From Lachnospiraceae bacterium (GTDB taxonomy: Bacteria > Bacillota > Clostridia > Lachnospirales > Lachnospiraceae): 64,000 bases of DNA. This document shows, in pieces, positions 1 through 64,000 of the stretch. A model generated the notes under the pieces. That model was not told the DNA's origin, did no database searches, and was given only the letters and a program-made list of their open reading frames with translations. How positions within the stretch are numbered: the first letter of the stretch is position 1; every line of letters starts with the position of its first letter. The stretch is from the NCBI GenBank assembly GCA_017387565.1, contig JAFOEY010000004.1, positions 90,077 to 154,076 of the forward strand, written 5' to 3'. The translations under genes were made by a program, and so were the position numbers.

Positions 1-433
1 GATCTTCTCCCATGGCAATCAAAGTATCTACATACAGCTTTTGTAGATTAATGCCAATGGTAAACAATAAACGTGCGGCAATATTATCGCCCTCTTTGAT
101 AATGGCAAGCAGAATATGCTCCGTACCCGTCTGACTGCAGCCAAATCGCTCCGCCTGCTTATCCGCATCTTTTAAAATCTGCAAAGCACGGGGAGAATAA
201 CCGTCTCTTTCCAAAACCGATACATTTCCGGAAGGTGCAATCAATTCCTTGATTACTTCCATGATTTTTTGTTCTGTTACTCCGCTTTTTGCCAAAAGTT
301 TTGCAGCAACACCGCTGTCTTTATGAATGAGACCGAGCAAAATGTGTTCTGTTCCTATATAATTCTGTCCGGTCTTTTTTGCCATTCGTTTTGCAATTGC
401 CAAAGCTGATTTGGCATTTTCTGTATAGGCCAT
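1..433 (-). CDS. clpC: ClpC ATPase, N-terminal part (cut by window edge)
   Basis: This is the first ~144 codons of a Clp/Hsp100 AAA+ unfoldase, which feeds substrates to ClpP in the cytoplasm. The visible part is the double Clp-N adaptor and substrate-binding domain. It starts MAYTENAKSALAIAK and has the two typical repeats, each with an EHILL motif (EHILLGLIHKDSGVA and EHILLAIIKEGDN). The ATG at 433-431 follows GGAGG about 7 nt upstream, which fixes the start. The AAA+ modules lie beyond the left edge, so ClpC rather than another Clp-N protein is inferred from the close N-domain match. Its promoter and any CtsR box should lie between 434 and the next gene or further upstream, but only about 16 bp separate it from the upstream gene's stop, so it may be co-transcribed with that gene. 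Confidence 0.85.
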   Translation of the reverse strand, partial: MAYTENAKSALAIAKRMAKKTGQNYIGTEHILLGLIHKDSGVAAKLLAKSGVTEQKIMEVIKELIAPSGNVSVLERDGYSPRALQILKDADKQAERFGCSQTGTEHILLAIIKEGDNIAARLLFTIGINLQKLYVDTLIAMGED

Positions 434-449
434 TTAAAGCCCTCCGATC

Positions 450-2327
450 TTAGTCATCCTCAAAATGAATAAATTCAAATTCAAAATCATCATCGATACC
501 GCTTGGTTCCGACTCTCGTGATAAATTAATCATCTTAAACTCCGGGCGTCGGATACTTCCGGTTGCTTCTTTTTGTACAATAGCTTCCTCTTTTGGCTGT
601 TTTGTCTCCGGCATGCCGTCATCTTCCTCAAACATTTCCGGACTAACATGAATTGGAAATTGCTCCTTTATCAAATCATCATCTATATCATTCTCAACAT
701 CCGTTTCTTTTACATCGCTCTGAGAGAAATCGTCCGCAAAAGCATCGGAAGCAGAATCATCCTGATCCGTATTATATAGATCCGAAGCATCGCTATCTTC
801 GTCGATATCTTCATCGTCATCTTCGTTGTCATCGTCATTATCATCGTCATCGTCTCTTACATCATCATACGAATCGGAATCATCATCTTCTCCACTGAAA
901 TCAGGATCATATTCTTCCAGATCACGTTTTAGTTCCCTGTTCTTCATATAAAGATTGACGATTACGAAAATTGCAAGTAACAACAAAACGGACAAGATAC
1001 ACATAATCACAAATCTCTGATGTGACATATCTTTATATTTGAAATAAGACTGGTCCAGATCATAAGAGGTGTCTCTTTCAACATATCTCTGATAAGTCCC
1101 TTCTTTCCAGTCATAGAGATAAAAGTTTTCTTCACCACTGTTATTCATACCGTAAAACAAATAGAATTCCGGCATTTCATCCAATGTATCCACCATAACT
1201 GGATCAGCATCAGCCGTAGATTCACCGGGCTGAAGGGTATCCTTGGTTTCCATTCCTTCCTGGACAGATAAAGGATTTCCGGTCAATTCTGTATATATAT
1301 AACAAGATACAACCTTTTTTTCAAAAGGCATATAACTGCCGGTATAATTTAACGGAACCGGAATCTGAGCCTGATATCTGACAGGAAAAACATAGCCGTT
1401 ATAGCCTAAAAACGGGACAAAATCCAAAACATCTTTATCGTCTTCGTAGTATATACGAAGACCGGCATTACTTCCTTCTTCAGATTCTGAATAAAGCAGG
1501 CGGATATCTCCGGCCGCTAAATATGCAGACTGCACAGTTGCTCCGTTAAAATTGTACGGTTCTACAACAAAACCTTCCGGAAGCAAAGAAGTATCAAACG
1601 TTGAAGTCACATAATAATCAGCATAAATCGAGTCTCCGCCAATTAAATAACGCTCACCTGATCCCGGTAATTCTGCCATGATTGGTACGGCCTGCAATCC
1701 ATCTGTTTCTGTAGCATCAGTTTCTGTTGTCTCTGTCCCGGCATCAGTTTCGGAAGGATCGGTTTCAGTAGTATCCACTGAATTATCGTTATTCACACTT
1801 TCCTGTGTATTGGAAAGATCTGTCGAAACATCTGTTGTCGGCTGCGGTGCCGGTGTTTGCGTTGTTGAATTTGTCGTAGACGGATTCGTAGCCAGTGTGA
1901 TACCTGCACCTTCTGCCGGATTAGTGGCTTCTGACAGATTACCCCTTACAATGGTAATATTATAGCTGCAGATTGTTCCACTCGGCCCTTTAACCTTGAT
2001 AACTGCAGTATTATTTCCCATTTTCAGGTCTTTAAATCCCTTTGCTTCCGTCACTGTCGCATTTGCATCAGCAGTACTACAGGTTACATTCAGTTTATCA
2101 ACGTCTGCAGGAACCGTTACCGTGTAACTGGTCACCATCGGAGAAAAAGACGGTGTCATTGTACCCGGGGAAGCCGTAAGAGTCTTAAGATAAGCATCGG
2201 ATCCCTGCATCTGCGTAGTTTCTGTAGCACATACTGTCTGAATACTTTCGCCTCCATAAAACATCAACAAAGACACAAGTAACAACATGCTAACAACTCG
2301 TAGTCCTTTTTTCTTCCTAAACATCAT
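450..2327 (-). CDS. Membrane-anchored extracellular protein with cadherin-like domain and acidic cytosolic tail
   Basis: A 625-residue protein of unknown role. A signal/anchor hydrophobic stretch lies at about residues 10-27. Residues ~45-130 match the bacterial cadherin-like beta-sandwich pattern (LKTLTASPGTMTPSFSP, then VTSYTVTVPADV, ending YNITIVRG), common in clostridial surface proteins. A Thr/Ser/Glu-rich linker (~135-215) and a ~200-residue extracellular region without a recognisable fold follow. One transmembrane helix sits at ~432-455. The tail after it is extremely acidic, with runs of Asp and Glu at ~470-560, and would be cytosolic. Two adjacent ATG codons form the start; the ribosome binding site is weak (AAAGGG). 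It is directly upstream of clpC in the same direction. I infer a cell-envelope sensor or adhesin; no enzyme motif is visible. Confidence 0.75.
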   Translation of the reverse strand: MMFRKKKGLRVVSMLLLVSLLMFYGGESIQTVCATETTQMQGSDAYLKTLTASPGTMTPSFSPMVTSYTVTVPADVDKLNVTCSTADANATVTEAKGFKDLKMGNNTAVIKVKGPSGTICSYNITIVRGNLSEATNPAEGAGITLATNPSTTNSTTQTPAPQPTTDVSTDLSNTQESVNNDNSVDTTETDPSETDAGTETTETDATETDGLQAVPIMAELPGSGERYLIGGDSIYADYYVTSTFDTSLLPEGFVVEPYNFNGATVQSAYLAAGDIRLLYSESEEGSNAGLRIYYEDDKDVLDFVPFLGYNGYVFPVRYQAQIPVPLNYTGSYMPFEKKVVSCYIYTELTGNPLSVQEGMETKDTLQPGESTADADPVMVDTLDEMPEFYLFYGMNNSGEENFYLYDWKEGTYQRYVERDTSYDLDQSYFKYKDMSHQRFVIMCILSVLLLLAIFVIVNLYMKNRELKRDLEEYDPDFSGEDDDSDSYDDVRDDDDDNDDDNEDDDEDIDEDSDASDLYNTDQDDSASDAFADDFSQSDVKETDVENDIDDDLIKEQFPIHVSPEMFEEDDGMPETKQPKEEAIVQKEATGSIRRPEFKMINLSRESEPSGIDDDFEFEFIHFEDD

Positions 2328-2439
2328 AAAATAGCCCTTTCGCTTTTTCCTTGATTATTTTCCTCGTCTGCTAAACATGACCAAAATTTTCTTTCTGTCG
2401 CTCTATACTTTATCAGTCGCTTTATGCTTATCAGTCGCT

Positions 2440-3711
2440 TTACGCTTCATCAATTGCCTTACCGATATCATGTCTCATATATTTATTATCGAAATCAATC
2501 CATTCGGTGGCCTCATATGCCTTTCTTCTGGCATCTTTTAAATCTTTTCCTTTTGCCGTAACACCAAGAACACGACCACCGTTTGTCACAAAACCGTCAT
2601 CGGTCTTTTTCGTACCTGCATGGAAAACATAATAATCATCTTTATCATCAAAGTTTTCAAGTCCTTTGATGACAAATCCCTTTTCATAAGAAACCGGATA
2701 ACCGTCTGAAGCTAATACAACGCAGACAGCCGCATTATCTTCAAACTGTAAATCAACCTGATCCAAAGTACCGTCAATACATGCTTCGGCAACTTCGATC
2801 AAATCATTTTTCATACGTGGAAGAACAACCTGCGCCTCAGGATCGCCAAATCTGGCATTGTATTCCAGTACTTTAGGACCATCTTCGGTTAACATAAGTC
2901 CAAAGAAAATAACTCCCTTAAATTCTCTTCCTTCTGCAGCCATAGCATCAACCGTTGCCTGATAAATGTATTTTTTACAGAATTCATCCACTTCCTTTGT
3001 ATAAAAAGGACTGGGGGAAAAGGTTCCCATTCCACCGGTGTTTAATCCCTCATCTCCATCTTTGGCACGTTTATGATCCTGTGCAGAAGACATAATCTTG
3101 ATGGTTTTTCCGTCGACAAAAGACAGTACACTGACTTCACGTCCCGTCATAAATTCTTCAATGACCATCTGATTTCCGGCAGTACCGAATTTTTTATCCA
3201 GCATAATGGATTTGACACCGTCTTTTGCTTCCTCTAAAGTATTGCAGATAAGCACACCCTTACCGAGTGCAAGACCGTCTGCTTTTAAGACAATCGGGAA
3301 TTTTGCAGTTTCCAGATATTCCAAAGCTTTATTAGGATCATCAAAGTTTTCATAAGCCGCTGTGGGAATATTGTATTTTTTCATTAAATCTTTTGAGAAT
3401 GCCTTGCTTCCTTCCAGAATAGCCGCATTTTTGCGTGGTCCAAAAGTACGGATGCCTGCCTTTTCCAATTCATCAACCAGACCACCGACCAACGGATCAT
3501 CCATACCGACAATTACCAAGTCGATATCATTAGTCTTTGCAAAATCTACAATTTTATCAAATTCCATAGCACCAATTGCAACACATTCTGCAATTTCCCC
3601 AATTCCGGCATTACCGGGTGCGCAATAGATTTTATCAACTTTTTCACTCTTTGCTACACTGTGTGCAATTGCATGTTCTCTTCCACCACTACCTACGATT
3701 AAAACTTTCAT
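2440..3711 (-). CDS. purD: Phosphoribosylamine-glycine ligase (GARS)
   Basis: Catalyses the second step of purine synthesis: 5-phosphoribosylamine + glycine + ATP to GAR. The 423-residue length is normal for a monofunctional bacterial PurD. The N-terminal [16 protein letters not shown] is the family signature, an ATP-grasp domain occupies ~100-325 ([34 protein letters not shown]-type metal-binding segment) and a C-terminal PurD domain follows. It is the last gene of purE-purM-purN-purD. It is separated from purN by a 270-bp spacer that contains an 18-bp tandem repeat, so purD may be translated from a longer leader or from its own promoter. There is no truncation or missing key residue. Confidence 0.97.
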   Translation of the reverse strand: [423 protein letters not shown]

Positions 3712-3818
3712 CTTGTTATCCTTTCATATGTGTTATGTAAACAAATATTAGTACTATTACATAAAACGGTTCATGTAAAAATTCTATTTGCAATCCCATT
3801 CTGCCATATCATCATCTC

Positions 3819-3980
3819 ATGAACAATCCGACAGAAATAAACTATCCGACAGAAATGAACTATCTGACAAAGATAATCTATCTGACAGAGATAATCTATC
3901 TGACAGAAATAATCTATCTGACAGAAATGAACTATCTAACAGAAATATACTATCTATATAGATATAAGCTATCTAATAAA
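3819..3980. repeat. 18-bp tandem repeat, about nine units
   Basis: Nine successive 18-bp units fit the pattern ATRAACTATCTGACAGAA (for example 3873-3890, 3891-3908, 3909-3926). Units 1-2 and 8-9 are more diverged. Because the period is a multiple of three, one plus-strand frame stays open and would encode a hexapeptide repeat of the type NYLTEI. I see no ribosome binding site for it and regard it as non-coding. It lies between the purN stop and purD. Confidence 0.9.
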
Positions 3981-3981
3981 A

Positions 3982-4605
3982 TCATTTTATGTAAACCGCA
4001 TTATCCTCTACAGAAATTATACCATTTGCAATCAGGTCAATTGTTTTGGGTAAAATTACCCATTCTGCCTGCTCCATGATACGTCTCTGAAGAACTTCGG
4101 GTGTATCGCCCTGCATCACCTCAACGGCTTTTTGCATAATAATCGGACCGGTATCCGTTCCCTCATCCACAAAATGAACCGTGGCACCGGACACCTTTAC
4201 TCCACGGGCAAGGGCTTTTTCATGAACTTTGAGTCCATAGCATCCTACTCCGCAGAAAGAAGGAATCAAAGACGGATGAATGTTGATGATGCGATTTCGA
4301 AATGCCTGAATCATTTGAGGCGGAATATTGACCAAGAATCCGGCCAGTACAATCAGATCCGGTTTTAATGTCAAAACTCCATCCAATAATGCATCATTAA
4401 ATATCTCGCGTGTCTCATAATCTTTCGGAGAAATACATACAGCGGAAATTCCCGCTTTTTTCGCTCTTTCCAATGCATATGCATTTTTATTATTGCTGAT
4501 TACTCCGACAATTTCGGTATTTGTAATGGTTCCATCGGCAATACCATCAATAATTGCCTGAAGATTGGTTCCTCCACCGGAAACACAGACAACAATTTTT
4601 AGCAT
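3982..4605 (-). CDS. purN: Phosphoribosylglycinamide formyltransferase (GART)
   Basis: Transfers a formyl group from 10-formyl-THF to GAR to give FGAR, the third step of purine synthesis. The 207 residues open with VCVSGGGTNLQAIIDGI, the phosphate-binding loop. They carry the catalytic block INIHPSLIPSFCG (His) and the folate-site block GATVHFVDEGTDTGPII with the conserved Asp. The start ATG at 4605 overlaps the end of purM by 7 bp, indicating translational coupling. A small oddity is the IPSFCGVGCYGLKVHE segment, where most homologues read LLPxFxGxxxxxxA; variants with extra Cys are known in Clostridia. Immediately downstream the 18-bp tandem repeat begins. Confidence 0.96.
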   Translation of the reverse strand: MLKIVVCVSGGGTNLQAIIDGIADGTITNTEIVGVISNNKNAYALERAKKAGISAVCISPKDYETREIFNDALLDGVLTLKPDLIVLAGFLVNIPPQMIQAFRNRIINIHPSLIPSFCGVGCYGLKVHEKALARGVKVSGATVHFVDEGTDTGPIIMQKAVEVMQGDTPEVLQRRIMEQAEWVILPKTIDLIANGIISVEDNAVYIK

Positions 4606-5630
4606 AAGATAACTCCTTTATCACCTGCAACGACAGAACCTACTACATAGGGCGTATCCCCTGTCGCTTTAATTGCTTCCATCGTCTTTTCTACATCTTT
4701 TTCATCTACGGCAATGACCATTCCCAGACCCATGTTGTATGTGTTATACATCATCTGTTCTTCAATGCCGCCTGTTTTTGCAAGCAATTTGAAAATCGGT
4801 GGAATTTCATAGCTGTCTTTTTGAATTTTTGCAGCAACTCCGTCCGGAAGCATACGCGGTATATTTTCATAAAAACCGCCACCTGTAATATGACTGCATC
4901 CCTTAACGGTCACGCCTGCATTTTTGATACTCTTTAATGCTTTTACATAAATTCGTGTCGGTGCAATCAAAGCTTCACCAAGTGTTGTGCCGAGCTCATC
5001 ATAGTATGTATCAAGACTTTCTTTTGTCATCTCAAATACTTTACGTACCAAAGAAAAGCCATTGCTGTGTACACCGCTGCTTGCCATACCGATTAAAACA
5101 TCACCGGGTTTAATATTTTCACCGGTAATCATATCTTTTTTATCTACCACACCAACCGCAAAACCTGCCAGATCGTAATCATCTTCCGGCATCAGTCCGG
5201 GATGCTCAGCAGTCTCACCGCCAACCAATGCACACTCTGACTGGATACAACCCTCTGCAACACCGCTTACAATCGTTGCAATTTTTTCGGGATAATTTTT
5301 TCCGCATGCAATATAGTCTAAGAAAAATAACGGTTCCCCGCCGGAGCAGGCAATATCATTCACACACATGGCAACTGCATCAATACCTATGGTATCATGC
5401 TTATCCATAACAAATGCAAGTTTGACTTTGGTTCCGCAACCATCGGTTCCGGACAATAAAACCGGTTCCTCCATGTCTTTTATTTTAGAAAGATCAAATG
5501 CACCTGCAAAACCTCCAAGACCACCTAACACTTCCGGTCTCATCGTCTGCTTTACATGTTTTTTCATTAATTCCACTGATTTGTATCCGGCTTCAATATC
5601 AACTCCGGATGTTTTGTAATCCATTGCCAT
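4599..5630 (-). CDS. purM: Phosphoribosylformylglycinamidine cyclo-ligase (AIR synthetase)
   Basis: Converts FGAM to AIR with ATP, the fifth step of purine synthesis. The protein has 343 residues, a normal length, starting MAMDYKTSGVDIEAGYK. Typical PurM blocks are visible: LLSGTDGCGTKVKLA, MCVNDIACSGGEPLFFLDY, the GGETAEHPGLM segment, and GVHSNGFSLVRKV. Ribosome binding and direction fit the purE-purM-purN-purD unit, with purE 12 bp upstream and purN overlapping its stop. All conserved segments are intact. Confidence 0.97.
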   Translation of the reverse strand: MAMDYKTSGVDIEAGYKSVELMKKHVKQTMRPEVLGGLGGFAGAFDLSKIKDMEEPVLLSGTDGCGTKVKLAFVMDKHDTIGIDAVAMCVNDIACSGGEPLFFLDYIACGKNYPEKIATIVSGVAEGCIQSECALVGGETAEHPGLMPEDDYDLAGFAVGVVDKKDMITGENIKPGDVLIGMASSGVHSNGFSLVRKVFEMTKESLDTYYDELGTTLGEALIAPTRIYVKALKSIKNAGVTVKGCSHITGGGFYENIPRMLPDGVAAKIQKDSYEIPPIFKLLAKTGGIEEQMMYNTYNMGLGMVIAVDEKDVEKTMEAIKATGDTPYVVGSVVAGDKGVILC

Positions 5631-5642
5631 TTTGGTTTCTCC

Positions 5643-6149
5643 TTAATAATTTTTGTATCCTACTTCCTGTAGCTTTTCATCTTTTGCTTCAACCTGATTT
5701 TTTAATTTTTCAGAATAAGCTTTTAATCTATCCAATAATGCGGCATCTGATGTAGCTAAAATTTTGGCTGCTAAAAGACCTGCATTGGCGCCTCCGTTGA
5801 TAGCAACGGTTGCCACCGGGATTCCGCTTGGCATCTGTACGATGGAATATAACGAATCGCGTCCTCCCAAAGATGTTGTATGCATCGGAATACCGATAAC
5901 CGGCATCGGGAAAATTGCCGCACACATACCGGGTAAATGCGCTGCCATACCGGCACCTGCGATAATTACCTTAAAACCTTTTTCTTCTGCCGTCTTTGCA
6001 TATTCAAAAAAGACATCCGGCTCTCTGTGCGCGGATATAATGCGCATTTCATAGGAAATACCCAGTTCCTCCAAAATATCTGCTGCTTTACTCATGATGG
6101 GCATATCCGAATCGCTGCCCATGACAATACCAACCTGTGCCATAATCAT
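5643..6149 (-). CDS. purE: N5-carboxyaminoimidazole ribonucleotide mutase
   Basis: Class I PurE, which moves the carboxyl group of N5-CAIR to give CAIR in purine synthesis. The 168 residues include the signature [17 protein letters not shown], the [13 protein letters not shown] block with the catalytic His, and [13 protein letters not shown]. Two start codons are possible (ATG ATT ATG). AAGGAG lies about 4 nt from the first and 10 from the second, so MAQVGIVMG is as plausible as the longer form. It is the first gene of the pur operon and is preceded by a strong sigma-A-type promoter. No purK is in the window. Confidence 0.96.
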
Positions 6150-6173
6150 GCCACTCCTTTACGTAATTAATCT

Positions 6174-6201
6174 ATTATAGTTTACAAAAAATAGCAGTCA
6201 A
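6174..6201 (-). promoter_or_regulatory. Sigma-A-type promoter of the purEMND operon
   Basis: On the minus strand, TTGACT at 6201-6196 and TATAAT at 6179-6174 are separated by 16 bp. The distance to the purE start is about 25 bp, so the leader is short and has no room for a purine riboswitch. No clear PurR box was seen. Confidence 0.75.
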
Positions 6202-6254
6202 GTGCAACCTTTTTAAGGGTTTTCTTATGCTTTTCTTGTCCTTTTTTGCGTGCA

Positions 6255-8351
6255 TCAAAGAGCATCATTCAACAATTCCGTGCCCGGTAGCACAAAACGT
6301 CCGTTTTCAATGATCATAATCCTGTTTCCATCTTTGGTCACACCATATAATTGTCCCAGCTCATCATATGGAATTGTGATGTCCGTATGACACTGAAAAT
6401 ATGCCTTTTCCTTTTTCTCTTCATCCTTTCTGAGAAGGGAAATCTCATTATCGCGTGCGACAATCTCTTTTCCGTCCGGATTGAATACCGCAACATCCTC
6501 TGCATGAGAATAACAGGTATCTCCAACCGCAAAATGAGGTCCGGTCTTTTCTGCAATTAAAATAGGCAGTTTATCTTCGATTTTGTATTTGCGCCCCATG
6601 GTGTATGCGGTTGTATTGGTCCCAATGGCAAACTCGCCCATGGGAATCGTCTCGTGATGATATAAGATATGATCTTTGATATACTTCACATTTTTTTCAT
6701 GTTCCTCATAATTGGTACAATCATAATCATCAACCATACCATCCTTGAAGGTTATTTGCAGATTGTCAAATGAAAGCTCATTTAAAAATACTTTTTTCAC
6801 ATGCAATGTGCCGTTCGTTCCTTTTAAAACCGGCGAAGTAAACACTTCACCAACCGGAATGTTGACATCTGCAACACAATTTTCAAATTTTGTCATCTTA
6901 TCCGGATTTTCCAATTTACAAAGAGCCACCGTAAGATCCGTCTTATTGCCATTCATGCCAAGGACCTTTACGTATTCGCAGGTATCCAGTGCATCAATGA
7001 TAATTTGCTGTACATCCTCATACAACTGATAAGGAAGCGTATTGAGTGCAATGGTCTCTTTCATGATTTTACGATAGTCAAGTCCGATTTCGGCAATCGG
7101 AAAAGCTATGATGGTAAAACTTCTTTCCTCTCCGGGTATATAGGTATTGATGATTTTTCCTGACCGGATGGCATAGAAAGTCGCATATTCCTGCTGTTTT
7201 TTACTATAATGGCATGCTGTATCTTTATCCTGCGGTTCAAAATTCTGTTCGCCAAATACCTCAATCCAGGCAGGACCTGCGTGCTTTTGGGAAATGTCTT
7301 CAAACCGGATATAAGCTTCTTTCAACACTTCCAGTTTCCGGTTCATCAGCTTTTTATCCAAAAACAGTGCATCATCTTCCCTGTGGTCATAATCAAACTG
7401 CCGATTTGGACTCGTGGAATAATAGCCGTTTACCCTGCCTGCACGTTTAAAAAAGATGCTGTGTGAATTGCGCATCAGGGTAGGTTTTAATCCCATTTTT
7501 TCAAAATTCTCAATTGCAAGCTTTATTACCTTTTCAAATCCGAGCGGGTAAATGATATTCACAACTTTCTTCCTGGATAAATCTTTATTGCCCTTAACGA
7601 AACCAATTCGATACCCTTCCGTATAGGTATCTGCCATTTTCTTTAGCTCTTCGTGTGGCATTTCATTGAGCAGACGTACCGTTTCGATTTCGTTTTCTGA
7701 AATATACTCTCCATATCGGTACAAATAATCCGGCGAAGACAAATCTGCTTCCATGATCAGACGGTATGCAAAATCATAAGCAGGGTCCACCTTTTCTCCA
7801 ACCCTTTTTTCTGTTTCCACATCATAATAATCACTGATAAAATAGTAACAGCATTCCCATGCAGATTGTTCTATTTCCTCTATGGTTGCATCATCCTGCA
7901 TACAGATGCAGTATAACTCTACAAACCACTCCATACGAATCAGAATTTCAAACAAATCTGCCTCAGCTGCATAAACAGGCAGGGCATACATCTCAGCATA
8001 TACAAAGGATAAAAGCTGCCCCATTCTCTTTCCGAATTTTGGGGCTGCGTAATCCGGATTCAAATACGAGTTTACATAATTATTTTCTCGTAAATCAGCG
8101 TAAAGACCTTCGATTGTCTTTTCGTTCCAGATTTCCTGATTATTTTTGGAAAATAACGGTTCTTTCCGTCTCCTATCAGGTTCTGTTTCAAAATCTTCAT
8201 CCACCACATCACATAATGCTGCTGCATTCAAAACAAAAGAAGCCACTTCACGAAAGTAGCTTCCCCATTTTGTCTGCAAAGATGTCTCGGATTGAATTTC
8301 ATCGATGCGTTCGATACACAAATTCCATCTTTCTTTCATCATTGCCTCCAA
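6255..8351 (-). CDS. M29-type aminopeptidase with long N-terminal extension
   Basis: A 698-residue protein whose C-terminal half (~330-690) carries the ordered blocks of peptidase family M29 (thermophilic aminopeptidase T type, two-metal exopeptidases). These are the GEVFTSPVLKG segment with the first Glu ligand, IPMGEFAIGTN with the second Glu, and a closing run with His, Tyr and SHAEDVAVF supplying His and Asp. The first ~300 residues are a helical, acidic region that simple M29 enzymes (~400 residues) lack. Classification is by motif order and spacing, not a search. It is followed 3 bp upstream by a small membrane protein in the same direction, suggesting one transcript. It is probably cytosolic; no signal peptide is present. 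Confidence 0.7.
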   Translation of the reverse strand: MEAMMKERWNLCIERIDEIQSETSLQTKWGSYFREVASFVLNAAALCDVVDEDFETEPDRRRKEPLFSKNNQEIWNEKTIEGLYADLRENNYVNSYLNPDYAAPKFGKRMGQLLSFVYAEMYALPVYAAEADLFEILIRMEWFVELYCICMQDDATIEEIEQSAWECCYYFISDYYDVETEKRVGEKVDPAYDFAYRLIMEADLSSPDYLYRYGEYISENEIETVRLLNEMPHEELKKMADTYTEGYRIGFVKGNKDLSRKKVVNIIYPLGFEKVIKLAIENFEKMGLKPTLMRNSHSIFFKRAGRVNGYYSTSPNRQFDYDHREDDALFLDKKLMNRKLEVLKEAYIRFEDISQKHAGPAWIEVFGEQNFEPQDKDTACHYSKKQQEYATFYAIRSGKIINTYIPGEERSFTIIAFPIAEIGLDYRKIMKETIALNTLPYQLYEDVQQIIIDALDTCEYVKVLGMNGNKTDLTVALCKLENPDKMTKFENCVADVNIPVGEVFTSPVLKGTNGTLHVKKVFLNELSFDNLQITFKDGMVDDYDCTNYEEHEKNVKYIKDHILYHHETIPMGEFAIGTNTTAYTMGRKYKIEDKLPILIAEKTGPHFAVGDTCYSHAEDVAVFNPDGKEIVARDNEISLLRKDEEKKEKAYFQCHTDITIPYDELGQLYGVTKDGNRIMIIENGRFVLPGTELLNDAL

Positions 8352-8354
8352 ATT

Positions 8355-8675
8355 TCAAATATCATAAATGCCCATGTATAAAAGGCAGATTATGATAAAT
8401 AAACTCAACGAATTCAAAATTAGTCCGATATTCGGAAATAAATAAAACTTATCTTTTTCCATGCGTGACATAACTCCCAAAATCTCACCCGCTATGGAAA
8501 TTAAAAGTGCAAAAAAAGTCGCCGCCCCAAGCTTCGGACTCATAGCTCCCTTTAAGCGGTATGACAGATAGATTACCAGACACATGGACACAAAAGATAT
8601 CAGTCCCAAAGCTGCCGACATCTTGCCATTGTCGGAATGACTTCTGCCGGTAAACATATAGCCTCTTCTATGCAT
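8355..8675 (-). CDS. Small three-helix membrane protein (possibly DUF6142)
   Basis: The 106 residues have hydrophobic helices at about 20-38, 50-68 and 84-103, and a basic N-terminus (MHRRGYMFTGRSHSDNGKMS). AAGGA sits 8 nt before the ATG at 8675. The overall look matches a small family I associate with Lachnospiraceae (DUF6142), but this is recall, not a search. It overlaps nothing and ends 3 bp before the M29 peptidase gene, so the two are likely translated from one message. Function unknown. Confidence 0.65.
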   Translation of the reverse strand: MHRRGYMFTGRSHSDNGKMSAALGLISFVSMCLVIYLSYRLKGAMSPKLGAATFFALLISIAGEILGVMSRMEKDKFYLFPNIGLILNSLSLFIIICLLYMGIYDI

Positions 8676-8720
8676 AATCTCATCCTTTTTCTAAATATGA
8701 AGTTAAAAAATCAGCTCAAT

Positions 8721-8803
8721 TTTTAGTTCAAATCTCAATTTAAATTGAAATTCGAATTTTAGTCCAAATTTCAGTTTGAATTGTAGTCCAAATTTCAGTT
8801 AAT
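8721..8803. repeat. Short degenerate intergenic direct repeats
   Basis: Three imperfect units resembling TTTTAGTCCAAATTTCAGTT start near 8721, 8757 and 8781; the last two share TAGTCCAAATTTCAGTT exactly. The 142-bp gap between two small membrane-protein genes otherwise holds nothing recognisable. Confidence 0.6.
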
Positions 8804-8817
8804 ATCAGAACACAATT

Positions 8818-8970
8818 CTAGAATAAAATGTCTGCCTTTTTTACCAACAATCTGCCACCTGTCACAATCATCAACACACCGGCGGTAAGACCAAATACGA
8901 TCATCAGAATTCCAAGTGTAATATTCATTCCACCGGAACGTTTCATTGTTTTATAAATCTTTTCTTCCAT
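8818..8970 (-). CDS. Very small membrane protein
   Basis: Fifty residues starting MEEKIYKTMKRSGGMNIT. The start at 8970 is chosen because AAGGAGG lies 7 nt upstream. A longer reading from 9018 would run back into pyrE and has no ribosome binding site. One or two hydrophobic helices span ~14-43 (ITLGILMIVFGLTAGVLMIV), followed by a short basic end. It lies 13 bp downstream of pyrE and is probably in its transcript. Function unknown. Confidence 0.6.
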   Translation of the reverse strand: MEEKIYKTMKRSGGMNITLGILMIVFGLTAGVLMIVTGGRLLVKKADILF

Positions 8971-8983
8971 CTGCAGTTCCTCC

Positions 8984-9664
8984 TTATTTTGCACCATACT
9001 GTTCATAATATGCATCAATTGCTGCTTTTAATGTATCATCAATCACAACTTTTCCCTGGCATTCGCGGTTGTATAAGTATTCCGTAACCTCTGCCATACT
9101 CACAATCGCATTGGTCTCAAACCCATACAAATCCTTCACTTCATCGAGTGCCTTTTTCTCTCCGCCTTTGCCTACTTCCATACGGTCAAGTGAAACCATC
9201 AGACCTACAATCGTAACATCAGCCGCACCTCTTACTTTAGGTACGGTTTCTTCCATGGATTTTCCGGAAGTGGTAACATCCTCAATCATCACAACTCTGT
9301 CACCGTCTTTTAATTTGCTTCCTAAAAATGCACCCTTGTCCGCTCCATGATCCTTATCCTCTTTTCGGTCAGAACAATAGCGGATTTCTTTTCCGTACAA
9401 TTCACTAAACGCGATTGCTGTTACAACTGCCAGCGGAATTCCTTTATATGCAGGTCCAAACAGGACATCAAAATCATCACCGTATTTATCATGTATGGCT
9501 TTTGCGTAATATTCTCCGAGCTTTTTTAGCTGAGCTCCTGTTACATATGCTCCGGCATTCATAAAGAAAGGCGATTTTCTTCCGCTTTTTAATGTAAAAT
9601 CACCGAATTTTAATACATCCGAAGCAACCATGAATTCGATAAATTCCTGTTTGTACTGTTCCAT
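8984..9664 (-). CDS. pyrE: Orotate phosphoribosyltransferase
   Basis: Joins orotate to PRPP to give OMP in pyrimidine synthesis. The protein has 226 residues with FGDFTLKSGRKSPFFMNAG at the N-terminus, the FGPAYKGIPLA loop, and the PRPP-binding signature DRVVMIEDVTTSGKSMEET (adjacent acidic residues, then TTSG). GGAGG lies close upstream of the ATG. pyrF, the next enzyme of the pathway, is 5 kb away in the same direction but not in one operon. It is intact and of usual length. Confidence 0.96.
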   Translation of the reverse strand: MEQYKQEFIEFMVASDVLKFGDFTLKSGRKSPFFMNAGAYVTGAQLKKLGEYYAKAIHDKYGDDFDVLFGPAYKGIPLAVVTAIAFSELYGKEIRYCSDRKEDKDHGADKGAFLGSKLKDGDRVVMIEDVTTSGKSMEETVPKVRGAADVTIVGLMVSLDRMEVGKGGEKKALDEVKDLYGFETNAIVSMAEVTEYLYNRECQGKVVIDDTLKAAIDAYYEQYGAK

Positions 9665-9705
9665 ATGTAAAAGTCCTCCTTGTTTTGAGACATTTTTGTA
9701 TCACA

Positions 9706-10064
9706 CTATCCATCCAATATTATATTTGAAGTTCCAACGTTGATTGCTTTTTCATCAGCAACCATAACCTTATTTTGGAAAACAGATTAGCAAAGATATA
9801 CTTGAAAAAGTATATCATCAAACCCTTTATTTTTCAACTGACAAATCCATGTTATATATCTTATACACAAATCCATGTTATATATCTTATAAATATCGTC
9901 AATCGTAAAATCTGGACTAATAACCTGCTCTGCAATCATAATTATCCCTCGCTTTCCAATAATACAGAAGGATTCCATATTTCAATCATCTTATATTCTT
10001 CTAAGTTTGTAATTGCCCTTACACCTCTGATTGCCTTTACATTTACACGATTATCTTCTCCGTA
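9706..10064 (-). pseudogene. Decayed coding remnants between the Fic gene and pyrE
   Basis: Three broken reading stretches are visible. First, the fic frame continues past its TAG stop for about 39 codons to a TAA at 9942 (pieces such as VKAIRGVRAITNLEEY and MIEIWNPSVLLE). Second, an ATG at 9939 opens IAEQVISPDFTIDDIYKIYN and is then disrupted by a 26-bp tandem duplication (9841-9866 / 9867-9891) that shifts the frame. Third, a 19-codon stretch at 9765-9706 reads VADEKAINVGTSNIILDG. The protein-like composition suggests degraded genes. The IEIW piece recalls AbrB/MraZ-like strands, but that is speculative. Confidence 0.45.
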
Positions 10065-10775
10065 CTAATCCTTCTTTATCGAATACTTCTCTCTAAATGC
10101 TTCATAATCTGCTTTCGCAATTTTATACTGCTCTCCAGCTTGTTCTTCGTTCATGGAATACTTCGGCTCCTGTGCCTTACCTTGTAATGCATCGGAAATA
10201 ATCTGTCTTAAGTACTCTTTCCGGTCATAATTTGCCATAACCAGCGAATCCCTCACATACATAGGATTATTCCGTAGCAATGCAACTTGAAAATCTACAC
10301 CTTTTCCCTTTAGATAATGCCACAGAAATGTGATGCAAGTTCTGGTGTTTCCTTCTCTGAAAGGATGAATGCTCCATAATGCCAACAAAAAATCAGAAAC
10401 CACATCTCCCTTTTCCATAGTCTTCATCCAATCAAAATCTACATATTCTTGCAACAATTTCTTCAAGCGTTTCTCAATCTCATGGTAGTCTGCATATTCT
10501 GCAGAACCACCAGATAAAACACGCTCGCTCTTAAACAGATTCTCTTTTCGAAATGTTCCTGCCCATTCATAAATATCCCCAAATAAATATTTATGAATGT
10601 TTACCATATGCTCTACATCATAAGTATAGGCAATCCTTGCAGGCTTCACATCCAACCCTAACAACTTCACAAATACTTTCTGTATTTCAAATTTTTCTAA
10701 AAGTTCCTTATCGCGAATGTTATATTTATTGATAAGAACATCACAGTCTGGGTAACAATTCTTTCCGCCACTCAT
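10065..10775 (-). CDS. Fic-domain toxin (AMP-transferase type)
   Basis: A 236-residue Fic protein. The catalytic loop IHPFREGNTRT (HPFxxGNxR with an acidic residue at the third variable position) is intact, so adenylylation or a similar NMP transfer to target proteins is expected. The N-terminus (CYPDCDVLINKYNIRDKELLEKFE) and the beta-hairpin/helix region match class I-like Fic toxins, which depend on a separate antitoxin. GGGGG about 8 nt before ATG sets the start. It lies 3 bp downstream of an HTH/VbhA-like gene, the expected antitoxin. Near the C-terminus SMNEEQ is a near-match to an inhibitory SxxxE(G/N) motif but ends in Gln. Downstream DNA is decayed. Confidence 0.88.
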   Translation of the reverse strand: MSGGKNCYPDCDVLINKYNIRDKELLEKFEIQKVFVKLLGLDVKPARIAYTYDVEHMVNIHKYLFGDIYEWAGTFRKENLFKSERVLSGGSAEYADYHEIEKRLKKLLQEYVDFDWMKTMEKGDVVSDFLLALWSIHPFREGNTRTCITFLWHYLKGKGVDFQVALLRNNPMYVRDSLVMANYDRKEYLRQIISDALQGKAQEPKYSMNEEQAGEQYKIAKADYEAFREKYSIKKD

Positions 10776-10778
10776 ATA

Positions 10779-11138
10779 TTACGCCCCCAAATACTCAAAT
10801 CTATCAATCCTAACTTCCATTTCTTCCAACGTTATTTTCCCAAAAATGTAGGAATCCAGCACCTCTAAAAACAATTCATCTGGGCCATTTGTAGCACTTA
10901 ACATAATAGCCATAGCATTTTCTACACTCTTTCTTCTCGAATCACATGCATCCACATAACTTTGACTGATAAGCATCCCTTTATACTGTAAAATAGTTCT
11001 CATCATATTTATAACGTACGCCGGAGGATTTCTTCTTTCCTGTTCCCAATCTTTCAAAGTAGAAACCGGCACATCAAACATTTTGGCAAATTTGCTCTGA
11101 CTTAATCCTGTTTGCAAACGCAATTCTCTTACTTCCAT
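10779..11138 (-). CDS. HTH regulator fused to a VbhA-like antitoxin domain
   Basis: 119 residues; start at 11138, preceded by GGAGG. Residues 1-55 are an XRE-type HTH (LRLQTGLSQSKFAKMF, VPVSTLKDWEQERRNPP). Residues ~75-118 resemble the VbhA-type Fic antitoxin helix bundle (RRKSVENAM, then LDSYIFGKITLEEMEVR). Compared with the VbhA-family pattern as I remember it, the inhibitory motif (S/T)xxxE(G/N) would fall on IMLSAT, so the Glu that blocks the Fic site appears missing. I infer an autoregulating antitoxin of the toxin 3 bp downstream. Whether it inhibits Fic through the usual Glu is doubtful. Upstream DNA holds TATACT and TTGTAT 17 bp apart, a weak promoter. Confidence 0.72.
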   Translation of the reverse strand: MEVRELRLQTGLSQSKFAKMFDVPVSTLKDWEQERRNPPAYVINMMRTILQYKGMLISQSYVDACDSRRKSVENAMAIMLSATNGPDELFLEVLDSYIFGKITLEEMEVRIDRFEYLGA

Positions 11139-11308
11139 GCTATTACCTCCACTACTTAATTCTTTATATATAGTATACGGCATTGCCTACCATTATACAA
11201 GATTTATCCCCAAACTATCTTTTCTAAAAAAGCACCTTAAGAAAGATTATTCTTTCCGCTAGTGCTTTACTTGTTTTTTTTGCGTACGTTAAGTATTTAT
11301 ATTATTTT

Positions 11309-11495
11309 ATGATGTTGGGGTCAAAAGGTATTTTGACCCCACGATACCAACGGATTGCTACGCACTTTGTGCTCTTGCAATCCTAAAACATTCGAAATCC
11401 GCCCTGATCGGGCTACTTTCTCATGTTTTGCGGGTCCCAAAGTCATACTTTTTCATGCGAGCATGAAAAGTATGACCTTTTGACCCTGGTATCAT
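11309..11495 (+). repeat. Family A dispersed element, full copy 1 (187 bp)
   Basis: It begins ATGATGTTGGGGTCAAAAGG and ends with the near-inverse CCTTTTGACCCTGGTATCAT. It contains an inner palindrome GGGGTCAAAA/TTTTGACCCC at the left end and a second hairpin (CATACTTTTTCATGC / GCATGAAAAGTATG) at the right. It is almost identical to 42478-42664. It is non-coding and MITE/REP-like. It fills most of the 496-bp gap between the antitoxin gene and the metY terminator; the rest of the gap shows nothing. Confidence 0.9.
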
Positions 11496-11551
11496 TTTAT
11501 GCAACAATATAAAAATATATTCCCATATAACGATCTATAAACGATGCAAAA

Positions 11552-11589
11552 AAACTTATGCAATGTAAGCTATTACAAAACATAAGTTT
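11552..11589 (-). terminator. Intrinsic terminator of metY
   Basis: Minus-strand stem AAACTTATG / CATAAGTTT with an inner TGTAA/TTACA stem, followed by a run of T. It lies about 45 bp downstream of the metY stop. Confidence 0.85.
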
Positions 11590-11634
11590 CTTGAAAGTTC
11601 AACAATAATCATTGTTCCGTTTTTTATCTGAATA

Positions 11635-12921
11635 TTATTTAACAGCATCCAATGCCTGAGCCAAATCGGCAATTAAATCTTCTTTATCTTCCAGACCACA
11701 GGAAATTCGGATCAGTCCGGCAGGAATACCGGCCTCGATTAACTGTTCCTCTGTCATCTGTCTGTGCGTAGATGTTGCAGGATTTAAACAACATGTGCGT
11801 GCATCTGCCACATGCGTTTCGATTGCAGCAAGTTTTAATTCTTTCATAAATGCCTCTGCAGCAGGCTTTCCACCCTTTAATTCAAAGGATACAACTCCAC
11901 ATCCACCATTGGGAAGATATTTCTGTGCAATTTCATAATACGGATCTGATTTTAATCCGGGATAATTTACTTTAAACACCTTGTCATGGCCTTGCAAAAA
12001 TTCTGCAACTGCCTGTCCGTTTTCTACGTGTCTGGGCATTCTAACATGCAAAGATTCCAGACCTAGATTTAAAATAAAAGCATTTTGCGGAGACTGGATA
12101 CATCCGAAATCTCTCATAAGTTGTGAAGTACATTTTGTAATAAATGCACCCTCTTTACCAAATTTTTCCGCATAGGTTACCCCATGATAAGAATCATCCG
12201 GTGTACAAAGTCCGGGGAATTTTTCAGCATGTGCCATCCAGTCAAAATTGCCGGAATCCACAATTGCTCCACCAACTGCCGCTCCATGTCCGTCCATATA
12301 TTTAGTTGTAGAATGTGTCACAATATCAGCTCCCCATTCAATCGGACGGCAATTGACCGGTGTCGGGAACGTATTATCCACAATCAGCGGTACTCCATGT
12401 TCATGTGCTGCCTTTGCAAATTTTTCAATATCTAAAACAGTCAATGCCGGATTGGCAATGGTTTCCCCAAATACAGCTCTGGTATTATCTTTAAAGGCAG
12501 CATCCAGTTCCTCTTTGGTACAATCAGGGGAAACAAATGTAACTTCGATTCCCATCTTTGCCATTGTTACGGATATTAAATTGAAAGTTCCGCCATAGAT
12601 GGATGAAGAAGCCACAATATGACTACCACATTCACAGATATTGAACAATGCAAAGAAGTTAGCAGCCTGTCCGGAGGAAGTCAGCATTGCTGCCGTTCCG
12701 CCTTCCAATTCCGCAATTTTTGCAGCGACATAGTCATTTGTCGGATTTTGTAATCTTGTATAAAAATAGCCGTCTGCTTCCAGATCAAACAATTTTCCCA
12801 TATCCTCACTGGTTTCATAACGGAAAGTTGTAGACTGGATAATCGGAATCTGACGCGGTTCTCCATTTCCCGGCTGATAGCCGCCTTGTACACATTTGGT
12901 ATTCATTTTGTATTCGCTCAT
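11635..12921 (-). CDS. metY: O-acetylhomoserine sulfhydrylase (PLP-dependent)
   Basis: Makes homocysteine (or cysteine) from O-acetylated precursor and sulfide. The 428 residues match the Cys/Met-metabolism PLP family. They open with TKCVQGGYQPGNGEPRQIPI, typical of the OAH sulfhydrylase branch, and have GGTAAMLTSSGQAANFF, and the PLP lysine in THSTTKYMDGHGAAVGG (~residue 207). The 428-residue length, compared with ~380 for cystathionine synthases, supports MetY. AAGGAG precedes the ATG. It lies only 24 bp downstream of a FliD-like gene, so the three genes may be read through. No SAM riboswitch was seen upstream. Confidence 0.93.
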   Translation of the reverse strand: MSEYKMNTKCVQGGYQPGNGEPRQIPIIQSTTFRYETSEDMGKLFDLEADGYFYTRLQNPTNDYVAAKIAELEGGTAAMLTSSGQAANFFALFNICECGSHIVASSSIYGGTFNLISVTMAKMGIEVTFVSPDCTKEELDAAFKDNTRAVFGETIANPALTVLDIEKFAKAAHEHGVPLIVDNTFPTPVNCRPIEWGADIVTHSTTKYMDGHGAAVGGAIVDSGNFDWMAHAEKFPGLCTPDDSYHGVTYAEKFGKEGAFITKCTSQLMRDFGCIQSPQNAFILNLGLESLHVRMPRHVENGQAVAEFLQGHDKVFKVNYPGLKSDPYYEIAQKYLPNGGCGVVSFELKGGKPAAEAFMKELKLAAIETHVADARTCCLNPATSTHRQMTEEQLIEAGIPAGLIRISCGLEDKEDLIADLAQALDAVK

Positions 12922-12945
12922 TGTTTTTTGAAACTCCTTATGAAT

Positions 12946-13644
12946 TTATGTAAAAGAATTGTATGTGCTTCCCTGCAGATAAGCACTGTAGGAACCACTT
13001 GCACCATATAATCCACTTGCCTTAAGGGCATCATCCTTTGCATAGCTGTTGATATAGGATGCCGAAGTATCTACCTTATAGGCAAAAGATCCAACGCCGC
13101 TAAAAACAGATTTAACTGCTGATGCACCGGCCTTTTTTAACGTATCTTCATCTAAAGAAAGCTTATTGTCCGACCCGATACTGATTCCAACCGAAGACAA
13201 TAATTTATAGTTTGCAACAGTATTATTTAACATTGATGAACCGGCACGAAGTATCTTATCATTGTCCGATGAATTGGTCGCATCAACCATGGAATTGTAA
13301 TCCTTAACAAGTGTAGAAACCGCTTTGACCAGATCATCACGATTTTTTTCATCAAACAGTTTTTTCCCTTTTTCGGAATACAATGCTTTTGCCGAATCAG
13401 AAAGAGCAGAGGATGTTTCCTGCAATTTTTTGATTTGCACGGTATCATCTTTACTTGCCACTTTACTACCGGCAACACTATTCACAAAGCTATTATCCGT
13501 ATTCGCATAATAAGCTTTCATCAGCTTTTTATACGTGCCACTTTTAATCATGGCATAATCGGACAAAGAAAACGTATTTCCGGTTGTGGTATTTGTTGCA
13601 TTGCCAAACAAAAAAGAATAATCATTTTGAAATGAAATGCCCAT
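12946..13644 (-). CDS. FliD-like C-terminal region protein, unknown role
   Basis: 232 residues without a signal peptide. The stretch ~125-200 (YKLLSSVGISIGSDNKLSLDE, then DTLKKAGASAVKSVFSGVGS) matches the rhythm of flagellar cap protein FliD C-terminal regions (short loop, LxLDexxLxxAL, then a GxGS turn). The N-terminus is short and Asn/Thr/Ser-rich, unlike full FliD (>400 residues), so this is a stand-alone piece or a secreted structural protein. It follows the 203-residue protein by 16 bp and is likely co-expressed with it. No flagellar gene is in the window. Function is inferred loosely. Confidence 0.55.
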   Translation of the reverse strand: MGISFQNDYSFLFGNATNTTTGNTFSLSDYAMIKSGTYKKLMKAYYANTDNSFVNSVAGSKVASKDDTVQIKKLQETSSALSDSAKALYSEKGKKLFDEKNRDDLVKAVSTLVKDYNSMVDATNSSDNDKILRAGSSMLNNTVANYKLLSSVGISIGSDNKLSLDEDTLKKAGASAVKSVFSGVGSFAYKVDTSASYINSYAKDDALKASGLYGASGSYSAYLQGSTYNSFT

Positions 13645-13660
13645 TGTTTACACCTCCGTA

Positions 13661-14272
13661 CTACTCAATGGAATCATTTTGAAAACTCGCTGCATAATCA
13701 TCAAACATTTTTTCTACTGCATCATAAGTATCCTTACTGATGGAAGGAAGTTCTTTTCCCCATGCAGACGTAGCCTGTTTAAATCCCTTTTCAAATGCAG
13801 AGCGCATTTTTTCCATCGCTTTTTCATCACCACCGGATAAAGCCATTGCAAAATCAAAAATACGCTGTGAGGTCTGTTTTACACCCCAGTATCCATCTTC
13901 TGCAATATCTGCCTGGGCCTGTGCTTTTGTAGCTGCATCAACCGTAAATTTACCACCGGCTAATATTTTCCACATATCATCAGCCGTTCCAATGGCAACT
14001 CCCTGTTTTTCCAGCATTTTAGTGACAATACTTGTAAGCTGGTCTGTTCGCGACTGAACATCTGCTTTTAACTGTGAAACCAGTGCCGCACGGTCAGAAT
14101 CAGACATTTTACCGACAGCCGCTCTTCCTTCTGCTGAGGCTTTAAATGATACCGCAGCTGTACCAGCGCTAGTCTTTGCCCCCTCTGTCTGTGTTGTGTT
14201 TTTTGTTTTGGAAGCACTGTAATTGCTGTATGCATCCGTATAATTGCTTCCAACTGAACTTACATTTGACAT
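13661..14272 (-). CDS. Conserved small protein of flagella-associated type, unknown
   Basis: 203 residues. The first ~45 residues are Ser/Thr/Asn-rich and disordered (MSNVSSVGSNYTDAYSNYSA). The C-terminal half has the ordered pattern GYWGVKQTSQRIFDFAMALSG, AFEKGFKQATSAWG, then KELPSISKDTYDAV. I recall this pattern from hypothetical proteins near flagellar or secretion genes in several phyla, but cannot name the family. It is the first gene of a probable unit with the FliD-like gene and perhaps metY. The ATG follows GAGGATAAGATT. Confidence 0.6.
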   Translation of the reverse strand: MSNVSSVGSNYTDAYSNYSASKTKNTTQTEGAKTSAGTAAVSFKASAEGRAAVGKMSDSDRAALVSQLKADVQSRTDQLTSIVTKMLEKQGVAIGTADDMWKILAGGKFTVDAATKAQAQADIAEDGYWGVKQTSQRIFDFAMALSGGDEKAMEKMRSAFEKGFKQATSAWGKELPSISKDTYDAVEKMFDDYAASFQNDSIE

Positions 14273-14438
14273 AATCTTATCCTCCCTGATTGTGAAAATA
14301 GCAAATCCTTTTGCTGATTAATAGTTACCTGATTTTATATCCTATCTGTGCAGCAATCATTATTTTCTCATTGTAGGAAAATAACTGTATATCTACCTAA
14401 CCAAACTGCTACTTAACAAACTGTCGCATTTCTTATTT

Positions 14439-14556
14439 ACAATATCGGTTCATTTACCGAAAAACTTTATACAAGAGACAATATCAGTTCATTTACCAAT
14501 TATGCAAGAGACATTATCGGTTCATTTATCAATTATACCAAAGACAATATCGAACC
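14439..14556. repeat. About 32-bp direct repeats, four units
   Basis: ACAATATCRGTTCATTTACC-like units start at 14439, 14479, 14511 and 14544, joined by CAAGAGA- or CAAAGA-type spacers. The fourth unit is partial. This makes up half of the ~300-bp gap between pyrF and the small-protein unit; the other half (14273-14438) presumably holds the promoter of that unit, which I could not define. Confidence 0.75.
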
Positions 14557-14571
14557 TTCCACCAAATATCT

Positions 14572-15495
14572 TTATGCCAGTGCACTTGCAATATCTTCTT
14601 TCATTGCTAAAACTGCTGCACGGGAAGCATCCGCGTAATTCTCAGGTGAATATTTCTCTTTGTATGCATCCTGCTGATAAGCTGCTATAATTCCTCTCGA
14701 AGAGTTGACAATTGCGCCAAGACCATCTTTATTGAAGAAATGTACCAAATCCTTGCCTTTACCGCCCTGTGCACCGTATCCGGGCACCAGAATATAAGCT
14801 TTTGGCATAATCTTGCGCAAAACCTTACCCATTTCCGGATAAGTTGCGCCGACAACAGCACCGACATAGCTGTAAGAATCTCCCATAACTTCTGATCCCC
14901 ACTGGTCTACCATGGCACCTACAAGCTCATATAAAGGTTTTCCATCAATCAGGCGATCCTGAAATTCGCCACTGCTTGGATTGGATGTTTTAACCAAAAC
15001 AAAAATACCCTTTTTCTCTTCTTTACAAACATCAATAAACGGTTTTACGCCGTCGGAACCGAGATAAGGATTGACCGTTACAAAGTCCTCATCAAAACCG
15101 GAAAACTGATTACTTCCCACCTGTACTTTTCCGAGATGACCTACCGCATATGCCGTTGAAGTGGAACCGATATCACCTCGTTTAATATCTCCGATTACCA
15201 CAAGTCCTTTTTCTTTACAATAATCCACAGTCTTTTTAAATGCCTGTAAACCGGGAATGCCAAACTGTTCATACATGGCAATCTGCGGCTTTACGGCCGG
15301 AATTAAATCATAAACAGCATCAACAATTCCTTTATTGTACTGCCAGATTGCTTCAGCAGCTCCTTCCAGCGTTTCTCCATATTCGGAAAATGCTTTTTCC
15401 TGAATATGCTTTGGCACAAATTTCATCATCGGATCCAATCCCACAACAATCGGTGCCCCTGTTTTTTGAATTTTTGAAACTAACTGATTAATCAT
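14572..15495 (-). CDS. pyrF: Orotidine 5'-phosphate decarboxylase, long (type 2) form
   Basis: Decarboxylates OMP to UMP, the last step of pyrimidine synthesis. At 307 residues it belongs to the longer PyrF subfamily. It has VVGLDPMMKFVPKHIQ at the N-terminus, the catalytic VIGDIKRGDIGSTSTAYA block with the Lys and Asp residues, and a phosphate-binding end (VPGYGAQGGKGKD, then VNSSRGIIAAY). The gene is transcribed on the minus strand as a single gene, with a family A element upstream and the 32-bp repeats downstream. pyrE is 5 kb further along, in the same direction. Confidence 0.95.
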   Translation of the reverse strand: MINQLVSKIQKTGAPIVVGLDPMMKFVPKHIQEKAFSEYGETLEGAAEAIWQYNKGIVDAVYDLIPAVKPQIAMYEQFGIPGLQAFKKTVDYCKEKGLVVIGDIKRGDIGSTSTAYAVGHLGKVQVGSNQFSGFDEDFVTVNPYLGSDGVKPFIDVCKEEKKGIFVLVKTSNPSSGEFQDRLIDGKPLYELVGAMVDQWGSEVMGDSYSYVGAVVGATYPEMGKVLRKIMPKAYILVPGYGAQGGKGKDLVHFFNKDGLGAIVNSSRGIIAAYQQDAYKEKYSPENYADASRAAVLAMKEDIASALA

Positions 15496-15527
15496 TGTTC
15501 TGCTCCTTTTATTTAAAATTTAGTATG

Positions 15528-15645
15528 ATGATACCAGTGTCAAAAGGTTATACTTTTCATGCTAACATGAAAAAGTATGACTTTGATACCCGTAAAACAT
15601 GAGAAAGTAACCCGATTAGGGCGGATTTCGAATGTTTTAGGATTA
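15528..15645 (-). repeat. Family A dispersed element, truncated inverted copy
   Basis: It begins ATGATACCAGTGTCAAAAGG, the right end of the element, and runs through the CATGAGAAAGTAACCCGAT and TTTCGAATGTTTTAGGATT segments in reverse orientation. It lacks the left third. It sits directly between pyrF and the TPR lipoprotein gene. Confidence 0.85.
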
Positions 15646-15669
15646 ATGTAAAAAGTATTTGAAAACATT

Positions 15670-16749
15670 TTATCTGGTACTTAAAAATACGGCTTCCCTG
15701 CGTGCATTTTCATCATCCGGATAAGCAGCCAGATATTCATCCAATAACGCCTTTGCTTTCGTAAAATTGGTAGCCTGCTCATATGCACAGATCTGATTAT
15801 ATTTTAAAGTCTGCGTCATCGTGGGATCTCCCAACGATAAGCCACTTTCAAAGGACTGAATGGCAGATGCCGTATCCCCAAGCTCTAACTGACAAATGCC
15901 CAACTGATTATAAATATTGGCATCCCCGATATTATCCTGCAGATATTCCGTATATAAAACACTGGCATAGTTATATTCACCTAACTGCTCATAGGTTTTT
16001 CCCAGCATATATACAATACTGCCCATGTTTTTTCCTCCGGCCTGCTTTGCAAGACCCAGATGATTTCTTGCACTGTCATAATCTTTTAGATAAAAATACA
16101 CAACGCCCTGCTCATAATCACTCAACTTAGTACTGTCATCTAAAATACCCGTCAGATATTCACTGCCCTTTTCATCATATCCGTTGGAAGCCAGTTCCTC
16201 GAAAATACGGATTTTAATGGATTGCTGGTCTTTAGAATACTCTATGGCTTTATCAAAATGATAGATACCATTTTCATAATCTCCGGTCTCTAAAGCAATG
16301 CAGCCTCTCAAGAAATGGGCATCTACATTATCCTTTTCACTCTCGATGATAATATCCAGAAGTTCTCCGGAATTGGTATACTGACCGTTTTTATACATGG
16401 CAGTCGCCATATAAAAATTGATATCCCGCTCCAGATCACCGGCAAATAATCCGCCGTTGGCCAAAGCAGTCTCAAAAGCCTCGATGGCTTCTTCATATTT
16501 TGCCATTCCAAGATAAGTCATGCCGATGCCCCGATATGCTAACTGTGCATCTTCTCCTTCATCCACAGCTGTCTCAAAACACTGCATGGCGGTGGCATAA
16601 TCCGACTGTTCAATTGCCGCAAATCCGGCTTTTATATTCTCACCTTCTTTTTGTCCGCATCCTGTAAGAAACAATAAAGAAAACAAAAAAATAAAAGAAA
16701 GCAGCTTTTTTTGTATGCTGTTAAATTGAAACTTTTTATTCAATATCAT
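15670..16749 (-). CDS. Lipoprotein with tetratricopeptide repeats
   Basis: 359 residues. A basic start and hydrophobic stretch lead to LLFLTGCGQ, a lipobox with the Cys at about residue 31, so the mature protein is anchored to the outer face of the membrane. The rest is made of TPR units (for example GIGMTYLGMAKYEEAIEAFE, then YNQLGICQLELGDTASAIQ), at least seven, covering ~45-350. TPR solenoids bind partner proteins; no enzymatic motif is visible. It is monocistronic by position, with repeat DNA on one side and a 554-bp gap on the other. Confidence 0.85.
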   Translation of the reverse strand: MILNKKFQFNSIQKKLLSFIFLFSLLFLTGCGQKEGENIKAGFAAIEQSDYATAMQCFETAVDEGEDAQLAYRGIGMTYLGMAKYEEAIEAFETALANGGLFAGDLERDINFYMATAMYKNGQYTNSGELLDIIIESEKDNVDAHFLRGCIALETGDYENGIYHFDKAIEYSKDQQSIKIRIFEELASNGYDEKGSEYLTGILDDSTKLSDYEQGVVYFYLKDYDSARNHLGLAKQAGGKNMGSIVYMLGKTYEQLGEYNYASVLYTEYLQDNIGDANIYNQLGICQLELGDTASAIQSFESGLSLGDPTMTQTLKYNQICAYEQATNFTKAKALLDEYLAAYPDDENARREAVFLSTR

Positions 16750-17303
16750 TGGTTTCTCCGATTTTTCATAGATAAATATAGTATATCAAATATTTTCAAA
16801 GAATAAAACACATTCCGACTTTTTTCTTAACATTTTCTCTTAAGACTGTCTGAAGGCGAAGTCTGCGTTTTGAAAGGGCATAAGAGCATGCTATTTTTGA
16901 CATTCATTTTGCTATTTTTGACATTTTAAATACTTTATTTCATATTTCATCAAATTTTTGTCTCCTGAAAATATATTTTGACCGGCTGAAATTCCAAAAT
17001 AAAACATAAAAAGAAATTACAGCCATATATCTAATATGCATGGTGCAAATTTGCTCCCTAATCCCACCAACTTTTAATACACTATCTGTATGGTTGACAT
17101 AACGCGCACAACAGGGAAGGATTACAAAAACCGCTCCGGCATCATTCGGACCGGTTTTGATACATATACACAAATCTGTCATCCTGTCTTTTTCATATCT
17201 GATATCACATCTTTTATCACCCTTCTCCTGCTGTGCGCTACAAAATTACAAAACATTTTGTATTTCCCCATCTAATTCACAGCACATCAGCAATTTAAAC
17301 ACA
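16750..17303. other. 554-bp gene-poor gap with a family B fragment
   Basis: 16844-16890 contains CTGTCTGAAGGCGAAGTCTG followed by GTTTTGAAAGGGCATAAGAG, matching the loop and inner arm of the family B hairpin in reverse orientation. The sequence GCTATTTTTGACATT occurs twice just after it. Apart from the terminator at 17127-17158, I see no convincing gene here. Confidence 0.6.
17127..17158 (-). terminator. Terminator-like hairpin downstream of the LytTR gene
   Basis: On the minus strand AAAACCGGTCCG pairs with CGGAGCGGTTTT around an 8-nt loop, with one G-G mismatch, followed by a short T run. It lies about 145 bp beyond the LytTR stop codon. Confidence 0.6.
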
Positions 17304-18035
17304 TCAGACGATTCCGGCTTGCTCAAGATAGGCGCAGATATTTTTATAATAAATCTGTCCAAAAGAAATTGAACGATCTGAGAAAATGATTTTATGGTGT
17401 TTCATATCAATTCCCGAAACACATCTCATATTGACAACAACTCCTTTTGCACACAGGATAAAATCATAATTTTCAAATTTATGAAGCGTGTCATTTCCGG
17501 AACAGTTTGTAATACTGAATTGTTCCGTATAAGTATAGACCATTGCATATTTTTTATGGTGTTCTATGTAAAGTATTTCTGAAATACGAACACTTTTTAT
17601 TACTCCACCACTTTTAAAATAGGCAAACTTTTTTTCTATTTTGTATTTATGGAATTTTAGTGCATTTTCAATGAGTTCCTGAGCATAGTTTTGGTCAAAC
17701 TGGGGTTCCATAATTCCAAAACAATGAAGTTCTCCCAGAAAATGCTGAATATTTACTTCATCTGTTGTAACCACAATAATTGGAACAAATGCCGTTTCTT
17801 CTTTTTGCCTCACCTGTTCAATAAAGCGAATTCGGGAATCGTCATAACGATGCTTCATAAATACTCTGACAAAAATCAGTTCAACATTTCTGCAAAATAT
17901 AATGCGATACGCCTCTTCTAAATCTGTTGTCCGCAACACATCAGCGCTTTTGCACATTTCAGCAATCAATCTGCATAACCGGTCCAGCTGCTTGCTCTTT
18001 TCATCCAATACCAGTATTTGTTTTTTGTTCTCCAT
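17304..18035 (-). CDS. LytTR-type response regulator with a degenerate receiver
   Basis: 243 residues. Residues 1-125 have a receiver-like layout (ILVLDEKSKQLDRL, ending FVPIIVVTTDE), but the strand that should end in the phospho-accepting Asp reads ELIFVRVF with Arg in its place, so phosphorylation is unlikely. Residues ~135-240 are a LytTR DNA-binding domain (IRISEILYIEHHKKYAMVYT, then FILCAKGVVVNMRCVSGID). GGAGGG lies 7 nt before the ATG. No partner kinase is adjacent. The regulator probably responds to ligand, partner or abundance rather than to a phosphoryl group. Confidence 0.8.
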   Translation of the reverse strand: MENKKQILVLDEKSKQLDRLCRLIAEMCKSADVLRTTDLEEAYRIIFCRNVELIFVRVFMKHRYDDSRIRFIEQVRQKEETAFVPIIVVTTDEVNIQHFLGELHCFGIMEPQFDQNYAQELIENALKFHKYKIEKKFAYFKSGGVIKSVRISEILYIEHHKKYAMVYTYTEQFSITNCSGNDTLHKFENYDFILCAKGVVVNMRCVSGIDMKHHKIIFSDRSISFGQIYYKNICAYLEQAGIV

Positions 18036-18058
18036 TTAATAACCCTCCTTCAAAATAA

Positions 18059-18102
18059 AAAATCCCCAAAACAAATAAACTGCATTTGTTTTTGAGGATT
18101 TT
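18059..18102 (-). terminator. Intrinsic terminator of argJ
   Basis: Strong inverted repeat AAAATCC..CAAAACAAAT / ATTTGTTTTTGAGGATTTT followed, in the minus direction, by a T-rich stretch. It lies ~100 bp beyond the argJ stop and just upstream of the LytTR start. Confidence 0.85.
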
Positions 18103-18202
18103 ATCTCAATACTTCGTATTTTTCACTGTAGTTACAGTAACAAGTATCTTTTTTCCCAAAATATCATTTTCACTACGACTTTTTTATTTCATTTATGGAT
18201 TT

Positions 18203-19447
18203 TTAAGAACGGTAATCACCATTTATCTTCACATAATCATAAGTCAAATCACATCCCCATGCCTTTGCATGTTCTGTACCCTGATGCAAATCAATCTGAA
18301 TAGATATCTCATCGGAAGACAGGATTTTTGCCGCTTTCTCTTCTGAGAAATCAACCCCGGAGCCATTTTGGCAGACAGCGATGTTTCCAAACTCCGATTC
18401 CAGATCCACATCCACTTTGTCAATATCAAAATCAGCCTCTGCATATCCGATAGCACACAGAATCCGCCCCCAGTTGGCATCTTCGCCAAACATGGCACAT
18501 TTAAACAATGGTGAGCGAATGACACTTTTTGCAACAATGATGGCTGTGTCCTGATTAGGAGCTCCCTTTACTTCACATTCCAAAAGCTTTGTTGCTCCCT
18601 CGCCGTCTTTTGCAAGCATCTTTGTCAAATTCATCAGAACAAGGTACAATGCTGTGCAAAATGTTTCATAATCTTCATTTTCCGCATCAATCTTTGGATT
18701 CTGCGCGGCACCATTTGCCAGAACACAAAGCATATCGTTGGTGGACTGGTCACCGTCAACACTCAGACAATTATAAGTGATTTTTACAATCCGGCTCAGT
18801 GCTTTTTGCAACAGGGAGACATCAATAGAAGCATCTGTTGTAACAAAATTCAAGGTAGTAGCCATATTGGGATGAATCATTCCGCTTCCCTTTGCCATTC
18901 CCCCGAGAGTCACTTTCTTTCCTTTGATTTCAAATGTAACGGCAACTTCCTTCATAACCGTATCCGTTGTCATTATGGCATATTCCGCTTTTCCGTGATT
19001 AGCTGCAGCTAACCCAGAAACCAGTTCATCGATATGGGATTCTATCGGTTCAATGGGAAGGATTTGTCCGATAACACCTGTAGATGCAACAATCACTTCA
19101 TCGACCGGAATACTAAGGGCTTCGGCAGCCAGCTGCGCCATCCGCTCCGCCTTTGCTTCCCCGTCTGCATTGCAGGTATTGGCATTTTTACTGTTTGCAA
19201 TGATGGCTCTTGCTTTATTACCACTAAGCTGCAAATGTTTTTTGGTAACCAGGATCGGTGCGCCTTTTACTTTATTCTGTGTATAAACAGCAGCCGTATC
19301 ACAGACCCGTTCACTATATACCAATGCCAAATCGTTTTTTTCTTTATCCGGATTTAACCCGCAGTTTAATCCGTTTGCGACAAATCCCGATGCCGCACAC
19401 ACACCGCCTTCCACATAAGTAAATCCAGGTTGTTCTGTAAATTTCAT
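18203..19447 (-). CDS. argJ: Glutamate N-acetyltransferase (ornithine acetyltransferase)
   Basis: Recycles the acetyl group from N-acetylornithine to glutamate in arginine synthesis, often also using acetyl-CoA. 414 residues, usual for the precursor. The self-cleavage site is visible in GGMAKGSGMIHPNMATTL: the chain splits before the Thr (~residue 192) to give alpha and beta subunits with Thr as nucleophile. Other blocks are CDTAAVYTQNKVKGAP and CLSVDGDQSTNDM. No other arg gene is in the window, which is unusual because argJ normally sits with argC, argB and argD. The reading frame is intact. Confidence 0.95.
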   Translation of the reverse strand: MKFTEQPGFTYVEGGVCAASGFVANGLNCGLNPDKEKNDLALVYSERVCDTAAVYTQNKVKGAPILVTKKHLQLSGNKARAIIANSKNANTCNADGEAKAERMAQLAAEALSIPVDEVIVASTGVIGQILPIEPIESHIDELVSGLAAANHGKAEYAIMTTDTVMKEVAVTFEIKGKKVTLGGMAKGSGMIHPNMATTLNFVTTDASIDVSLLQKALSRIVKITYNCLSVDGDQSTNDMLCVLANGAAQNPKIDAENEDYETFCTALYLVLMNLTKMLAKDGEGATKLLECEVKGAPNQDTAIIVAKSVIRSPLFKCAMFGEDANWGRILCAIGYAEADFDIDKVDVDLESEFGNIAVCQNGSGVDFSEEKAAKILSSDEISIQIDLHQGTEHAKAWGCDLTYDYVKINGDYRS

Positions 19448-19543
19448 AATCCCAACTCCTCTGTCGTTATCTTTATTATCCGATTCTGTCTTTTTTATTT
19501 AATTTCTCTACTATTTCACTTTCTTTTACGCTTTGCGATTTTG

Positions 19544-20224
19544 TTAGTGCAATTTTGTGATTTCACAGACTGTTAACGTCTCACCACAGACCGTAAATCG
19601 GATGTTGTATGATTCATAAGTCAATCCCCATATACGTGTTTCGTCGTCAATAAATGCGGTTCTCGGATCCTGTTCCAACAGTTCAATCACGGTCTGCCTG
19701 ATTCGCATGGGGAGTTTTTCTAACAATTCATCCGGACACACAACATACAAATGATGCGAAAAAACTTCACCCGCAAAACCCATCGTTGCCTCCGGATAAC
19801 TGTCTGCATATGGTAAATATGGTTTTATATCATAAATAGGTGTTTTGTCAAGCATATCCACACCGGAAACCCGCAATACAGATCCTTTTTTCTCATCTGA
19901 TATTATTTCTTCCAATTTTACCACCGACATCCCGATAGGATTGGGTCGGAAAGGTGATCTAGTCGCAAAAACGCCCATCCTTTTTCGCCCGCCTAATCGT
20001 GGTGGGGTCACCGTAGCGGCCCAGTGCTCTTTTTTTGATGCACAAAATTCCCACAAAACCCAGATATGGGAATATCCTTCCAATCCACGCAACGCCTCTT
20101 TACTGCGAAACTCCGGAAGAAATTCAATCAATCCCTGTGCGTCTTTTGCCAATCCACTCTGTCTGGGGATTCCAAACTTTTCCTTAAAGCCGGTATGAAT
20201 GACCGCAATCTGTTTTATTTCCAT
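19544..20224 (-). CDS. trmO: tRNA (N6-threonylcarbamoyladenosine-37) methyltransferase TrmO
   Basis: Methylates the t6A base at position 37 of certain tRNAs using SAM. The 226 residues carry the TrmO/UPF0066 signature PPRLGGRKRMGVFATRSPFR followed by PNPIGMSVVKL, and the YDIKPYLPYAD segment. An additional C-terminal domain (~150-226) is also common in this family. The start is MEIKQIAVIHTGFKEKFG. Direction agrees with the neighbours. A family A repeat separates it from the CarD-like gene. Confidence 0.9.
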   Translation of the reverse strand: MEIKQIAVIHTGFKEKFGIPRQSGLAKDAQGLIEFLPEFRSKEALRGLEGYSHIWVLWEFCASKKEHWAATVTPPRLGGRKRMGVFATRSPFRPNPIGMSVVKLEEIISDEKKGSVLRVSGVDMLDKTPIYDIKPYLPYADSYPEATMGFAGEVFSHHLYVVCPDELLEKLPMRIRQTVIELLEQDPRTAFIDDETRIWGLTYESYNIRFTVCGETLTVCEITKLH

Positions 20225-20248
20225 GATGAACCAATTCCTATTTATATT

Positions 20249-20324
20249 ATGATGTTGGGGTCAAAAGGTATTTTGCCCCCATGATACCAACGGATTGCTA
20301 CGCACTTTGTGCTCTCGCAATCCT
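20249..20324 (+). repeat. Family A dispersed element, left-end copy
   Basis: Same left end as the full copies (ATGATGTTGGGGTCAAAAGG) through GGATTGCTACGCACTTTGTG to CAATCCTA. The element's inner end coincides with the TAG stop of the CarD-like gene, so the gene's last codon is formed at the junction. Confidence 0.85.
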
Positions 20325-20619
20325 ATTCTTTATTTTGAGATTTTAAAACAAATGCAATCTCTTCCTGCCTAAGCTTTGGCATCTTCTCAACCTCTTCTTT
20401 TGAATAAGATCCCGCCTCATCGGCAGAAATCAGCTCACGCAAAAGAACCTCATGATGTTCAACAGGAATATAAGCATCCTGGACTTTTCCCGATACGGAT
20501 TTTAAGTGATAATAGTATACACCCTCTCCGGCTTCTTTTTTAGCGGAAAGCTTTACAATATCTGCCACTTTACATACTCCCATTGATTCACTATATATAT
20601 ATTGTTTTTTTTCAAACAT
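20323..20619 (-). CDS. CarD/CdnL-type RNA polymerase-binding domain protein
   Basis: 98 residues. The N-terminal ~65 match the CarD/CdnL/TRCF RNA-polymerase interacting domain (KKQYIYSESMGVCKVADIVK, then YYYHLKSVSGKVQDAYIPV). The usual longer helical C-terminal DNA-contacting domain is short here (98 rather than ~160 residues). It lies 21 bp downstream of the hybrid-kinase gene and is probably co-transcribed. Its stop codon is at the boundary of a family A repeat, so the C-terminus may have been trimmed by insertion of the repeat. I infer a modulator of transcription initiation. Confidence 0.72.
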   Translation of the reverse strand: MFEKKQYIYSESMGVCKVADIVKLSAKKEAGEGVYYYHLKSVSGKVQDAYIPVEHHEVLLRELISADEAGSYSKEEVEKMPKLRQEEIAFVLKSQNKE

Positions 20620-20640
20620 AGTATCTCCTGTTCTTTTCTC

Positions 20641-23600
20641 TTATTCCGATCCGTTTAACTCCCGCATCAGGCGGATTAACTCATTTTTATCTGCAAAAAA
20701 AGTATCAAATAAAATCGGTTCAAAGGCCTCACCTCTGTCGTGTTTCATAATATCATATGCCTTTTCAAATGACATACCTTCTTTATACTGGCGTTTGGAT
20801 ACTAATGCGTCAAAAACATCCACCACAGCCAGAATACGGGCGCACAACGGAATATTTTTACCGGAAAGCCCCTCCGGATATCCGCCCCCATTCCACTTTT
20901 CATGATGATGAGCTGCCAGCTTTTCAGCCATATCCACAAATTCCCTGTCAACAATTCTGGTCATATTATCCCGAATCAGCTTTCCGCCTGCGGCAGCGTG
21001 TCCTTTCATGATTTCGTATTCTTCAAAATCCAGCTTACCGGGCTTTTGTAAAATACGGTCCGGAACCGTAATTTTTCCAATATCATGAAGTGGAGAAGCC
21101 TTTTTCATATAATCGATAAAGGTTGGTGTCAAATCTTGTGTATACACATTATGCTCCAACATTTTATCCATAAGAAATCCCGCATAAATTGTAGTACGCT
21201 TAATATGTTCTCCGGTTGTACCATCCCGACTTTCAATCAGGTTTGCCATACTGAAAATGATATCCTGCTGCAGCTGTGTAATCCGCTGCAACTGTTTTTG
21301 AACCATTCTTTCCAGATTTTTCCGATAATCTTCCAACTCCAGGGTACGACGAACACGATGACGCAAAATTGCCGGAACAAACGGTTTCCCAATATAATCC
21401 ACAGCTCCCATTTCAAAACAGGTTTCCTCTGTTTTTTCACTTCTGTCAGCTGTCAGGAAAATGACAGGAATATTACAATAACTACTGTGGGAACGTATCA
21501 CGGACATAACAGCAAATCCATCCATTTCCGGCATCTGAATATCAAGCAATATCAGATCCGGCTCCGTTGTTTCCAAAAATGCCAAGGCTTCAGATCCGGA
21601 AGAAACCGGTCTGACATCATAATCAGACGATAACAGTTTCTCTGCCATGGTCAGATTGATATTATCATCATCCACAACCAAAATCAGTTTTCTTGCGCGA
21701 TAAGTCAAATGCTTTTGTGTTATAATGGCTTCTGTTAAACGATCTTCGCTTTCTGATTCCAGTTCCCTTTTTATCACATTTTCATTGGGAACATCCTCTG
21801 TCTGTGTCGGTTCAACCATGGTCTGGATTTCATTTAACACACCCTCATAATGTGTGCACAATTCTTCAAATCCCGTATCAATAACAGCCACATCCATTGC
21901 TTTGGCTGCCATTTCCATCTTTTTAGCCTCTTCCGATAAATCCTTAGCCCCAATGCTTAAAGATGTACTCTTTAGTGCATGGACAAGTATCGCAAAATTA
22001 TCCCAGTCCTTTTTCTCATAATACTCACGCATGCCAAACATATATTTATCACGTTGCGACAAATATGTCTCCAGAATTTCCAGATACATCTCCTCACTGC
22101 CGGCACAATAGGTAAGTCCTGTCTGCGTATCGATTAAAGGTATTTTTTCATCTGCAGATTGCACAATCTCTTTGTTTTCATCTTCGGAATTTGTTTCTTC
22201 TGTGTCTGAATTCTCTTTTGATAAATCAATCCACTTCTTTTTGGAAAGAACATTTTTCAACACAGTTTCAAGTGCTTCTGAATCCAGAGGTTTTGAAAGA
22301 TAGTCGCTAAATCCCATGGACAAATATCTTTCTTTGCTTCCCGTTACAGCATTTGCAGTCAGAATCACAACCGGTACATTCTCATATCCATCCAGTTTTC
22401 TAAGTTGCTGTAAGGTCTCTACTCCGTCCATTTCCGGCATCATATGGTCCATTAAAATCAAATCAAATGCATGTACCGAGCAAAGAGCCAGACATTCCTT
22501 GCCCCCCATCGCCGACATAATGGAGATTTCCGTTCCTTTCAAAAGTCCCTGAACAACTTTGATATTCATCTCATTATCATCAACCACCAAAAGTTCTACA
22601 TCCGGCGCAATAAAAGAAAGTTGATGTACTGTTTCTTCTTTTCTTATCAGATTATCTAAATCTCCCACAGTCTCTTTTCCGACTTTCTTTTGGGGTATGG
22701 CAACAAGAAAACGGGATCCTTTCTGATACTCACTTTCAACCCGGATTGTTCCATGCATTTCATCAACAAGACGTTTTGTAATACTAAGTCCCAGTCCTGT
22801 TCCCTCAATGGATCGATTTTTATCCGTATCTACGCGCGAAAAACTCTGATAAATAATTTCCTGGTCTTCTTTTTTAATACCACATCCGGTATCTTCAACT
22901 TCGATTAAAAGCTGTATGATATCATGCTCGCATTCTGTCATACCAAAGAATAAAGAAACCGTGCCTTCTTTTGTATATTTTACAGCATTACTGGTCAGCT
23001 GATTGACAATCTGACGAATTTCCTTTTCATCTCCCTGTAAAACATTGGGAAGATTTTCATCCACACAAATTTTAACATTCAATTCATGTGCTTCTGCCTT
23101 GGCCTTCAAACTGCCTATTGCATCCCGAATCAAATCGGATAACAAATAGGGTTTCGGTAATAAATGAAGCTTTCCGGCATCTATCTCAGAAAAGTCCAAT
23201 ATATCTCTGATCAGGGACAGCAGATTCTTCCCGGCATTTTGTATATTTCTCGCATATGACTGCACATTTTCATCACGGTTTTCCCTCAATATCATTTCAT
23301 TCATTCCCAAAATCGTGTTAATGGGAGTTCGTAACTCATGTGATATATTTGCAAGAAATTTGGTTTTTGCCTCATTGGCAAGCATAACTCTCTGCTTATT
23401 GGATTCAGATACCAAAATATCCTGTCCCGTTTTCAAACACGCAAGAAAGAGCAAAATAATAATTCCCATACACATGGCAGTTCCGCTTCTTAAAAATGCC
23501 TGTTTGTAATACAGAATAATTTCGGTCAGACCGGAAAAAACCACTACCATAAGCCCAACTCCGACCAGACTGTATTCTTTAAACATTTTCTTTTTTATAT

Positions 23601-24591
23601 CCACAAACATTGTCGATATAATAACCACAACTGTTGCCAATATAAATACATGAGTTAAAACAAGACTATCCAGAAATTGAACCTTTTTTGTCAATTGCAA
23701 AACAGTAACAACAATCGTATCAAATAAAGAATATGCCAATAAAACAGAATATATCTTTTCATACCGCTTCTTTTGAAGTTCATTCAAGTATAACACCAAA
23801 GACATCGGACCCAATATCAGTGAATAAAAAGTCACCGCCACCATCATGGACACATTCGGAAACAAAAGCTGTCTGAATTCATTTTCCGAAAAAAGCCAGA
23901 AAGATAAGAAAAAAGTGAAAATTGCCAGATATTTGAGTTCAAATGGCTTTTTGAATACAGCGGTCAGAATTAAACAGACCACAACACAAAGAATGGATAC
24001 AAACATAATAATAAACTGCAACAAAGTAACCATTCCGTATTGTTTAAATATTTGCAGCCAGATACTGTATTTATCACCAATCAGCACTTCACTGGTCTTT
24101 CCTGTAAAAGAGGAATCCGTGTGCATTACAACAGTTATGGTTTTTCCGGCATCGGAAGCATGAATCGGAACAAAAACATAAGCTGTGGGACTTAGAGTCC
24201 CAAACGGTCTGCTATCCTTTGTCGAATAACTATATCTGTAAATACCGTCGACATAAAAGCTCATATCCTGCCAGTAGCTTTTAAAACAAAGATTCGTCTG
24301 CCCATATATAGCCTTTGGCAACGTCGTCTGATATACAACATTTTCACCACGGGCAGCATCAACTTTTCCGGGAAAATCTGCTTTTTCCTCTGTCCCATCC
24401 AGACAGATATGTATCCAGTCGGTCGCCAAAACAGAACATCCCTTTTCAGAAGATGTCTGCTGTAACGCTTGTGTCATACCTTCATCCGGCAGAAACATTT
24501 CGCCCAAAACAAAAAGCAAAATTAAAGAACATGCCAAAAATACAAATATATTTTTTATAAACCGAATCCATTTATTATCCTTTGTAAACAT
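20641..24591 (-). CDS. Membrane hybrid histidine kinase: HK-REC-HPt-REC-HD-GYP in one chain
   Basis: 1316 residues. Order: N-terminal helix; extracellular 7TMR-DISM-like sensor (~45-190); seven-helix membrane region (~190-400); HisKA with ISHELRTPINTILG (~418); ATPase domain with TGLGLSITKRLVDEMHG; receiver 1 (DLILMDHMMPEMDG, Asp ~713); HPt (LVHALKSTSLSIGA, His ~868); receiver 2 (DLILLDIQMPEMDG, Asp ~1015); and HD-GYP (HDIGKITVPDRIL; HHEKWNGGGYPEGL). All phospho-sites and the HD and GYP motifs are intact. I infer a complete phosphorelay that switches c-di-GMP hydrolysis within a single protein. It is followed by the CarD-like gene. Confidence 0.92.
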   Translation of the reverse strand: MFTKDNKWIRFIKNIFVFLACSLILLFVLGEMFLPDEGMTQALQQTSSEKGCSVLATDWIHICLDGTEEKADFPGKVDAARGENVVYQTTLPKAIYGQTNLCFKSYWQDMSFYVDGIYRYSYSTKDSRPFGTLSPTAYVFVPIHASDAGKTITVVMHTDSSFTGKTSEVLIGDKYSIWLQIFKQYGMVTLLQFIIMFVSILCVVVCLILTAVFKKPFELKYLAIFTFFLSFWLFSENEFRQLLFPNVSMMVAVTFYSLILGPMSLVLYLNELQKKRYEKIYSVLLAYSLFDTIVVTVLQLTKKVQFLDSLVLTHVFILATVVVIISTMFVDIKKKMFKEYSLVGVGLMVVVFSGLTEIILYYKQAFLRSGTAMCMGIIILLFLACLKTGQDILVSESNKQRVMLANEAKTKFLANISHELRTPINTILGMNEMILRENRDENVQSYARNIQNAGKNLLSLIRDILDFSEIDAGKLHLLPKPYLLSDLIRDAIGSLKAKAEAHELNVKICVDENLPNVLQGDEKEIRQIVNQLTSNAVKYTKEGTVSLFFGMTECEHDIIQLLIEVEDTGCGIKKEDQEIIYQSFSRVDTDKNRSIEGTGLGLSITKRLVDEMHGTIRVESEYQKGSRFLVAIPQKKVGKETVGDLDNLIRKEETVHQLSFIAPDVELLVVDDNEMNIKVVQGLLKGTEISIMSAMGGKECLALCSVHAFDLILMDHMMPEMDGVETLQQLRKLDGYENVPVVILTANAVTGSKERYLSMGFSDYLSKPLDSEALETVLKNVLSKKKWIDLSKENSDTEETNSEDENKEIVQSADEKIPLIDTQTGLTYCAGSEEMYLEILETYLSQRDKYMFGMREYYEKKDWDNFAILVHALKSTSLSIGAKDLSEEAKKMEMAAKAMDVAVIDTGFEELCTHYEGVLNEIQTMVEPTQTEDVPNENVIKRELESESEDRLTEAIITQKHLTYRARKLILVVDDDNINLTMAEKLLSSDYDVRPVSSGSEALAFLETTEPDLILLDIQMPEMDGFAVMSVIRSHSSYCNIPVIFLTADRSEKTEETCFEMGAVDYIGKPFVPAILRHRVRRTLELEDYRKNLERMVQKQLQRITQLQQDIIFSMANLIESRDGTTGEHIKRTTIYAGFLMDKMLEHNVYTQDLTPTFIDYMKKASPLHDIGKITVPDRILQKPGKLDFEEYEIMKGHAAAGGKLIRDNMTRIVDREFVDMAEKLAAHHHEKWNGGGYPEGLSGKNIPLCARILAVVDVFDALVSKRQYKEGMSFEKAYDIMKHDRGEAFEPILFDTFFADKNELIRLMRELNGSE

Positions 24592-24621
24592 GTAAAATCC
24601 TCAATCTCTGTATTCGTGGAT

Positions 24622-24698
24622 ATCATAATGTTGAGGTCAAAAGGTATTTTGCCCCCATGATACCAACGGATTACTACGCACTTTGCCTCCGGTATCAT
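24622..24698 (+). repeat. Family A dispersed element, short internal-deletion copy
   Basis: Both ends are present (ATCATAATGTTGAGGTCAAAAGG-like left end, GGTATCAT right end) and the middle is deleted, leaving 77 bp with GGATTACTACGCACTTTG. It sits between the hybrid kinase and subtilase genes. Confidence 0.85.
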
Positions 24699-24761
24699 AT
24701 CCTAATTTTATCACATTGGAGAAAATAGGAAAGAATAATTTTAATAAAAGAAGCAAATCTG

Positions 24762-26504
24762 TCATTCCGGATTTCTTAGACATAAGGCTCCGTATCCGGT
24801 CTTTTCATTGATGTCTATATCATCTTCCGGCAGTCTTTGGGCCCGCTTTGCCAAATATGCCTTACACTTTTCCCCATACATATAAGGATCCTTTCCCATA
24901 ACAATTCCTTCCTGTAACAATCTGGCTGCCGCACCGGTTACAAACGGAGTTGCAAAACTGGTTCCGTTCACTCTCTCCGGTCCGCTTTCTGTCTGTGTCA
25001 ACACCGATACGCCGGAAGCAACCAGCTCCGGTTTAACAAAAAAGAGATTATGATCAACAGCCTTTGCTACAAATCCTCTTCCGGAAAATTCCGCGTAAGC
25101 ACGATAATTCATATTATATGCACCTACCGAAATTACTCTTTGTGCCGTTGCCGGTATCGTAATGGTTAGTTCCGGTGTGGGTTGCAAAAATACCGTATCC
25201 CTGCTTCTTGCCAAAGAAGACGGAAGATATAAATTATAATTTCCTGATTTTATAGAAACCTTTTCCAGTTCCAATTCCCAGGTGCCGGGATTAACTTCCG
25301 GATTTCCGGTAAAGGAAAAAAAGATTTCTCTTTTCATTGTATAGGGCTGGGCTGTTCCGATATAAAGCAAAATATCCGTATTCTGAAGCGTGGTTCTGAC
25401 AGTTTTTCCCCTGACATTATCCGTCTCAAATCTTATTGTTTCACCATTGGGCGAAATCAACCGAATATTATACTGGTCTACAGCCAGGAACCATAACTGC
25501 AGATTACTGGAGCGCTGATAATAACCCATCTGAAAAAAAATACTTTTCCTGTTTTCAGTTAACATAAATCTGCCGCCGGTATGACCACCTGCAGCACCTT
25601 CGTTACCTGCTCCTACACATATAACCATTTTTCCTGTTTGCGCGACTTCATTTATAAAACCTTCCAGAATGGAGGTTCCGTCATGAGGACCATAGGAATT
25701 ACCAAAACTCAAATTCACAGCCATCGGAAGATTTAATGCGATACACTTTCTTTGTACATAATCAAAAGCTCTCATGACGGATGTGGTCAAAGGAAAGCTT
25801 CTTTTGTTTTTTGTATCCAGTCTGACTGCAATAAGCCATGCTTTTGGTGCTGCACCCATTAACTCCGGACTCACACTTCCGTCTTCTCTTCTTCCGTTTC
25901 CGGCTGCAATGGAAGCCACTCGTGTTCCATGCCCTGTTTCATCCCAGATGATACTGTTTTGTGTTGGCATTCCCCCTGCTTCCTTTTGTTGTCGGATATA
26001 AGCATTAATATCTTCCTGTGAATATTCTGTCTTCGTCGTCTGGTCATAATAAAACAAAACACGACTGCTGCCATCTTCATTTTGAAAACAGGGAAGCATG
26101 ACATCCAGACCACTGTCTATCAAGGCAATACATACACCTTCTCCCGTCAAAAGACTTCCGTCTTCTCTTCCTGTTAAGGAATTTTCCATGCATGCGGCAA
26201 GATTTCCCATCAGATCCTGCTCATACAATTCTTTCGGTTTTTCTGCATATTCTACCTGCTCATGTAAAAGAAACTCTTCGATTCGTTCTTCCGGTAAAGT
26301 CACAATTGCATATCCAAACTGCAACGGTTCTATCCGAATTTCACGATCCTCAAACTGCAGAATATCCCCATGGTATTTTATAATAATTTCCCACCTTCCA
26401 TCTGCTTCAATCCCTGCCGATAACACATCCGACTCTTCCAGTTCCTGCGTTGTGGCATCCATGGAAAGAATCAGAAGATCCTCTGCTTTCTGACTAATCT
26501 CCAT
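24762..26504 (-). CDS. S8 family subtilisin-like serine protease (Csp-like)
   Basis: 580 residues with no signal peptide. The catalytic triad is complete: ALIDSGLDV (Asp ~131), DETGHGTRVASIAAGNGR (His ~191) and VNGTSFATPFVTGAAARLL (Ser ~510). A long insert between the His and Ser blocks is typical of clostridial Csp-type subtilases, some of which act in germination. The start at 26504 (MEISQKAEDL) is preferred over 26519, because the hairpin at 26512-26544 ends there and its 3' arm supplies GAAGGG 7 nt before the ATG. Immediate neighbours are the lone receiver upstream and the hybrid kinase downstream. Substrate unknown. Confidence 0.88.
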   Translation of the reverse strand: MEISQKAEDLLILSMDATTQELEESDVLSAGIEADGRWEIIIKYHGDILQFEDREIRIEPLQFGYAIVTLPEERIEEFLLHEQVEYAEKPKELYEQDLMGNLAACMENSLTGREDGSLLTGEGVCIALIDSGLDVMLPCFQNEDGSSRVLFYYDQTTKTEYSQEDINAYIRQQKEAGGMPTQNSIIWDETGHGTRVASIAAGNGRREDGSVSPELMGAAPKAWLIAVRLDTKNKRSFPLTTSVMRAFDYVQRKCIALNLPMAVNLSFGNSYGPHDGTSILEGFINEVAQTGKMVICVGAGNEGAAGGHTGGRFMLTENRKSIFFQMGYYQRSSNLQLWFLAVDQYNIRLISPNGETIRFETDNVRGKTVRTTLQNTDILLYIGTAQPYTMKREIFFSFTGNPEVNPGTWELELEKVSIKSGNYNLYLPSSLARSRDTVFLQPTPELTITIPATAQRVISVGAYNMNYRAYAEFSGRGFVAKAVDHNLFFVKPELVASGVSVLTQTESGPERVNGTSFATPFVTGAAARLLQEGIVMGKDPYMYGEKCKAYLAKRAQRLPEDDIDINEKTGYGALCLRNPE

Positions 26505-26511
26505 AAAAAAA

Positions 26512-26544
26512 CCCTTCATACATTTTTAATTATTGTATGAAGGG
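26512..26544 (-). promoter_or_regulatory. Terminator-like hairpin that contains the ribosome binding site of the subtilase gene
   Basis: A perfect 11-bp stem (CCCTTCATACA / TGTATGAAGGG) with an 11-nt loop, followed on the minus strand by seven T and then the ATG of the subtilase. The GAAGGG of the 3' arm is the only candidate Shine-Dalgarno. The structure can act as a terminator for the upstream receiver gene and also hide the downstream ribosome binding site. Confidence 0.75.
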
Positions 26545-26570
26545 TCGTATTTTTTATTTCATGCAAAAAA

Positions 26571-26942
26571 TCACATCAATACTTTTTCCACGATGTCCCA
26601 TAACTCCGGAGGTAAAATAGGCTTATTAATATAATAAGCAACCGCTAACCGATTGGCATCCTCTTGTATCTCTTGTGCATTACCGGCACTTAAAAAGCAG
26701 ACTTTCAGTTGTTTCCCTTTTTCCGCTTCCCGAATTTTATCCAATGTTTCAACACCATTCATTTCCGGCATTTCCACATCCAGCAAAATTAAATCATATT
26801 CATAATTCTGTTCCTCTAATTTTGCTAAACATTCCATCCCGGAAGCTGCCTTATCAACAAGATATCCTTTTTGAGATAAAATAAAATCAATCATCTTTAA
26901 ATTGATCATGTCATCATCAACGACCAGAATTCTTTTTTCCAT
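26571..26942 (-). CDS. Stand-alone receiver (REC) protein
   Basis: 123 residues, a single receiver domain without output. It has ILVVDDDMINLKMIDFILSQ (acidic pocket), DLILLDVEMPEMNGVETL (phospho-Asp), SAGNAQEI (Ser at the Thr/Ser position) and YYINKPI (Lys). The start MEKRILVV at 26942 is set by AGAGG 7 nt upstream. It is the size of CheY- or Spo0F-type relays. It may take phosphate from the multi-domain kinase nearby, whose receiver-like segments resemble it, but no genetic link beyond proximity is visible. Confidence 0.88.
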   Translation of the reverse strand: MEKRILVVDDDMINLKMIDFILSQKGYLVDKAASGMECLAKLEEQNYEYDLILLDVEMPEMNGVETLDKIREAEKGKQLKVCFLSAGNAQEIQEDANRLAVAYYINKPILPPELWDIVEKVLM

Positions 26943-26997
26943 AAACATACCTCTTTTCCTTTGCAAGATTGTAATTACGGATTACTTCCTTAATTTT

Positions 26998-28416
26998 CTA
27001 CTGATTTTGATTGACCAGATTTGCAAAAACTTCACCGCGCTCCTCAAAATTTTTAAAGATACCATAGCTTGCTGCTGCCGGTGACAAAATACAACTTCCA
27101 CCCTTTTTTGTTATTTGTTTTGCAAGCTCCACAGCATCTTTTAGATGATCGACCACATACAACCGCTCCTTGTGCAAAAAATCCGGATAATCAGCCTGTA
27201 TTTCTTCATAGATACGCTTACCGGTATCTTCCATCAGAATAATATGTGCGACATTGGATTCAGCCAGATATCGCTCAAGGTTTACATAACTTATACCCCG
27301 ATCCATTCCGCCTATTAAAACCGTATCTGCATTTTTGATGGTATTCAATGCCTGTATTGTTGTTTCATCAATGGTTGAAATCGAATCATCATAATATGCC
27401 ACACCATCAACGGTTCCAATATATTGCAGACGGTGTGGTAACGGCACATAGGATTTCAGACCCTTTATGAATTCTTCATCGCTAATTCCAAATTCACAAC
27501 AAACACCATATACATAGGCAATGTCCAGATAGTTATGCGCGCCTAACAGACTGATTTTGGTTGTCGGTATCTTGCATTGGCGGTTTTTATAAACAATCGT
27601 TGGAGGCATTTGCTCCGAATCCAATGGCATATATAATACGATATCCGTACCTTCATCCAATCCGGCATTGCAGTTTTTTATGTCAACCGTTTTGACATTG
27701 GCCCGACACCTTCCGTTCTCCGGTCTGACATCCGGATTAACAAAAAGATAATCTCCATCTTTTTGATTCTCATATATTTTTTCTTTGGAAGCAATATATT
27801 TATCCAGAGTTCCATAGTGATCCAGATGCTCTTCATAAATATTAAGTAAAATTCCCCATTTGGGTGACATAGTCATATATTCCAGCTGATGACAGGATAA
27901 TTCAATAACAGGAATTGATTCATCTGTTATCTCATGCAGAATATCAAATACCGGAATTCCAATATTACCCGCAAGAATTGCAGGTCGTCCGCTTTCCTTC
28001 AAAATATGATACAAAAGTGTCGTGGTAGTACTTTTACCTTTGGTTCCGGTAATACCAATAATGCGGTCTCTATAAAACTCAAAAAAAAGCTGCATCTGAG
28101 ATAAAATTTCGGTCTGATACATAGAAATCTCTTTCTTTAATACAATTCCCGGACTTTTCATCACAAGGTCATAATCGTCACAGGAATCCTGATATTGTGG
28201 ACCGCAGAAAAATTTCAGTGCATGCAGATCATAATCTGCATATGCCTCATCAGCAAACACATCTGATTCAAGTGACAAAACTTTTTGATCGGCAATTGTT
28301 ATATTTTTGGCACTTCCTGCTTCTAAAAATGTTTTTAATGTTGATTGTCCTTCACGTCCAAATCCCAAAATCAGAACATTTTTATTATTTATACGTTTTT
28401 TAATATATTCTATCAT
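26998..28416 (-). CDS. murD: UDP-N-acetylmuramoylalanine-D-glutamate ligase
   Basis: Adds D-Glu to UDP-MurNAc-L-Ala in the cytoplasmic phase of peptidoglycan synthesis. About 472 residues. It has the N-terminal GFGREGQSTLKTFLE segment, the Mur-ligase P-loop ITGTKGKSTTTTLLYHILKE, the EHLDHYGTLDKYIASKEKI block, and the C-terminal YYDDSISTIDETTIQAL region. Start MIEYIKKRINN at 28416 is preferred; a TTG at 28437 in frame would add seven residues but has no ribosome binding site. The gene is not in a dcw cluster here. It lies 24 bp below the unknown 230-residue gene. Confidence 0.93.
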   Translation of the reverse strand: MIEYIKKRINNKNVLILGFGREGQSTLKTFLEAGSAKNITIADQKVLSLESDVFADEAYADYDLHALKFFCGPQYQDSCDDYDLVMKSPGIVLKKEISMYQTEILSQMQLFFEFYRDRIIGITGTKGKSTTTTLLYHILKESGRPAILAGNIGIPVFDILHEITDESIPVIELSCHQLEYMTMSPKWGILLNIYEEHLDHYGTLDKYIASKEKIYENQKDGDYLFVNPDVRPENGRCRANVKTVDIKNCNAGLDEGTDIVLYMPLDSEQMPPTIVYKNRQCKIPTTKISLLGAHNYLDIAYVYGVCCEFGISDEEFIKGLKSYVPLPHRLQYIGTVDGVAYYDDSISTIDETTIQALNTIKNADTVLIGGMDRGISYVNLERYLAESNVAHIILMEDTGKRIYEEIQADYPDFLHKERLYVVDHLKDAVELAKQITKKGGSCILSPAAASYGIFKNFEERGEVFANLVNQNQ

Positions 28417-28440
28417 TTTGTTTCCATCCGTTTTCAATTG

Positions 28441-29133
28441 TTATTCATAATTCAATCCAAACAATTCTGCCACAAAATCAGCTGAATAATGAACCAAAAG
28501 ATCTGATTGCATAGCACTTTGTCCTATCATTTTTTCATCCCGATTGTAACATACCGAAATCATCCTCCGATAGCCCAAATCATATAATGCAGACATAAAA
28601 TCCGCATCTACATTTATGGTGTATCCCACAATTGAAGTCAATTCAGCCTCAACCTTTGGCTCACCGGTTTCAATGATATTTTTATCCACAAAAACAAGTT
28701 TATCACTTCCGACTTTATGATTATTTCTGTTATACGGAAGTTTTTCCTCGGCATTATTTACAATTGATACCCTATACATATGCTCTTTTTCCTGCTTGAA
28801 GTACAGAGAAGAAAAAATGGAATTAAAGCACTCCTCCCATTCCAAAATCTGCTCTTTACGAAGCAAAAAAGGTTCTATAACAACTTCATATGAACATTCT
28901 TTAATAAAGCATCCGGTAAGTTCAGCCATTCCCAACATAAAAATTTTCTCAAGAATGGCATCATCATCCAGAACATTCTCCTTTGCACAAGGGATTTCCC
29001 AGCTTGGAGAAAAAACAACACCTTGCGGTATTTCAAAATCATATGTAATGGTTATCTTTGCCGGAATATCGCCAATTGCAGGTGATTCCTCAACCTCAAA
29101 TCCATAATAAATCAGTTTCAGCTTTTCATCCAT
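28441..29133 (-). CDS. Unknown conserved protein upstream of murD (possibly DUF6145)
   Basis: 230 residues without signal peptide or membrane helices. AAAGAAAGG is 7 nt before the ATG at 29133 (MDEKLKLIYYGFEVEES), which fixes the start; the reading extends further upstream without a ribosome site. The sequence is strand-rich and acidic (ITITYDFEIPQGVVFSPSW, later TSIVGYTINVDADFMSALY). I associate it loosely with DUF6145 by size and neighbourhood only. It is probably co-transcribed with murD. No catalytic motif recognised. Confidence 0.65.
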   Translation of the reverse strand: MDEKLKLIYYGFEVEESPAIGDIPAKITITYDFEIPQGVVFSPSWEIPCAKENVLDDDAILEKIFMLGMAELTGCFIKECSYEVVIEPFLLRKEQILEWEECFNSIFSSLYFKQEKEHMYRVSIVNNAEEKLPYNRNNHKVGSDKLVFVDKNIIETGEPKVEAELTSIVGYTINVDADFMSALYDLGYRRMISVCYNRDEKMIGQSAMQSDLLVHYSADFVAELFGLNYE

Positions 29134-29261
29134 AGTCATACCTTTCTTTTCGCCATAGCCGTTTACCTTTGCAGCATCACATATGCAATTATAATTCATT
29201 TTATATCATGAAACAATATGAATTCATATAGCCTTTATATCCCGATTTATGTTACAATACA

Positions 29262-29345
29262 ATGATACAAAGTAACCCGATTAGGGCGGCTTTCGAATGT
29301 TTTATTGGTATCATGAGGGCAAAATACCTTTAGAGCCCAACTCAT
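29262..29345 (-). repeat. Family A dispersed element, short inverted copy
   Basis: ATGATACAAAGTAACCCGAT to GAGCCCAACTCAT, containing TTTCGAATGTTTTATTGGTA and TTTTGCCC/GGGCAAAA-type palindrome pieces. It has an internal deletion and lies just upstream of the AraC gene, so it may overlap its promoter region. Confidence 0.75.
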
Positions 29346-29383
29346 ATTTTATAGAAAGATTCAAATATAAAGAGGATAAACAA

Positions 29384-30361
29384 ATGGAAGAAAATAGAAA
29401 TTCCATAAGTAAATTAACATCAAACGACACATATTTTTTAGATTTTAATCAGCGCTATCTGATTGATCAGGAAATATATCGGATTCGAAAACACGGGCAC
29501 AACGATTATCCGGTCGACTTTTATCGTCTGGATGCCAATGACAGCTTATTGGATATCATTCCCTGGCACTGGCACAAAGAATCCGAACTCGTTTTTGTAA
29601 TAAGCGGTTGCGGTGAATTTCGAATCAGTGAAGAATCCTTTTTCATCCATAAAGGTCAGGCTCTTTTTATAAATTCCCAGGCAATGCACTCCTTCTCTAT
29701 TGCTCCCGATAATAAATGTTGTTCTTTTATTGATATTGTTTTTCATCCCGGCTATCTTATTCCACAATCACAATCTTCGCTATTTACCAAATATATCTCT
29801 CCAATCATAAATGCCACAAACTTACGTGGGTATATTTTGTCAGAAGAGGAGCTAAAGAACGCCACTTCAAATCTGCAGATTTCAGATATTTTTGAAATGA
29901 ATATAAATGAAACCGCCGGTTATGAACTTCTTACAAGAGAATTCATCATACGCATCTGGCTTCATGTATTAGAAAAAACAAAAATAAACCAACAATATCT
30001 GAGTAATGGAAAAAAAGCCAAATTCCCACTTGATGAACAGCGTGCCAAAGAAGCCATCCAGTATATTGAAAATCACTATATGGAAACTATTACTTTAGAT
30101 GATATCGCAGAAAGTATCCATCTGAGTAAAAGTGAATGCTGCCGCTGCATCAAGCGATGCATGAATATGACACCGTTTGAATATTTGTTACAGTTTCGGA
30201 TTCAGAAAGCAGCACAAATTTTATCAAACAGCAAAAGGTCATTGTCCATCGCAGAGTTAGCATCTGCTGTCGGTTTCAATTCCTGCAGTTACTTTAACAA
30301 ACTGTTTCGGAAATATATGGGCTGTACGCCATCACAATACAAAAAAAGAATGCGTGATTAA
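29384..30361 (+). CDS. AraC-family transcriptional regulator
   Basis: 325 residues. The N-terminal ~170 residues form a cupin-like ligand domain (DIIPWHWHKESELVFVISG, then HKGQALFINSQAMHSF), consistent with a small-molecule or sugar sensor. The last ~100 residues are the double HTH of AraC (ITLDDIAESIHLSKSECCRC; IAELASAVGFNSCSYFNKLF). The start at 29384 is chosen because AGAGG lies 8 nt upstream; a longer reading to 29297 would begin inside a repeat element. No adjacent transporter or enzyme in the same direction identifies its target. Its stop overlaps the stop of the convergent gene below. Confidence 0.88.
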   Translation: MEENRNSISKLTSNDTYFLDFNQRYLIDQEIYRIRKHGHNDYPVDFYRLDANDSLLDIIPWHWHKESELVFVISGCGEFRISEESFFIHKGQALFINSQAMHSFSIAPDNKCCSFIDIVFHPGYLIPQSQSSLFTKYISPIINATNLRGYILSEEELKNATSNLQISDIFEMNINETAGYELLTREFIIRIWLHVLEKTKINQQYLSNGKKAKFPLDEQRAKEAIQYIENHYMETITLDDIAESIHLSKSECCRCIKRCMNMTPFEYLLQFRIQKAAQILSNSKRSLSIAELASAVGFNSCSYFNKLFRKYMGCTPSQYKKRMRD

Positions 30362-30648
30362 TGACATCCCGCATTCTTTGCATCTTCAAGCACATCAAAA
30401 GCCTGTCCCTTTGCCCATGGGCTTCCCACATCACAACGACCGTGATGTTGCACTTTGGCACTGGTTCCGGCTTTAAATTCATCCGAAACAATCACATTCA
30501 TCCGGCTGGTTTCCGTCTTACTGAAGTTTTCCAGAATCGCAAGCATATTTTCAATATCTTCTTCGCTCACATCTTCCTGTTTTCTTTTTTCCTCTTCGGC
30601 ATATGCCTCTAAATCAACAATAAATACCGGTTCTTCCTTATTCATCAT
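30358..30648 (-). CDS. Small conserved protein of unknown function
   Basis: 96 residues, acidic N-terminal half (EEEKRKQEDVSEEDIENML). The C-terminal half has a well-formed conserved-looking stretch (KVQHHGRCDVGSPWAKGQAF) with His, Cys, Gly and Trp. No signal peptide or membrane helix. The stop codon overlaps that of the AraC gene across TTAA, tail to tail. The upstream flank contains the 31-bp tandem repeat. I do not recognise the family. Confidence 0.55.
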   Translation of the reverse strand: MMNKEEPVFIVDLEAYAEEEKRKQEDVSEEDIENMLAILENFSKTETSRMNVIVSDEFKAGTSAKVQHHGRCDVGSPWAKGQAFDVLEDAKNAGCH

Positions 30649-30720
30649 AGTTTATTTTTGTAGCAGACTGTATTGTATGTCTTGTCTGCCATGTTCTCCT
30701 TTCCCTTTATTTCGATACCT

Positions 30721-30873
30721 ACAATCTCTTTTACCACGGATTTCTATTTCCACAATCTCTCTTATCGCGGATTTCTATTTCCACAATCGTTTTTCCCATG
30801 GTTTTCTTTTTCCACAAATGTTTTCCCACGGTTTTCTTTTTTCACAATGGCTTTTCTCATACATTTCTATCTC
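30721..30873. repeat. 31-bp tandem repeat, five units
   Basis: Units begin ACAATCTCTTTTACCACGGA (30721), with following starts at 30752, 30783, 30814 and 30844. Each contains CAC/CAT-GG and TTTCTATTTCC- or TTTTCTTTTTCC-like parts. They diverge progressively along the array. It fills the gap between the small unknown gene and the EamA gene. Confidence 0.85.
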
Positions 30874-30928
30874 AAAAACAAATGCGATAAAAAGAAATAC
30901 AATCATTCCAAAAGAAACAACCTGTTTC

Positions 30929-31801
30929 TTATGACGGATGGTTGCGGTATACCCATCGGAACACCGCTGCTCCTATAATAATAACATATCCAAGCAAACT
31001 GTAAATATCCGGAATTTGATTTAAAAATAAAAATCCTAAGATAGCAGCAAACAAAATCTGCGAATAATCATATACCGAAATATCTTTTGCCGGCGCATAC
31101 GTATAAGCCGCCGTTATATTCAACTGCCCGCCCATTGCCGCAAATCCTGCCAAAATCAGAATTAGCCACTGCTTCCACGACATGGGCGTATAATAAAACA
31201 ACATTACCGGCGTAAGCATGAGTGTAGAAAACAGAGAAAAGAAAAAAACAATGACACTTCCCCGTTCTCCCCGATTACCAAGAAGGCGGACAAATGTATA
31301 AGCTACTCCTGCCCCAAGTCCACCCAAAGCTCCAATCAAAGCCGGCACAAAACTCATATGAAGCGACGGTTTCATCACAAATAAAGCGCCGATAAACGCA
31401 ATAATAACGGCTGCCCAGTCTCTCTTACCTGCCCGCTCTTTCAATATAAAGATAGAAAAAATAATGGCAAAAAAGGGCGAAAGCTTGTTTAACATGTTAG
31501 CATCCGCAATATTTAACCGGTCAATTGCATAGAAATTACAAATCAGTCCCGTAAATCCGCATGCGGCACGCAAAAACAAAAACGGCAAACTGCCTTTTTT
31601 TATATGAAATTTTTCTTCTGTTTTTAACAACATAACGGATGCGGCTATCAAAGCAACAATATTCCTGAAAAATGCTTTTTGGAACGAAGGAATATCGCCT
31701 GCAATGCGCACAAAAAAAGTCATCAGCGAAAAGAAAAAAGCCGCAGCAATAATATGAAGGATTCCTTTGGTTTTATCTGTCATTTTGTATTCTCTTTTCA
31801 T
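30929..31801 (-). CDS. EamA-family (DMT superfamily) transporter
   Basis: 290 residues with ten predicted membrane helices in two EamA halves (for example IIAAAFFFSLMTFFVRIAGD, then ANMLNKLSPFFAIIFSIFIL in the first; QLNITAAYTYAPAKDISVYD in the second). This family moves small metabolites such as amino acids, nucleobases or drugs; the substrate cannot be told. Start uncertain: MKREYKMTDK at 31801 or the Met six residues later. A full family B hairpin begins 14 bp upstream of the start, so the promoter must lie in or beyond it. Confidence 0.85.
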   Translation of the reverse strand: MKREYKMTDKTKGILHIIAAAFFFSLMTFFVRIAGDIPSFQKAFFRNIVALIAASVMLLKTEEKFHIKKGSLPFLFLRAACGFTGLICNFYAIDRLNIADANMLNKLSPFFAIIFSIFILKERAGKRDWAAVIIAFIGALFVMKPSLHMSFVPALIGALGGLGAGVAYTFVRLLGNRGERGSVIVFFFSLFSTLMLTPVMLFYYTPMSWKQWLILILAGFAAMGGQLNITAAYTYAPAKDISVYDYSQILFAAILGFLFLNQIPDIYSLLGYVIIIGAAVFRWVYRNHPS

Positions 31802-31814
31802 CTTATTTTTAATT

Positions 31815-32050
31815 CCCTTTTCAAATCTATGTTCCCATTATATATCTTTATCGCCTCGTACTTCGGTTTCTAGTCTTTCTAAGCGCCATGCTCACAAAAT
31901 ATTCTTAAATGACCGGTTTCAAAACTCAGACTTCGTCTTCAGACAGATGAAACCGGTCATTATTTTGTTCGCTTATGGCGCTAAGAAAGACACGAAACCT
32001 CGTAAAAGCCGGCGACAAAGATATATAATGGGAACGCAAATCCAGAAAGG
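31815..32050. repeat. Family B long-hairpin element, full copy 1
   Basis: 236 bp with ends CCCTTTTCAAATCTATGTTCCC-like and GGGAACGCAAATCCAGAAAGG-like. Arms of about 90 nt pair almost throughout: ATTATATATCTTT with AAAGATATATAAT, TCTTTCTAAGCGCCAT with ATGGCGCTAAGAAAGA, and AAATGACCGGTTTCA with TGAAACCGGTCATT. The loop is about 25 nt around CTCAGACTTCGTCTTC. It is non-coding and fills most of the gap between the divergent EamA and degV genes. Confidence 0.92.
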
Positions 32051-32200
32051 AAAATTTTTAATATCTTTCAAACATAAACAATCATTTTCCTTGTGCCATT
32101 ATAACACTTTTGATAAAATAATCCATAGAATTACGGAAGTTACCTGATAACGAAGCAATTCGCACGGCACATTACCAAAGAAAAAACAGAAAGGACAAAT

Positions 32201-32215
32201 ATGTCGGAACAATGA
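32201..32215 (+). promoter_or_regulatory. Four-codon leader ORF overlapping the degV start
   Basis: GAAAGGA at 32189-32195 is spaced 5 nt from ATG TCG GAA CAA TGA, encoding MSEQ. The TGA overlaps the degV ATG (ATGA). The ribosome binding site is too far (16 nt) from degV itself, so degV is probably translated by coupling or re-initiation. Confidence 0.55.
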
Positions 32216-33081
32216 GAGAATTTATTATTTCAACAGAAACAAACTGTGATCTTTCGGCAGAATTTATCAAAACAAACAAGATCTGCGTCATCCCCCATTA
32301 CTATACGGTTGATGAGGAAGTTTACGGTGCCGGAAAAGAACTGACAAACAAAGAATTTTATGACAAAATGCGCGACAAGCATAAAGTCGGCACCATGGCC
32401 AGCAATCCTGCTGTCATTGAGGAGATGTTTACGGCAATTGCCAAAGAAGAAAAAGACATTATCCATATCAGCTTTTCTTCCGCATTAAGCGGCGGCTGTG
32501 GCAATGTACAGATGGTTTCCAACCAGATTATGGAAGCTTATCCGGATATGAAAATTATAGTCATTGATACACTGGCAGCATCCCTTGGCGAAGGTATTAT
32601 GATTAAAAAAGCTTTGGAGCTGAAAGCAGAAGGTAAAACCATCGACGAAACCGTTTCCATTATTCAGGATTTATGTCCTCATCTTAATACGCTGTTTACC
32701 GTTGATGATTTAGATTATTTGTATCGTGGCGGACGTCTTTCAAAAACGACTGCCATCGTCGGTTCACTGGTTAACATAAAACCACTTTTGAAAATCAACG
32801 AAGAAGGAAAACTGGTTGCCCATTCCAAAGTCAGAGGGCGAAACAAATCCATTCAGACGTTAGTCTCCCTAATGGAAGAACAAATCGGTTCCTACAAAGA
32901 CAAACAGCTTGAAATCGGAATTATCCACGGTGACTGCGAAAACGATGCCTTAACATTAAAAAAACTGGTGGAAGAAAAATTCGGCTATACCAATTTCATG
33001 ATTGAGCCAATCGGTCCCAGTATTGGTGCACATTCCGGACCCGGAACATTAGGCATTGTCTTTTTAGGAGAACATCGTTAA
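32212..33081 (+). CDS. DegV family fatty-acid-binding protein
   Basis: 289 residues of the DegV fold, whose members bind fatty acids, and in Firmicutes such proteins can present them to a fatty acid kinase (FakB role). It starts REFIISTETNCDLSAEFIKT, with the two-lobe layout and a YRGGRLSKTTAIVGSLVNIK motif for the ligand pocket and IGAHSGPGTLGIVFLG at the end. The start at 32212 sits within a short leader ORF's stop. There is no FakA in the window. It is the first of two plus-strand genes, followed by a gap of ~180 bp. Confidence 0.9.
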   Translation: MREFIISTETNCDLSAEFIKTNKICVIPHYYTVDEEVYGAGKELTNKEFYDKMRDKHKVGTMASNPAVIEEMFTAIAKEEKDIIHISFSSALSGGCGNVQMVSNQIMEAYPDMKIIVIDTLAASLGEGIMIKKALELKAEGKTIDETVSIIQDLCPHLNTLFTVDDLDYLYRGGRLSKTTAIVGSLVNIKPLLKINEEGKLVAHSKVRGRNKSIQTLVSLMEEQIGSYKDKQLEIGIIHGDCENDALTLKKLVEEKFGYTNFMIEPIGPSIGAHSGPGTLGIVFLGEHR

Positions 33082-33142
33082 TAAAGATTAGTGTGGTACA
33101 AATGTATTAAATTTAGTACGTTTTAACAGCACTGCAGATGTT

Positions 33143-33161
33143 GATAAAGATAATCATTATC
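33143..33161 (+). promoter_or_regulatory. Fur box upstream of the hydrogenase-MCP gene
   Basis: GATAAAGATAATCATTATC matches the classical 19-bp Fur consensus (GATAATGATAATCATTATC) at 18 of 19 positions, followed by a further AATAATGATG. It is ~100 bp upstream of the start codon. It suggests control by a Fur-type metalloregulator. Confidence 0.75.
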
Positions 33162-33259
33162 AGTATAATAATGATGTAGTATAAATCGACGTCATATCCG
33201 TCAATTTGTATTACCTTGTAAAAGGAAAAAATATAATATGCTATATGGGGGATATACAT

Positions 33260-35218
33260 ATGAAAAAGGAAATCACAACAGGATTAATTCGTACCAACGA
33301 AAACTGTGTAGGTTGTAACAAATGTATCAGTGTCTGCAGCTGTAAAGGCGCGACCATCGCCGACAAAACAGAAGACGGCAGAAATGTTATCCGCGTTGAC
33401 GGAGCCAAATGTGTTGCATGTGGCGCATGCTTTGATTCCTGTGAGCACAATGCCAGAGAATATGTCGACGACACCGAAGCATTCTTTGAAGCATTAAACC
33501 GTGGTGAACGCATTTCCGTATTGATTGCACCGGCCTTTTTAGCAAATTATCCAAAAGAATATGAAAGTGTCCTGGGCGGACTCAAGCAATTAGGTGTCAA
33601 TCGTTTCATCAGCATCTCCTTTGGTGCAGATATTACAACATGGGCCTATTTGAATTATATTAAAAAATACAATTTTCTAGGTGGCATATCCCAGCCATGT
33701 CCGGCTGTTGTCGGTTATATCGAGCACTATATTCCGGAATTACTGCCAAAGCTTTTTCCTGTGCAAAGTCCGCTGATGTGTGGTGCTATCTATGCTAAAA
33801 AATATATGGGTATTACAGATAAATTAGCTTTTATCAGCCCTTGTATTGCCAAGAAAAAAGAAATCGAATCTCCCCGCGGACAAGGTCTGGTCTCTTATAA
33901 CGTCACATTTGATCATTTCATGAAATATGTCAGATCCCACAATATTTCAGGTCCATCCTGCAAGGATGAAATCGAATATGGTCTGGGCTCCATCTACCCC
34001 ACTCCCGGTGGTTTAAAAGAAAATGTCTATTGGTTTTTGGGAGAAGATGCATTTATTCGTCAGGTGGAAGGCGAAAAACATATGTATCATTATCTGGAAG
34101 AAAACAAAAACAAAATTGCGAAAGAACAACTCCCCTATGTTTTTGTGGACGCCTTAAACTGCGCTTCCGGTTGTTTGTACGGAACCGGTGTAGAAGAGGC
34201 AAAAACAAAAACAGATGATGCTTTGATCGAAATGATGCGGATTAAAGAACGCAGTAAAAATAATAAATTATTACATACATGGTCTAAGAAATTAAAACCG
34301 GAGCAACGATTCAAACAATTAAACAAACAGTTTGCCGGTTTAAATCTGGATGATTTTATCTGTACTTATACCGACCGTTCGGCTGAATGCGCTTGGAATG
34401 AACCAAATCAGAAGGAACTGGATGCTATTTTTACAGAAATGAATAAAAATACCAAAGAATCCAGAAAAATCAACTGTTCCTGCTGTGGTTATGATACCTG
34501 TAAGGATATGGCCGTTGCCATTTTTAATGGCTTTAACCACAAAGAAAACTGTATTCACTTTGTCAAGAGTCAGGTGGAAATTGAAAAGGAAACCGCATCC
34601 AGTCTGGCAGTTCAGGTTGAACAGGAGAAAGATATTGTTGTGGCACAACAACAAAATATCATTGATACCATTTCCCGGATTAACAGCCAGTTTGAAAACG
34701 TTCATCGAGCTGTCGATGAACTGGCAAACGGAAACAACAACAATTCCAAAGAATGTGCCGATATTGCCAAGCATATGAATCATGTCAGTGATTTCTGCCG
34801 TCAGCTAAGTATTTCGATGAATGAAATCAATGATTTTGTAACAGAACTAACCGAAAACAATGCAGAGGTCGTTTCCATTGCCTCTCAGACCAATTTACTG
34901 GCATTAAATGCATCCATTGAAGCAGCGCGTGCCGGTGAAGCCGGACGGGGTTTTGCGGTTGTTGCGGATCAAATCAACAAACTTGCTGCCAATTCCCGTG
35001 AGACATCCACAAAGAGCGGCATCACACAGGAAAAAATCCTGGCATCCGTTACAAAGCTTTTAGAAGATTCAGACAATTTACTAAAAACAATTACGGACGT
35101 AGACAGTCGAACCAAAAATCTGGCATCCGTTGCAGAATCCATTGCCGAATCGGCTGAAATGATTCGCACCTCTACCGATGAAGTTAAGCACAACTTAGAA
35201 AAACTGGCAGAAAACTAA
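33260..35218 (+). CDS. [FeFe]-hydrogenase-like sensor fused to an MCP signalling domain
   Basis: 652 residues, soluble. Two 4Fe-4S sites ([11 protein letters not shown] ~14; [11 protein letters not shown] ~53). The hydrogenase large-subunit domain (~80-330) keeps the H-cluster cysteines in altered motifs: SQPCPAV, SPCIAKK and NCASGC. A four-cysteine FeS domain (CSCCGYDTC ~405) and an MCP signalling coiled coil ([20 protein letters not shown] ~540) follow. Group C/D sensory hydrogenases with other outputs are known. I infer a cytosolic redox or H2 sensor that signals to CheA. The start at 33260 follows GGGGGA; a Fur box lies upstream. The gene ends in a terminator. Confidence 0.9.
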
Positions 35219-35232
35219 TTGTTTTCTGCCAG
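35204..35232 (+). terminator. Terminator overlapping the hydrogenase-MCP stop codon
   Basis: CTGGCAGAAAAC / GTTTTCTGCCAG perfect stem with a 5-nt loop containing the TAA stop region. It is followed by a T-rich tail after TGTGC. It may serve both convergent genes. Confidence 0.7.
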
Positions 35233-35352
35233 TGTGCTTTTCCTGCCATCATTTTTTCTTTATTACATCTACTGCATTTTGATTTGCATCTTTAACATTT
35301 CATTACACTGTCTTGTGTATTTTAATTTGCATATTATATTTCTTTATGCCAT

Positions 35353-36603
35353 CTAACACATCCTTACAACAACTGTCACCTTAAATTCATTTTCTTTTTG
35401 ATTGACAAATATATCACCGTTCATATTTGTCATTAACTGCCTGCATATGTATAGTCCCAATCCGCTTCCCGGCTTATTTTGGACATTGGAGCCTCGGTAA
35501 AAGCTGTCAAAGACTTTCATGATTTCCTCTGCCATCATACCTTCTCCGGTGTTGGAAACCATGATCAGACAACACCCTTGATCTCTTTCAAATGAAATGG
35601 TAATACGCTCACCATCTCCATATTTCAAGGCATTTTCCATGATATTTTGCAAAACTTCCAAAATTCTGTCTTCATCACCTTTTAGCAGACAGTTTTTGTA
35701 CTCCTGTATCTCTAATTTTGTTTTATGTAAACTAGTTTTATTTTCATATGTATCACGAAGTCTTTCGATAACATCAGCCAAATAGAAATCTTCTTCTTTC
35801 ACACTCAAGTCCAGAAATTCTTCTCTGGATGCAGAAACAATATCCGTCACATACTTTTCAATCTCATCTACTTTGTCATTGATGGTAACAGCCGCCTGCA
35901 TCCGCCGTTCTTCATCTTTATACAGGTTTTTGGACAATGCCTGGGCATTCAGCTTAATAACCGAAAGAGGCGTTTTGATATCATGTGTCAATGACAACAA
36001 AAGCAATTTCTTATCCCGGTGCATGGAAAGTTCCTTTTGCCTGCGATTCTCCAGATTTTCTCGGAGCATATTGATTCCCCAGATAAAACGACCGAAATAT
36101 TTTGTCTGTTCTTCCGGAATCTCTATTGCTAAATTTCCCTTTGCTAACTCATACGGAATTTGTTCCAATTCGTGAAATGGTCTGATGATTTTGTTATCCA
36201 TATAAAACAACACTATCAAAACCAACACCATGGCTATAATCATCACCATGTTACAGATTACTACTGTTTTTTTCATGTCATTCTTTCCCATATCATATTC
36301 AAACCGATACAACGAACCGTTAATTTCACGAATACAATAGTCATATTTACCTGTTGAAGTAATCTCCTCTTCACTCTCGCAATGTACGATTCTTTTGACA
36401 TAGTTACAGGTAGCTAACAGACTTTGTACATCCAATTCCATATCATGATTCTTTTCCATTTCTTTTTCCAAACGGAAGATTTCGACCATATAAGGTCTGC
36501 TGTCTTCACGATTTTGCTTTGAAAAAAGAAATATATTCATAACGGAAATGATTACCAGCATAATGAAAATTATGAAGACCGATTTTTTTCTATAACTCTG
36601 CAA
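35353..36603 (-). CDS. Sensor histidine kinase
   Basis: 416 residues. TM1 at ~8-28, a short extracellular segment (~29-110), TM2 at ~115-140, HAMP region (IIRPFHELEQIPYELAKGNL), HisKA with LSLTHDIKTPLSVIKLNAQ (His ~210; the H-box reads THDIKTPL) and an ATPase with GDGERITISFERD, VSNTGEGM and GSGLGLYICRQLM. It ends an apparent operon: permease, ATPase, response regulator, kinase. Such a set typically senses an antimicrobial or envelope insult and works on its own transporter, which is inference here. Confidence 0.92.
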   Translation of the reverse strand: MQSYRKKSVFIIFIMLVIISVMNIFLFSKQNREDSRPYMVEIFRLEKEMEKNHDMELDVQSLLATCNYVKRIVHCESEEEITSTGKYDYCIREINGSLYRFEYDMGKNDMKKTVVICNMVMIIAMVLVLIVLFYMDNKIIRPFHELEQIPYELAKGNLAIEIPEEQTKYFGRFIWGINMLRENLENRRQKELSMHRDKKLLLLSLTHDIKTPLSVIKLNAQALSKNLYKDEERRMQAAVTINDKVDEIEKYVTDIVSASREEFLDLSVKEEDFYLADVIERLRDTYENKTSLHKTKLEIQEYKNCLLKGDEDRILEVLQNIMENALKYGDGERITISFERDQGCCLIMVSNTGEGMMAEEIMKVFDSFYRGSNVQNKPGSGLGLYICRQLMTNMNGDIFVNQKENEFKVTVVVRMC

Positions 36604-36689
36604 CTGATTCTCCTATCGTATTTTTTTCTTTATACTTTCATATTTATCTTGCTCAAAACGCCTTTACATTAGCCATTTATACAATGGTT

Positions 36690-36739
36690 AACTCCTTGTT
36701 TTCTTCAATTGTGTTCCCACGAAATTGAAAAAAGGAGTT
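36690..36739. terminator. Imperfect hairpin between regulator and kinase genes
   Basis: AACTCCTTGTTTTCTTCAATT pairs with AATTGAAAAAAGGAGTT. The T-run follows only in the plus direction, so its use as a terminator for the minus-strand operon is uncertain. It could be a pausing or processing site within the operon. Confidence 0.4.
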
Positions 36740-36760
36740 TTTATTGATTTTTATTGTTTT

Positions 36761-37432
36761 CTAAGGCACAAATTTGTATCCGACACCCCAGACCGTCTGA
36801 AAATGCTGAGGGTTCTTAGGATCTTCTTCAAATTTAGAGCGCAACCACTTAATATGAACCGTCAACGTCTGTTGCTCAGATTCGCTGTCCATTCCCCAAA
36901 TTTCACGGAACAGATAGTCTTTATCCATGACTTTTCCCGGATTCTCCATCAACAAAAGCAACAACTCATATTCTTTAATTGTAACATCAACCTTCGTCCC
37001 TTTATAGTATACGGCTTTACCCTGTTTATCAATCTTAATATCTCCATAGCAAAGTTCATCCATGCCATATCTTCTTTTAAAAATACCATCGATTTTAGCA
37101 AGCAAAATATCAATATCATAGGGCTTTTCAATGTAATCATCCGCACCATTCAGAATACCGTTCAATTTATCTTCTTTTGTATCTTTTGCAGAAACAATGA
37201 TGACCGGCGTATTGCTTTCCTTGCGGATTTTATTCAGGATTACAAATCCGTCTTTTCCCGGCAGCATAATATCCAATATGACCAGTCTTGCCCCATATTT
37301 TTCAAAAAGACTGACTGCTTTTATCCCATCATTGGCAATTGTTACAATATATCCCTTATCCTTTAAAAAATCTGCCAAAAGAGTCGCGATATCCTTATCA
37401 TCTTCTACAATTAAAATATCTGTTTCCGTCAT
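36761..37432 (-). CDS. OmpR/PhoB-family response regulator
   Basis: 223 residues. The receiver (ILIVEDDKDIATLLADFL; LVILDIMLPGKDGFVIL with the phospho-Asp; SAKDTKED; Lys in YIEKPYD) and the winged-helix DNA-binding domain (~125-223, EYELLLLLMENPGKVMDKDY, ending VWGVGYKFVP) are complete. Start MTETDILIVE at 37432 is set by GAGGAAAAG. It sits between the ABC ATPase gene and the kinase gene. Partner: the kinase at 35353-36603. Confidence 0.94.
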   Translation of the reverse strand: MTETDILIVEDDKDIATLLADFLKDKGYIVTIANDGIKAVSLFEKYGARLVILDIMLPGKDGFVILNKIRKESNTPVIIVSAKDTKEDKLNGILNGADDYIEKPYDIDILLAKIDGIFKRRYGMDELCYGDIKIDKQGKAVYYKGTKVDVTIKEYELLLLLMENPGKVMDKDYLFREIWGMDSESEQQTLTVHIKWLRSKFEEDPKNPQHFQTVWGVGYKFVP

Positions 37433-37524
37433 GCGTTTCTTTTCCTCATTAATTAATAGTACGGAAGTTTTCCGGAAATTTCCATATAACCTGAGCAAAC
37501 AACTTTAAAATATTCATCTTATAT

Positions 37525-38292
37525 TTACCAACCAAGCTCCAAGAGCCAGTTATTGACCGCTCTCTCCCTGTCACGAATTTGGTCAGGCGATGTCATTTTT
37601 CCAAGTTCAAATTCTCCCTTGATATTACCGTCCACGATATACAAAACTTTTTGACACTTGGCCGCAACCTTCGAATCGTGTGTTACCATCATAATTGTAG
37701 TGCCCTCATTATTAATTTTCAAGAGTTCATCCAAAACCTCTTCGGAAGAGGAACGATTTAATGCCCCTGTCGGCTCATCTGCAAAAATCACTTTGGGATG
37801 ATTGATCAAACTTCGACAAATACAGGCTCTTTGCAACTGTCCGCCGGAAACTTCGTGAATGTCATTATCTGCAATTTCAATAATTCCAAGTTTCCGCATA
37901 ATATCCTGACCGCGCTTTGTGATTTCTTCCTTCGTTTCTTTCCGTTTGTTACTCTGCATGGCCGGCAACACGATGTTATCCAAAATCGTAAGATTTTTTA
38001 ACATATACATCTGCTGAAAAATAAAGCCCATGTCATCTAATCTCAGCTTTGCCAGTTCCTTACTGCTAAGCTTTGTAATATCCTTTCCATCGAAAAGAAT
38101 TTCACCACTGGTGGCATCATCCATTCCGGACACCGAATATAGCAAAGTGGATTTTCCGGAACCGGACGGTCCCATAATCGCTATCATATCGCCTTTCTTT
38201 ACTTCAAAATTCACATTTCTCAATACATTATTCTGTCTTTTTTCAACAATATATGTTTTGCAAAGATCACTTACTTTTATCATCGTTTCCAT
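37525..38292 (-). CDS. ABC transporter ATP-binding protein (MacB/LolD type)
   Basis: 255 residues. Walker A GPSGSGKSTLLY, Q-loop FIFQQMYML, signature VSGGQLQRACICRSL, Walker B VIFADEPTGALNRSS and switch His in VTHDSK are present. It follows the permease gene by 44 bp. The ATPase class (LolD/MacB-like, with FtsX-type permeases) is that of mechanotransmission or peptide-resistance transporters. GGAG precedes the ATG. Confidence 0.95.
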   Translation of the reverse strand: METMIKVSDLCKTYIVEKRQNNVLRNVNFEVKKGDMIAIMGPSGSGKSTLLYSVSGMDDATSGEILFDGKDITKLSSKELAKLRLDDMGFIFQQMYMLKNLTILDNIVLPAMQSNKRKETKEEITKRGQDIMRKLGIIEIADNDIHEVSGGQLQRACICRSLINHPKVIFADEPTGALNRSSSEEVLDELLKINNEGTTIMMVTHDSKVAAKCQKVLYIVDGNIKGEFELGKMTSPDQIRDRERAVNNWLLELGW

Positions 38293-38336
38293 TGAGTTCG
38301 TCTCCTTTTTTCAACTTTTAATAGTCAACATTTTTT

Positions 38337-40700
38337 TTATTCGATACCTGCTGTATCTCTGCAGCGAATGGTTCTTGTATACAATGCAGTCAAACCGGCT
38401 GCAAGGATGGTTACCGCTAAAATAATTCCGGGGAAGAGTAAACAAATCTGAAACAGATTGTACTCAAAACTCACCGAATTCATCCCCATCATTCCAAAGA
38501 TCGGAGTGATTGCCAGATTTGTTACCGGCACAGACAGGATGACACCCAGAAATACTGCCGAAATACTGACAATTACAAAACGCATCACATGCCATTTGAC
38601 AATATCGTTATCAGAAAAGCCAATTGCTTTTAGGATTGCAATTTCACCTTTTTCATCCGAGATAAAAGACCTCTCCATTAAGATGGCAACAAGAATTACC
38701 ACAATGATTGTAATAATAAGTAGCAAATACTCCACCCCCTGCATGGTATCCACAACGCCAACACAATCCTCTGTATATTCAGCCGCATTAAAAACTTCAT
38801 CGCAGTCAAAGATATCCTTCATTTCTTCCACTCTCTCATCAATAACCTGCTGTGTCGGATGATCTGTAAAATCAATTTGGAAGGACAGCATGGAAGAACT
38901 GTCTCCGGCATTTGTCATAACATCTTCATGAAGTCTGATGATTTCCCCCATCTGATTCATACTTTCAAAATATGCCGTGATCAGATAGTCATCTGTCTGA
39001 TCCCCAATCGTAATTTTTAAGGTATCACCGATTTTTGCACCAATCTTTTGGGAAATCTGCTCCGTAATTGCAATTTCATGTTCATTCTGCGGTGCTTCCC
39101 CTTCATAATACACATAATCGGTTGTTTGGGTACGATACCCCTGCTGAAATCCCAATTTATATATTTCACCATCAAATTCCACTTTATATTTAAACTGCAT
39201 CTCTACACTGGCTTTTGCGGGAATATCATGCTCAGCAAGCTCAGCCTCTATCTCATCCAAAGTATCGTACACCGTATCTTTCCCATTTCCACTCATACCG
39301 CTCATGGCTTTATATACATTGGTATAGTAAGCATCACTCGGCTTTCCGAACGTATAAACCAGCCGGTCACTCTTTAAGGTTTCTGTCGTGTTCACACACA
39401 TGAATACCAGAATCGAGCAGATGGTAAATGCAAGAACAATGGTCAAATATCTTTTGGGATTACTCAAAATATCATTTATTGCCAGATAGGTGGTTGCATG
39501 CAGCTTACTCTTTGTCATCCGATATCCGTTTTTCTTTTTAAAGCGTTCACCGCTTTGTCCACTCCGAATGGCATCAATCGGCGAGTATTTTCTTATTTTT
39601 CCGGTACAAAAATACGCATACCAGACAATCAACAGCACAACTACCAAAACACTGCAGATATTGATTATAATGCCTTTGTCATTTCCCAATACCATATTTT
39701 CGCTGACGGACTTCATCATGATATTTCCGAAAGGAATACTTCCAAACAGTCCGAGAATTGCTCCAAATATTGCAATGGCCAGATATTTGACCACATAAAT
39801 ACTGCGGATTTTTGTATCGGTAATACCGATGGCTTTCATAACGCCAATTTCACGGAATTCTTCATTTAACGTAAAAGTAATGGTAAATTTCAATACCACA
39901 AACGCTACAATTATCAGACAGATGCTGACTACAATCAGTAAGCCTGCGATAACCATATCCATGACATAGCACATACGGATTAGGGAAATAGAGCCCTCAA
40001 ATGCAATTCCGTCTATTTCACTTAGCACGGATGATAAAGCTTTTTCATCGCTTGTGGTAATATAACAAACCTCTCCTCTGTAATATTCTCTCAACAATTC
40101 ATCTGCCTCAAGCAGTTCGTAATCTTCACGGCTGATTAAAAATCTCGGATTCCCCATAAAAGCAGATCCTAACATTGCATCTTTCAGACGTCCCGCAATT
40201 TCCCATGTTACTTTTACATTCCCATGTTCAACACTTATAGTATCTCCGACTTTCAAATCATTTTCTTTCATAAATCCGCCGGTTATGTAAACCTTTCCGT
40301 TTTCCACCGTCGATACCTCTTGATTATTTTCATCAAAAAAGTTTTCCTGCGCATCATCTAAACTTTGGATGAGTGCAGAATTCCGAACCTGCACCTTTTT
40401 TCCATTTGCCTTGAAATTGTCCTGCGAACCGAATATCACGGTTTCGATTCTGTACTCCTGCACACAGTCTTCCTTTGAAAGAACCTCATCCAGATTGCCA
40501 ACTACATTTTGTCCCATGGTAATCAAATCATAATTACCGATATTTGCCTTTTCAAAGAAATATCCGGTACCATTTATGACCGTTATAATGTTGTTCACAC
40601 TGCTGGCCACAAACATGGATGCCAGGATAACAAACATTAAAATGATGATGTTCATCGTCTTTTTGCGTTTTAAATCCTTTTTTAAAATATTTTTTATCAT
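38337..40700 (-). CDS. ABC transporter permease with two FtsX domains
   Basis: 787 residues. N-terminal TM (~18-38), an extracellular lobe (~45-235), three helices with the first FtsX domain (~235-370), a central helix and second extracellular lobe (~410-610), and a second FtsX domain with helices to the C-terminus. This duplicated layout differs from BceB permeases (~650 residues, one large extracellular domain), so a Bce assignment is not justified. It is the first gene of the permease-ATPase-regulator-kinase unit. Substrate unknown; export or defence against membrane-active compounds is inferred. Confidence 0.9.
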   Translation of the reverse strand: MIKNILKKDLKRKKTMNIIILMFVILASMFVASSVNNIITVINGTGYFFEKANIGNYDLITMGQNVVGNLDEVLSKEDCVQEYRIETVIFGSQDNFKANGKKVQVRNSALIQSLDDAQENFFDENNQEVSTVENGKVYITGGFMKENDLKVGDTISVEHGNVKVTWEIAGRLKDAMLGSAFMGNPRFLISREDYELLEADELLREYYRGEVCYITTSDEKALSSVLSEIDGIAFEGSISLIRMCYVMDMVIAGLLIVVSICLIIVAFVVLKFTITFTLNEEFREIGVMKAIGITDTKIRSIYVVKYLAIAIFGAILGLFGSIPFGNIMMKSVSENMVLGNDKGIIINICSVLVVVLLIVWYAYFCTGKIRKYSPIDAIRSGQSGERFKKKNGYRMTKSKLHATTYLAINDILSNPKRYLTIVLAFTICSILVFMCVNTTETLKSDRLVYTFGKPSDAYYTNVYKAMSGMSGNGKDTVYDTLDEIEAELAEHDIPAKASVEMQFKYKVEFDGEIYKLGFQQGYRTQTTDYVYYEGEAPQNEHEIAITEQISQKIGAKIGDTLKITIGDQTDDYLITAYFESMNQMGEIIRLHEDVMTNAGDSSSMLSFQIDFTDHPTQQVIDERVEEMKDIFDCDEVFNAAEYTEDCVGVVDTMQGVEYLLLIITIIVVILVAILMERSFISDEKGEIAILKAIGFSDNDIVKWHVMRFVIVSISAVFLGVILSVPVTNLAITPIFGMMGMNSVSFEYNLFQICLLFPGIILAVTILAAGLTALYTRTIRCRDTAGIE

Positions 40701-40844
40701 TGCATTTCTCCTGACTTCTGGTTTTCACCAAAAAATAATCAGCATTGGACATCGGCCTCATGCCCTCATGCTGATTATACAATACGAAATAAATTATTAA
40801 AGAATCCTTAAATACATTTAATGATGTTGGATTTTCAACTTTTA

Positions 40845-41357
40845 TCAAAAATCTCCGGGAGATACTACAAGTGTAACCCTCCGTACTTTTCTTCCCTCTT
40901 CTGAGGTATTCATCATATATTTCTGCAACAGTTTTCCATACTCCAATGCGAATTCCGTCATTTCCGCATCCGTCAACATCAAAGAAGCAGAACCGATCGT
41001 CAGCATATCTCTTTGCGGATCGGGATCTTCTTTTGCAAAATAACGGTGAAACTCTCCCTGCAGCCCCATCAATGCCTGTTGGACAAGCTGATTGACTTCT
41101 TCTTTCGAATCACATGACTGATCTGCCTCTTTCATACAAAAAGTTCTCTCTACAGATCCCCTCTTATTTTCTTCTCGTACCACCTGTATGACACCGGCAT
41201 CCAAAAGTACCTTGATATGTCGATACAGACTTGCCCTCGGTACATCGGAAAGGATTTTCCCAATCTCAGAAGAAGTCGCCTCCCCCTTTCCGATAATAAC
41301 CTGAAGAATTCTCTGACGAACAGAATTCATACAGGCATCCATGTAATCCTTTTTCAT
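40845..41357 (-). CDS. Winged-helix regulator (ArsR/MarR-like)
   Basis: 170 residues. N-terminal winged helix (~8-75: RQRILQVIIGKGEATSSEIG, VPRASLYRHIKVLLDAGVIQ), then a helical region (~85-160) that probably dimerises. The 'IsxxLxxhxxxLxxaGlv' rhythm is typical of ArsR-like repressors, here without metal-binding Cys pairs. It lies 57 bp below the CPBP protease gene and would share its promoter, where three copies of a TCTCATTTTTGAGA palindrome occur. I infer that this regulator binds those sites and represses both genes. Confidence 0.82.
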   Translation of the reverse strand: MKKDYMDACMNSVRQRILQVIIGKGEATSSEIGKILSDVPRASLYRHIKVLLDAGVIQVVREENKRGSVERTFCMKEADQSCDSKEEVNQLVQQALMGLQGEFHRYFAKEDPDPQRDMLTIGSASLMLTDAEMTEFALEYGKLLQKYMMNTSEEGRKVRRVTLVVSPGDF

Positions 41358-41414
41358 ATCATTCTCTTCCTTTAGCTTTAAAGTCAGCCGGAATTTCTTT
41401 TTCAGACATCCCCT

Positions 41415-42185
41415 TTAAAGCACACATAATAATATTAATTTAGAAACCAAATGCAATCCAAAATGTCCCAGCATTGCATACTGAATTCCATATTTACGAT
41501 ACCAACGGCCAAAAAACAGACCAAATCCACCGTTCAATAAGAAACAACGAAACAGAATCAGACCGTTTATTTTCCCAAAGAACATTTGCGTAGCCGGCAG
41601 ATGTCCGATTGCAAACATAAAAGCCGCCGCTACATTTGCAGTAATAAAAATCCAAGCCGGAATGTCTGCTTTTTCTTTTTTGCGGGCAAAAATCATGACC
41701 AGAACAAATGCAATCAGGCTCATCAAAAACCAACGCATTAATACTTCTTCAATCACACCGCCATATGTCAGTGAAGCGATAAAATACGCTAAACTAATCC
41801 CTTTTTCATAATCCTGCGCGACCTCGGGAATCATGCTTCCAAAGATAAAATAGTCCGATGCAAAAAGAACACCAAGTACCAAAATGGCCGGCACAACTTT
41901 TTTTAAGACATTTATTTCAAATTTAAATGGTTTTATAAGCCCCAGCCGATCTACCAGAAAATAGCCCACAATCCATGCTACCATGGCATAGACAACTGAC
42001 TGCATCGTGGCAACCGCAACTAAAGCTTCCTTGCTTCCAAGCTGCGCTATAGCAGTTTCCATCGTCTCCGGATCCGTATGCTGCAACATATAAAGACCGG
42101 TTGTGATTCCACCGACTATCGCAATCGGCAGGATACAAAGAGCAGACAATAAAATTGATTTCCATTTCACCATATACTTATTCAT
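41415..42185 (-). CDS. CPBP family intramembrane metalloprotease (CAAX-like)
   Basis: 256 residues with about seven helices. Motifs EEVLMRWF (EExxxR) and FMFAIGH (FxxxH), plus HFGLHLVSK, are the three catalytic signatures of the CPBP/Abi family. Members process membrane peptides, such as bacteriocin immunity proteins or prenylated proteins. The start at 42185 follows GGAGG; the longer reading to 42212 has no ribosome binding site. It is the first gene in a unit with the winged-helix regulator and lies directly behind the triple operator. Target unknown. Confidence 0.87.
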   Translation of the reverse strand: MNKYMVKWKSILLSALCILPIAIVGGITTGLYMLQHTDPETMETAIAQLGSKEALVAVATMQSVVYAMVAWIVGYFLVDRLGLIKPFKFEINVLKKVVPAILVLGVLFASDYFIFGSMIPEVAQDYEKGISLAYFIASLTYGGVIEEVLMRWFLMSLIAFVLVMIFARKKEKADIPAWIFITANVAAAFMFAIGHLPATQMFFGKINGLILFRCFLLNGGFGLFFGRWYRKYGIQYAMLGHFGLHLVSKLILLCVL

Positions 42186-42206
42186 ACTGTTTCCTCCATC
42201 TTTTAA

Positions 42207-42284
42207 TCTCATTTTTGAGACTGGTTATTTTTAGATTAGTCTCATTTTTGAGATTTGTCAAGATGAATAGTCTCACTTTTGAGA
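42207..42284 (-). promoter_or_regulatory. Three palindromic operators
   Basis: TCTCATTTTTGAGA at 42207-42220 and 42240-42253, and TCTCACTTTTGAGA at 42271-42284, spaced 33 and 31 bp apart. The middle copy fills the spacer between the -35 and -10 hexamers. Near-equal spacing places all three on about the same face of the helix. Confidence 0.85.
42233..42261 (-). promoter_or_regulatory. Promoter of the CPBP-regulator unit
   Basis: TTGACA at 42261-42256, then 17 bp, then TAATCT at 42238-42233 on the minus strand. The start codon is about 48 bp downstream. A repressor bound to the middle operator would block the polymerase directly. Confidence 0.8.
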
Positions 42285-42307
42285 TTCATGTGTCGTCCTT
42301 ACAGATA

Positions 42308-42424
42308 ATTATATATATTTACCGCCTCATTCTTAGGCTTTTTGTCTTTCTAAGCGACATGCTCACAAAGTATTCATTAAATGCCCGGTTTCAAAACTCA
42401 GACTACGTGGACGATGCGCTATAA
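42308..42424. repeat. Decayed half of a family B element
   Basis: TTGTCTTTCTAAGCGACATG, then GCTCACAAAGTATTCATTAA and CCGGTTTCAAAACTCAGACT match the 5' arm and loop of family B. The 3' arm is replaced by other sequence. It lies directly before a family A copy. Confidence 0.75.
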
Positions 42425-42477
42425 ATCACGAGAACAACAAGTAAGAAACAGCAAAAGTATTCGACGGATCAATTATT

Positions 42478-42664
42478 ATGATGTTGGGGTCAAAAAGTAT
42501 TTTGACCCCATGATACCAACGGATTGCTACGCACTTTGTGCTCTCGCAATCCTAAAACATTCGAAATCCGCCCTGATCGGGCTACTTTCTCATGTTTTGT
42601 GGGTCCCAAAGTCATACTTTTTCATGCGAGCATGAAAAGTATGACCATTTGACCCTGGTATCAT
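42478..42664 (+). repeat. Family A dispersed element, full copy 2 (187 bp)
   Basis: Nearly identical to 11309-11495, and of the same length. The ends are ATGATGTTGGGGTCAAAAAG and CCATTTGACCCTGGTATCAT. It ends just before the stop codon of the AI-2E exporter gene (stop at 42666). Together with the operator region and the decayed family B piece it accounts for the 480-bp gap. Confidence 0.92.
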
Positions 42665-42665
42665 A

Positions 42666-43787
42666 TTATATTTTTATATTTTTTCTGTTGATTCGCTTGT
42701 ATACACTCTCCCGAAGCAATGTATAGAATACAGCCACCAGGGGAATAAAGAAAATCATTCCCAACAATCCAAACAGTTTTCCGCCGATAATAACTGCCAT
42801 CAAGGTCCACAATGGTGAAAGACCTACCGAACTGCCGACAACATGCGGATAAATAAACTGGTTTTCAATAAATTGTACAACCTGATAAACGATGAAACAC
42901 ACAATCGCCTGTATCGGATTGATAATCAAAGTCAATAAAACGACAATGCCACAAGAGAAAAAGGCTCCAATGTAGGGAATAAACGAACATACGGCCGTAA
43001 GCATGGCAACCAGACCTGCATAAGGCAACCGGAAAATCAGGAAGGCAATAAACATTAAAGTTCCCAAAATCAGTGCTTCCACAAACTGACCGGATAAGAA
43101 CTTCGTGTATACCGCACGAATCAGACCTGCAACATAAATAATTTTATCCGCTATTTCTTTTTTCAGATATGCATATAATACTTTTTTTGTATGTCGTTCC
43201 AAATCCTTTCTGCTTACCAGAACATAAAACATGACAACGATTGAAATAGCTCCCGTGGTAATCACGGAAATTGTAGAAGCCGCGGTTCCTGCGAGTTTAT
43301 CAATCACAACTCCCGCTCCGCTTAAAAACTTCGTAACAATATTTGCTAAATTCAGATTTTCCAGCCAATCCGTTACCGGTGTCGTATCAATGTTGTAACT
43401 TCTCAATACAGCTGCCCATTCCGGCCATTTTTCTTTTAACATATAGCCTATACTTTTGACCGAATCAACAATTTGCGGAATAGCGACTGTTCCGACCAGA
43501 ACACCCACAAGAATAATCAGGCAAATGGTTAAAATAAGGCTCAGAAAATCCACAACCTTATCACTCGGCTTAAGCCTTGTGCGTGAAAAAGCTTTTATCA
43601 GAATTCTTTTGATCCCGTTCATCGGAACAGACAATATAAAAGCAAGAATCACGCCAATCAAAAGCGGAAAGAAAATCCCTACTATATTTTCCAAAAAGGA
43701 AAGGACCTCTTTCAAATTCATAACGGCAGCAAACAGAATAATCCCGAATGCAACCAATAAAAAATTCTGTTTCATTTTCTTATCCAT
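42666..43787 (-). CDS. AI-2E family transporter (putative permease)
   Basis: 373 residues with about eight helices in the AI-2E exporter (TqsA/YdiK) layout. N-terminal paired helices (~10-75), a cytosolic-facing amphipathic region (~105-160, SVKSIGYMLKEKWPEWAAVL), and the conserved GALMFIAF-type and PYIGAFFSCG segments, ending in VIGGKLFGLLGMIFFIPLVA. Homologues export autoinducers or act in ion exchange; which applies here is unknown. AAGGGGTG before the ATG at 43787 sets the start. Single gene. Confidence 0.9.
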   Translation of the reverse strand: MDKKMKQNFLLVAFGIILFAAVMNLKEVLSFLENIVGIFFPLLIGVILAFILSVPMNGIKRILIKAFSRTRLKPSDKVVDFLSLILTICLIILVGVLVGTVAIPQIVDSVKSIGYMLKEKWPEWAAVLRSYNIDTTPVTDWLENLNLANIVTKFLSGAGVVIDKLAGTAASTISVITTGAISIVVMFYVLVSRKDLERHTKKVLYAYLKKEIADKIIYVAGLIRAVYTKFLSGQFVEALILGTLMFIAFLIFRLPYAGLVAMLTAVCSFIPYIGAFFSCGIVVLLTLIINPIQAIVCFIVYQVVQFIENQFIYPHVVGSSVGLSPLWTLMAVIIGGKLFGLLGMIFFIPLVAVFYTLLRESVYKRINRKNIKI

Positions 43788-43938
43788 AAAAACACCCCTT
43801 GTTTGCAATCATATTCTGATAATAGCACGTTATCTTCTATATGACAAATCACTAAAGTATTGATGCAAAAATTACCGTACTATTAATGCAAACAAGCTGC
43901 TGAAAAATGATGAAAATGCAATAATAACGTCCTTCTCC

Positions 43939-45294
43939 TTAGCACGATACCGCAGGCTCCAAGCTTTGCATCCATTTTCTTTTGGAAAACACAACAATCG
44001 ATATAATAAAACGGATGCATTCTTCCATAGAAAGAATGAAATAAACATACGGAATAGAAAGATTCAAAACAAATGCCGCAAATAATCCTAACCAGACACC
44101 AAATCCCCATGTTCCAATCAGATCTATGAACATGACATATTTGGTCTTTCCGCCGCTTCGCATAATTCCACCACCTAAAATCATATTTACCACTTTGAAT
44201 GGTGCAATCAGGGCATAAGCAACCATAATCTGACTTGTCAATTGCTTCACATTGGAATCTACCTGATAAATTTCAACATAGACAGATCTGGTCAAAATGA
44301 TCACGACAGATAATATGGCAGCACCGGCAATTCCATATAAAATCAACTTTTTGGATGCCTGATAAGCCTCTTCATATTCCTTATTTCCAAGCCTCTTTCC
44401 AACGATGATTCCTGCTGCCTGAGACAGCCCGCAAAGAGCTCCGATCATCAATCCCTGTATGGGATTTAGCAGTGTCATGGCAGCACTGGCATCCGTTCCC
44501 ATATGTCCGTAAATCATGGCATATACATTTTCACCAAAACTCCACAATACTTCACATATCAATATAGGAAACAACATGGCTCCATACTGCTTCCAGTTAA
44601 ACCGGGAATACATGTTTTTTTCTTTGATAGACAAAGACAATGTATTCGTCAGTTTCCGAATCATAAAAAGCATAATCAGGAAATTAGAAAACTGTGCAAT
44701 CACGGTTGCAATCGCTGCACCATTTGCTCCCATTGCAGGAATCCCGCATTTTCCGAATATCAGCACATAATTCAATCCGGTATTGATGATTGCCGAAACG
44801 ATGCTGGCATATAAAGGAATTCGCGCTTTTTCCATACAACGAAACAACGTGGAAAGCAGGGTGGCTCCTGCCATAGGAAGAAAGGTTCCTGCTATAATCG
44901 CAAGGTAAGCAGCAGCTACCTGCCTTGTTGCATGATCCTGCGTATAAAGCCCCATAACAGTTGTCGGTAACAAAATGGACAATACTGTAAAAAGCCCCGC
45001 AATCACAAGAGAAAACAACATATTAATATAAAAACTTCTTCTGACTTCCGGACTGTTTTTCTGTCCCAGATACTGCGAAATCATAATACCCGCAACCGCT
45101 CCTATGGCGGCAACCACAACCGAAGCAATACTTGAAAATTTACCGGCCAGTCCAACACCGGCAACACTGACATTGCCAAGCTGTCCAATCATAATCTGAT
45201 CCACAATACCAAAAGAAGCCTGAAGCATAGACTGCAAAGCTACCGGAAATGCCAGATTTAATACAGAAATAAAAAAAGACGATTTATGTTTCAT
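43939..45294 (-). CDS. MATE family efflux transporter
   Basis: 451 residues with twelve helices. Opening MKHKSSFFISVLNLAFPVAL, then SMLQASFGIVDQIMIGQLGN, typical of MATE (NorM/DinF-type) exporters that swap drugs or metabolites against Na+ or H+. GGAGGTG is 6 nt before the ATG at 45294. The gene stands alone, with the family B hairpin upstream. Substrate cannot be predicted. Confidence 0.93.
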   Translation of the reverse strand: MKHKSSFFISVLNLAFPVALQSMLQASFGIVDQIMIGQLGNVSVAGVGLAGKFSSIASVVVAAIGAVAGIMISQYLGQKNSPEVRRSFYINMLFSLVIAGLFTVLSILLPTTVMGLYTQDHATRQVAAAYLAIIAGTFLPMAGATLLSTLFRCMEKARIPLYASIVSAIINTGLNYVLIFGKCGIPAMGANGAAIATVIAQFSNFLIMLFMIRKLTNTLSLSIKEKNMYSRFNWKQYGAMLFPILICEVLWSFGENVYAMIYGHMGTDASAAMTLLNPIQGLMIGALCGLSQAAGIIVGKRLGNKEYEEAYQASKKLILYGIAGAAILSVVIILTRSVYVEIYQVDSNVKQLTSQIMVAYALIAPFKVVNMILGGGIMRSGGKTKYVMFIDLIGTWGFGVWLGLFAAFVLNLSIPYVYFILSMEECIRFIISIVVFSKRKWMQSLEPAVSC

Positions 45295-45418
45295 AAATGC
45301 ACCTCCAATAATATCTTTCTATGCTTTCATTGTAGGCATGAAAGCTGATAATTTCAAAGGTTAAACGCATAACCAGAAACAAAAAAATCGTCTGTATTTT
45401 GTGCAATTTAACAATTAT

Positions 45419-45653
45419 CTTTTCGGATTTGCATTCCCACTATATATCTTCGTCGTCTCGTACTTCGGTTTCTAGTCTTTCTAAGCTCCATGCTCACAAA
45501 ATATCATTAAATGACCGGTTTCAAAACTCAGACTTCGTCTTCAAACAGTTGAAACCGGTCATTATTTTGTTCGCTAATGGAGCTAAGAAAGACACGAAAC
45601 CTCGTAAAAGCCGACGACAAAGATATATAGTGGGAACACAAATCCGAAAAAGG
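45419..45653. repeat. Family B long-hairpin element, full copy 2
   Basis: 235 bp, same plan as 31815-32050. Relative to copy 1, three arm changes are matched in the partner arm (CCCATTATA to CCCACTATA; TCGCC to TCGTC; GCGCC to GCTCC). It lies between the LacI gene end (45677) and the MATE gene and fills most of that gap. Confidence 0.92.
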
Positions 45654-45676
45654 AATTTACTAAGTCATATTAACAA

Positions 45677-46684
45677 TTATTTATACTGTCTACAACTAGC
45701 GCGTTCAATCAACTGTACCGGTAGCCGTATAGTCGTCCCAACATCCCCATTTTCTTTCAATTCATAAAGCTTTTCAATCGCAGTTTTGGCCCGTAATGCT
45801 CCATCCTGCCTGACGGTGGTAAGTGTCGGCGTAATCATCTCGCACATCGGGATATCATCAAAACCGGCGACGGAGATATCATCCGGAACAGAGATGCCTT
45901 GTTCATTGATAAAGTGTATAAAGTCAATGGCATAATAATCGGAAACCGCAAATACCGCAGATACTCGGCGAAAATCGTCCAGATGATTTCGATAATGCGC
46001 CCATCTTTCTACTTTTGTCATCGGTACCACCATGACTTCTGTATGTTCCGCTCCAAATCCTTTTTTGAATCCTTCCATTCGTTCTAAATCAACACCGATG
46101 ATATTATCGGAAATGCATAAGGCATTTCTATGACCATTTCTCTTGAACATCTTTCCCACCTGGAAGCCTCCATCAAAATTGTCAATGGCAATGTCCACGA
46201 TTCGCTCCGTTTTATCACAGAAACCATCATACACGACAAAAGGTATCCGCATATGATTTCTCAAATACATATAATCCTGATAACAAAAGCCGATCACTAC
46301 CAGACCATCCATATTCCACATAGATGCAAACTGAATGATTTCCTCCGGATTTTTTGCCTTTTTTACCATCATAAACAGTCCACGCGCTTCAATTTCTTCC
46401 GATAAGCAATTCAAAGATGAGGAAATGAATGCATCATCTAACACATGGTGCTCATATTTTTCATGATCATTTACAAAAATACCAATGATTTTGGAAGAAT
46501 TCTGCGCCAGAAGGATTCCCGCCATACTCGGAATATACTGTCGCTCCTCCAGCAATGCCTGCACGCGCTTAACAGTCTCATCCGATATTTTTGCAGTTTT
46601 TCCATGTATTACATTTGATACGGTTGCAGTACTAAGCCCCAGCTCCTCTGCAATGTCACTAATTCTCACTCGTTGTTGTTCCAT
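45677..46684 (-). CDS. LacI-family transcriptional regulator
   Basis: 335 residues. HTH VRISDIAEELGLSTATVSNV at the N-terminus, hinge helix (~45-60), then a periplasmic-binding-type sensor domain (IIGIFVNDHEKYEHHVLDDA; AVFAVSDYYAIDFIHF; GISVPDDISVAGFDDIPMCE). The ligand is probably a sugar. It lies in the same direction below an EamA gene and near the ptsI/fructokinase block, so it may control sugar genes, but no operator was mapped. AAGGAT precedes the ATG. Confidence 0.92.
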   Translation of the reverse strand: MEQQRVRISDIAEELGLSTATVSNVIHGKTAKISDETVKRVQALLEERQYIPSMAGILLAQNSSKIIGIFVNDHEKYEHHVLDDAFISSSLNCLSEEIEARGLFMMVKKAKNPEEIIQFASMWNMDGLVVIGFCYQDYMYLRNHMRIPFVVYDGFCDKTERIVDIAIDNFDGGFQVGKMFKRNGHRNALCISDNIIGVDLERMEGFKKGFGAEHTEVMVVPMTKVERWAHYRNHLDDFRRVSAVFAVSDYYAIDFIHFINEQGISVPDDISVAGFDDIPMCEMITPTLTTVRQDGALRAKTAIEKLYELKENGDVGTTIRLPVQLIERASCRQYK

Positions 46685-46716
46685 ATATGTTTATCCTTCT
46701 ATTTTCTTCATTTCTT

Positions 46717-47637
46717 TCAAATTTGACCTCTTTGACGCCTTGCATTTGCAACATAAACTCCCCCGATGATGATAACCGCACCTGCAATCTGATAAATTGT
46801 CAAAGACTCCTTTAATAGCAGCGCACCTGCTAAAATGGAAACTACTGTCGATATTCCAATAAAAGAAGATGTGCGATTCACACCGATTTTGGAAATCGCT
46901 ATATTGGATAGGAAAAATGCCACTACCGAACATCCCATACTCTGATAAAGAATGGCACTTAAAAAATCACGTTCTTTTATCGGCAATAAAAGCAATTCGT
47001 CAAGATTTCCATGAAGCATTGCTTCCACTACCGCAAGCAACACAAAAAGAAAAGCTCCAACAATCAGCATGACATATGTAATTTCTGCCCCGGTATATTC
47101 GAAAGCCTTATCAACAAATACACTATACAAAGCATAGGACACAACCGCACCAAAAAGAAATGTATAACCTGGTACCGACAGACTCGATGATGCACCAACT
47201 GCAAATACGGTAACTATGACGCCTAGCAATGTAATCCAAATTCCTATCATCTGTATTTTAGAAGGTCTCTTTTTTAGTAATATCGTTGAAAAAATCAAAG
47301 ACGCGACCGGAATACAGGCAAGAAAAATTCCGCTTTCAGATGCAGTGGTATTGCTTATCCCAATTGTTTCTGCTAAAAAATATATGCAGGGATTACAAAA
47401 AGCCACCAAAAGAAGTGGCTTTTTGGATTTGCCTTTTAAGTCAATTTTTATAAAACCAAACAGGATGCATAAGCTCATAATTATGACAGCAATGAAAAAT
47501 CGCCATCCCAGCAAAGCAAATTCACTTGCACATACAGTTGCCTGTTTTGTAAAAATATAGCTTAGTCCATAAAGTGTTTCACAACCAATCGCACATAATG
47601 AACCAATTATCCCGTCAGGATGTTTTTGATTGTCCAT
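46717..47637 (-). CDS. EamA-family (DMT superfamily) transporter
   Basis: 306 residues, ten helices in two EamA halves (GSLCAIGCETLYGLSYIFTK at the start; VVAFFLSNIAISKIGVNRTS and GISTVVSILAGALLLKESLT in the second half). Start MDNQKHPDG at 47637 is set by AGGAGAA; a longer reading to 47661 lacks a site. It is 32 bp upstream of the LacI gene and probably co-transcribed with it. It lies downstream of ptsI. Substrate unknown. Confidence 0.88.
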   Translation of the reverse strand: MDNQKHPDGIIGSLCAIGCETLYGLSYIFTKQATVCASEFALLGWRFFIAVIIMSLCILFGFIKIDLKGKSKKPLLLVAFCNPCIYFLAETIGISNTTASESGIFLACIPVASLIFSTILLKKRPSKIQMIGIWITLLGVIVTVFAVGASSSLSVPGYTFLFGAVVSYALYSVFVDKAFEYTGAEITYVMLIVGAFLFVLLAVVEAMLHGNLDELLLLPIKERDFLSAILYQSMGCSVVAFFLSNIAISKIGVNRTSSFIGISTVVSILAGALLLKESLTIYQIAGAVIIIGGVYVANARRQRGQI

Positions 47638-47768
47638 AAGTTCTCCTATACTTGCATTCATTCTGTTCTTTTTTCGGCACGGATATTGTCTCCATTATAG
47701 CATTATCCGGTTCATTAAAAAAGTGATTGAATACCCAACAGGAAAATCCATCAACGATTTTCTGACAA

Positions 47769-49403
47769 TCATTTATTGATATCAATTTTTCTCACAACAT
47801 CTCTTACCTTTAACACAAATGAGGGTGAAACCGAAAGTTCATCAATACCCATTTTAAGAAACGTTTCCGTAAGCGTTGTATCCGCTGCGAGTTCGCCGCA
47901 TATTCCGATCCATGCACCATTTTTATGGGCATTGTCTGCTGCCATTTCAATCAGTCTTAAAATAGCTTCATGATGGGTATCCACAAAGTTTTCAATGTCA
48001 GGATTTTGTCTGTCGCATGCAAGCGTGTACTGCGTAAGGTCATTGGTTCCGACGCTGAAAAAATCTATAAGAGGGGCGAGCTTGTCGCTGATGATTGCAG
48101 CCGCAGGGGTTTCAATCATAATTCCGAGTTCCACATTTTCCGAATATTCAATACCTTCCTCTTTCAGCTCATTTTTTACTTCGCTACAGATTTCAAGAAC
48201 CTTTCGTACTTCACTTTCGCTTGTAATCATAGGAAACATGATGCCAAGTTTTCCGAAAACAGATGCTCTGTAAAGTGCCCTAAGCTGTGTCTTAAAAATT
48301 TCAGGACGTGTAAGACAGATTCGGATTGCCCGCATGCCAAGTGCCGGATTTTCTTCCTTTTTCAGTCCGAAATAATCAGCCTGCTTATCCGCGCCAATGT
48401 CAAGTGTACGAATAATCACCTTCTTGCCCGACATGCTTTCAAGTACTTTTCTGTATGCAGTAAACTGCTGCTCTTCTGTAGGAAAATCCGAATTTTCAAG
48501 ATAGAGAAATTCACTTCGAAAAAGTCCTATTCCTCCGGCATCATTTGCAAGCACGGCACCGATGTTATCAACTCCTCCAATATTTGCATAAATATTAATT
48601 TTGGTACCATCGATAGTTACATTTTCCTTGCCCTTTAAATTTTGCAAAAGCTTTCTATGCTCTTCATCATTCTGTTGTTTAAGGACAAATTCCTGCATTG
48701 TTTCTTCATCCGGTTCAAGATATATTTCACCTGTATAGCCGTCAACAACTGCGCTCTGACCATCTCTGATTTCATCTAAAAATGCATCACCGACACCAAT
48801 GATTGCCGGAATATTCATATTTCTTGCTAAAATTGCGGTGTGTGAATTGGATGATCCATGGGCTGTTACAAAAGCAAGAACCTTATCCTTATCAAGGGAA
48901 ACCGTTTCACTTGGTGCGAGATCATCTGCGCAGATAATCACTTTGTCATCCAAATGATTCCCCTCACTATTTATACCCGTAAGATTTGCTATGATTCTGT
49001 TGGAAATGTCTTTGATATCCGCACTTCTTGCCTGCATATAGGCATCATCCATTGCCAAAAACATTTCGGAAAAATTGTCAGCTGTTACCGCTACGGCATA
49101 TTCTGCATTTACCTTCTGTGTGTCGATAATGTTGTCGATGGATTCGTTGTAATCTTCATCATCCAGCATCATCATATGAATTTCAAAAATCTGTGCATTT
49201 GCCTCTCCCACTTCTTTCAAAGCCTTTTCATATAACGTTCCAATCTGCTCTTTTGCAAGATTTTTCGCATTCCGGACACGATTTTTTTCAGTTTCTGTAT
49301 CCTCACAGCGCATTCTCTTTACAGCCAAATCCTTTTTTTTGAAAACGGAAATTCTGCCAATTGCAATTGCACTGTAGACTCCTTTTCCCATGTACTTTTT
49401 CAC
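47769..49403 (-). CDS. ptsI: Phosphoenolpyruvate-protein phosphotransferase (PTS enzyme I)
   Basis: First step of the phosphotransferase system: takes phosphate from PEP and passes it to HPr. 544 residues with all blocks: GSSNSHTAILARNMNIPAII (active His), the Cys/Met C-terminal catalytic domain (GIGLFRSEFLYLE; VIIRTLDIGADKQADYFGL) and SVGTNDLTQYTLACDRQN. Starts with GTG at 49403 (GGGGG 9 nt upstream). It is immediately downstream of ptsH, an arrangement seen in other Firmicutes, but with a fructokinase upstream. Cytosolic. Confidence 0.95.
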   Translation of the reverse strand: MKKYMGKGVYSAIAIGRISVFKKKDLAVKRMRCEDTETEKNRVRNAKNLAKEQIGTLYEKALKEVGEANAQIFEIHMMMLDDEDYNESIDNIIDTQKVNAEYAVAVTADNFSEMFLAMDDAYMQARSADIKDISNRIIANLTGINSEGNHLDDKVIICADDLAPSETVSLDKDKVLAFVTAHGSSNSHTAILARNMNIPAIIGVGDAFLDEIRDGQSAVVDGYTGEIYLEPDEETMQEFVLKQQNDEEHRKLLQNLKGKENVTIDGTKINIYANIGGVDNIGAVLANDAGGIGLFRSEFLYLENSDFPTEEQQFTAYRKVLESMSGKKVIIRTLDIGADKQADYFGLKKEENPALGMRAIRICLTRPEIFKTQLRALYRASVFGKLGIMFPMITSESEVRKVLEICSEVKNELKEEGIEYSENVELGIMIETPAAAIISDKLAPLIDFFSVGTNDLTQYTLACDRQNPDIENFVDTHHEAILRLIEMAADNAHKNGAWIGICGELAADTTLTETFLKMGIDELSVSPSFVLKVRDVVRKIDINK

Positions 49404-49430
49404 AGAATTTGCCCCCTTTCCATCATTTTA

Positions 49431-49688
49431 TCATAGATTACTTTCAAAAAAATCCTTCATTGCATTATATGATTTTTCTTCGTCGCCACCATCGATTGTA
49501 ACAACAAGCGTATCACCTTTTTTGACACCGAGTCCCATAATCATCATGAGCTTTGATGCACCGGCAGTTTTGTCTCCTTTTGTGATGGTAATCTCACTGT
49601 CAAGTTCTTTTGCTGCTTTCACCAGCATTCCTGCCGGTCTTGCATGAATTCCAAGTTCGTCAATGATTGTGTAATTAAATGTTTTCAT
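49431..49688 (-). CDS. ptsH: HPr-family phosphocarrier protein
   Basis: 85 residues, the normal HPr length. The histidine site is intact: DELGIHARPAGMLVKAA (His15). Aligned without gaps to Bacillus HPr numbering, position 46 is Lys and position 45 is Ser (AGASKLMMIMGLG), the reverse of the usual Lys45-Ser46. The HPr kinase site is therefore not in its normal place. The start at 49688 is set by AAGGA (~9 nt). It sits between fructokinase and ptsI, likely in one operon. It may be a paralogue of a main HPr elsewhere in the genome. Confidence 0.92.
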   Translation of the reverse strand: MKTFNYTIIDELGIHARPAGMLVKAAKELDSEITITKGDKTAGASKLMMIMGLGVKKGDTLVVTIDGGDEEKSYNAMKDFFESNL

Positions 49689-49707
49689 AATCTCATATCC
49701 TTTCTGT

Positions 49708-50661
49708 TTAAAATTGTATTTTTTTATAAGAGTCGATAGCTCCATTGTGTTGCACACTTTCGCCACAAAACTGATTTGAAAAATGCAACATTTTTTCAAG
49801 TTCTGCTTTTGTTATTTTCTCAAGAGTATCCTTTGTTTTTTCCATAGATTTTAGTCCGAATAAAAAGGAACCAATAAACCCGTCTCCTGCACCAGTAGTG
49901 TCAATAGCATTTACTTCTTCGCAGGGTGAAAATGCCTTTTGGTTTTTCGTGTAGGCATATGCCCCCTTACTTCCGCAAGTGTATATAATCAGCTTCACAT
50001 TACCTGTAAACAACTTGGGCAATGCATTTTCAATTTCCTCTTCGCCAGTAAGAAAGGCAAGCTCTTCATCCGAAATTTTAATGATATCCGACAACGGAAT
50101 AAATTCATGTACTGTTTTATAAAGTTCTTCTTTACTTTTCCATAAAGGGAACCGAAGATTTGGATCGAAACTGATAATGGTATCTTTTTTTGCCGCAATT
50201 TCAATTGCTTTTCTGTGTGCTTCTTTCATCGGAAAATCTCCAAGAGAAACGCTGCAGAAATGCAGAGCAAAGGCATCATCAAACATATTTTCCTTAATCT
50301 GTTCTTCATCAAAAAGCATATCGGCAGATGGATTTCTGTAAAAGGAAAATGTTCTGTTTCCATCTTTTTCAAGACTTACAAAAGCAAGTGCCGTATTGGC
50401 TTTGTCTGTAAAGCTTATAAGAGACGTATCAATCCCGAAATTTTTCAGTTCTTTTTCAATTTTTCTTCCGAAAGGATCATCACCAAGTTGCGTAATGAAT
50501 TTAGATTTCCCACCCAGTACACGGAAAGCACCACACACATTTGCGGGTGCGCCGCCTACTTTCGGATGAAAGGATGTAACATTTTCAAAATCACATCCCG
50601 TTTCGTTCGGAATAAAATCAATCAATGCTTCGCCAATTGTAATCAGAGTATCCTTTTTCAT
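49708..50661 (-). CDS. scrK: Fructokinase (PfkB/ribokinase family)
   Basis: 317 residues. GEALIDFIPNETG at the N-terminus, then KVGGAPANVCGAFRVLGGKS, which is the sugar-binding block, and DTTGAGDGFIGSFLFGL at the C-terminus (the DTxGAGD motif with the catalytic Asp). The N-terminal GGAPANVA-like segment and the location next to a GH32 remnant point to fructokinase of a sucrose operon. The gene is intact and runs into ptsH with a 19-bp gap. Reaction: fructose + ATP to fructose 6-phosphate. Confidence 0.88.
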   Translation of the reverse strand: MKKDTLITIGEALIDFIPNETGCDFENVTSFHPKVGGAPANVCGAFRVLGGKSKFITQLGDDPFGRKIEKELKNFGIDTSLISFTDKANTALAFVSLEKDGNRTFSFYRNPSADMLFDEEQIKENMFDDAFALHFCSVSLGDFPMKEAHRKAIEIAAKKDTIISFDPNLRFPLWKSKEELYKTVHEFIPLSDIIKISDEELAFLTGEEEIENALPKLFTGNVKLIIYTCGSKGAYAYTKNQKAFSPCEEVNAIDTTGAGDGFIGSFLFGLKSMEKTKDTLEKITKAELEKMLHFSNQFCGESVQHNGAIDSYKKIQF

Positions 50662-50678
50662 AACTTCCTCCTTCGCAT

Positions 50679-51503
50679 TTACAGTTGATACCAGTTTCCT
50701 TCAAATCCCTCTATTTCAAGAAGAATGCTTTCTTCATCAGGATAAAATCTGGTTGATAAAACAGTTTATCCGTTATTGAGATAGATTTCTATGGATGACA
50801 TATCTACAATCATTCTTAACTTTTCCGGATTTTCAAGCGGTGTTTTTCTTGTTGTTCTTCCACAACCGTAGTCTTGATCACGGAATTTCATTTCAAAGAG
50901 CTTATTATTATTATCATAAGAAAAAATAAACTTATGGTCAAAATTCAGGCTGAAATTTTCTGTAATTTTCCCATCAAGTTCAAAAGGAAGTATAACCTTC
51001 ATCCTTTCACTCTCACGGATTTTTTTGCCTGACTTACGCAGATTTTCAAATTCTTTCAAAGGATTTTGGATTAACTTACCGTCTTTTCCTAATCCGATTT
51101 CCCGTGGAATTGTCAGGCAATGCTGCCAGCCAAGTTCTGTGGTTGCATTTTTGTATTCCGGAGTATCCATTCCCATCCAGCCGATTAAAATTCTTCTGCC
51201 TTTAGGATCAACAAATGTCTGAGGTGCATAAAAATCAAATCCCATATCCCATTCGGTAAATTCACCGAGTTGATTTTTCTCAGCCGTAAAATATCCCGAC
51301 TGAAACAGGTTCTGAAATTTTGTATCATATGCTTCAAGTCCCTGTGGACATACACTTAAAAATCTTTTTCCATCAAGTTCAAAATAATCAGGACATTCCC
51401 ACATATATCCGTAGTTTTCTTTTGTTACCATGGTCCGGTATTTCCAGTTTTCAAGGTCATGGGATTCGTAAAAAAGTACACAGCCCTTGTCATCAATTAA
51501 TTA
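50679..51503 (-). pseudogene. scrB: Decayed sucrose-6-phosphate hydrolase (GH32), 5' truncated with a nonsense codon
   Basis: Remaining GH32 pieces: DDKGCVLFYESHDLENWKYR (near 51500), WECPDYFELDGKRFLSVCPQ with the RDP/EC acid region (ECPD), GWMGMDTPEY and TIPREIGLGKDGKL. The N-terminal part, with the WMNDPNG nucleophile and signal region, is missing upstream of ~51503. In addition, ATCTATCTCAATAACGGA runs into TAA at 50766-50768 where an NGE-type codon would be expected. The frame continues beyond it (LSTRFYPDEESILLEIEG) to a stop at 50679. Two lesions make it non-functional. It lies upstream of scrK, where scrB would normally be. Confidence 0.85.
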
Positions 51504-51570
51504 TTCATTATTTTATCATATCCTACAATTGCAGCATAGATATTACCCTTTCACAAATGCTCTGAAAGGC

Positions 51571-51599
51571 AAAAAAGCAGATGTCCTTATGAACATCTG
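51571..51599 (-). terminator. Intrinsic terminator
   Basis: Minus-strand stem CAGATGTTC / GGACATCTG with a short loop, followed by CTTTTTTG. It lies between the EAL gene and the scrB remnant and probably ends the EAL transcript. Confidence 0.8.
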
Positions 51600-51622
51600 T
51601 CTTCTGTACTTATTATTTATAT

Positions 51623-51674
51623 CCCTTTTCTAACTTGTGTTCCCGATATATATCAAAAACACAAATCAGAAAAG
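51623..51674. repeat. Minimal family B element (terminal repeats only)
   Basis: CCCTTTTCTAACTTGTGTTC is followed by CCGATATATATC and the inverse AACACAAATCAGAAAAG, 52 bp. It corresponds to the two ends of family B with the middle missing. It lies 7 bp from the end of the EAL gene. Confidence 0.75.
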
Positions 51675-51681
51675 TTTTTTA

Positions 51682-53697
51682 TCACGCATCCTCAGCCACT
51701 TTCACTTCAAATTCCTCTACCGGCATCGGTTTTGCAAAATAGTATCCCTGAATAAGGTCACACTCATTTTCTGCCAGAAAATCCACCTGCTCTCTTGTCT
51801 CGATTCCCTCTGCCACGATACGCATGTTCAGTTTCTTAGCAAGACTAATGGCGTCACTGACAATCACTTTTCCTTTTCCTTCTTCGTCATTGCCTCTAAA
51901 GAATTCTGCATCCAATTTTACCACATCGATTGGTAATTCTTTCAGGGAATTTAAAGAAGAATAACCTGCACCAAAGTCATCCATGGATACCGCAAAGCCA
52001 TAATTCTTCATCTTATTTACGATACCGATTAACGTCTCTTTGTCATCAAAGAAAGCACTCTCCGTCAATTCAAGTTCAATGGCTTCGTGCGGAACTTTGT
52101 AGCTGTCTACAATCCCACAAATGTGTTCAGCCAGATTTTCTCTTGTAAAATGTGCTCTGGATACATTGACGGAAATGGGAACAATTTTTTTACCCTCTGC
52201 AATCCATTTTGCTTGTAATTTTGCAACTTCTGCAATCATATAATCATCCAGTTTTGTTATAAAACCATTTCTCTCAAATATTGGAATAAATTTATATGGT
52301 GCAATCAATCCTTCCGTAGGATGAACCCACCTTACCAAAGCCTCTGCTGCCGCAAGCTTTTCATTATCAACCGAATACTTTGGCTGGAGATATACTTTGT
52401 ATTCATGGTTTATCAAAGCTCTCTCCATATCATTTTCCACTTTTCTCTCCCAGAGAAGTTCTTCCTTCATCTGCTGCGTAAAGAAACTCACATTTTCATT
52501 ATGTGTTTCTTCAATCTTAGCCCTTGCTATCGTCGCTCTGTTATAGGCTTCGGACGGTTCCATAATCTCACCATCAAGAATATTAATTCCCGCCTTGAAA
52601 TAAAGCTTGATATTCGGTCTTTTCGCAGCCAGCAAGCTCATTATTTTTTGAATTCTTACGACCAGTTGTTCCTCATCTGTATAGCAGAGCAGCATTCCGA
52701 AATCACACATTTCATGCCTTGCAAATGTTTCTTTCTTCGTAACATTTCTTCGAATGACATCATAAAAATCACCAACAAGCGCCCTGCCTTCCTTGTCTCC
52801 ATAGCATGAACAATAACTTCTGTATTTTTCCATCCGTATATGAACCATGGCAGCCTTGACAGATTTACGCCTGTATTTTTTCATTTTTTTGGATGCTACT
52901 CCAAGGAAATAATACCAATTTTTACCACCTGTTTCTTTATCTGCGTAATATAACTTCAAAAGTCTGCTCTGACTTCTCACAAATCTGATAAACATGAAAA
53001 TTACAAATATCAAATAAATGAAACAGATTAAACTGATACTGATACATATCAGCTCCACAAGAATTACATCCTGCACAATAATATGGAGCTTTAATGCAAC
53101 ATATGTAACCGTGCCATCAACATTTTCAAAACCATAATAGCAAGTCTGCTCGAATACAGACATATTCATAGCTTCGTTAATATCCGCATTTTCGCCCATA
53201 TCTTCTGATAATTCAATAGATTTAAATAACGCTTTTTGTATAAATGTCAAATTGCCGGATGCGAATTGATCAAAGTATGCATTTTCTGCAGTATCCAGAT
53301 AAATCGTATAATTTTCCAGTTCTTCATCAAATATATCAATAAAATCTGAGTATTCCATGGCATCTTCTTTTAAATCAGATATAGTTTCACCACATTGATA
53401 TAGAACCGTCTCACCGTCTGTAACCGTCACGCCTGTCACATCATTTACCACAGCCGAATAATTGGAAAAGGCATCGTCCAAGGCAGCTTTGTCATCCAAA
53501 TCAATCTCTTTTAGCTGGCTATAGAAGCCATAAGCCCACTTGTATCCCTGACTGATCTTGCCCCTTGTCATATTGTCAAAAATTGCTCCTGCAAGAATCG
53601 AGATTGCCACACCAACAATAAAAATAACTATGATTAAAATAAGGATCAACGGATATACGTGTATTTTTTTCAGTTTTTCCGGATTATATTTTTTCAT
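51682..53697 (-). CDS. EAL-domain c-di-GMP phosphodiesterase with degenerate GGDEF
   Basis: 671 residues. TM1 ~10-33, extracellular region ~35-215, TM2 ~220-245, degenerate GGDEF ~285-420 (where RxGGDEF should be, HEMCDFGMLLCY), then a complete EAL domain: AAEALVRW, ISVNVSR, ELTESAF, SMDDFGAGYSSL, VVKLDAEF, VAEGIET and IQGYYFAKP. All metal and catalytic residues for c-di-GMP hydrolysis are present. The start at 53697 lies 3 nt after AAGGAT; a short in-frame GTG extension to 53718 exists. Membrane-bound; the ligand of the extracellular part is unknown. Confidence 0.92.
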   Translation of the reverse strand: MKKYNPEKLKKIHVYPLILILIIVIFIVGVAISILAGAIFDNMTRGKISQGYKWAYGFYSQLKEIDLDDKAALDDAFSNYSAVVNDVTGVTVTDGETVLYQCGETISDLKEDAMEYSDFIDIFDEELENYTIYLDTAENAYFDQFASGNLTFIQKALFKSIELSEDMGENADINEAMNMSVFEQTCYYGFENVDGTVTYVALKLHIIVQDVILVELICISISLICFIYLIFVIFMFIRFVRSQSRLLKLYYADKETGGKNWYYFLGVASKKMKKYRRKSVKAAMVHIRMEKYRSYCSCYGDKEGRALVGDFYDVIRRNVTKKETFARHEMCDFGMLLCYTDEEQLVVRIQKIMSLLAAKRPNIKLYFKAGINILDGEIMEPSEAYNRATIARAKIEETHNENVSFFTQQMKEELLWERKVENDMERALINHEYKVYLQPKYSVDNEKLAAAEALVRWVHPTEGLIAPYKFIPIFERNGFITKLDDYMIAEVAKLQAKWIAEGKKIVPISVNVSRAHFTRENLAEHICGIVDSYKVPHEAIELELTESAFFDDKETLIGIVNKMKNYGFAVSMDDFGAGYSSLNSLKELPIDVVKLDAEFFRGNDEEGKGKVIVSDAISLAKKLNMRIVAEGIETREQVDFLAENECDLIQGYYFAKPMPVEEFEVKVAEDA

Positions 53698-53835
53698 ATC
53701 CTTGCATTCTCCATTCACTCCAAATCACTTTTCAAAAAATTCAAGCTATCATTATTTTACAGCCTATAATATATCCTCGTCAACAAAATACAATTAAGTG
53801 AACAAAGCAAAATACAAATTATAGTTATATGCAAA

Positions 53836-53877
53836 AATGCCGAGAAAAGAAGCTTATATACTTCTATTCCCAGCATT
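53836..53877 (-). terminator. Terminator of the HTH/pentapeptide-repeat gene
   Basis: Minus-strand arms AATGCTGGGAATAGAAG and CTTCTTTTCTCGGCATT pair with few mismatches and are followed by TTTTTGC. It lies ~30 bp beyond the gene's stop. Confidence 0.7.
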
Positions 53878-53904
53878 ATATTTTTCCTTATTTTCAACAG
53901 TTTA

Positions 53905-54705
53905 TTACCATAATAATAGTTTAACAATTTCTTTTGCCCACGAAAAATAGTTGGGCACAACCTCATCAAGAGATTGCTTTACAACTGCAATGTCCTGAGC
54001 AGAAAGTTCTCCGATTTTTTGAAATACACTTCCTACTGCCTGACTGTCACCAAGTGCAACCATCGCCCGGGCATTATCGCCAAGAGCGAAATATTTTCCG
54101 CAAGCTAAGGCACCTATGGAAAATTCACCAACTGAAATTGCACCCACTGATATTATTCCCAAACTGATTGCTCCAGCCGTAAATATGCCGATAGAAAAGC
54201 AACCTGCCGATAAAACACCGAGAGCAAACAATCCGATTGCAATCAATCCAAGTGAGAATAAACCCAGAGAAAAAACTCCCATGGATATCATTCCAAGCGA
54301 TATAATTCCCTGCGCTTTTAATCCGATTGCAATAACTCCACGGGCATTTAAGCCAACAGCAAAAAATCCCTGTGCTCTTCTGCCAATATGCCATAAAGGC
54401 ATACCCCATACTGTTTTTTCACTCTTTCTTTCTTGCAGATGCTTTTTAAAAAATGAAGTTTCCTCATGATTATACTCTCTGTTATCCGGATCCCTGTTAT
54501 CTGTTTCTACTGTTTCTTTCAGCAGATAATCCAGCGAACAGTTAAACAGTTCGCTCATCCTTATTAACTTATCAGTCTCAGGATATGTAATGTTACTCTC
54601 CCATTTGCTGATTGCCTGTCTGGATACTCCCAAAATTCCGGCAAGCTGCTCTTGTGTGTAATTATTTTCTTTTCGCAGTATTGCTAACTTATCGCCTAAT
54701 GTCAT
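53905..54705 (-). CDS. HTH protein with a long glycine-centred pentapeptide-repeat solenoid
   Basis: 266 residues. Residues 1-65: XRE-type HTH (ILRKENNYTQEQLAGILG, VSRQAISKWESNITYPETDK). After a polar linker, residues ~125-225 consist of about eighteen five-residue repeats of the form (S/A/T)-hydrophobic-G-hydrophobic-hydrophobic, for example SLGLF, SLGLI, AIGLF and SIGIF. The C-terminus is helical. The start at 54705 follows GGAGG. I do not know this architecture by name; the repeats suggest a regular beta-solenoid or membrane-associated stack. Function unknown, with DNA-binding inferred. Confidence 0.8.
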   Translation of the reverse strand: MTLGDKLAILRKENNYTQEQLAGILGVSRQAISKWESNITYPETDKLIRMSELFNCSLDYLLKETVETDNRDPDNREYNHEETSFFKKHLQERKSEKTVWGMPLWHIGRRAQGFFAVGLNARGVIAIGLKAQGIISLGMISMGVFSLGLFSLGLIAIGLFALGVLSAGCFSIGIFTAGAISLGIISVGAISVGEFSIGALACGKYFALGDNARAMVALGDSQAVGSVFQKIGELSAQDIAVVKQSLDEVVPNYFSWAKEIVKLLLW

Positions 54706-54850
54706 AGTGCGTCCTCCAATCTGAACAATTTGTTCCTGCATACAATACCAATTGGATGTCCAAAAGACCACCAACAACCGGGTTCTAAATGTAAACTACA
54801 GGTTGCATTGCCGATTTTACATAGGTGTGCCAATTAGAAAAACAGGGCTA

Positions 54851-55444
54851 TTACAATGATTTTGCAATCTCATAAGCATCTTTTGTGAATTTTCCTATGC
54901 GCTCAGACCGGTTTTCATCATTCCCATAGCCTCTTGTCATCCGGTCAAAAACATATACTTCACAACTTTTAGCCCTGTCTTTGATTCGGTCTCCTAACAT
55001 AACGGTTTTCATTGCTTCCAATTGCTTTATGCGTATTTCATCCTCTAATGAACCACCCATGGTAATGAAAAATAATGCTTTTTCTAAAATCTTCATCTTA
55101 GGATCATCTCCATAAGCAAAGCCATATGTCCACACGCGTTGAAACCATCCCTCAAGCATTGCAGGGGATGCCGTCCAAAAGTCAGGATAAATAAAAACGA
55201 TTACATCTGAAGAATTAATCCGTTCCTGTTCCCTGATAACATCCGGAAATACAGGCATATCCAACTGATAAAATCCTTCTCTATGATATTCCTCTTTGCT
55301 CATGACCGGATTAAATCCTTCCGCATACAAATCAGATATGGTATAGGTATGCCCGGCTTCTTCCAATCCTTTTACAAATGAGTTTTTCACCTCGCTTGTG
55401 AAACTGTTTTCACTTGGATGACAATATACAACTAAAACATTCAT
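54851..55444 (-). CDS. NAD(P)H oxidoreductase, flavodoxin-fold (NQO/YheR type)
   Basis: 197 residues. VLVVYCHPSENSFTSEVKNS (FMN loop), YPDFWTASPAMLEGWFQRV and FYITMGG-type (here FFITMGGSLED) segments match the flavodoxin-2/quinone-reductase family that reduces quinones or nitro compounds. The start at 55444 is set by GGGAGAAAGCG; a longer reading to 55528 is not supported. It lies beside a VOC protein gene. Substrate unknown. Confidence 0.87.
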   Translation of the reverse strand: MNVLVVYCHPSENSFTSEVKNSFVKGLEEAGHTYTISDLYAEGFNPVMSKEEYHREGFYQLDMPVFPDVIREQERINSSDVIVFIYPDFWTASPAMLEGWFQRVWTYGFAYGDDPKMKILEKALFFITMGGSLEDEIRIKQLEAMKTVMLGDRIKDRAKSCEVYVFDRMTRGYGNDENRSERIGKFTKDAYEIAKSL

Positions 55445-55531
55445 CGCTTTCTCCCTTATCCTTACTCCTCCCGCTTGCTTTTTACAGGGCAATTTCAGCT
55501 TATCCTTTTGTACTTTGCCCGCAAGCATACT

Positions 55532-55915
55532 CTAAACTGTAATTTCGATTTGATTTCCTTCGACTCCTATTATACAACTCTCATAATATCCGTCACCGGT
55601 TGTTCTGGGTCCGCTAACAACAGGATATCCATCCCTTCTCAGCCTATCTGCAAGAGCATCTACTGCTTCTTTACTTCCTACACGAAATGCAATGTGCATA
55701 TATCCCATCTCTGCTAATTGTTTTTCTCTATCCATCAAATCCGGTTTATTCATAATTTCCAATCTTGCCCCATCATCAAAAGATAAAAAATAGGAAGAAA
55801 AACCTGTTTTTTTATTGTGATATTTCTCATTGGATATAGCATTGAAATACTTCACAAAAAATTCTCTTGTTTTTTCTAAGTCATTAACATACATTGCAAT
55901 GTGTTCTATTTGCAT
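55532..55915 (-). CDS. VOC/glyoxalase-fold protein
   Basis: 127 residues, two paired beta-alpha-beta-beta-beta units: QIEHIAMYVNDLEKTREFFV at the start and MGYMHIAFRVGSKEAVDALA in the second half, ending YYESCIIGVEGNQIEI. Metal-ligand positions: His4-like, Glu near the end. The start at 55915 is set by GGAGGAAAG. Members are lyases, dioxygenases or resistance proteins; no substrate can be assigned. It is in the same direction as, and adjacent to, the flavodoxin-fold gene. Confidence 0.85.
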   Translation of the reverse strand: MQIEHIAMYVNDLEKTREFFVKYFNAISNEKYHNKKTGFSSYFLSFDDGARLEIMNKPDLMDREKQLAEMGYMHIAFRVGSKEAVDALADRLRRDGYPVVSGPRTTGDGYYESCIIGVEGNQIEITV

Positions 55916-55970
55916 ACTTTCCTCCTGAAATACTATCCTTAACACGGTTTGGTAAAATCAACCATATGAA

Positions 55971-57275
55971 TTACTGACATAATAGCCTTTGTATTTCCAC
56001 ATCCCTGATTTCTCCGTCATCAAGCTTTACACTTAATGAATCTGCATTCCATTTATAAAAATCCACGTCGTCAACTTCTTCGTATTCAGGGTCAATAATT
56101 TTATGTAAACTCATTAGTCTCGGATTAAAATCCAAAGGATTTGTTAAATCTCCCACCATAACATCCATGGTATCTGCCCAATAGCACCCCTCATAAGCCA
56201 CTAAATTAGTATTGGCATCATAGTGTACCCCGGTTATAATAAAGGACTCGCCGCAACATACATCATAGTCATTGTCATATCCCTTAGGAACGTAATGAAA
56301 CACCTCAAGCGTATCTATATCAATATAACTGATACCATATAGGTCCACATGGTGTGGATAATATCTGTGACCGTTCTTATGATGAATTAATTTTTTGTAT
56401 GGAATATGATGCCCATCCACAGAAATATAACTATATATAGTTTCTCCATCTTTTTGAATGTAATAACGTGCCAAAAAAAGATGCTTTATGCCATTCTTGT
56501 GCAGATAGCTTTTCTGAAGAAGAGAAATACCATCTTCAATTTCTATTTTACATTCATCTTCCAAATACTTCTCATCTTCTAAGTATAAGTATTTCTTTAC
56601 ATCCTCAAGATATCTGTCGCTACCAAAAACATTCGTATAATCAATACCTCTATATCTCAGAAAATGAATATGGCAGGTTGCACATAGAAATTCTAAAACA
56701 AGCATCTCCTCGCAATTCTTGATCTCCATATGTACATGAAATCCATCTTCCCTGTTATCTTCAACAACAATATTCTTAAGAATTCCTTCCTGATACTTAT
56801 TAATCTTTTCTGTTGGCATAGGCGAAATAATTTTTCCAAATGACATATCAAAATGCTTATACTCGCATTTTTCATCGTTTAAATTGCCACGAATGTTCAG
56901 TCCGCAAAAATCATGCTCTTCCACCACATAGCAATCAATAAAATCATAGGCCGTATCTGTTAAATTATACTGTTTAAACTTTTCTGTTTCATTCATATGA
57001 AATTTCCCCGTCTCAATTACCATTTCCGGCATTGGTCCGATATAATCTTTTTGCACGTCAGTCCATAGCAACTTCGTTTCCCATCTTGGACCTACATAAT
57101 CTTTCTGCCTGTCAGTCCAAATTGACTTCATTTCTCGTCTTGGACCTACATAATCTTGCTGCCTGTCAGCCCAAATCGACTTCATTTCTGGTTTTGGGCC
57201 TACATCTTCTTCCGGCCTGTCAGCCCAAATCGACTCATTTTCATGTTTTGGATCTACATATTTCAGTTTACGCAA
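55971..57275 (-). CDS. Unknown protein with N-terminal 18-residue tandem repeats
   Basis: 434 residues. Residues ~5-85 contain four or five 18-residue repeats of the kind YVGPRREMKSIWTDRQKD (variants DVGPKPEMKSIWADRQQD, YIGPMPEM), with no signal peptide. The remainder (~95-434) is beta-rich with conserved-looking FDMSFGKIISPMPTEKINKY, DGHHIPYKKLIHHKNGHRYY and DIDTLEVFHYVPKGYDNDYD, recalling a WD-like or beta-propeller protein (for example the HHKNGH loop), but I do not recognise the family. The DNA repeat is 54 bp long. Surrounding genes are small and unrelated. Start MRKLKYVDPKHEN. Confidence 0.6.
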   Translation of the reverse strand: MRKLKYVDPKHENESIWADRPEEDVGPKPEMKSIWADRQQDYVGPRREMKSIWTDRQKDYVGPRWETKLLWTDVQKDYIGPMPEMVIETGKFHMNETEKFKQYNLTDTAYDFIDCYVVEEHDFCGLNIRGNLNDEKCEYKHFDMSFGKIISPMPTEKINKYQEGILKNIVVEDNREDGFHVHMEIKNCEEMLVLEFLCATCHIHFLRYRGIDYTNVFGSDRYLEDVKKYLYLEDEKYLEDECKIEIEDGISLLQKSYLHKNGIKHLFLARYYIQKDGETIYSYISVDGHHIPYKKLIHHKNGHRYYPHHVDLYGISYIDIDTLEVFHYVPKGYDNDYDVCCGESFIITGVHYDANTNLVAYEGCYWADTMDVMVGDLTNPLDFNPRLMSLHKIIDPEYEEVDDVDFYKWNADSLSVKLDDGEIRDVEIQRLLCQ

Positions 57276-57363
57276 TTTATCAATATTTTAATTTGCAAAA
57301 CATATAAATAAATCATCTCCACAAATAGGGATTTGAAAAGTTGCTGTGTCGAAGTGTTCTATC

Positions 57364-57975
57364 TCAGAATAGCTCAGGATGATTCTCCAATGAATCAGCT
57401 TCTGTTATTTCACGAACTACATGACATGGCACTCCCACTGCAAGCGAATTTGGTGGAATATCTCTTGTAACTACACTTCCCGCACCGATAACACAACCAT
57501 CACCGATTGTAACTCCACCGCATATTGTGACATTTCCTGCAATCCAGCAGTTGTTTCCAATAGTAATCGGTTTAGCATATTCTTTATCGGTAGGAGTGCC
57601 GTCCTGCTTTACATACTGATTTCTGTCCTGCCAACGAAGCGGATGTATAGGCGTAAGAAGCGAAACGTTAGGACCAAAAAATACATTTTCGCCAATTGTC
57701 ACAGGGCAACAGTCAACACAAGTAAAATTGAAATTTGCATAGGAATTTGTTCCAATGGATGTGAAGCAACCATAATCGAATTGAACAGGTCCTTGAAAAT
57801 AAAAGGAATCTCCGGCTATCCCAAGCTCCTTTATAATTTCTGCACGCCTTTCATCTGTTTCAAGAAGATCGTTGTATTCTTTACTAAGCCTATGAGCTTT
57901 TGTTCTAAGTGTCACAAGTTCTTTGTCGGAAGGGTCATATATTTTTCCCGCTATCATTCTTTCTTTTTCAGTCAT
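57364..57975 (-). CDS. maa: Maltose/galactoside O-acetyltransferase-type protein
   Basis: 203 residues with the left-handed beta-helix of hexapeptide acyltransferases (repeats in VTIGENVFFGPNVSLLTPIH, AKPITIGNNCWIAGNVTICG, VTIGDGCVIGAGSVVTRDIP). The N-terminal MTEKERMIAGKIYDPSDKEL is the Maa/LacA signature. It transfers acetyl from acetyl-CoA to sugars such as maltose. The gene stands alone in the accessory stretch. Cytosolic. Confidence 0.92.
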   Translation of the reverse strand: MTEKERMIAGKIYDPSDKELVTLRTKAHRLSKEYNDLLETDERRAEIIKELGIAGDSFYFQGPVQFDYGCFTSIGTNSYANFNFTCVDCCPVTIGENVFFGPNVSLLTPIHPLRWQDRNQYVKQDGTPTDKEYAKPITIGNNCWIAGNVTICGGVTIGDGCVIGAGSVVTRDIPPNSLAVGVPCHVVREITEADSLENHPELF

Positions 57976-58002
57976 CTTTTATTTCTCCTAGTATATATCA
58001 GG

Positions 58003-58185
58003 TCAAACGAAGTGAATTTTACTGAGCATATACATTATCAATGCTGCTATGAAAATTTTGTCAAATTCATAAAATCGGAAATCTATAACACCATTATTTG
58101 TTGAATGTGCTGCATTTTGATTGCCACAACCAGTGAATATAAATAACAGTATTGAAATAATTCCTAAAAATATTTTCCTCTTCAT
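58003..58185 (-). CDS. Very small lipoprotein-like peptide
   Basis: 60 residues starting MKRKIFLGIISILLFIFTGC; lipobox FTGCG with Cys ~20, then a short, partly hydrophobic remainder. GGAGAG precedes the ATG at 58185. It may be a small envelope lipoprotein or the 5' remnant of a longer one. The mature part reads AAHSTNNGVIDFRFYEFDKI and ends in a hydrophobic stretch. Confidence 0.45.
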   Translation of the reverse strand: MKRKIFLGIISILLFIFTGCGNQNAAHSTNNGVIDFRFYEFDKIFIAALIMYMLSKIHFV

Positions 58186-58248
58186 GTTACTCTCCATTAA
58201 AAAATTCCGATTTCATTTCTCATGTATTCAATTTGAATTCTTATGTAT

Positions 58249-58506
58249 TTACTTCTTATTCCTCTGATAAAATTCTTTTAAATCAGCTTTCACTTCATCC
58301 GACAACATTGTTTTCTTGATTCCTTCAATTGCACCTTCAAGTGCCATCAGACGATGAATGCACGCCGATTCGTCAATTTCCTGAATCTTTAACCAAGCTT
58401 CTTTGGCACCAATGTCCTTTAATTCATCAACAGTCTGTATACCAACCAAAACAAGTTGCTCTTCCACCGTTTTTCCTATATTAGGTAGTTTTGATAATTC
58501 TCCCAT
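58249..58506 (-). CDS. Stand-alone TfoX C-terminal domain protein
   Basis: 85 residues. GELSKLPNIGKTVEEQLVLV followed by GIQTVDELKDIGAKEAWLKI and IHRLMALEGAIEGI match the TfoX C-terminal helix-hairpin-helix domain. The usual N-terminal TfoX domain (about 90 residues) is absent. It precedes a GNAT gene on the same strand but with its own ribosome site. Role unknown; TfoX in proteobacteria is linked to competence, which does not transfer to this short form. Confidence 0.82.
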   Translation of the reverse strand: MGELSKLPNIGKTVEEQLVLVGIQTVDELKDIGAKEAWLKIQEIDESACIHRLMALEGAIEGIKKTMLSDEVKADLKEFYQRNKK

Positions 58507-58542
58507 AAAAATTTCTCCTTGTTAATCTATCTAATTTCCATT

Positions 58543-59031
58543 CTACAATTCATAGTAATATGGACATATATCTTCATAATGACCATCCTTCATCCTAAAC
58601 CCACTCGGAATTATGCCCAGCTGCCTAAAGCCAAGACGCTCATATAAATGACGAGCATGAACATTCGTAGCTACAACGGCATTAAATTGAAGAATTTTAA
58701 ATCCTTTTTCTTTACCTTGTATGAGACAATCTTTAACAAGCTTTTCTCCTATATGCATTCCTCTCGAAGCAGAACTAACAGCGTAGCTTGCATTACATAT
58801 ATGACCACATCTGCCAACATTATTGGGATGAAGAATATACAATCCATATATTTTTCCTTCCGTATCCTCAGCCACCCCACAGTATGTCTGTGAATCGAAA
58901 AACGTCTTTCCTGAATTCTCATCAAGAATTTCCTCCTGTGGAAAAGCAATACCTTCTTCAACAATTTCGTTCCAGATCCGAACCATATCTTTAATATCAT
59001 CTTGTTTATATTTCCTTATAGTAACTACCAT
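58543..59031 (-). CDS. GNAT family N-acetyltransferase
   Basis: 162 residues of the GNAT fold. Acetyl-CoA-binding loop SRGMHIGEKLVKDCLIQGK (R-x-x-x-x-G-x-x-L motif A) preceded by GHICNASYAVSSA, and a C-terminal HARHLYERLGFRQLGIIPSG (motif B). It is close in type to L-amino acid N-acyltransferase MnaT/PAT. Start MVVTIRKYKQDDIKDMVRIW. Substrate not predictable. Neighbours are small accessory genes. Confidence 0.88.
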   Translation of the reverse strand: MVVTIRKYKQDDIKDMVRIWNEIVEEGIAFPQEEILDENSGKTFFDSQTYCGVAEDTEGKIYGLYILHPNNVGRCGHICNASYAVSSASRGMHIGEKLVKDCLIQGKEKGFKILQFNAVVATNVHARHLYERLGFRQLGIIPSGFRMKDGHYEDICPYYYEL

Positions 59032-59065
59032 TATTATCTACCTCCGAATCGCCAATAGCAGGAAC

Positions 59066-59353
59066 TTAGTTACACAATAATATCTCAACAGGAATCCATT
59101 CAACCGGTTCTCCCTTCCCTTGAATTTCCATTGCTATATCCTCCGCTACAGAATAATCTTCATTTATCAATCCATACTTATTAAGCCTTAAATTTGGATA
59201 ATTCTCTTGTAACGAATTGCATAAAAAAGAATGAAATCCAGATATATCCCATCCAATAATATCGCATCCCAGATGTTCATACAGATTTTCATAAGCACAC
59301 TCATTATTCATTGCGAAATCATCACATAATAATTCCTTATATTTTGTAGCCAT
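59066..59353 (-). CDS. Small unknown protein
   Basis: 95 residues (MATKYKELLCDDFAMNNECA), acidic, with a regular helix-strand feel but no motif recognised. The C-terminal half (YPNLRLNKYGLINEDYSVAE) is soluble. A terminator lies immediately upstream (minus strand), so the gene must have its own promoter, which was not found in the short gap. Confidence 0.5.
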   Translation of the reverse strand: MATKYKELLCDDFAMNNECAYENLYEHLGCDIIGWDISGFHSFLCNSLQENYPNLRLNKYGLINEDYSVAEDIAMEIQGKGEPVEWIPVEILLCN

Positions 59354-59370
59354 TATACATCATTTAGAAA

Positions 59371-59400
59371 AAGATAGAAATCCTCTAAGATTCCTATCTT
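59371..59400 (-). terminator. Terminator of the PBECR4-like gene
   Basis: Minus-strand AAGATAGGAATC / GATTTCTATCTT with a 6-nt loop, followed by TTTTTCTAA. It lies between the PBECR4-like gene and the 95-residue gene. Confidence 0.75.
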
Positions 59401-59457
59401 CCTAATCTTCTAATATATACCCATGTGGTTCAAGGGCAAATTTTTTAGTTCCTTTGC

Positions 59458-60114
59458 TTATCCTACTGTTTTCTCACCCTTGGGAATAAGAGATAACAAA
59501 TCCTCTGAAAGCAAACTAGACAATGCATCCTTATGCTCTGCTAATCTTCCACCATCTCCAAGTTGGATTTCCGTAAATCTGCTTTCTCCAGATTTTCTAC
59601 GCAACACTAAGTCCAACTTCTTTGCCTTAGCAGAACTTAATTCATTACCTTTTAACAAAGTCATTGGCTTCGCTTTTCCGGCTACTACGAATCCCAGTGT
59701 AGCACTAACATTTCCTGCCGCCAATGCACATCTGATTCTATTCTTTTCAAAATCCTCTTCCACAAATGTTCCCACATTAAACATATTTATAATGGATGGT
59801 AAGGAATTGATTTTTCTTCTAACTGAACCTTTGACTTCACTTTCATTCTGTCCGCTCTTACAAAAATCAAAATCTTTTTCTTCCAAAGTTCCTTTATAGC
59901 ACTTCTCAAAAAATGTAGTAGCATCCAAACTTGTATGTAATCCGGTAAGATGTAAATAGTTATCTTCGTATGCCGAAACGATATAATACTCGTTCTTCAC
60001 AAATGCCGCTGAACAAAGTAAATATTCATAATCCACAAAATATCTCTTATATGAATAAGCGTTCTGAATCACAGTTTCCTTCACACGCTCTTTAAAACTC
60101 TTTTGTTCTGCCAT
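59458..60114 (-). CDS. PBECR4-like nuclease-domain protein
   Basis: 218 residues. The N-terminal half (KRYFVDYEYLLCSAAFVKNE, ending YLHLTGLHTSLDATTFFEKC) resembles the PBECR4 group of phage and toxin-type barnase/EndoU-like domains, as I remember their consensus (YLHLTGL motif). The C-terminal half (~130-218) is unknown. No signal peptide. It may be an RNA-cleaving toxin or a defence protein; neither is shown. Its message begins near an unusual hairpin pair and a 27-bp repeat upstream. The gene is flanked by terminators on both sides, so it seems self-contained. Confidence 0.55.
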   Translation of the reverse strand: MAEQKSFKERVKETVIQNAYSYKRYFVDYEYLLCSAAFVKNEYYIVSAYEDNYLHLTGLHTSLDATTFFEKCYKGTLEEKDFDFCKSGQNESEVKGSVRRKINSLPSIINMFNVGTFVEEDFEKNRIRCALAAGNVSATLGFVVAGKAKPMTLLKGNELSSAKAKKLDLVLRRKSGESRFTEIQLGDGGRLAEHKDALSSLLSEDLLSLIPKGEKTVG

Positions 60115-60133
60115 TGTTTCTCCAATAGTAAAA

Positions 60134-60163
60134 TAGAAGGACGACTACGAAGCCATCCTTCTA
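60134..60163 (-). terminator. Hairpin upstream of the PBECR4-like gene
   Basis: TAGAAGGA / TCCTTCTA 8-bp stem with a long loop, followed on the minus strand by TTTTAC. It is between the tandem hairpins and the PBECR4-like start and may be an upstream terminator or attenuator. Confidence 0.55.
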
Positions 60164-60188
60164 CTAATTTTTCACAGTTTATTCTGCA
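60162..60188. repeat. 27-bp direct repeat, left copy
   Basis: TACTAATTTTTCACAGTTTA plus TTCTGCA, identical to 60856-60882. The segment between the two copies (694-bp period) holds the tandem hairpins, a tRNA-like sequence and a 5'-truncated gene. Confidence 0.92.
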
Positions 60189-60190
60189 AT

Positions 60191-60252
60191 GGGAATGGGT
60201 TTTCGGTCTCCATCCCGACCGCTGGAACAGGTTTAAGGTCTCTGTTCCGACC
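60191..60252 (-). ncRNA. Two tandem hairpins with covarying stems and shared loops
   Basis: On the minus strand, unit 1 is GGTC-GGAACAG-AGACC-TTAAA-CCTGTTCC and unit 2 is GGTC-GGGATGG-AGACC-GAAAA-CCCATTCCC, separated by AGC. The arms differ at several positions yet pair in both units, while GGTC, AGACC and AAA are kept. This resembles a structured RNA leader. It is 77 bp upstream of the PBECR4-like start. Class not recognised. Confidence 0.5.
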
Positions 60253-60449
60253 ATATTAGTATCTCTTTTTGTAATTTAATTATACACTACAATATGCCTA
60301 TCGTCAAAAAATTTTTACGAAGTCATTGTTGCTAATGCTATTATATTCATTTTAACAAAAAAATCAACTGTTTTATCCAAATTTTCAAATTCCGATTTGT
60401 CACTTTGTTGCCCATTTCATTACCTTACCAAATATGAAATCTTTTTAAT

Positions 60450-60550
60450 GCAGAAGGTGAGATTTGCACTCACGAAATTTCCACAAATACCCCGTCGCAA
60501 TTAAATCAACCACGCATTTGTGGGTACGTTACTACTTCGATCACCTCTGC
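60450..60550 (-). other. tRNA-like remnant (class II type)
   Basis: Seven base pairs of an acceptor stem (GCAGAGG at 60550-60544, CTTCTGC at 60456-60450), box-A-like TGATCGAAGTAG (TRGYNNARNNG with two changes), and a T-arm GTGAG-TGCAAAT-CTCAC with correct 7-nt loop. The anticodon arm is malformed (6-nt loop) and the variable region too long. Probably a decayed tRNA, or chance similarity. The rest of the 60253-60596 stretch shows no gene. Confidence 0.35.
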
Positions 60551-60596
60551 CCACATATTCGTATTCTGAGCTGTATATTATTCTCACTTTTGATTA

Positions 60597-60851
60597 TTAA
60601 GATTTCAAATTGTCGTATCTTCTGCTGTATCCAAAACATTGATTAAATAACTTATATCCAATATAGTCATGAAATTTGTAGCAATCGTTTCGATAAAACT
60701 CATTCCAATAGCTTGTCATTCTTGAGTAAGCATATCTAAACATATATGGGTTTAATTCACAAAACACTTGAAATAAACTGTTATCCCTATTACTCATAAA
60801 TCCATAAATGTCATCCAAAATCTCTATTACATATTCAGAAGAAAGTTTCAA
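60597..60851 (-). pseudogene. 5'-truncated small gene at the repeat boundary
   Basis: An 84-codon open frame (KLSSEYVIEILDDIYGFMSN, later YFHDYIGYKLF-type ending) that can only start with TTG directly after a stop, without ribosome binding site. The 27-bp direct repeat lies a few bases upstream. Composition looks like real coding. I take it as the 3' part of a gene cut by recombination at the repeat. Confidence 0.45.
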
Positions 60852-60855
60852 AACA

Positions 60856-60882
60856 TACTAATTTTTCACAGTTTATTCTGCA
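60856..60882. repeat. 27-bp direct repeat, right copy
   Basis: Identical to 60162-60188, here between the truncated gene and the end of the alpha/beta hydrolase gene (stop at 60885). Confidence 0.92.
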
Positions 60883-60884
60883 TC

Positions 60885-61499
60885 TTAAAAAAAATTCCGA
60901 AGTGCTTCGACCAATTGCTCCGGTGCTTCAATATTAATTTCATGTCCTGCTCCATGAATCACTTGAAGTTCGGCGTTTGTTAAAATGTTTGCAAGCTCTA
61001 TAGAGGCATTTTTGTTTGCCCTATCTTTCTCTCCGTAAAGAACTAATGTTGGGCAGGTAACTTTATAAATTAAATCACTAAAATCCAGTTCCATCATTGT
61101 GCTGCACAGTTTAAGAAAATCTGCTTTTCCAAACCCAGTTTGCTGAAATACTGATTTTGGCATAAAACGAAATATTACATTTTGAAATTGTAATAATTTC
61201 TTTGGCATTTTATATTGTATTGCAATCAAAACCAATGACTTTACTTTTTCTGAATGTTCTATTGCATAATTAAGAGCCAATACACCACCCAATGACAAAC
61301 CGCACAGGCTTATATCCCCCTCTATTGCATCGCACATAGTCGAAAAAGCAGCATAAAGATTTTGGTATGTTATTTCCTGACCTTGAACTAATTCTGCCAA
61401 ATCCGGACATATACTATACTCAACATCCTCTAATTGTTCTATCACTTTATTCCAGCTGTTTGAGGTTTGTCCCAGACCGTGAATATATATTTGTTTCAT
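60885..61499 (-). CDS. Alpha/beta hydrolase
   Basis: 204 residues. Oxyanion start YIHGLGQTSNSWNKVIEQL, nucleophile elbow LCGLSLGGVLALNYA (Ser), Asp in YGEKDRANKN and His in IHGAGHEINIEAPEQLV; the triad is complete and the lid region (~110-140) short. Substrate unknown, probably a small ester or acyl compound. Start MKQIYIHGL. It ends 3 bp from a 27-bp repeat. Confidence 0.85.
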   Translation of the reverse strand: MKQIYIHGLGQTSNSWNKVIEQLEDVEYSICPDLAELVQGQEITYQNLYAAFSTMCDAIEGDISLCGLSLGGVLALNYAIEHSEKVKSLVLIAIQYKMPKKLLQFQNVIFRFMPKSVFQQTGFGKADFLKLCSTMMELDFSDLIYKVTCPTLVLYGEKDRANKNASIELANILTNAELQVIHGAGHEINIEAPEQLVEALRNFF

Positions 61500-61511
61500 A
61501 TTGTTACTTCC

Positions 61512-62015
61512 CTACAACTCCTTATATTTCTGCCGAACCAAATTCTTTGCCGGATGATAATTCGGACTATACTGATTTATGTACACTTTTTTAGTCTCTG
61601 TGACAAGAGTTATGCAATAATGTTTGGGACCATCAGTAATTACATACCACTTGATTTCTGCATCCGTGTAATTATAAACTTCTCCTTTCACACTTCGATA
61701 CCAGATTCCGTTCTCATAAAATATTACTGTCCAATTTTTCATATACTTAACAAACAGCCATCCCATCGCCTCGCAAAGTGCTCCCACACCGATAAAGAAC
61801 ACCAGTAAAGACAACTTCTCCAACACATACATATTATCGCTAGTCATACAAGCAATAATCATTCCTATACTGAAAAATAATCCCAAAGCAAAAAGAATAA
61901 CCGCCAGAAATCCATACCACCATATACAATAATGGCATACTAAAACATCACTTCTGTTTTGATATTCCTGTGGAATTTCGTAGTTTAAAACATGCATTAA
62001 TATCGTTCTTTTCAT
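61512..62015 (-). CDS. Two-helix membrane protein, unknown
   Basis: 167 residues. Start MKRTILMHVLN at 62015 chosen for AGGA 6 nt upstream. Short N-terminal cytosolic part with Cys-rich NRSDVLVCHYC, helices ~35-60 (FLAVILFALGLFFSIGMIIA) and ~70-95 (SLLVFFIGVGALCEAMGWLF), then a strand-rich C-terminal domain (~105-167) resembling a PH-like membrane domain (YENGIWYRSVKGEVYNYTDA). No function known. It lies 12 bp from the hydrolase gene. Confidence 0.6.
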   Translation of the reverse strand: MKRTILMHVLNYEIPQEYQNRSDVLVCHYCIWWYGFLAVILFALGLFFSIGMIIACMTSDNMYVLEKLSLLVFFIGVGALCEAMGWLFVKYMKNWTVIFYENGIWYRSVKGEVYNYTDAEIKWYVITDGPKHYCITLVTETKKVYINQYSPNYHPAKNLVRQKYKEL

Positions 62016-62063
62016 ATTTTCCTGCTGTCCATCTTTCAAAGTTTATCCCTCCGGTAGAACTTC

Positions 62064-62648
62064 TTAAATTTCCGCATCGGCGATTGCTATAAGATCTGTC
62101 CTTTCATAGCGATTATGTCCTTGTAATTGCTTTTTGTATTTCCAACACTTAATTGCTTCTTCTAAAGATTTCCCTTTATTGTCTGCAAAAAAATCCCGAA
62201 TATAAGTATTGTATTCGAACTGCTTATCAATTTTTGTTTTTCCCTTTTTCTTTTCCTCAATAATTTGATAATAGGCATCTATTGCTTCTTTATATGTTTT
62301 TCCCGTATTATTCTTCAACCATTTTTGAAAAGCTACATTGAATGAAAAGCTACTTCCAATATATTCTTTAAAAAATGCCCTATGCTTTTCTGAACAAACG
62401 AAGTTAGCTTCAATTTTTGTATCTTCATTAATAGTAGATATTACTGTTGCTTTTTTTCTTTCCGTTGGAGCAGACAATATTTTGCCTGTATCAAGAAAAT
62501 AGGCAATACGATCGGTTATTTCTAATTTTCCACCTGAAACAGGAATACCATTTTCTCTGCAAAAATCCACTAATTCTTCTTTCAAATAATAGTAATCACG
62601 AAATGTTTTGCTATCCAAATTTTTATCCAAAGCAGGCCTGCTATTCAT
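62064..62648 (-). CDS. SAP/DUF6434-like domain protein
   Basis: 194 residues. Start MNSRPALDKNLDSKTFRDYY at 62648, with AGAGGG upstream. The N-terminal ~40 residues (YLKEELVDFCRENGIPVSGG, then KLEITDRIAYFLDTGKI) match a SAP-type helix-loop-helix that can bind DNA, as in the DUF6434 family as I remember it. A helical C-terminal domain follows (YKEAIDAYYQIIEEKKKGKT). Soluble, basic. DNA-related role possible, unknown. Confidence 0.7.
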   Translation of the reverse strand: MNSRPALDKNLDSKTFRDYYYLKEELVDFCRENGIPVSGGKLEITDRIAYFLDTGKILSAPTERKKATVISTINEDTKIEANFVCSEKHRAFFKEYIGSSFSFNVAFQKWLKNNTGKTYKEAIDAYYQIIEEKKKGKTKIDKQFEYNTYIRDFFADNKGKSLEEAIKCWKYKKQLQGHNRYERTDLIAIADAEI

Positions 62649-62689
62649 ATATTTTTCCCTCTTTCTATAACACATCAAAAATATAATAC

Positions 62690-62715
62690 TAATTCCCCCG
62701 AATTTGGGGGAATTA
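62690..62715. promoter_or_regulatory. Perfect palindrome upstream of the SAP-like gene
   Basis: TAATTCCCCC / GGGGGAATTA with a 6-nt centre lies 42 bp upstream of the SAP-like gene's start. It could be an operator or a terminator of the upstream gene; T-run is weak. Confidence 0.5.
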
Positions 62716-62759
62716 GAACTTCAAATAGGAGTGTAAGTGCATCAAAGACGATTAAAAAA

Positions 62760-62799
62760 GAAAAGACGGTCACAGACATACGTCAAAGTCCGTCTTTTC
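62760..62799. terminator. Bidirectional terminator hairpin
   Basis: GAAAAGACGG / CCGTCTTTTC stem with a ~20-nt loop, T-runs on both sides (CTTTTTT on the minus strand, TATATTTTTT on the plus). It probably terminates the DUF6037-like gene transcript. Confidence 0.8.
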
Positions 62800-62905
62800 A
62801 TATATTTTTTAACTATCTTTCAATGGCTAAAATAAAACTGGCACTGTAAAATCAAATAAATTAGTCCTGTTCGCTCATCTTTGCCAACTTCGCCGCCTGG
62901 TCGCC

Positions 62906-63017
62906 CTCACGGAACAAAGACCTCTTTGATTATGGGCTCAAAACAAATGCCTCCATGCCATAAAAGGGCTCGGAACGTGTGCCTCATAATAAAGAGGTCT
63001 CGAAGCAAATACCTCAA
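62906..63017. repeat. About 31-bp tandem repeat, four units
   Basis: Units of the type GGGCTCGGAACAAATGCCTC (near 62906, 62934, 62966, 62996), with slightly different flanking bases. It occupies the gap upstream of the SAP-like gene and its terminators. I see no gene in 62800-63079. Confidence 0.7.
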
Positions 63018-63079
63018 TTATTTTTGAAACAACATCTATCTACTTCTATTATTCTACACCAAACTTTTGTAATTAGCTA

Positions 63080-63715
63080 CTAAGGCTTGCCCTTTCTATT
63101 CTTATCATTTTGGGCTAAATTTGCTATAATCTCAGAATCACTTAGTTCTCCTTCCTGACGATAACAAAAGCTAATAGTTTTATCATCACCTAGTATATTA
63201 AATAGAGTTTCTCTAAGAAGTTTTGTCTTTGCTGTATTTTTCCCTGAACGATTTATTTGCTCTCCACTTGAATTTTTACCATTATGGCGAGCCATATAAC
63301 AACAGAATCCCTCATTATGTTCTCTTGCATCAATAATATTAAGAACTGTGTTGCGATATTGATTGTCTAAGGGAGTATAACTGTCAGGCATATCACTATT
63401 AAATGAATTGTAGAGATTCCATATTCCCTTTCCGCATCCATCTCCATGAATTTCAAAATAATCTCTGAGTTCTTCATCGGATGCATTGAAATTATACGAA
63501 TTAGCATATGTCTTAAGTATACGATTTTCATCATTTTTGTCTATAAACGTAAGCATAACAGCATAATATTTTGTTCCTTTATCAAGTTCCCTTAAATCCT
63601 CAAATACCACAACATAACTATGCTGATTAAAAGCAAAATCAAATGCTGTTATATACCAATCATTTTCTCGTATACTTTGCAACAAACTCTTGATATTTGG
63701 CATTGCTAATGGCAT
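63080..63715 (-). CDS. Unknown protein (possibly DUF6037 family)
   Basis: 211 residues, soluble. N-terminal PNIKSLLQSIRENDWYITAF followed by a strand-rich domain (YVVVFEDLRELDKGTKYYAV). The C-terminal ~70 residues are basic and helical (TKLLRETLFNILGDDKTISF). By size and N-terminus I associate it with DUF6037 but cannot confirm it. No close partner gene is apparent. Start MPLAMPNIK at 63715, or the second Met four residues later. Confidence 0.55.
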   Translation of the reverse strand: MPLAMPNIKSLLQSIRENDWYITAFDFAFNQHSYVVVFEDLRELDKGTKYYAVMLTFIDKNDENRILKTYANSYNFNASDEELRDYFEIHGDGCGKGIWNLYNSFNSDMPDSYTPLDNQYRNTVLNIIDAREHNEGFCCYMARHNGKNSSGEQINRSGKNTAKTKLLRETLFNILGDDKTISFCYRQEGELSDSEIIANLAQNDKNRKGKP

Positions 63716-64000
63716 TAATCATCATTCCTTTCTCTCACTTTCACATTCTGACACATTTTAGCGAAACAAGCTCTTTCTATATTTTAACTTATTAAATAAT
63801 ATCACATTTCTGGTGCTTATATAAGCTTTCTTGTGCAAATTAACAAATTTTACACAAATTGCTGAAGTGAAAAGTTTATTTCCACTTTGAAAATGCTTAA
63901 TAACAAAGTAGCATTTACTCTTGCAGTATGGAGTAAATGCTATTTTTTTCTATACGAAAGAGGAATTTAGTGTTACACTTAAGTCAACAGTGGCAAACGA
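63716..64000. other. Right-edge intergenic stretch with a plus-strand terminator
   Basis: 63909-63949 holds a perfect TAGCATTTACTC / GAGTAAATGCTA stem followed by TTTTTTT on the plus strand. No plus-strand gene precedes it in the window. The rest has a plausible promoter area for the 63080-63715 gene but nothing decisive. The final 31 bp may be the first codons of a plus-strand gene (GTG at 63970 after AGAGG), too short to judge. Confidence 0.6.

Follow-up and report, generated by a model that had tools for sequence, protein, structure and literature searches.

The gene described here encodes a chemotaxis-type receptor built on an [FeFe]-hydrogenase domain in a member of the Lachnospiraceae, and the main new point is one of maturation: the receptor is present, and the maturases HydF and HydG are not found in the genome or the genus. 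HydE, HydF and HydG are thought to be necessary to build the hydrogen-binding cofactor, and because HydF and HydG were not detected in the genome the receptor may sense something other than hydrogen. We propose, with as much doubt as confidence, that the protein (P0001) is a soluble cytoplasmic receptor of the C2 type, formerly an H2 sensor and now a redox chemoreceptor whose iron-sulfur clusters are cubes only. The gene lies in a window of 64,000 nucleotides (the whole stretch of DNA that was analysed), with the following features:

33141 to 33169, + strand: putative sigma-70-type promoter, TTGATA-17-TATAAT (11 of 12 matches)
33143 to 33161, + strand: Fur-type box, GATAAAGATAATCATTATC (18 of 19 matches to the 19-bp Fur consensus)
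33260 to 35218, + strand: gene of P0001, a ferredoxin - H-domain - FeS - MCP protein of 652 aa
33302 to 33457, + strand: two [4Fe-4S] ferredoxin motifs (residues 15-66)
33512 to 34183, + strand: [FeFe]-hydrogenase H-domain (Pfam Fe_hyd_lg_C, residues 85-308, E 9.3e-29)
34466 to 34555, + strand: FeS module PF04060 (residues 403-432), C406-x2-C409-x4-C414-x16-C431
34814 to 35209, + strand: MCP signalling hairpin (Pfam MCPsignal, residues 519-650, E 1.4e-22)
35203 to 35233, + strand: intrinsic-terminator-like stem of 13 pairs

The likely start is the ATG at 33260, which has GGGGG 8 nt before it, and the frame runs to 35218 (as read from the sequence); the sequence-only reading of this DNA had given the same end and had placed the start at 33143, where the Fur-type box begins. 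It had described a single fusion protein, which is real: the ferredoxin motifs (Fer4 at residues 45-66, Fer4_7 at 15-65), the H-domain, the four-Cys FeS module and the MCP hairpin were all found by Pfam, and the motifs it had singled out, QPCPAV, SPCIAKK and NCASGC, are located at residues 145-150, 193-199 and 300-305. The ferredoxin cysteines are C16, C19, C22, C26 and C51, C54, C57, C61, the H-cluster ligand cysteines are C147, C195, C301 and C305, and the family-typical C174 is also present. Promoter-like and terminator-like signals appear to bound a single transcription unit which, given the stem at 35203-35233, looks monocistronic. A DegV protein is encoded upstream of the gene and a histidine kinase downstream on the opposite strand, and Rfam searches returned nothing at gathering scores across positions 30000-37000 of the window.

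The earlier reading had made its chemotaxis output depend on CheA and CheW elsewhere in the genome, and both are encoded, together with CheC and CheD, on contig C16, with a CheW-receiver (CheV-like) protein on C34. The tip of the hairpin is conserved in an alignment of 20 sequences, so that P0001 has both marks of an MCP chemoreceptor, a conserved tip and CheA/CheW in the genome, and a CheA/CheW partner is therefore available. No transmembrane segment is evident in P0001 (the top 19-residue Kyte-Doolittle mean is 1.05), and with the domains found and CheA/CheW encoded, the idea of a soluble chemoreceptor with a hydrogenase-derived sensor is upheld.

In its architecture P0001 fits [FeFe] group C2 of HydDB, an assignment made from domain architecture and our own tree. 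Group C2 is entered there as "Chemotactic (putative)" with H2 sensing proposed (PMC5037454), and P0001 shares with it the link between a hydrogenase and MCP output, the H-domain and MCP signalling domain being found together by Pfam. As far as the C2 entry itself goes, it is silent on whether members are fusions; P0001 is one fusion, and differs from the entry in a genus without detected HydG or HydF and in a private Fur-type box. The sequence-only reading had called the sensory hydrogenases of groups C and D established, and the MCP-linked form, which it had treated as inference, is likewise already listed, as C2. In a tree of 51 sequences (a quick method with no bootstrap, one long branch, L001, and 32 family sequences included), the C2 family forms one clade (SH-aLRT 99), apart from a HydS-like, mostly PAS-bearing clade (98) and a group-D-like clade (100). 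C2 was also one of two main subgroups among the calls that were discarded on checking in a survey of Clostridium acetogens, in the part of that survey drawn on here (PMC9431212).

The nearest characterized systems are HydS proteins. TamHydS of Thermoanaerobacter mathranii (group D / M2e) has, like P0001, two [4Fe-4S] clusters, the H-domain and a Cx2Cx4Cx16C module, a spacing that matches group C/D HydS (PMC8163306), and in both proteins Ser stands at the M353 position, Leu at M497 and Cys299 is lost; as described in the portions of three articles that we cite, TamHydS has no PAS or MCP output, unlike P0001 (PMC8163306, PMC10407848, PMC13104023). The group D signature of M353 to Ser/Thr with a C-terminal Cx2Cx4Cx16C is accordingly found in P0001 (S193; C406/C409/C414/C431). 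Group C HydS with PAS (M2f; TmHydS), a proposed sensor, has the same N-terminal, H-domain and FeS modules. The HydS-like relatives L033-L039 carry PAS in 5 of 7 cases (Pfam E<=1e-5; none in L034 and L037) and, in contrast to the C2 family, form a separate clade with Gly at M353 in 7/7; all seven have Cys at the C299 position, where TmHydS has Ala (PMC10407848, in the part consulted). The ferredoxin and H-domain module is joined in other relatives to HisKA/HATPase (L022), HisKA/HATPase plus receiver (L027) and GGDEF (L032) outputs, and one C2 receptor (L138:5884-8355, an 823-aa frame) has an additional C-terminal receiver after the MCP hairpin.

The genome is 2.9 Mb in size and 99.54% complete, and searches of it with the HydG model gave no match at E<=1e-3, while the HydF model gave 14 matches, all to the N-terminal GTPase part, the best at 95.6 bits against a cut-off of 325.55. 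HydE was judged in this genome solely via the HydG model, which also picks up HydE: three HydE proteins reach 51-57 bits against it, and the HydG search would therefore probably reveal HydE. Maturase genes, expected in the genome of an [FeFe] hydrogenase, were in this sense not found (HydG and HydF; HydE by cross-detection). Among nine genomes of the genus (86-100% complete; five of them, our own included, 97-100%), Fe_hyd_lg_C was found in 9/9, HydG over the cut-off in 0/9 (G008 has one match below it, 81.5 bits) and HydF at E<=1e-60 in 0/9; since these five genomes too yielded neither HydG nor HydF at those thresholds, an assembly gap is unlikely. Catalytic hydrogenases of the genus also retain TSCCP, PC..K and CPGGC: these motifs are intact in the group B enzymes (8 genomes examined) and in the group A-rubrerythrin enzymes of G000 and G008, although HydG over the cut-off and HydF were found in 0/9 genomes (L001 and L002 are among these loci). 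Hydrogenases in genomes without detected maturases have been met before: a ProPhylo study noted a few species in which hydrogenase occurs with none of the three (PMC3226654), and hydG was undetected in 5/8 Clostridium acetogens (PMC9431212); the relevant parts of these two papers do not treat sensory or MCP-linked forms without maturases.

Full-length orthologs at 50-96% identity were found across 79 genomes (our own included). A scan of the collection gave at least 593 pattern matches, 581 of which encode a relative, and we took the best 80 of these at least 581 loci, 57-69% identical and mostly titled Lachnospiraceae or other Clostridia, with one Mucispirillum. Among 298 family genomes at least 90% complete (C2-like match at E<=1e-60; HydF as the maturase searched), a C2-like gene occurs in 59 and HydF in 164; the two coincide in 30, which leaves 29 C2 carriers without HydF. 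An anticorrelation between C2 and maturases appeared in the 79 genomes, where HydF or HydG was found in 5/23 against 33/56 (p 0.003), the 23 C2 genomes being hand-picked (matches at E<=1e-60 over the H-domain), and was dropped when the 298 genomes gave HydF in 30/59 against 134/239 (Fisher p 0.56). On one FastTree tree of 77 sequences HydF status has to switch at least 24 times, and the C2 gene and HydF therefore look uncoupled.

Of the best 80 of at least 581 loci, 7/80 have hydG or hydF within the flanking sequence retrieved (up to 6 kb), which indicates that the C2 family pairs with a full H-cluster in places. Five of the seven have hydG or hydF next to C2 or to its neighbour hydE, in the same orientation: L112 and L135 show the co-directional series C2, hydE, hydG, hydF (hydE by TIGR03956 in both) and L121 the series hydG, hydF, C2; in L125 hydG starts 22 nt after C2 and in L138 C2 is followed by hydG, with hydE/hydF on the opposite strand. 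In L120 and L096 the maturase genes are on the opposite strand to C2. The seven loci compare with about 0.2 expected (785 kb of flank; about 55% HydF-positive genomes of about 3 Mb), and the ancestral partner of the C2 receptor was therefore very probably a complete H-cluster. The paradox is that one and the same receptor accompanies hydE, hydG and hydF in certain relatives and is maintained in others that have no HydF. At E<=1e-20, the same flanks (many of which end at contig ends, 41/80 being nearly full 6 kb) contain no relatives of the DegV, AraC or DMT transporter proteins of the window, of CheA or of the genome's two other hydrogenases; the neighbouring kinase has three weak flank matches at 31-32% identity.

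The eight ferredoxin cysteines, C147, C195, C301, C305, C174 and C406/C409/C414/C431 are invariant in alignments of 20 and 37 sequences. A larger set covers 77 sequences of 71 genomes (33 sequences from HydF-positive and 44 from HydF-negative genomes); there the four cubane Cys ligands of an [FeFe] hydrogenase, C147, C195, C301 and C305, are present in 77/77, as in P0001, while S193 (M353 position) is kept in 72 and K198 in 73 (41/44 HydF-negative and 32/33 HydF-positive). K198 stands at the position of CpI K358, the lysine that touches a cyanide of the diiron subsite. C174 (33779-33781, in SPMMC) is kept in 74/77 of the C2 family; one HydS-like protein, L037, has Cys there, and none of the proteins of groups A and B or of the D-like kind in the comparison does.

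The proton relay of TamHydS includes A137, S249, E252 and E289, and E252 variants lose H2 oxidation, according to the sections of PMC10407848 cited here. These four residues align to P146, P249, L252 and D297 of P0001 by way of group-D-like stand-ins (L145-L153, named by motif), a placement made by alignment; the stand-ins have Glu at the E252 position in 8/9 and at E289 in 9/9, and Ser/Thr at S249 in 5/9. The group D proton path E252-E289-S249-D265 is thus departed from in P0001 at E252, E289 and S249 (L252, D297, P249). Across the 77 C2 sequences P146 is kept in 74, P249 in 73, L252 in 73 and D297 in 74, and the family pocket therefore appears to be fixed in a state without known proton relays. 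Between this genome (G000) and G004, in neither of which maturases were detected, the whole gene has a dN/dS of 0.065, the H-domain one of 0.059 and the MCP part one of 0.062 (one genome pair, simple counting method), so the H-domain is under purifying selection between two genomes without detected maturases. The ligand and pocket positions examined show no clear difference between the HydF-positive and HydF-negative sets of the 77 sequences, and relaxed constraint at diiron-contact positions in HydF-negative genomes was sought and not clearly seen.

We propose the following mechanism for a cube-only redox chemoreceptor. Without HydE, HydF and HydG the H site would hold a cysteine-ligated [4Fe-4S] cube alone, and P0001 would carry four cubes in all, without a diiron subsite. 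Electrons would pass between the ferredoxin part and the low-potential redox pool of the cell, the oxidation state or integrity of the cubes would alter the H-domain and FeS neck, and this change would alter the coiled-coil hairpin and hence CheA activity, so that the cell would swim by its own redox state (energy taxis) and not by H2. The lineage probably goes back to a genuine H2-sensing ancestor that retained its maturases. We favour this reading over an H2 sensor because TamHydS produced in the absence of HydEFG is a soluble apo-protein, binding 16.1 Fe after reconstitution (PMC8163306, as excerpted), and because the pocket appears to lack the known relays; the "repurposed hydrogenase" of the sequence-only reading accords with the missing maturases. 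To be weighed against it are the hydG or hydF genes in the flanks of 7/80 loci, the retention of K198, the want of clear relaxation at diiron-contact positions, which loss of the diiron unit would lead one to expect, and the intact catalytic hydrogenases of the genus.

The first alternative, which we hold possible though clearly less probable, is that P0001 is a true H2 sensor in which H2 tunes CheA, its full H-cluster being supplied by maturases that the assembly misses or that have diverged beyond detection, or by another route. All four H-cluster ligands and nearly always K198 are conserved, the C2-hydE-hydG-hydF, hydG-hydF-C2 and C2-hydG gene runs described above speak for it, and so do the motifs retained in the genus group A/B hydrogenases. 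Group D HydS, whose pocket is partly similar, turns over H2 slowly (PMC8163306, PMC10407848, in the parts cited); against this, loss of E252 abolishes H2 oxidation by TamHydS (PMC10407848, likewise in part), and the aligned residue of P0001 is Leu. With relay positions occupied by Pro, Pro and Leu, and neither HydG nor HydF detected in this genome or its genus (0/9 at the thresholds given), the H2 sensor put forward earlier becomes doubtful. A maturase-free route to a bacterial H-cluster is not known, which also counts against it, and that Lachnospiraceae should have an unrecognised HydEFG-independent route to the H-cluster seems to us quite improbable.

We consider it unlikely, but worth setting out, that P0001 is an iron or oxidant sensor, in which labile cubes, induced under iron limitation through Fur, would signal O2, NO or a lack of iron to the flagella. 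Its chief support is the near-perfect Fur-type box, which sits inside the promoter core, between TTGATA and TATAAT, and is overlapped by 7-1-7 motifs at 33142 (12/14) and 33148 (13/14). The box scores 18/19 against a best of 16 across 3000 Markov-1 shuffles of the 300-bp upstream region, and, its own reverse and overlapping readings set aside, it is the sole place in the genome with one mismatch, three other places having 3 mismatches. Against the iron sensor, the 96% ortholog keeps the promoter and lacks the box (the closest ortholog, L011, reads TTGATA-17-TAAAAT), and 78 other upstream regions of C2 relatives reach at best 15/19, with 77 of the 78 at 13 or below. Also against it, the genome's feoAB, the iron genes checked for a shared Fur operator, have no Fur-type box within 7 kb around them (best 11/14 and 13/19) and are divergent to a DtxR/MntR-type repressor gene. 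The upstream region of feoAB (L224:3372-3724) contains the inverted repeats GTTAGT..ACTAAC and CAGTTAGTT..AACTAACTG. Three FUR-family proteins of the genome score over the cut-off; two score best as PerR in NCBIfam, yet under its cut-offs, and their genes adjoin those for desulfoferrodoxin and a glutamate-synthase/rubrerythrin fusion, with Per-box-like sites (12/14) near the starts, and the third, with a partial FUR match only, is encoded downstream of feoB, which lends the iron sensor some support. So does feoB in the fetched C2 flank of L140, L090, L119 and L102 (4/80 of the best 80 of at least 581 relatives).

A word with 3 mismatches to the Fur consensus, GATATTGATAATCTTTATA, recurs in 4/5 genus genomes searched; in both genomes looked at, it lies inside recA by translation and is therefore uninformative about Fur. 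A second Fur-like site (L064:1500-1519, at G000:C18:61900) scores 16/19, or 13/14 in 7-1-7 form, and lies in a gap between frames, ahead of the one (L064:1836-2249) for a small cysteine-rich protein with no Pfam match at E<=1e-5. Judged against orthologs and feoAB, the box of GATAAAGATAATCATTATC appears private to the C2 gene of this species and is probably a functional yet species-specific operator; of the Fur link first proposed, the sequence match stands, and conservation in any relative examined or a counterpart at feoAB does not. The last alternative, a relic H2 sensor decaying after maturase loss, would fit a genus in which maturases are not found, but is scarcely credible with a whole-gene dN/dS of 0.065, all ligand cysteines kept and promoter-like and terminator-like signals intact.

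In the open-licence literature we found no title or abstract that deals with C2 receptors of genomes lacking maturases. A gut hydrogenase study reports group C genes as putative sensors, in the passages cited, and neither "HydEFG" nor "HydG" occurs anywhere in its main text (PMC12578642). For gut Lachnospiraceae the present case is a caution against reading hydrogenase genes as H2 metabolism unless the maturases are checked. H2 sensing has been proposed for sensory [FeFe] hydrogenases. The C2 family offers a natural contrast between receptors beside hydE, hydG and hydF and receptors in genomes without HydF, and comparison of one such pair would tell if signalling depends on the H-cluster and if an FeFe-hydrogenase fold can act as a plain iron-sulfur sensor.
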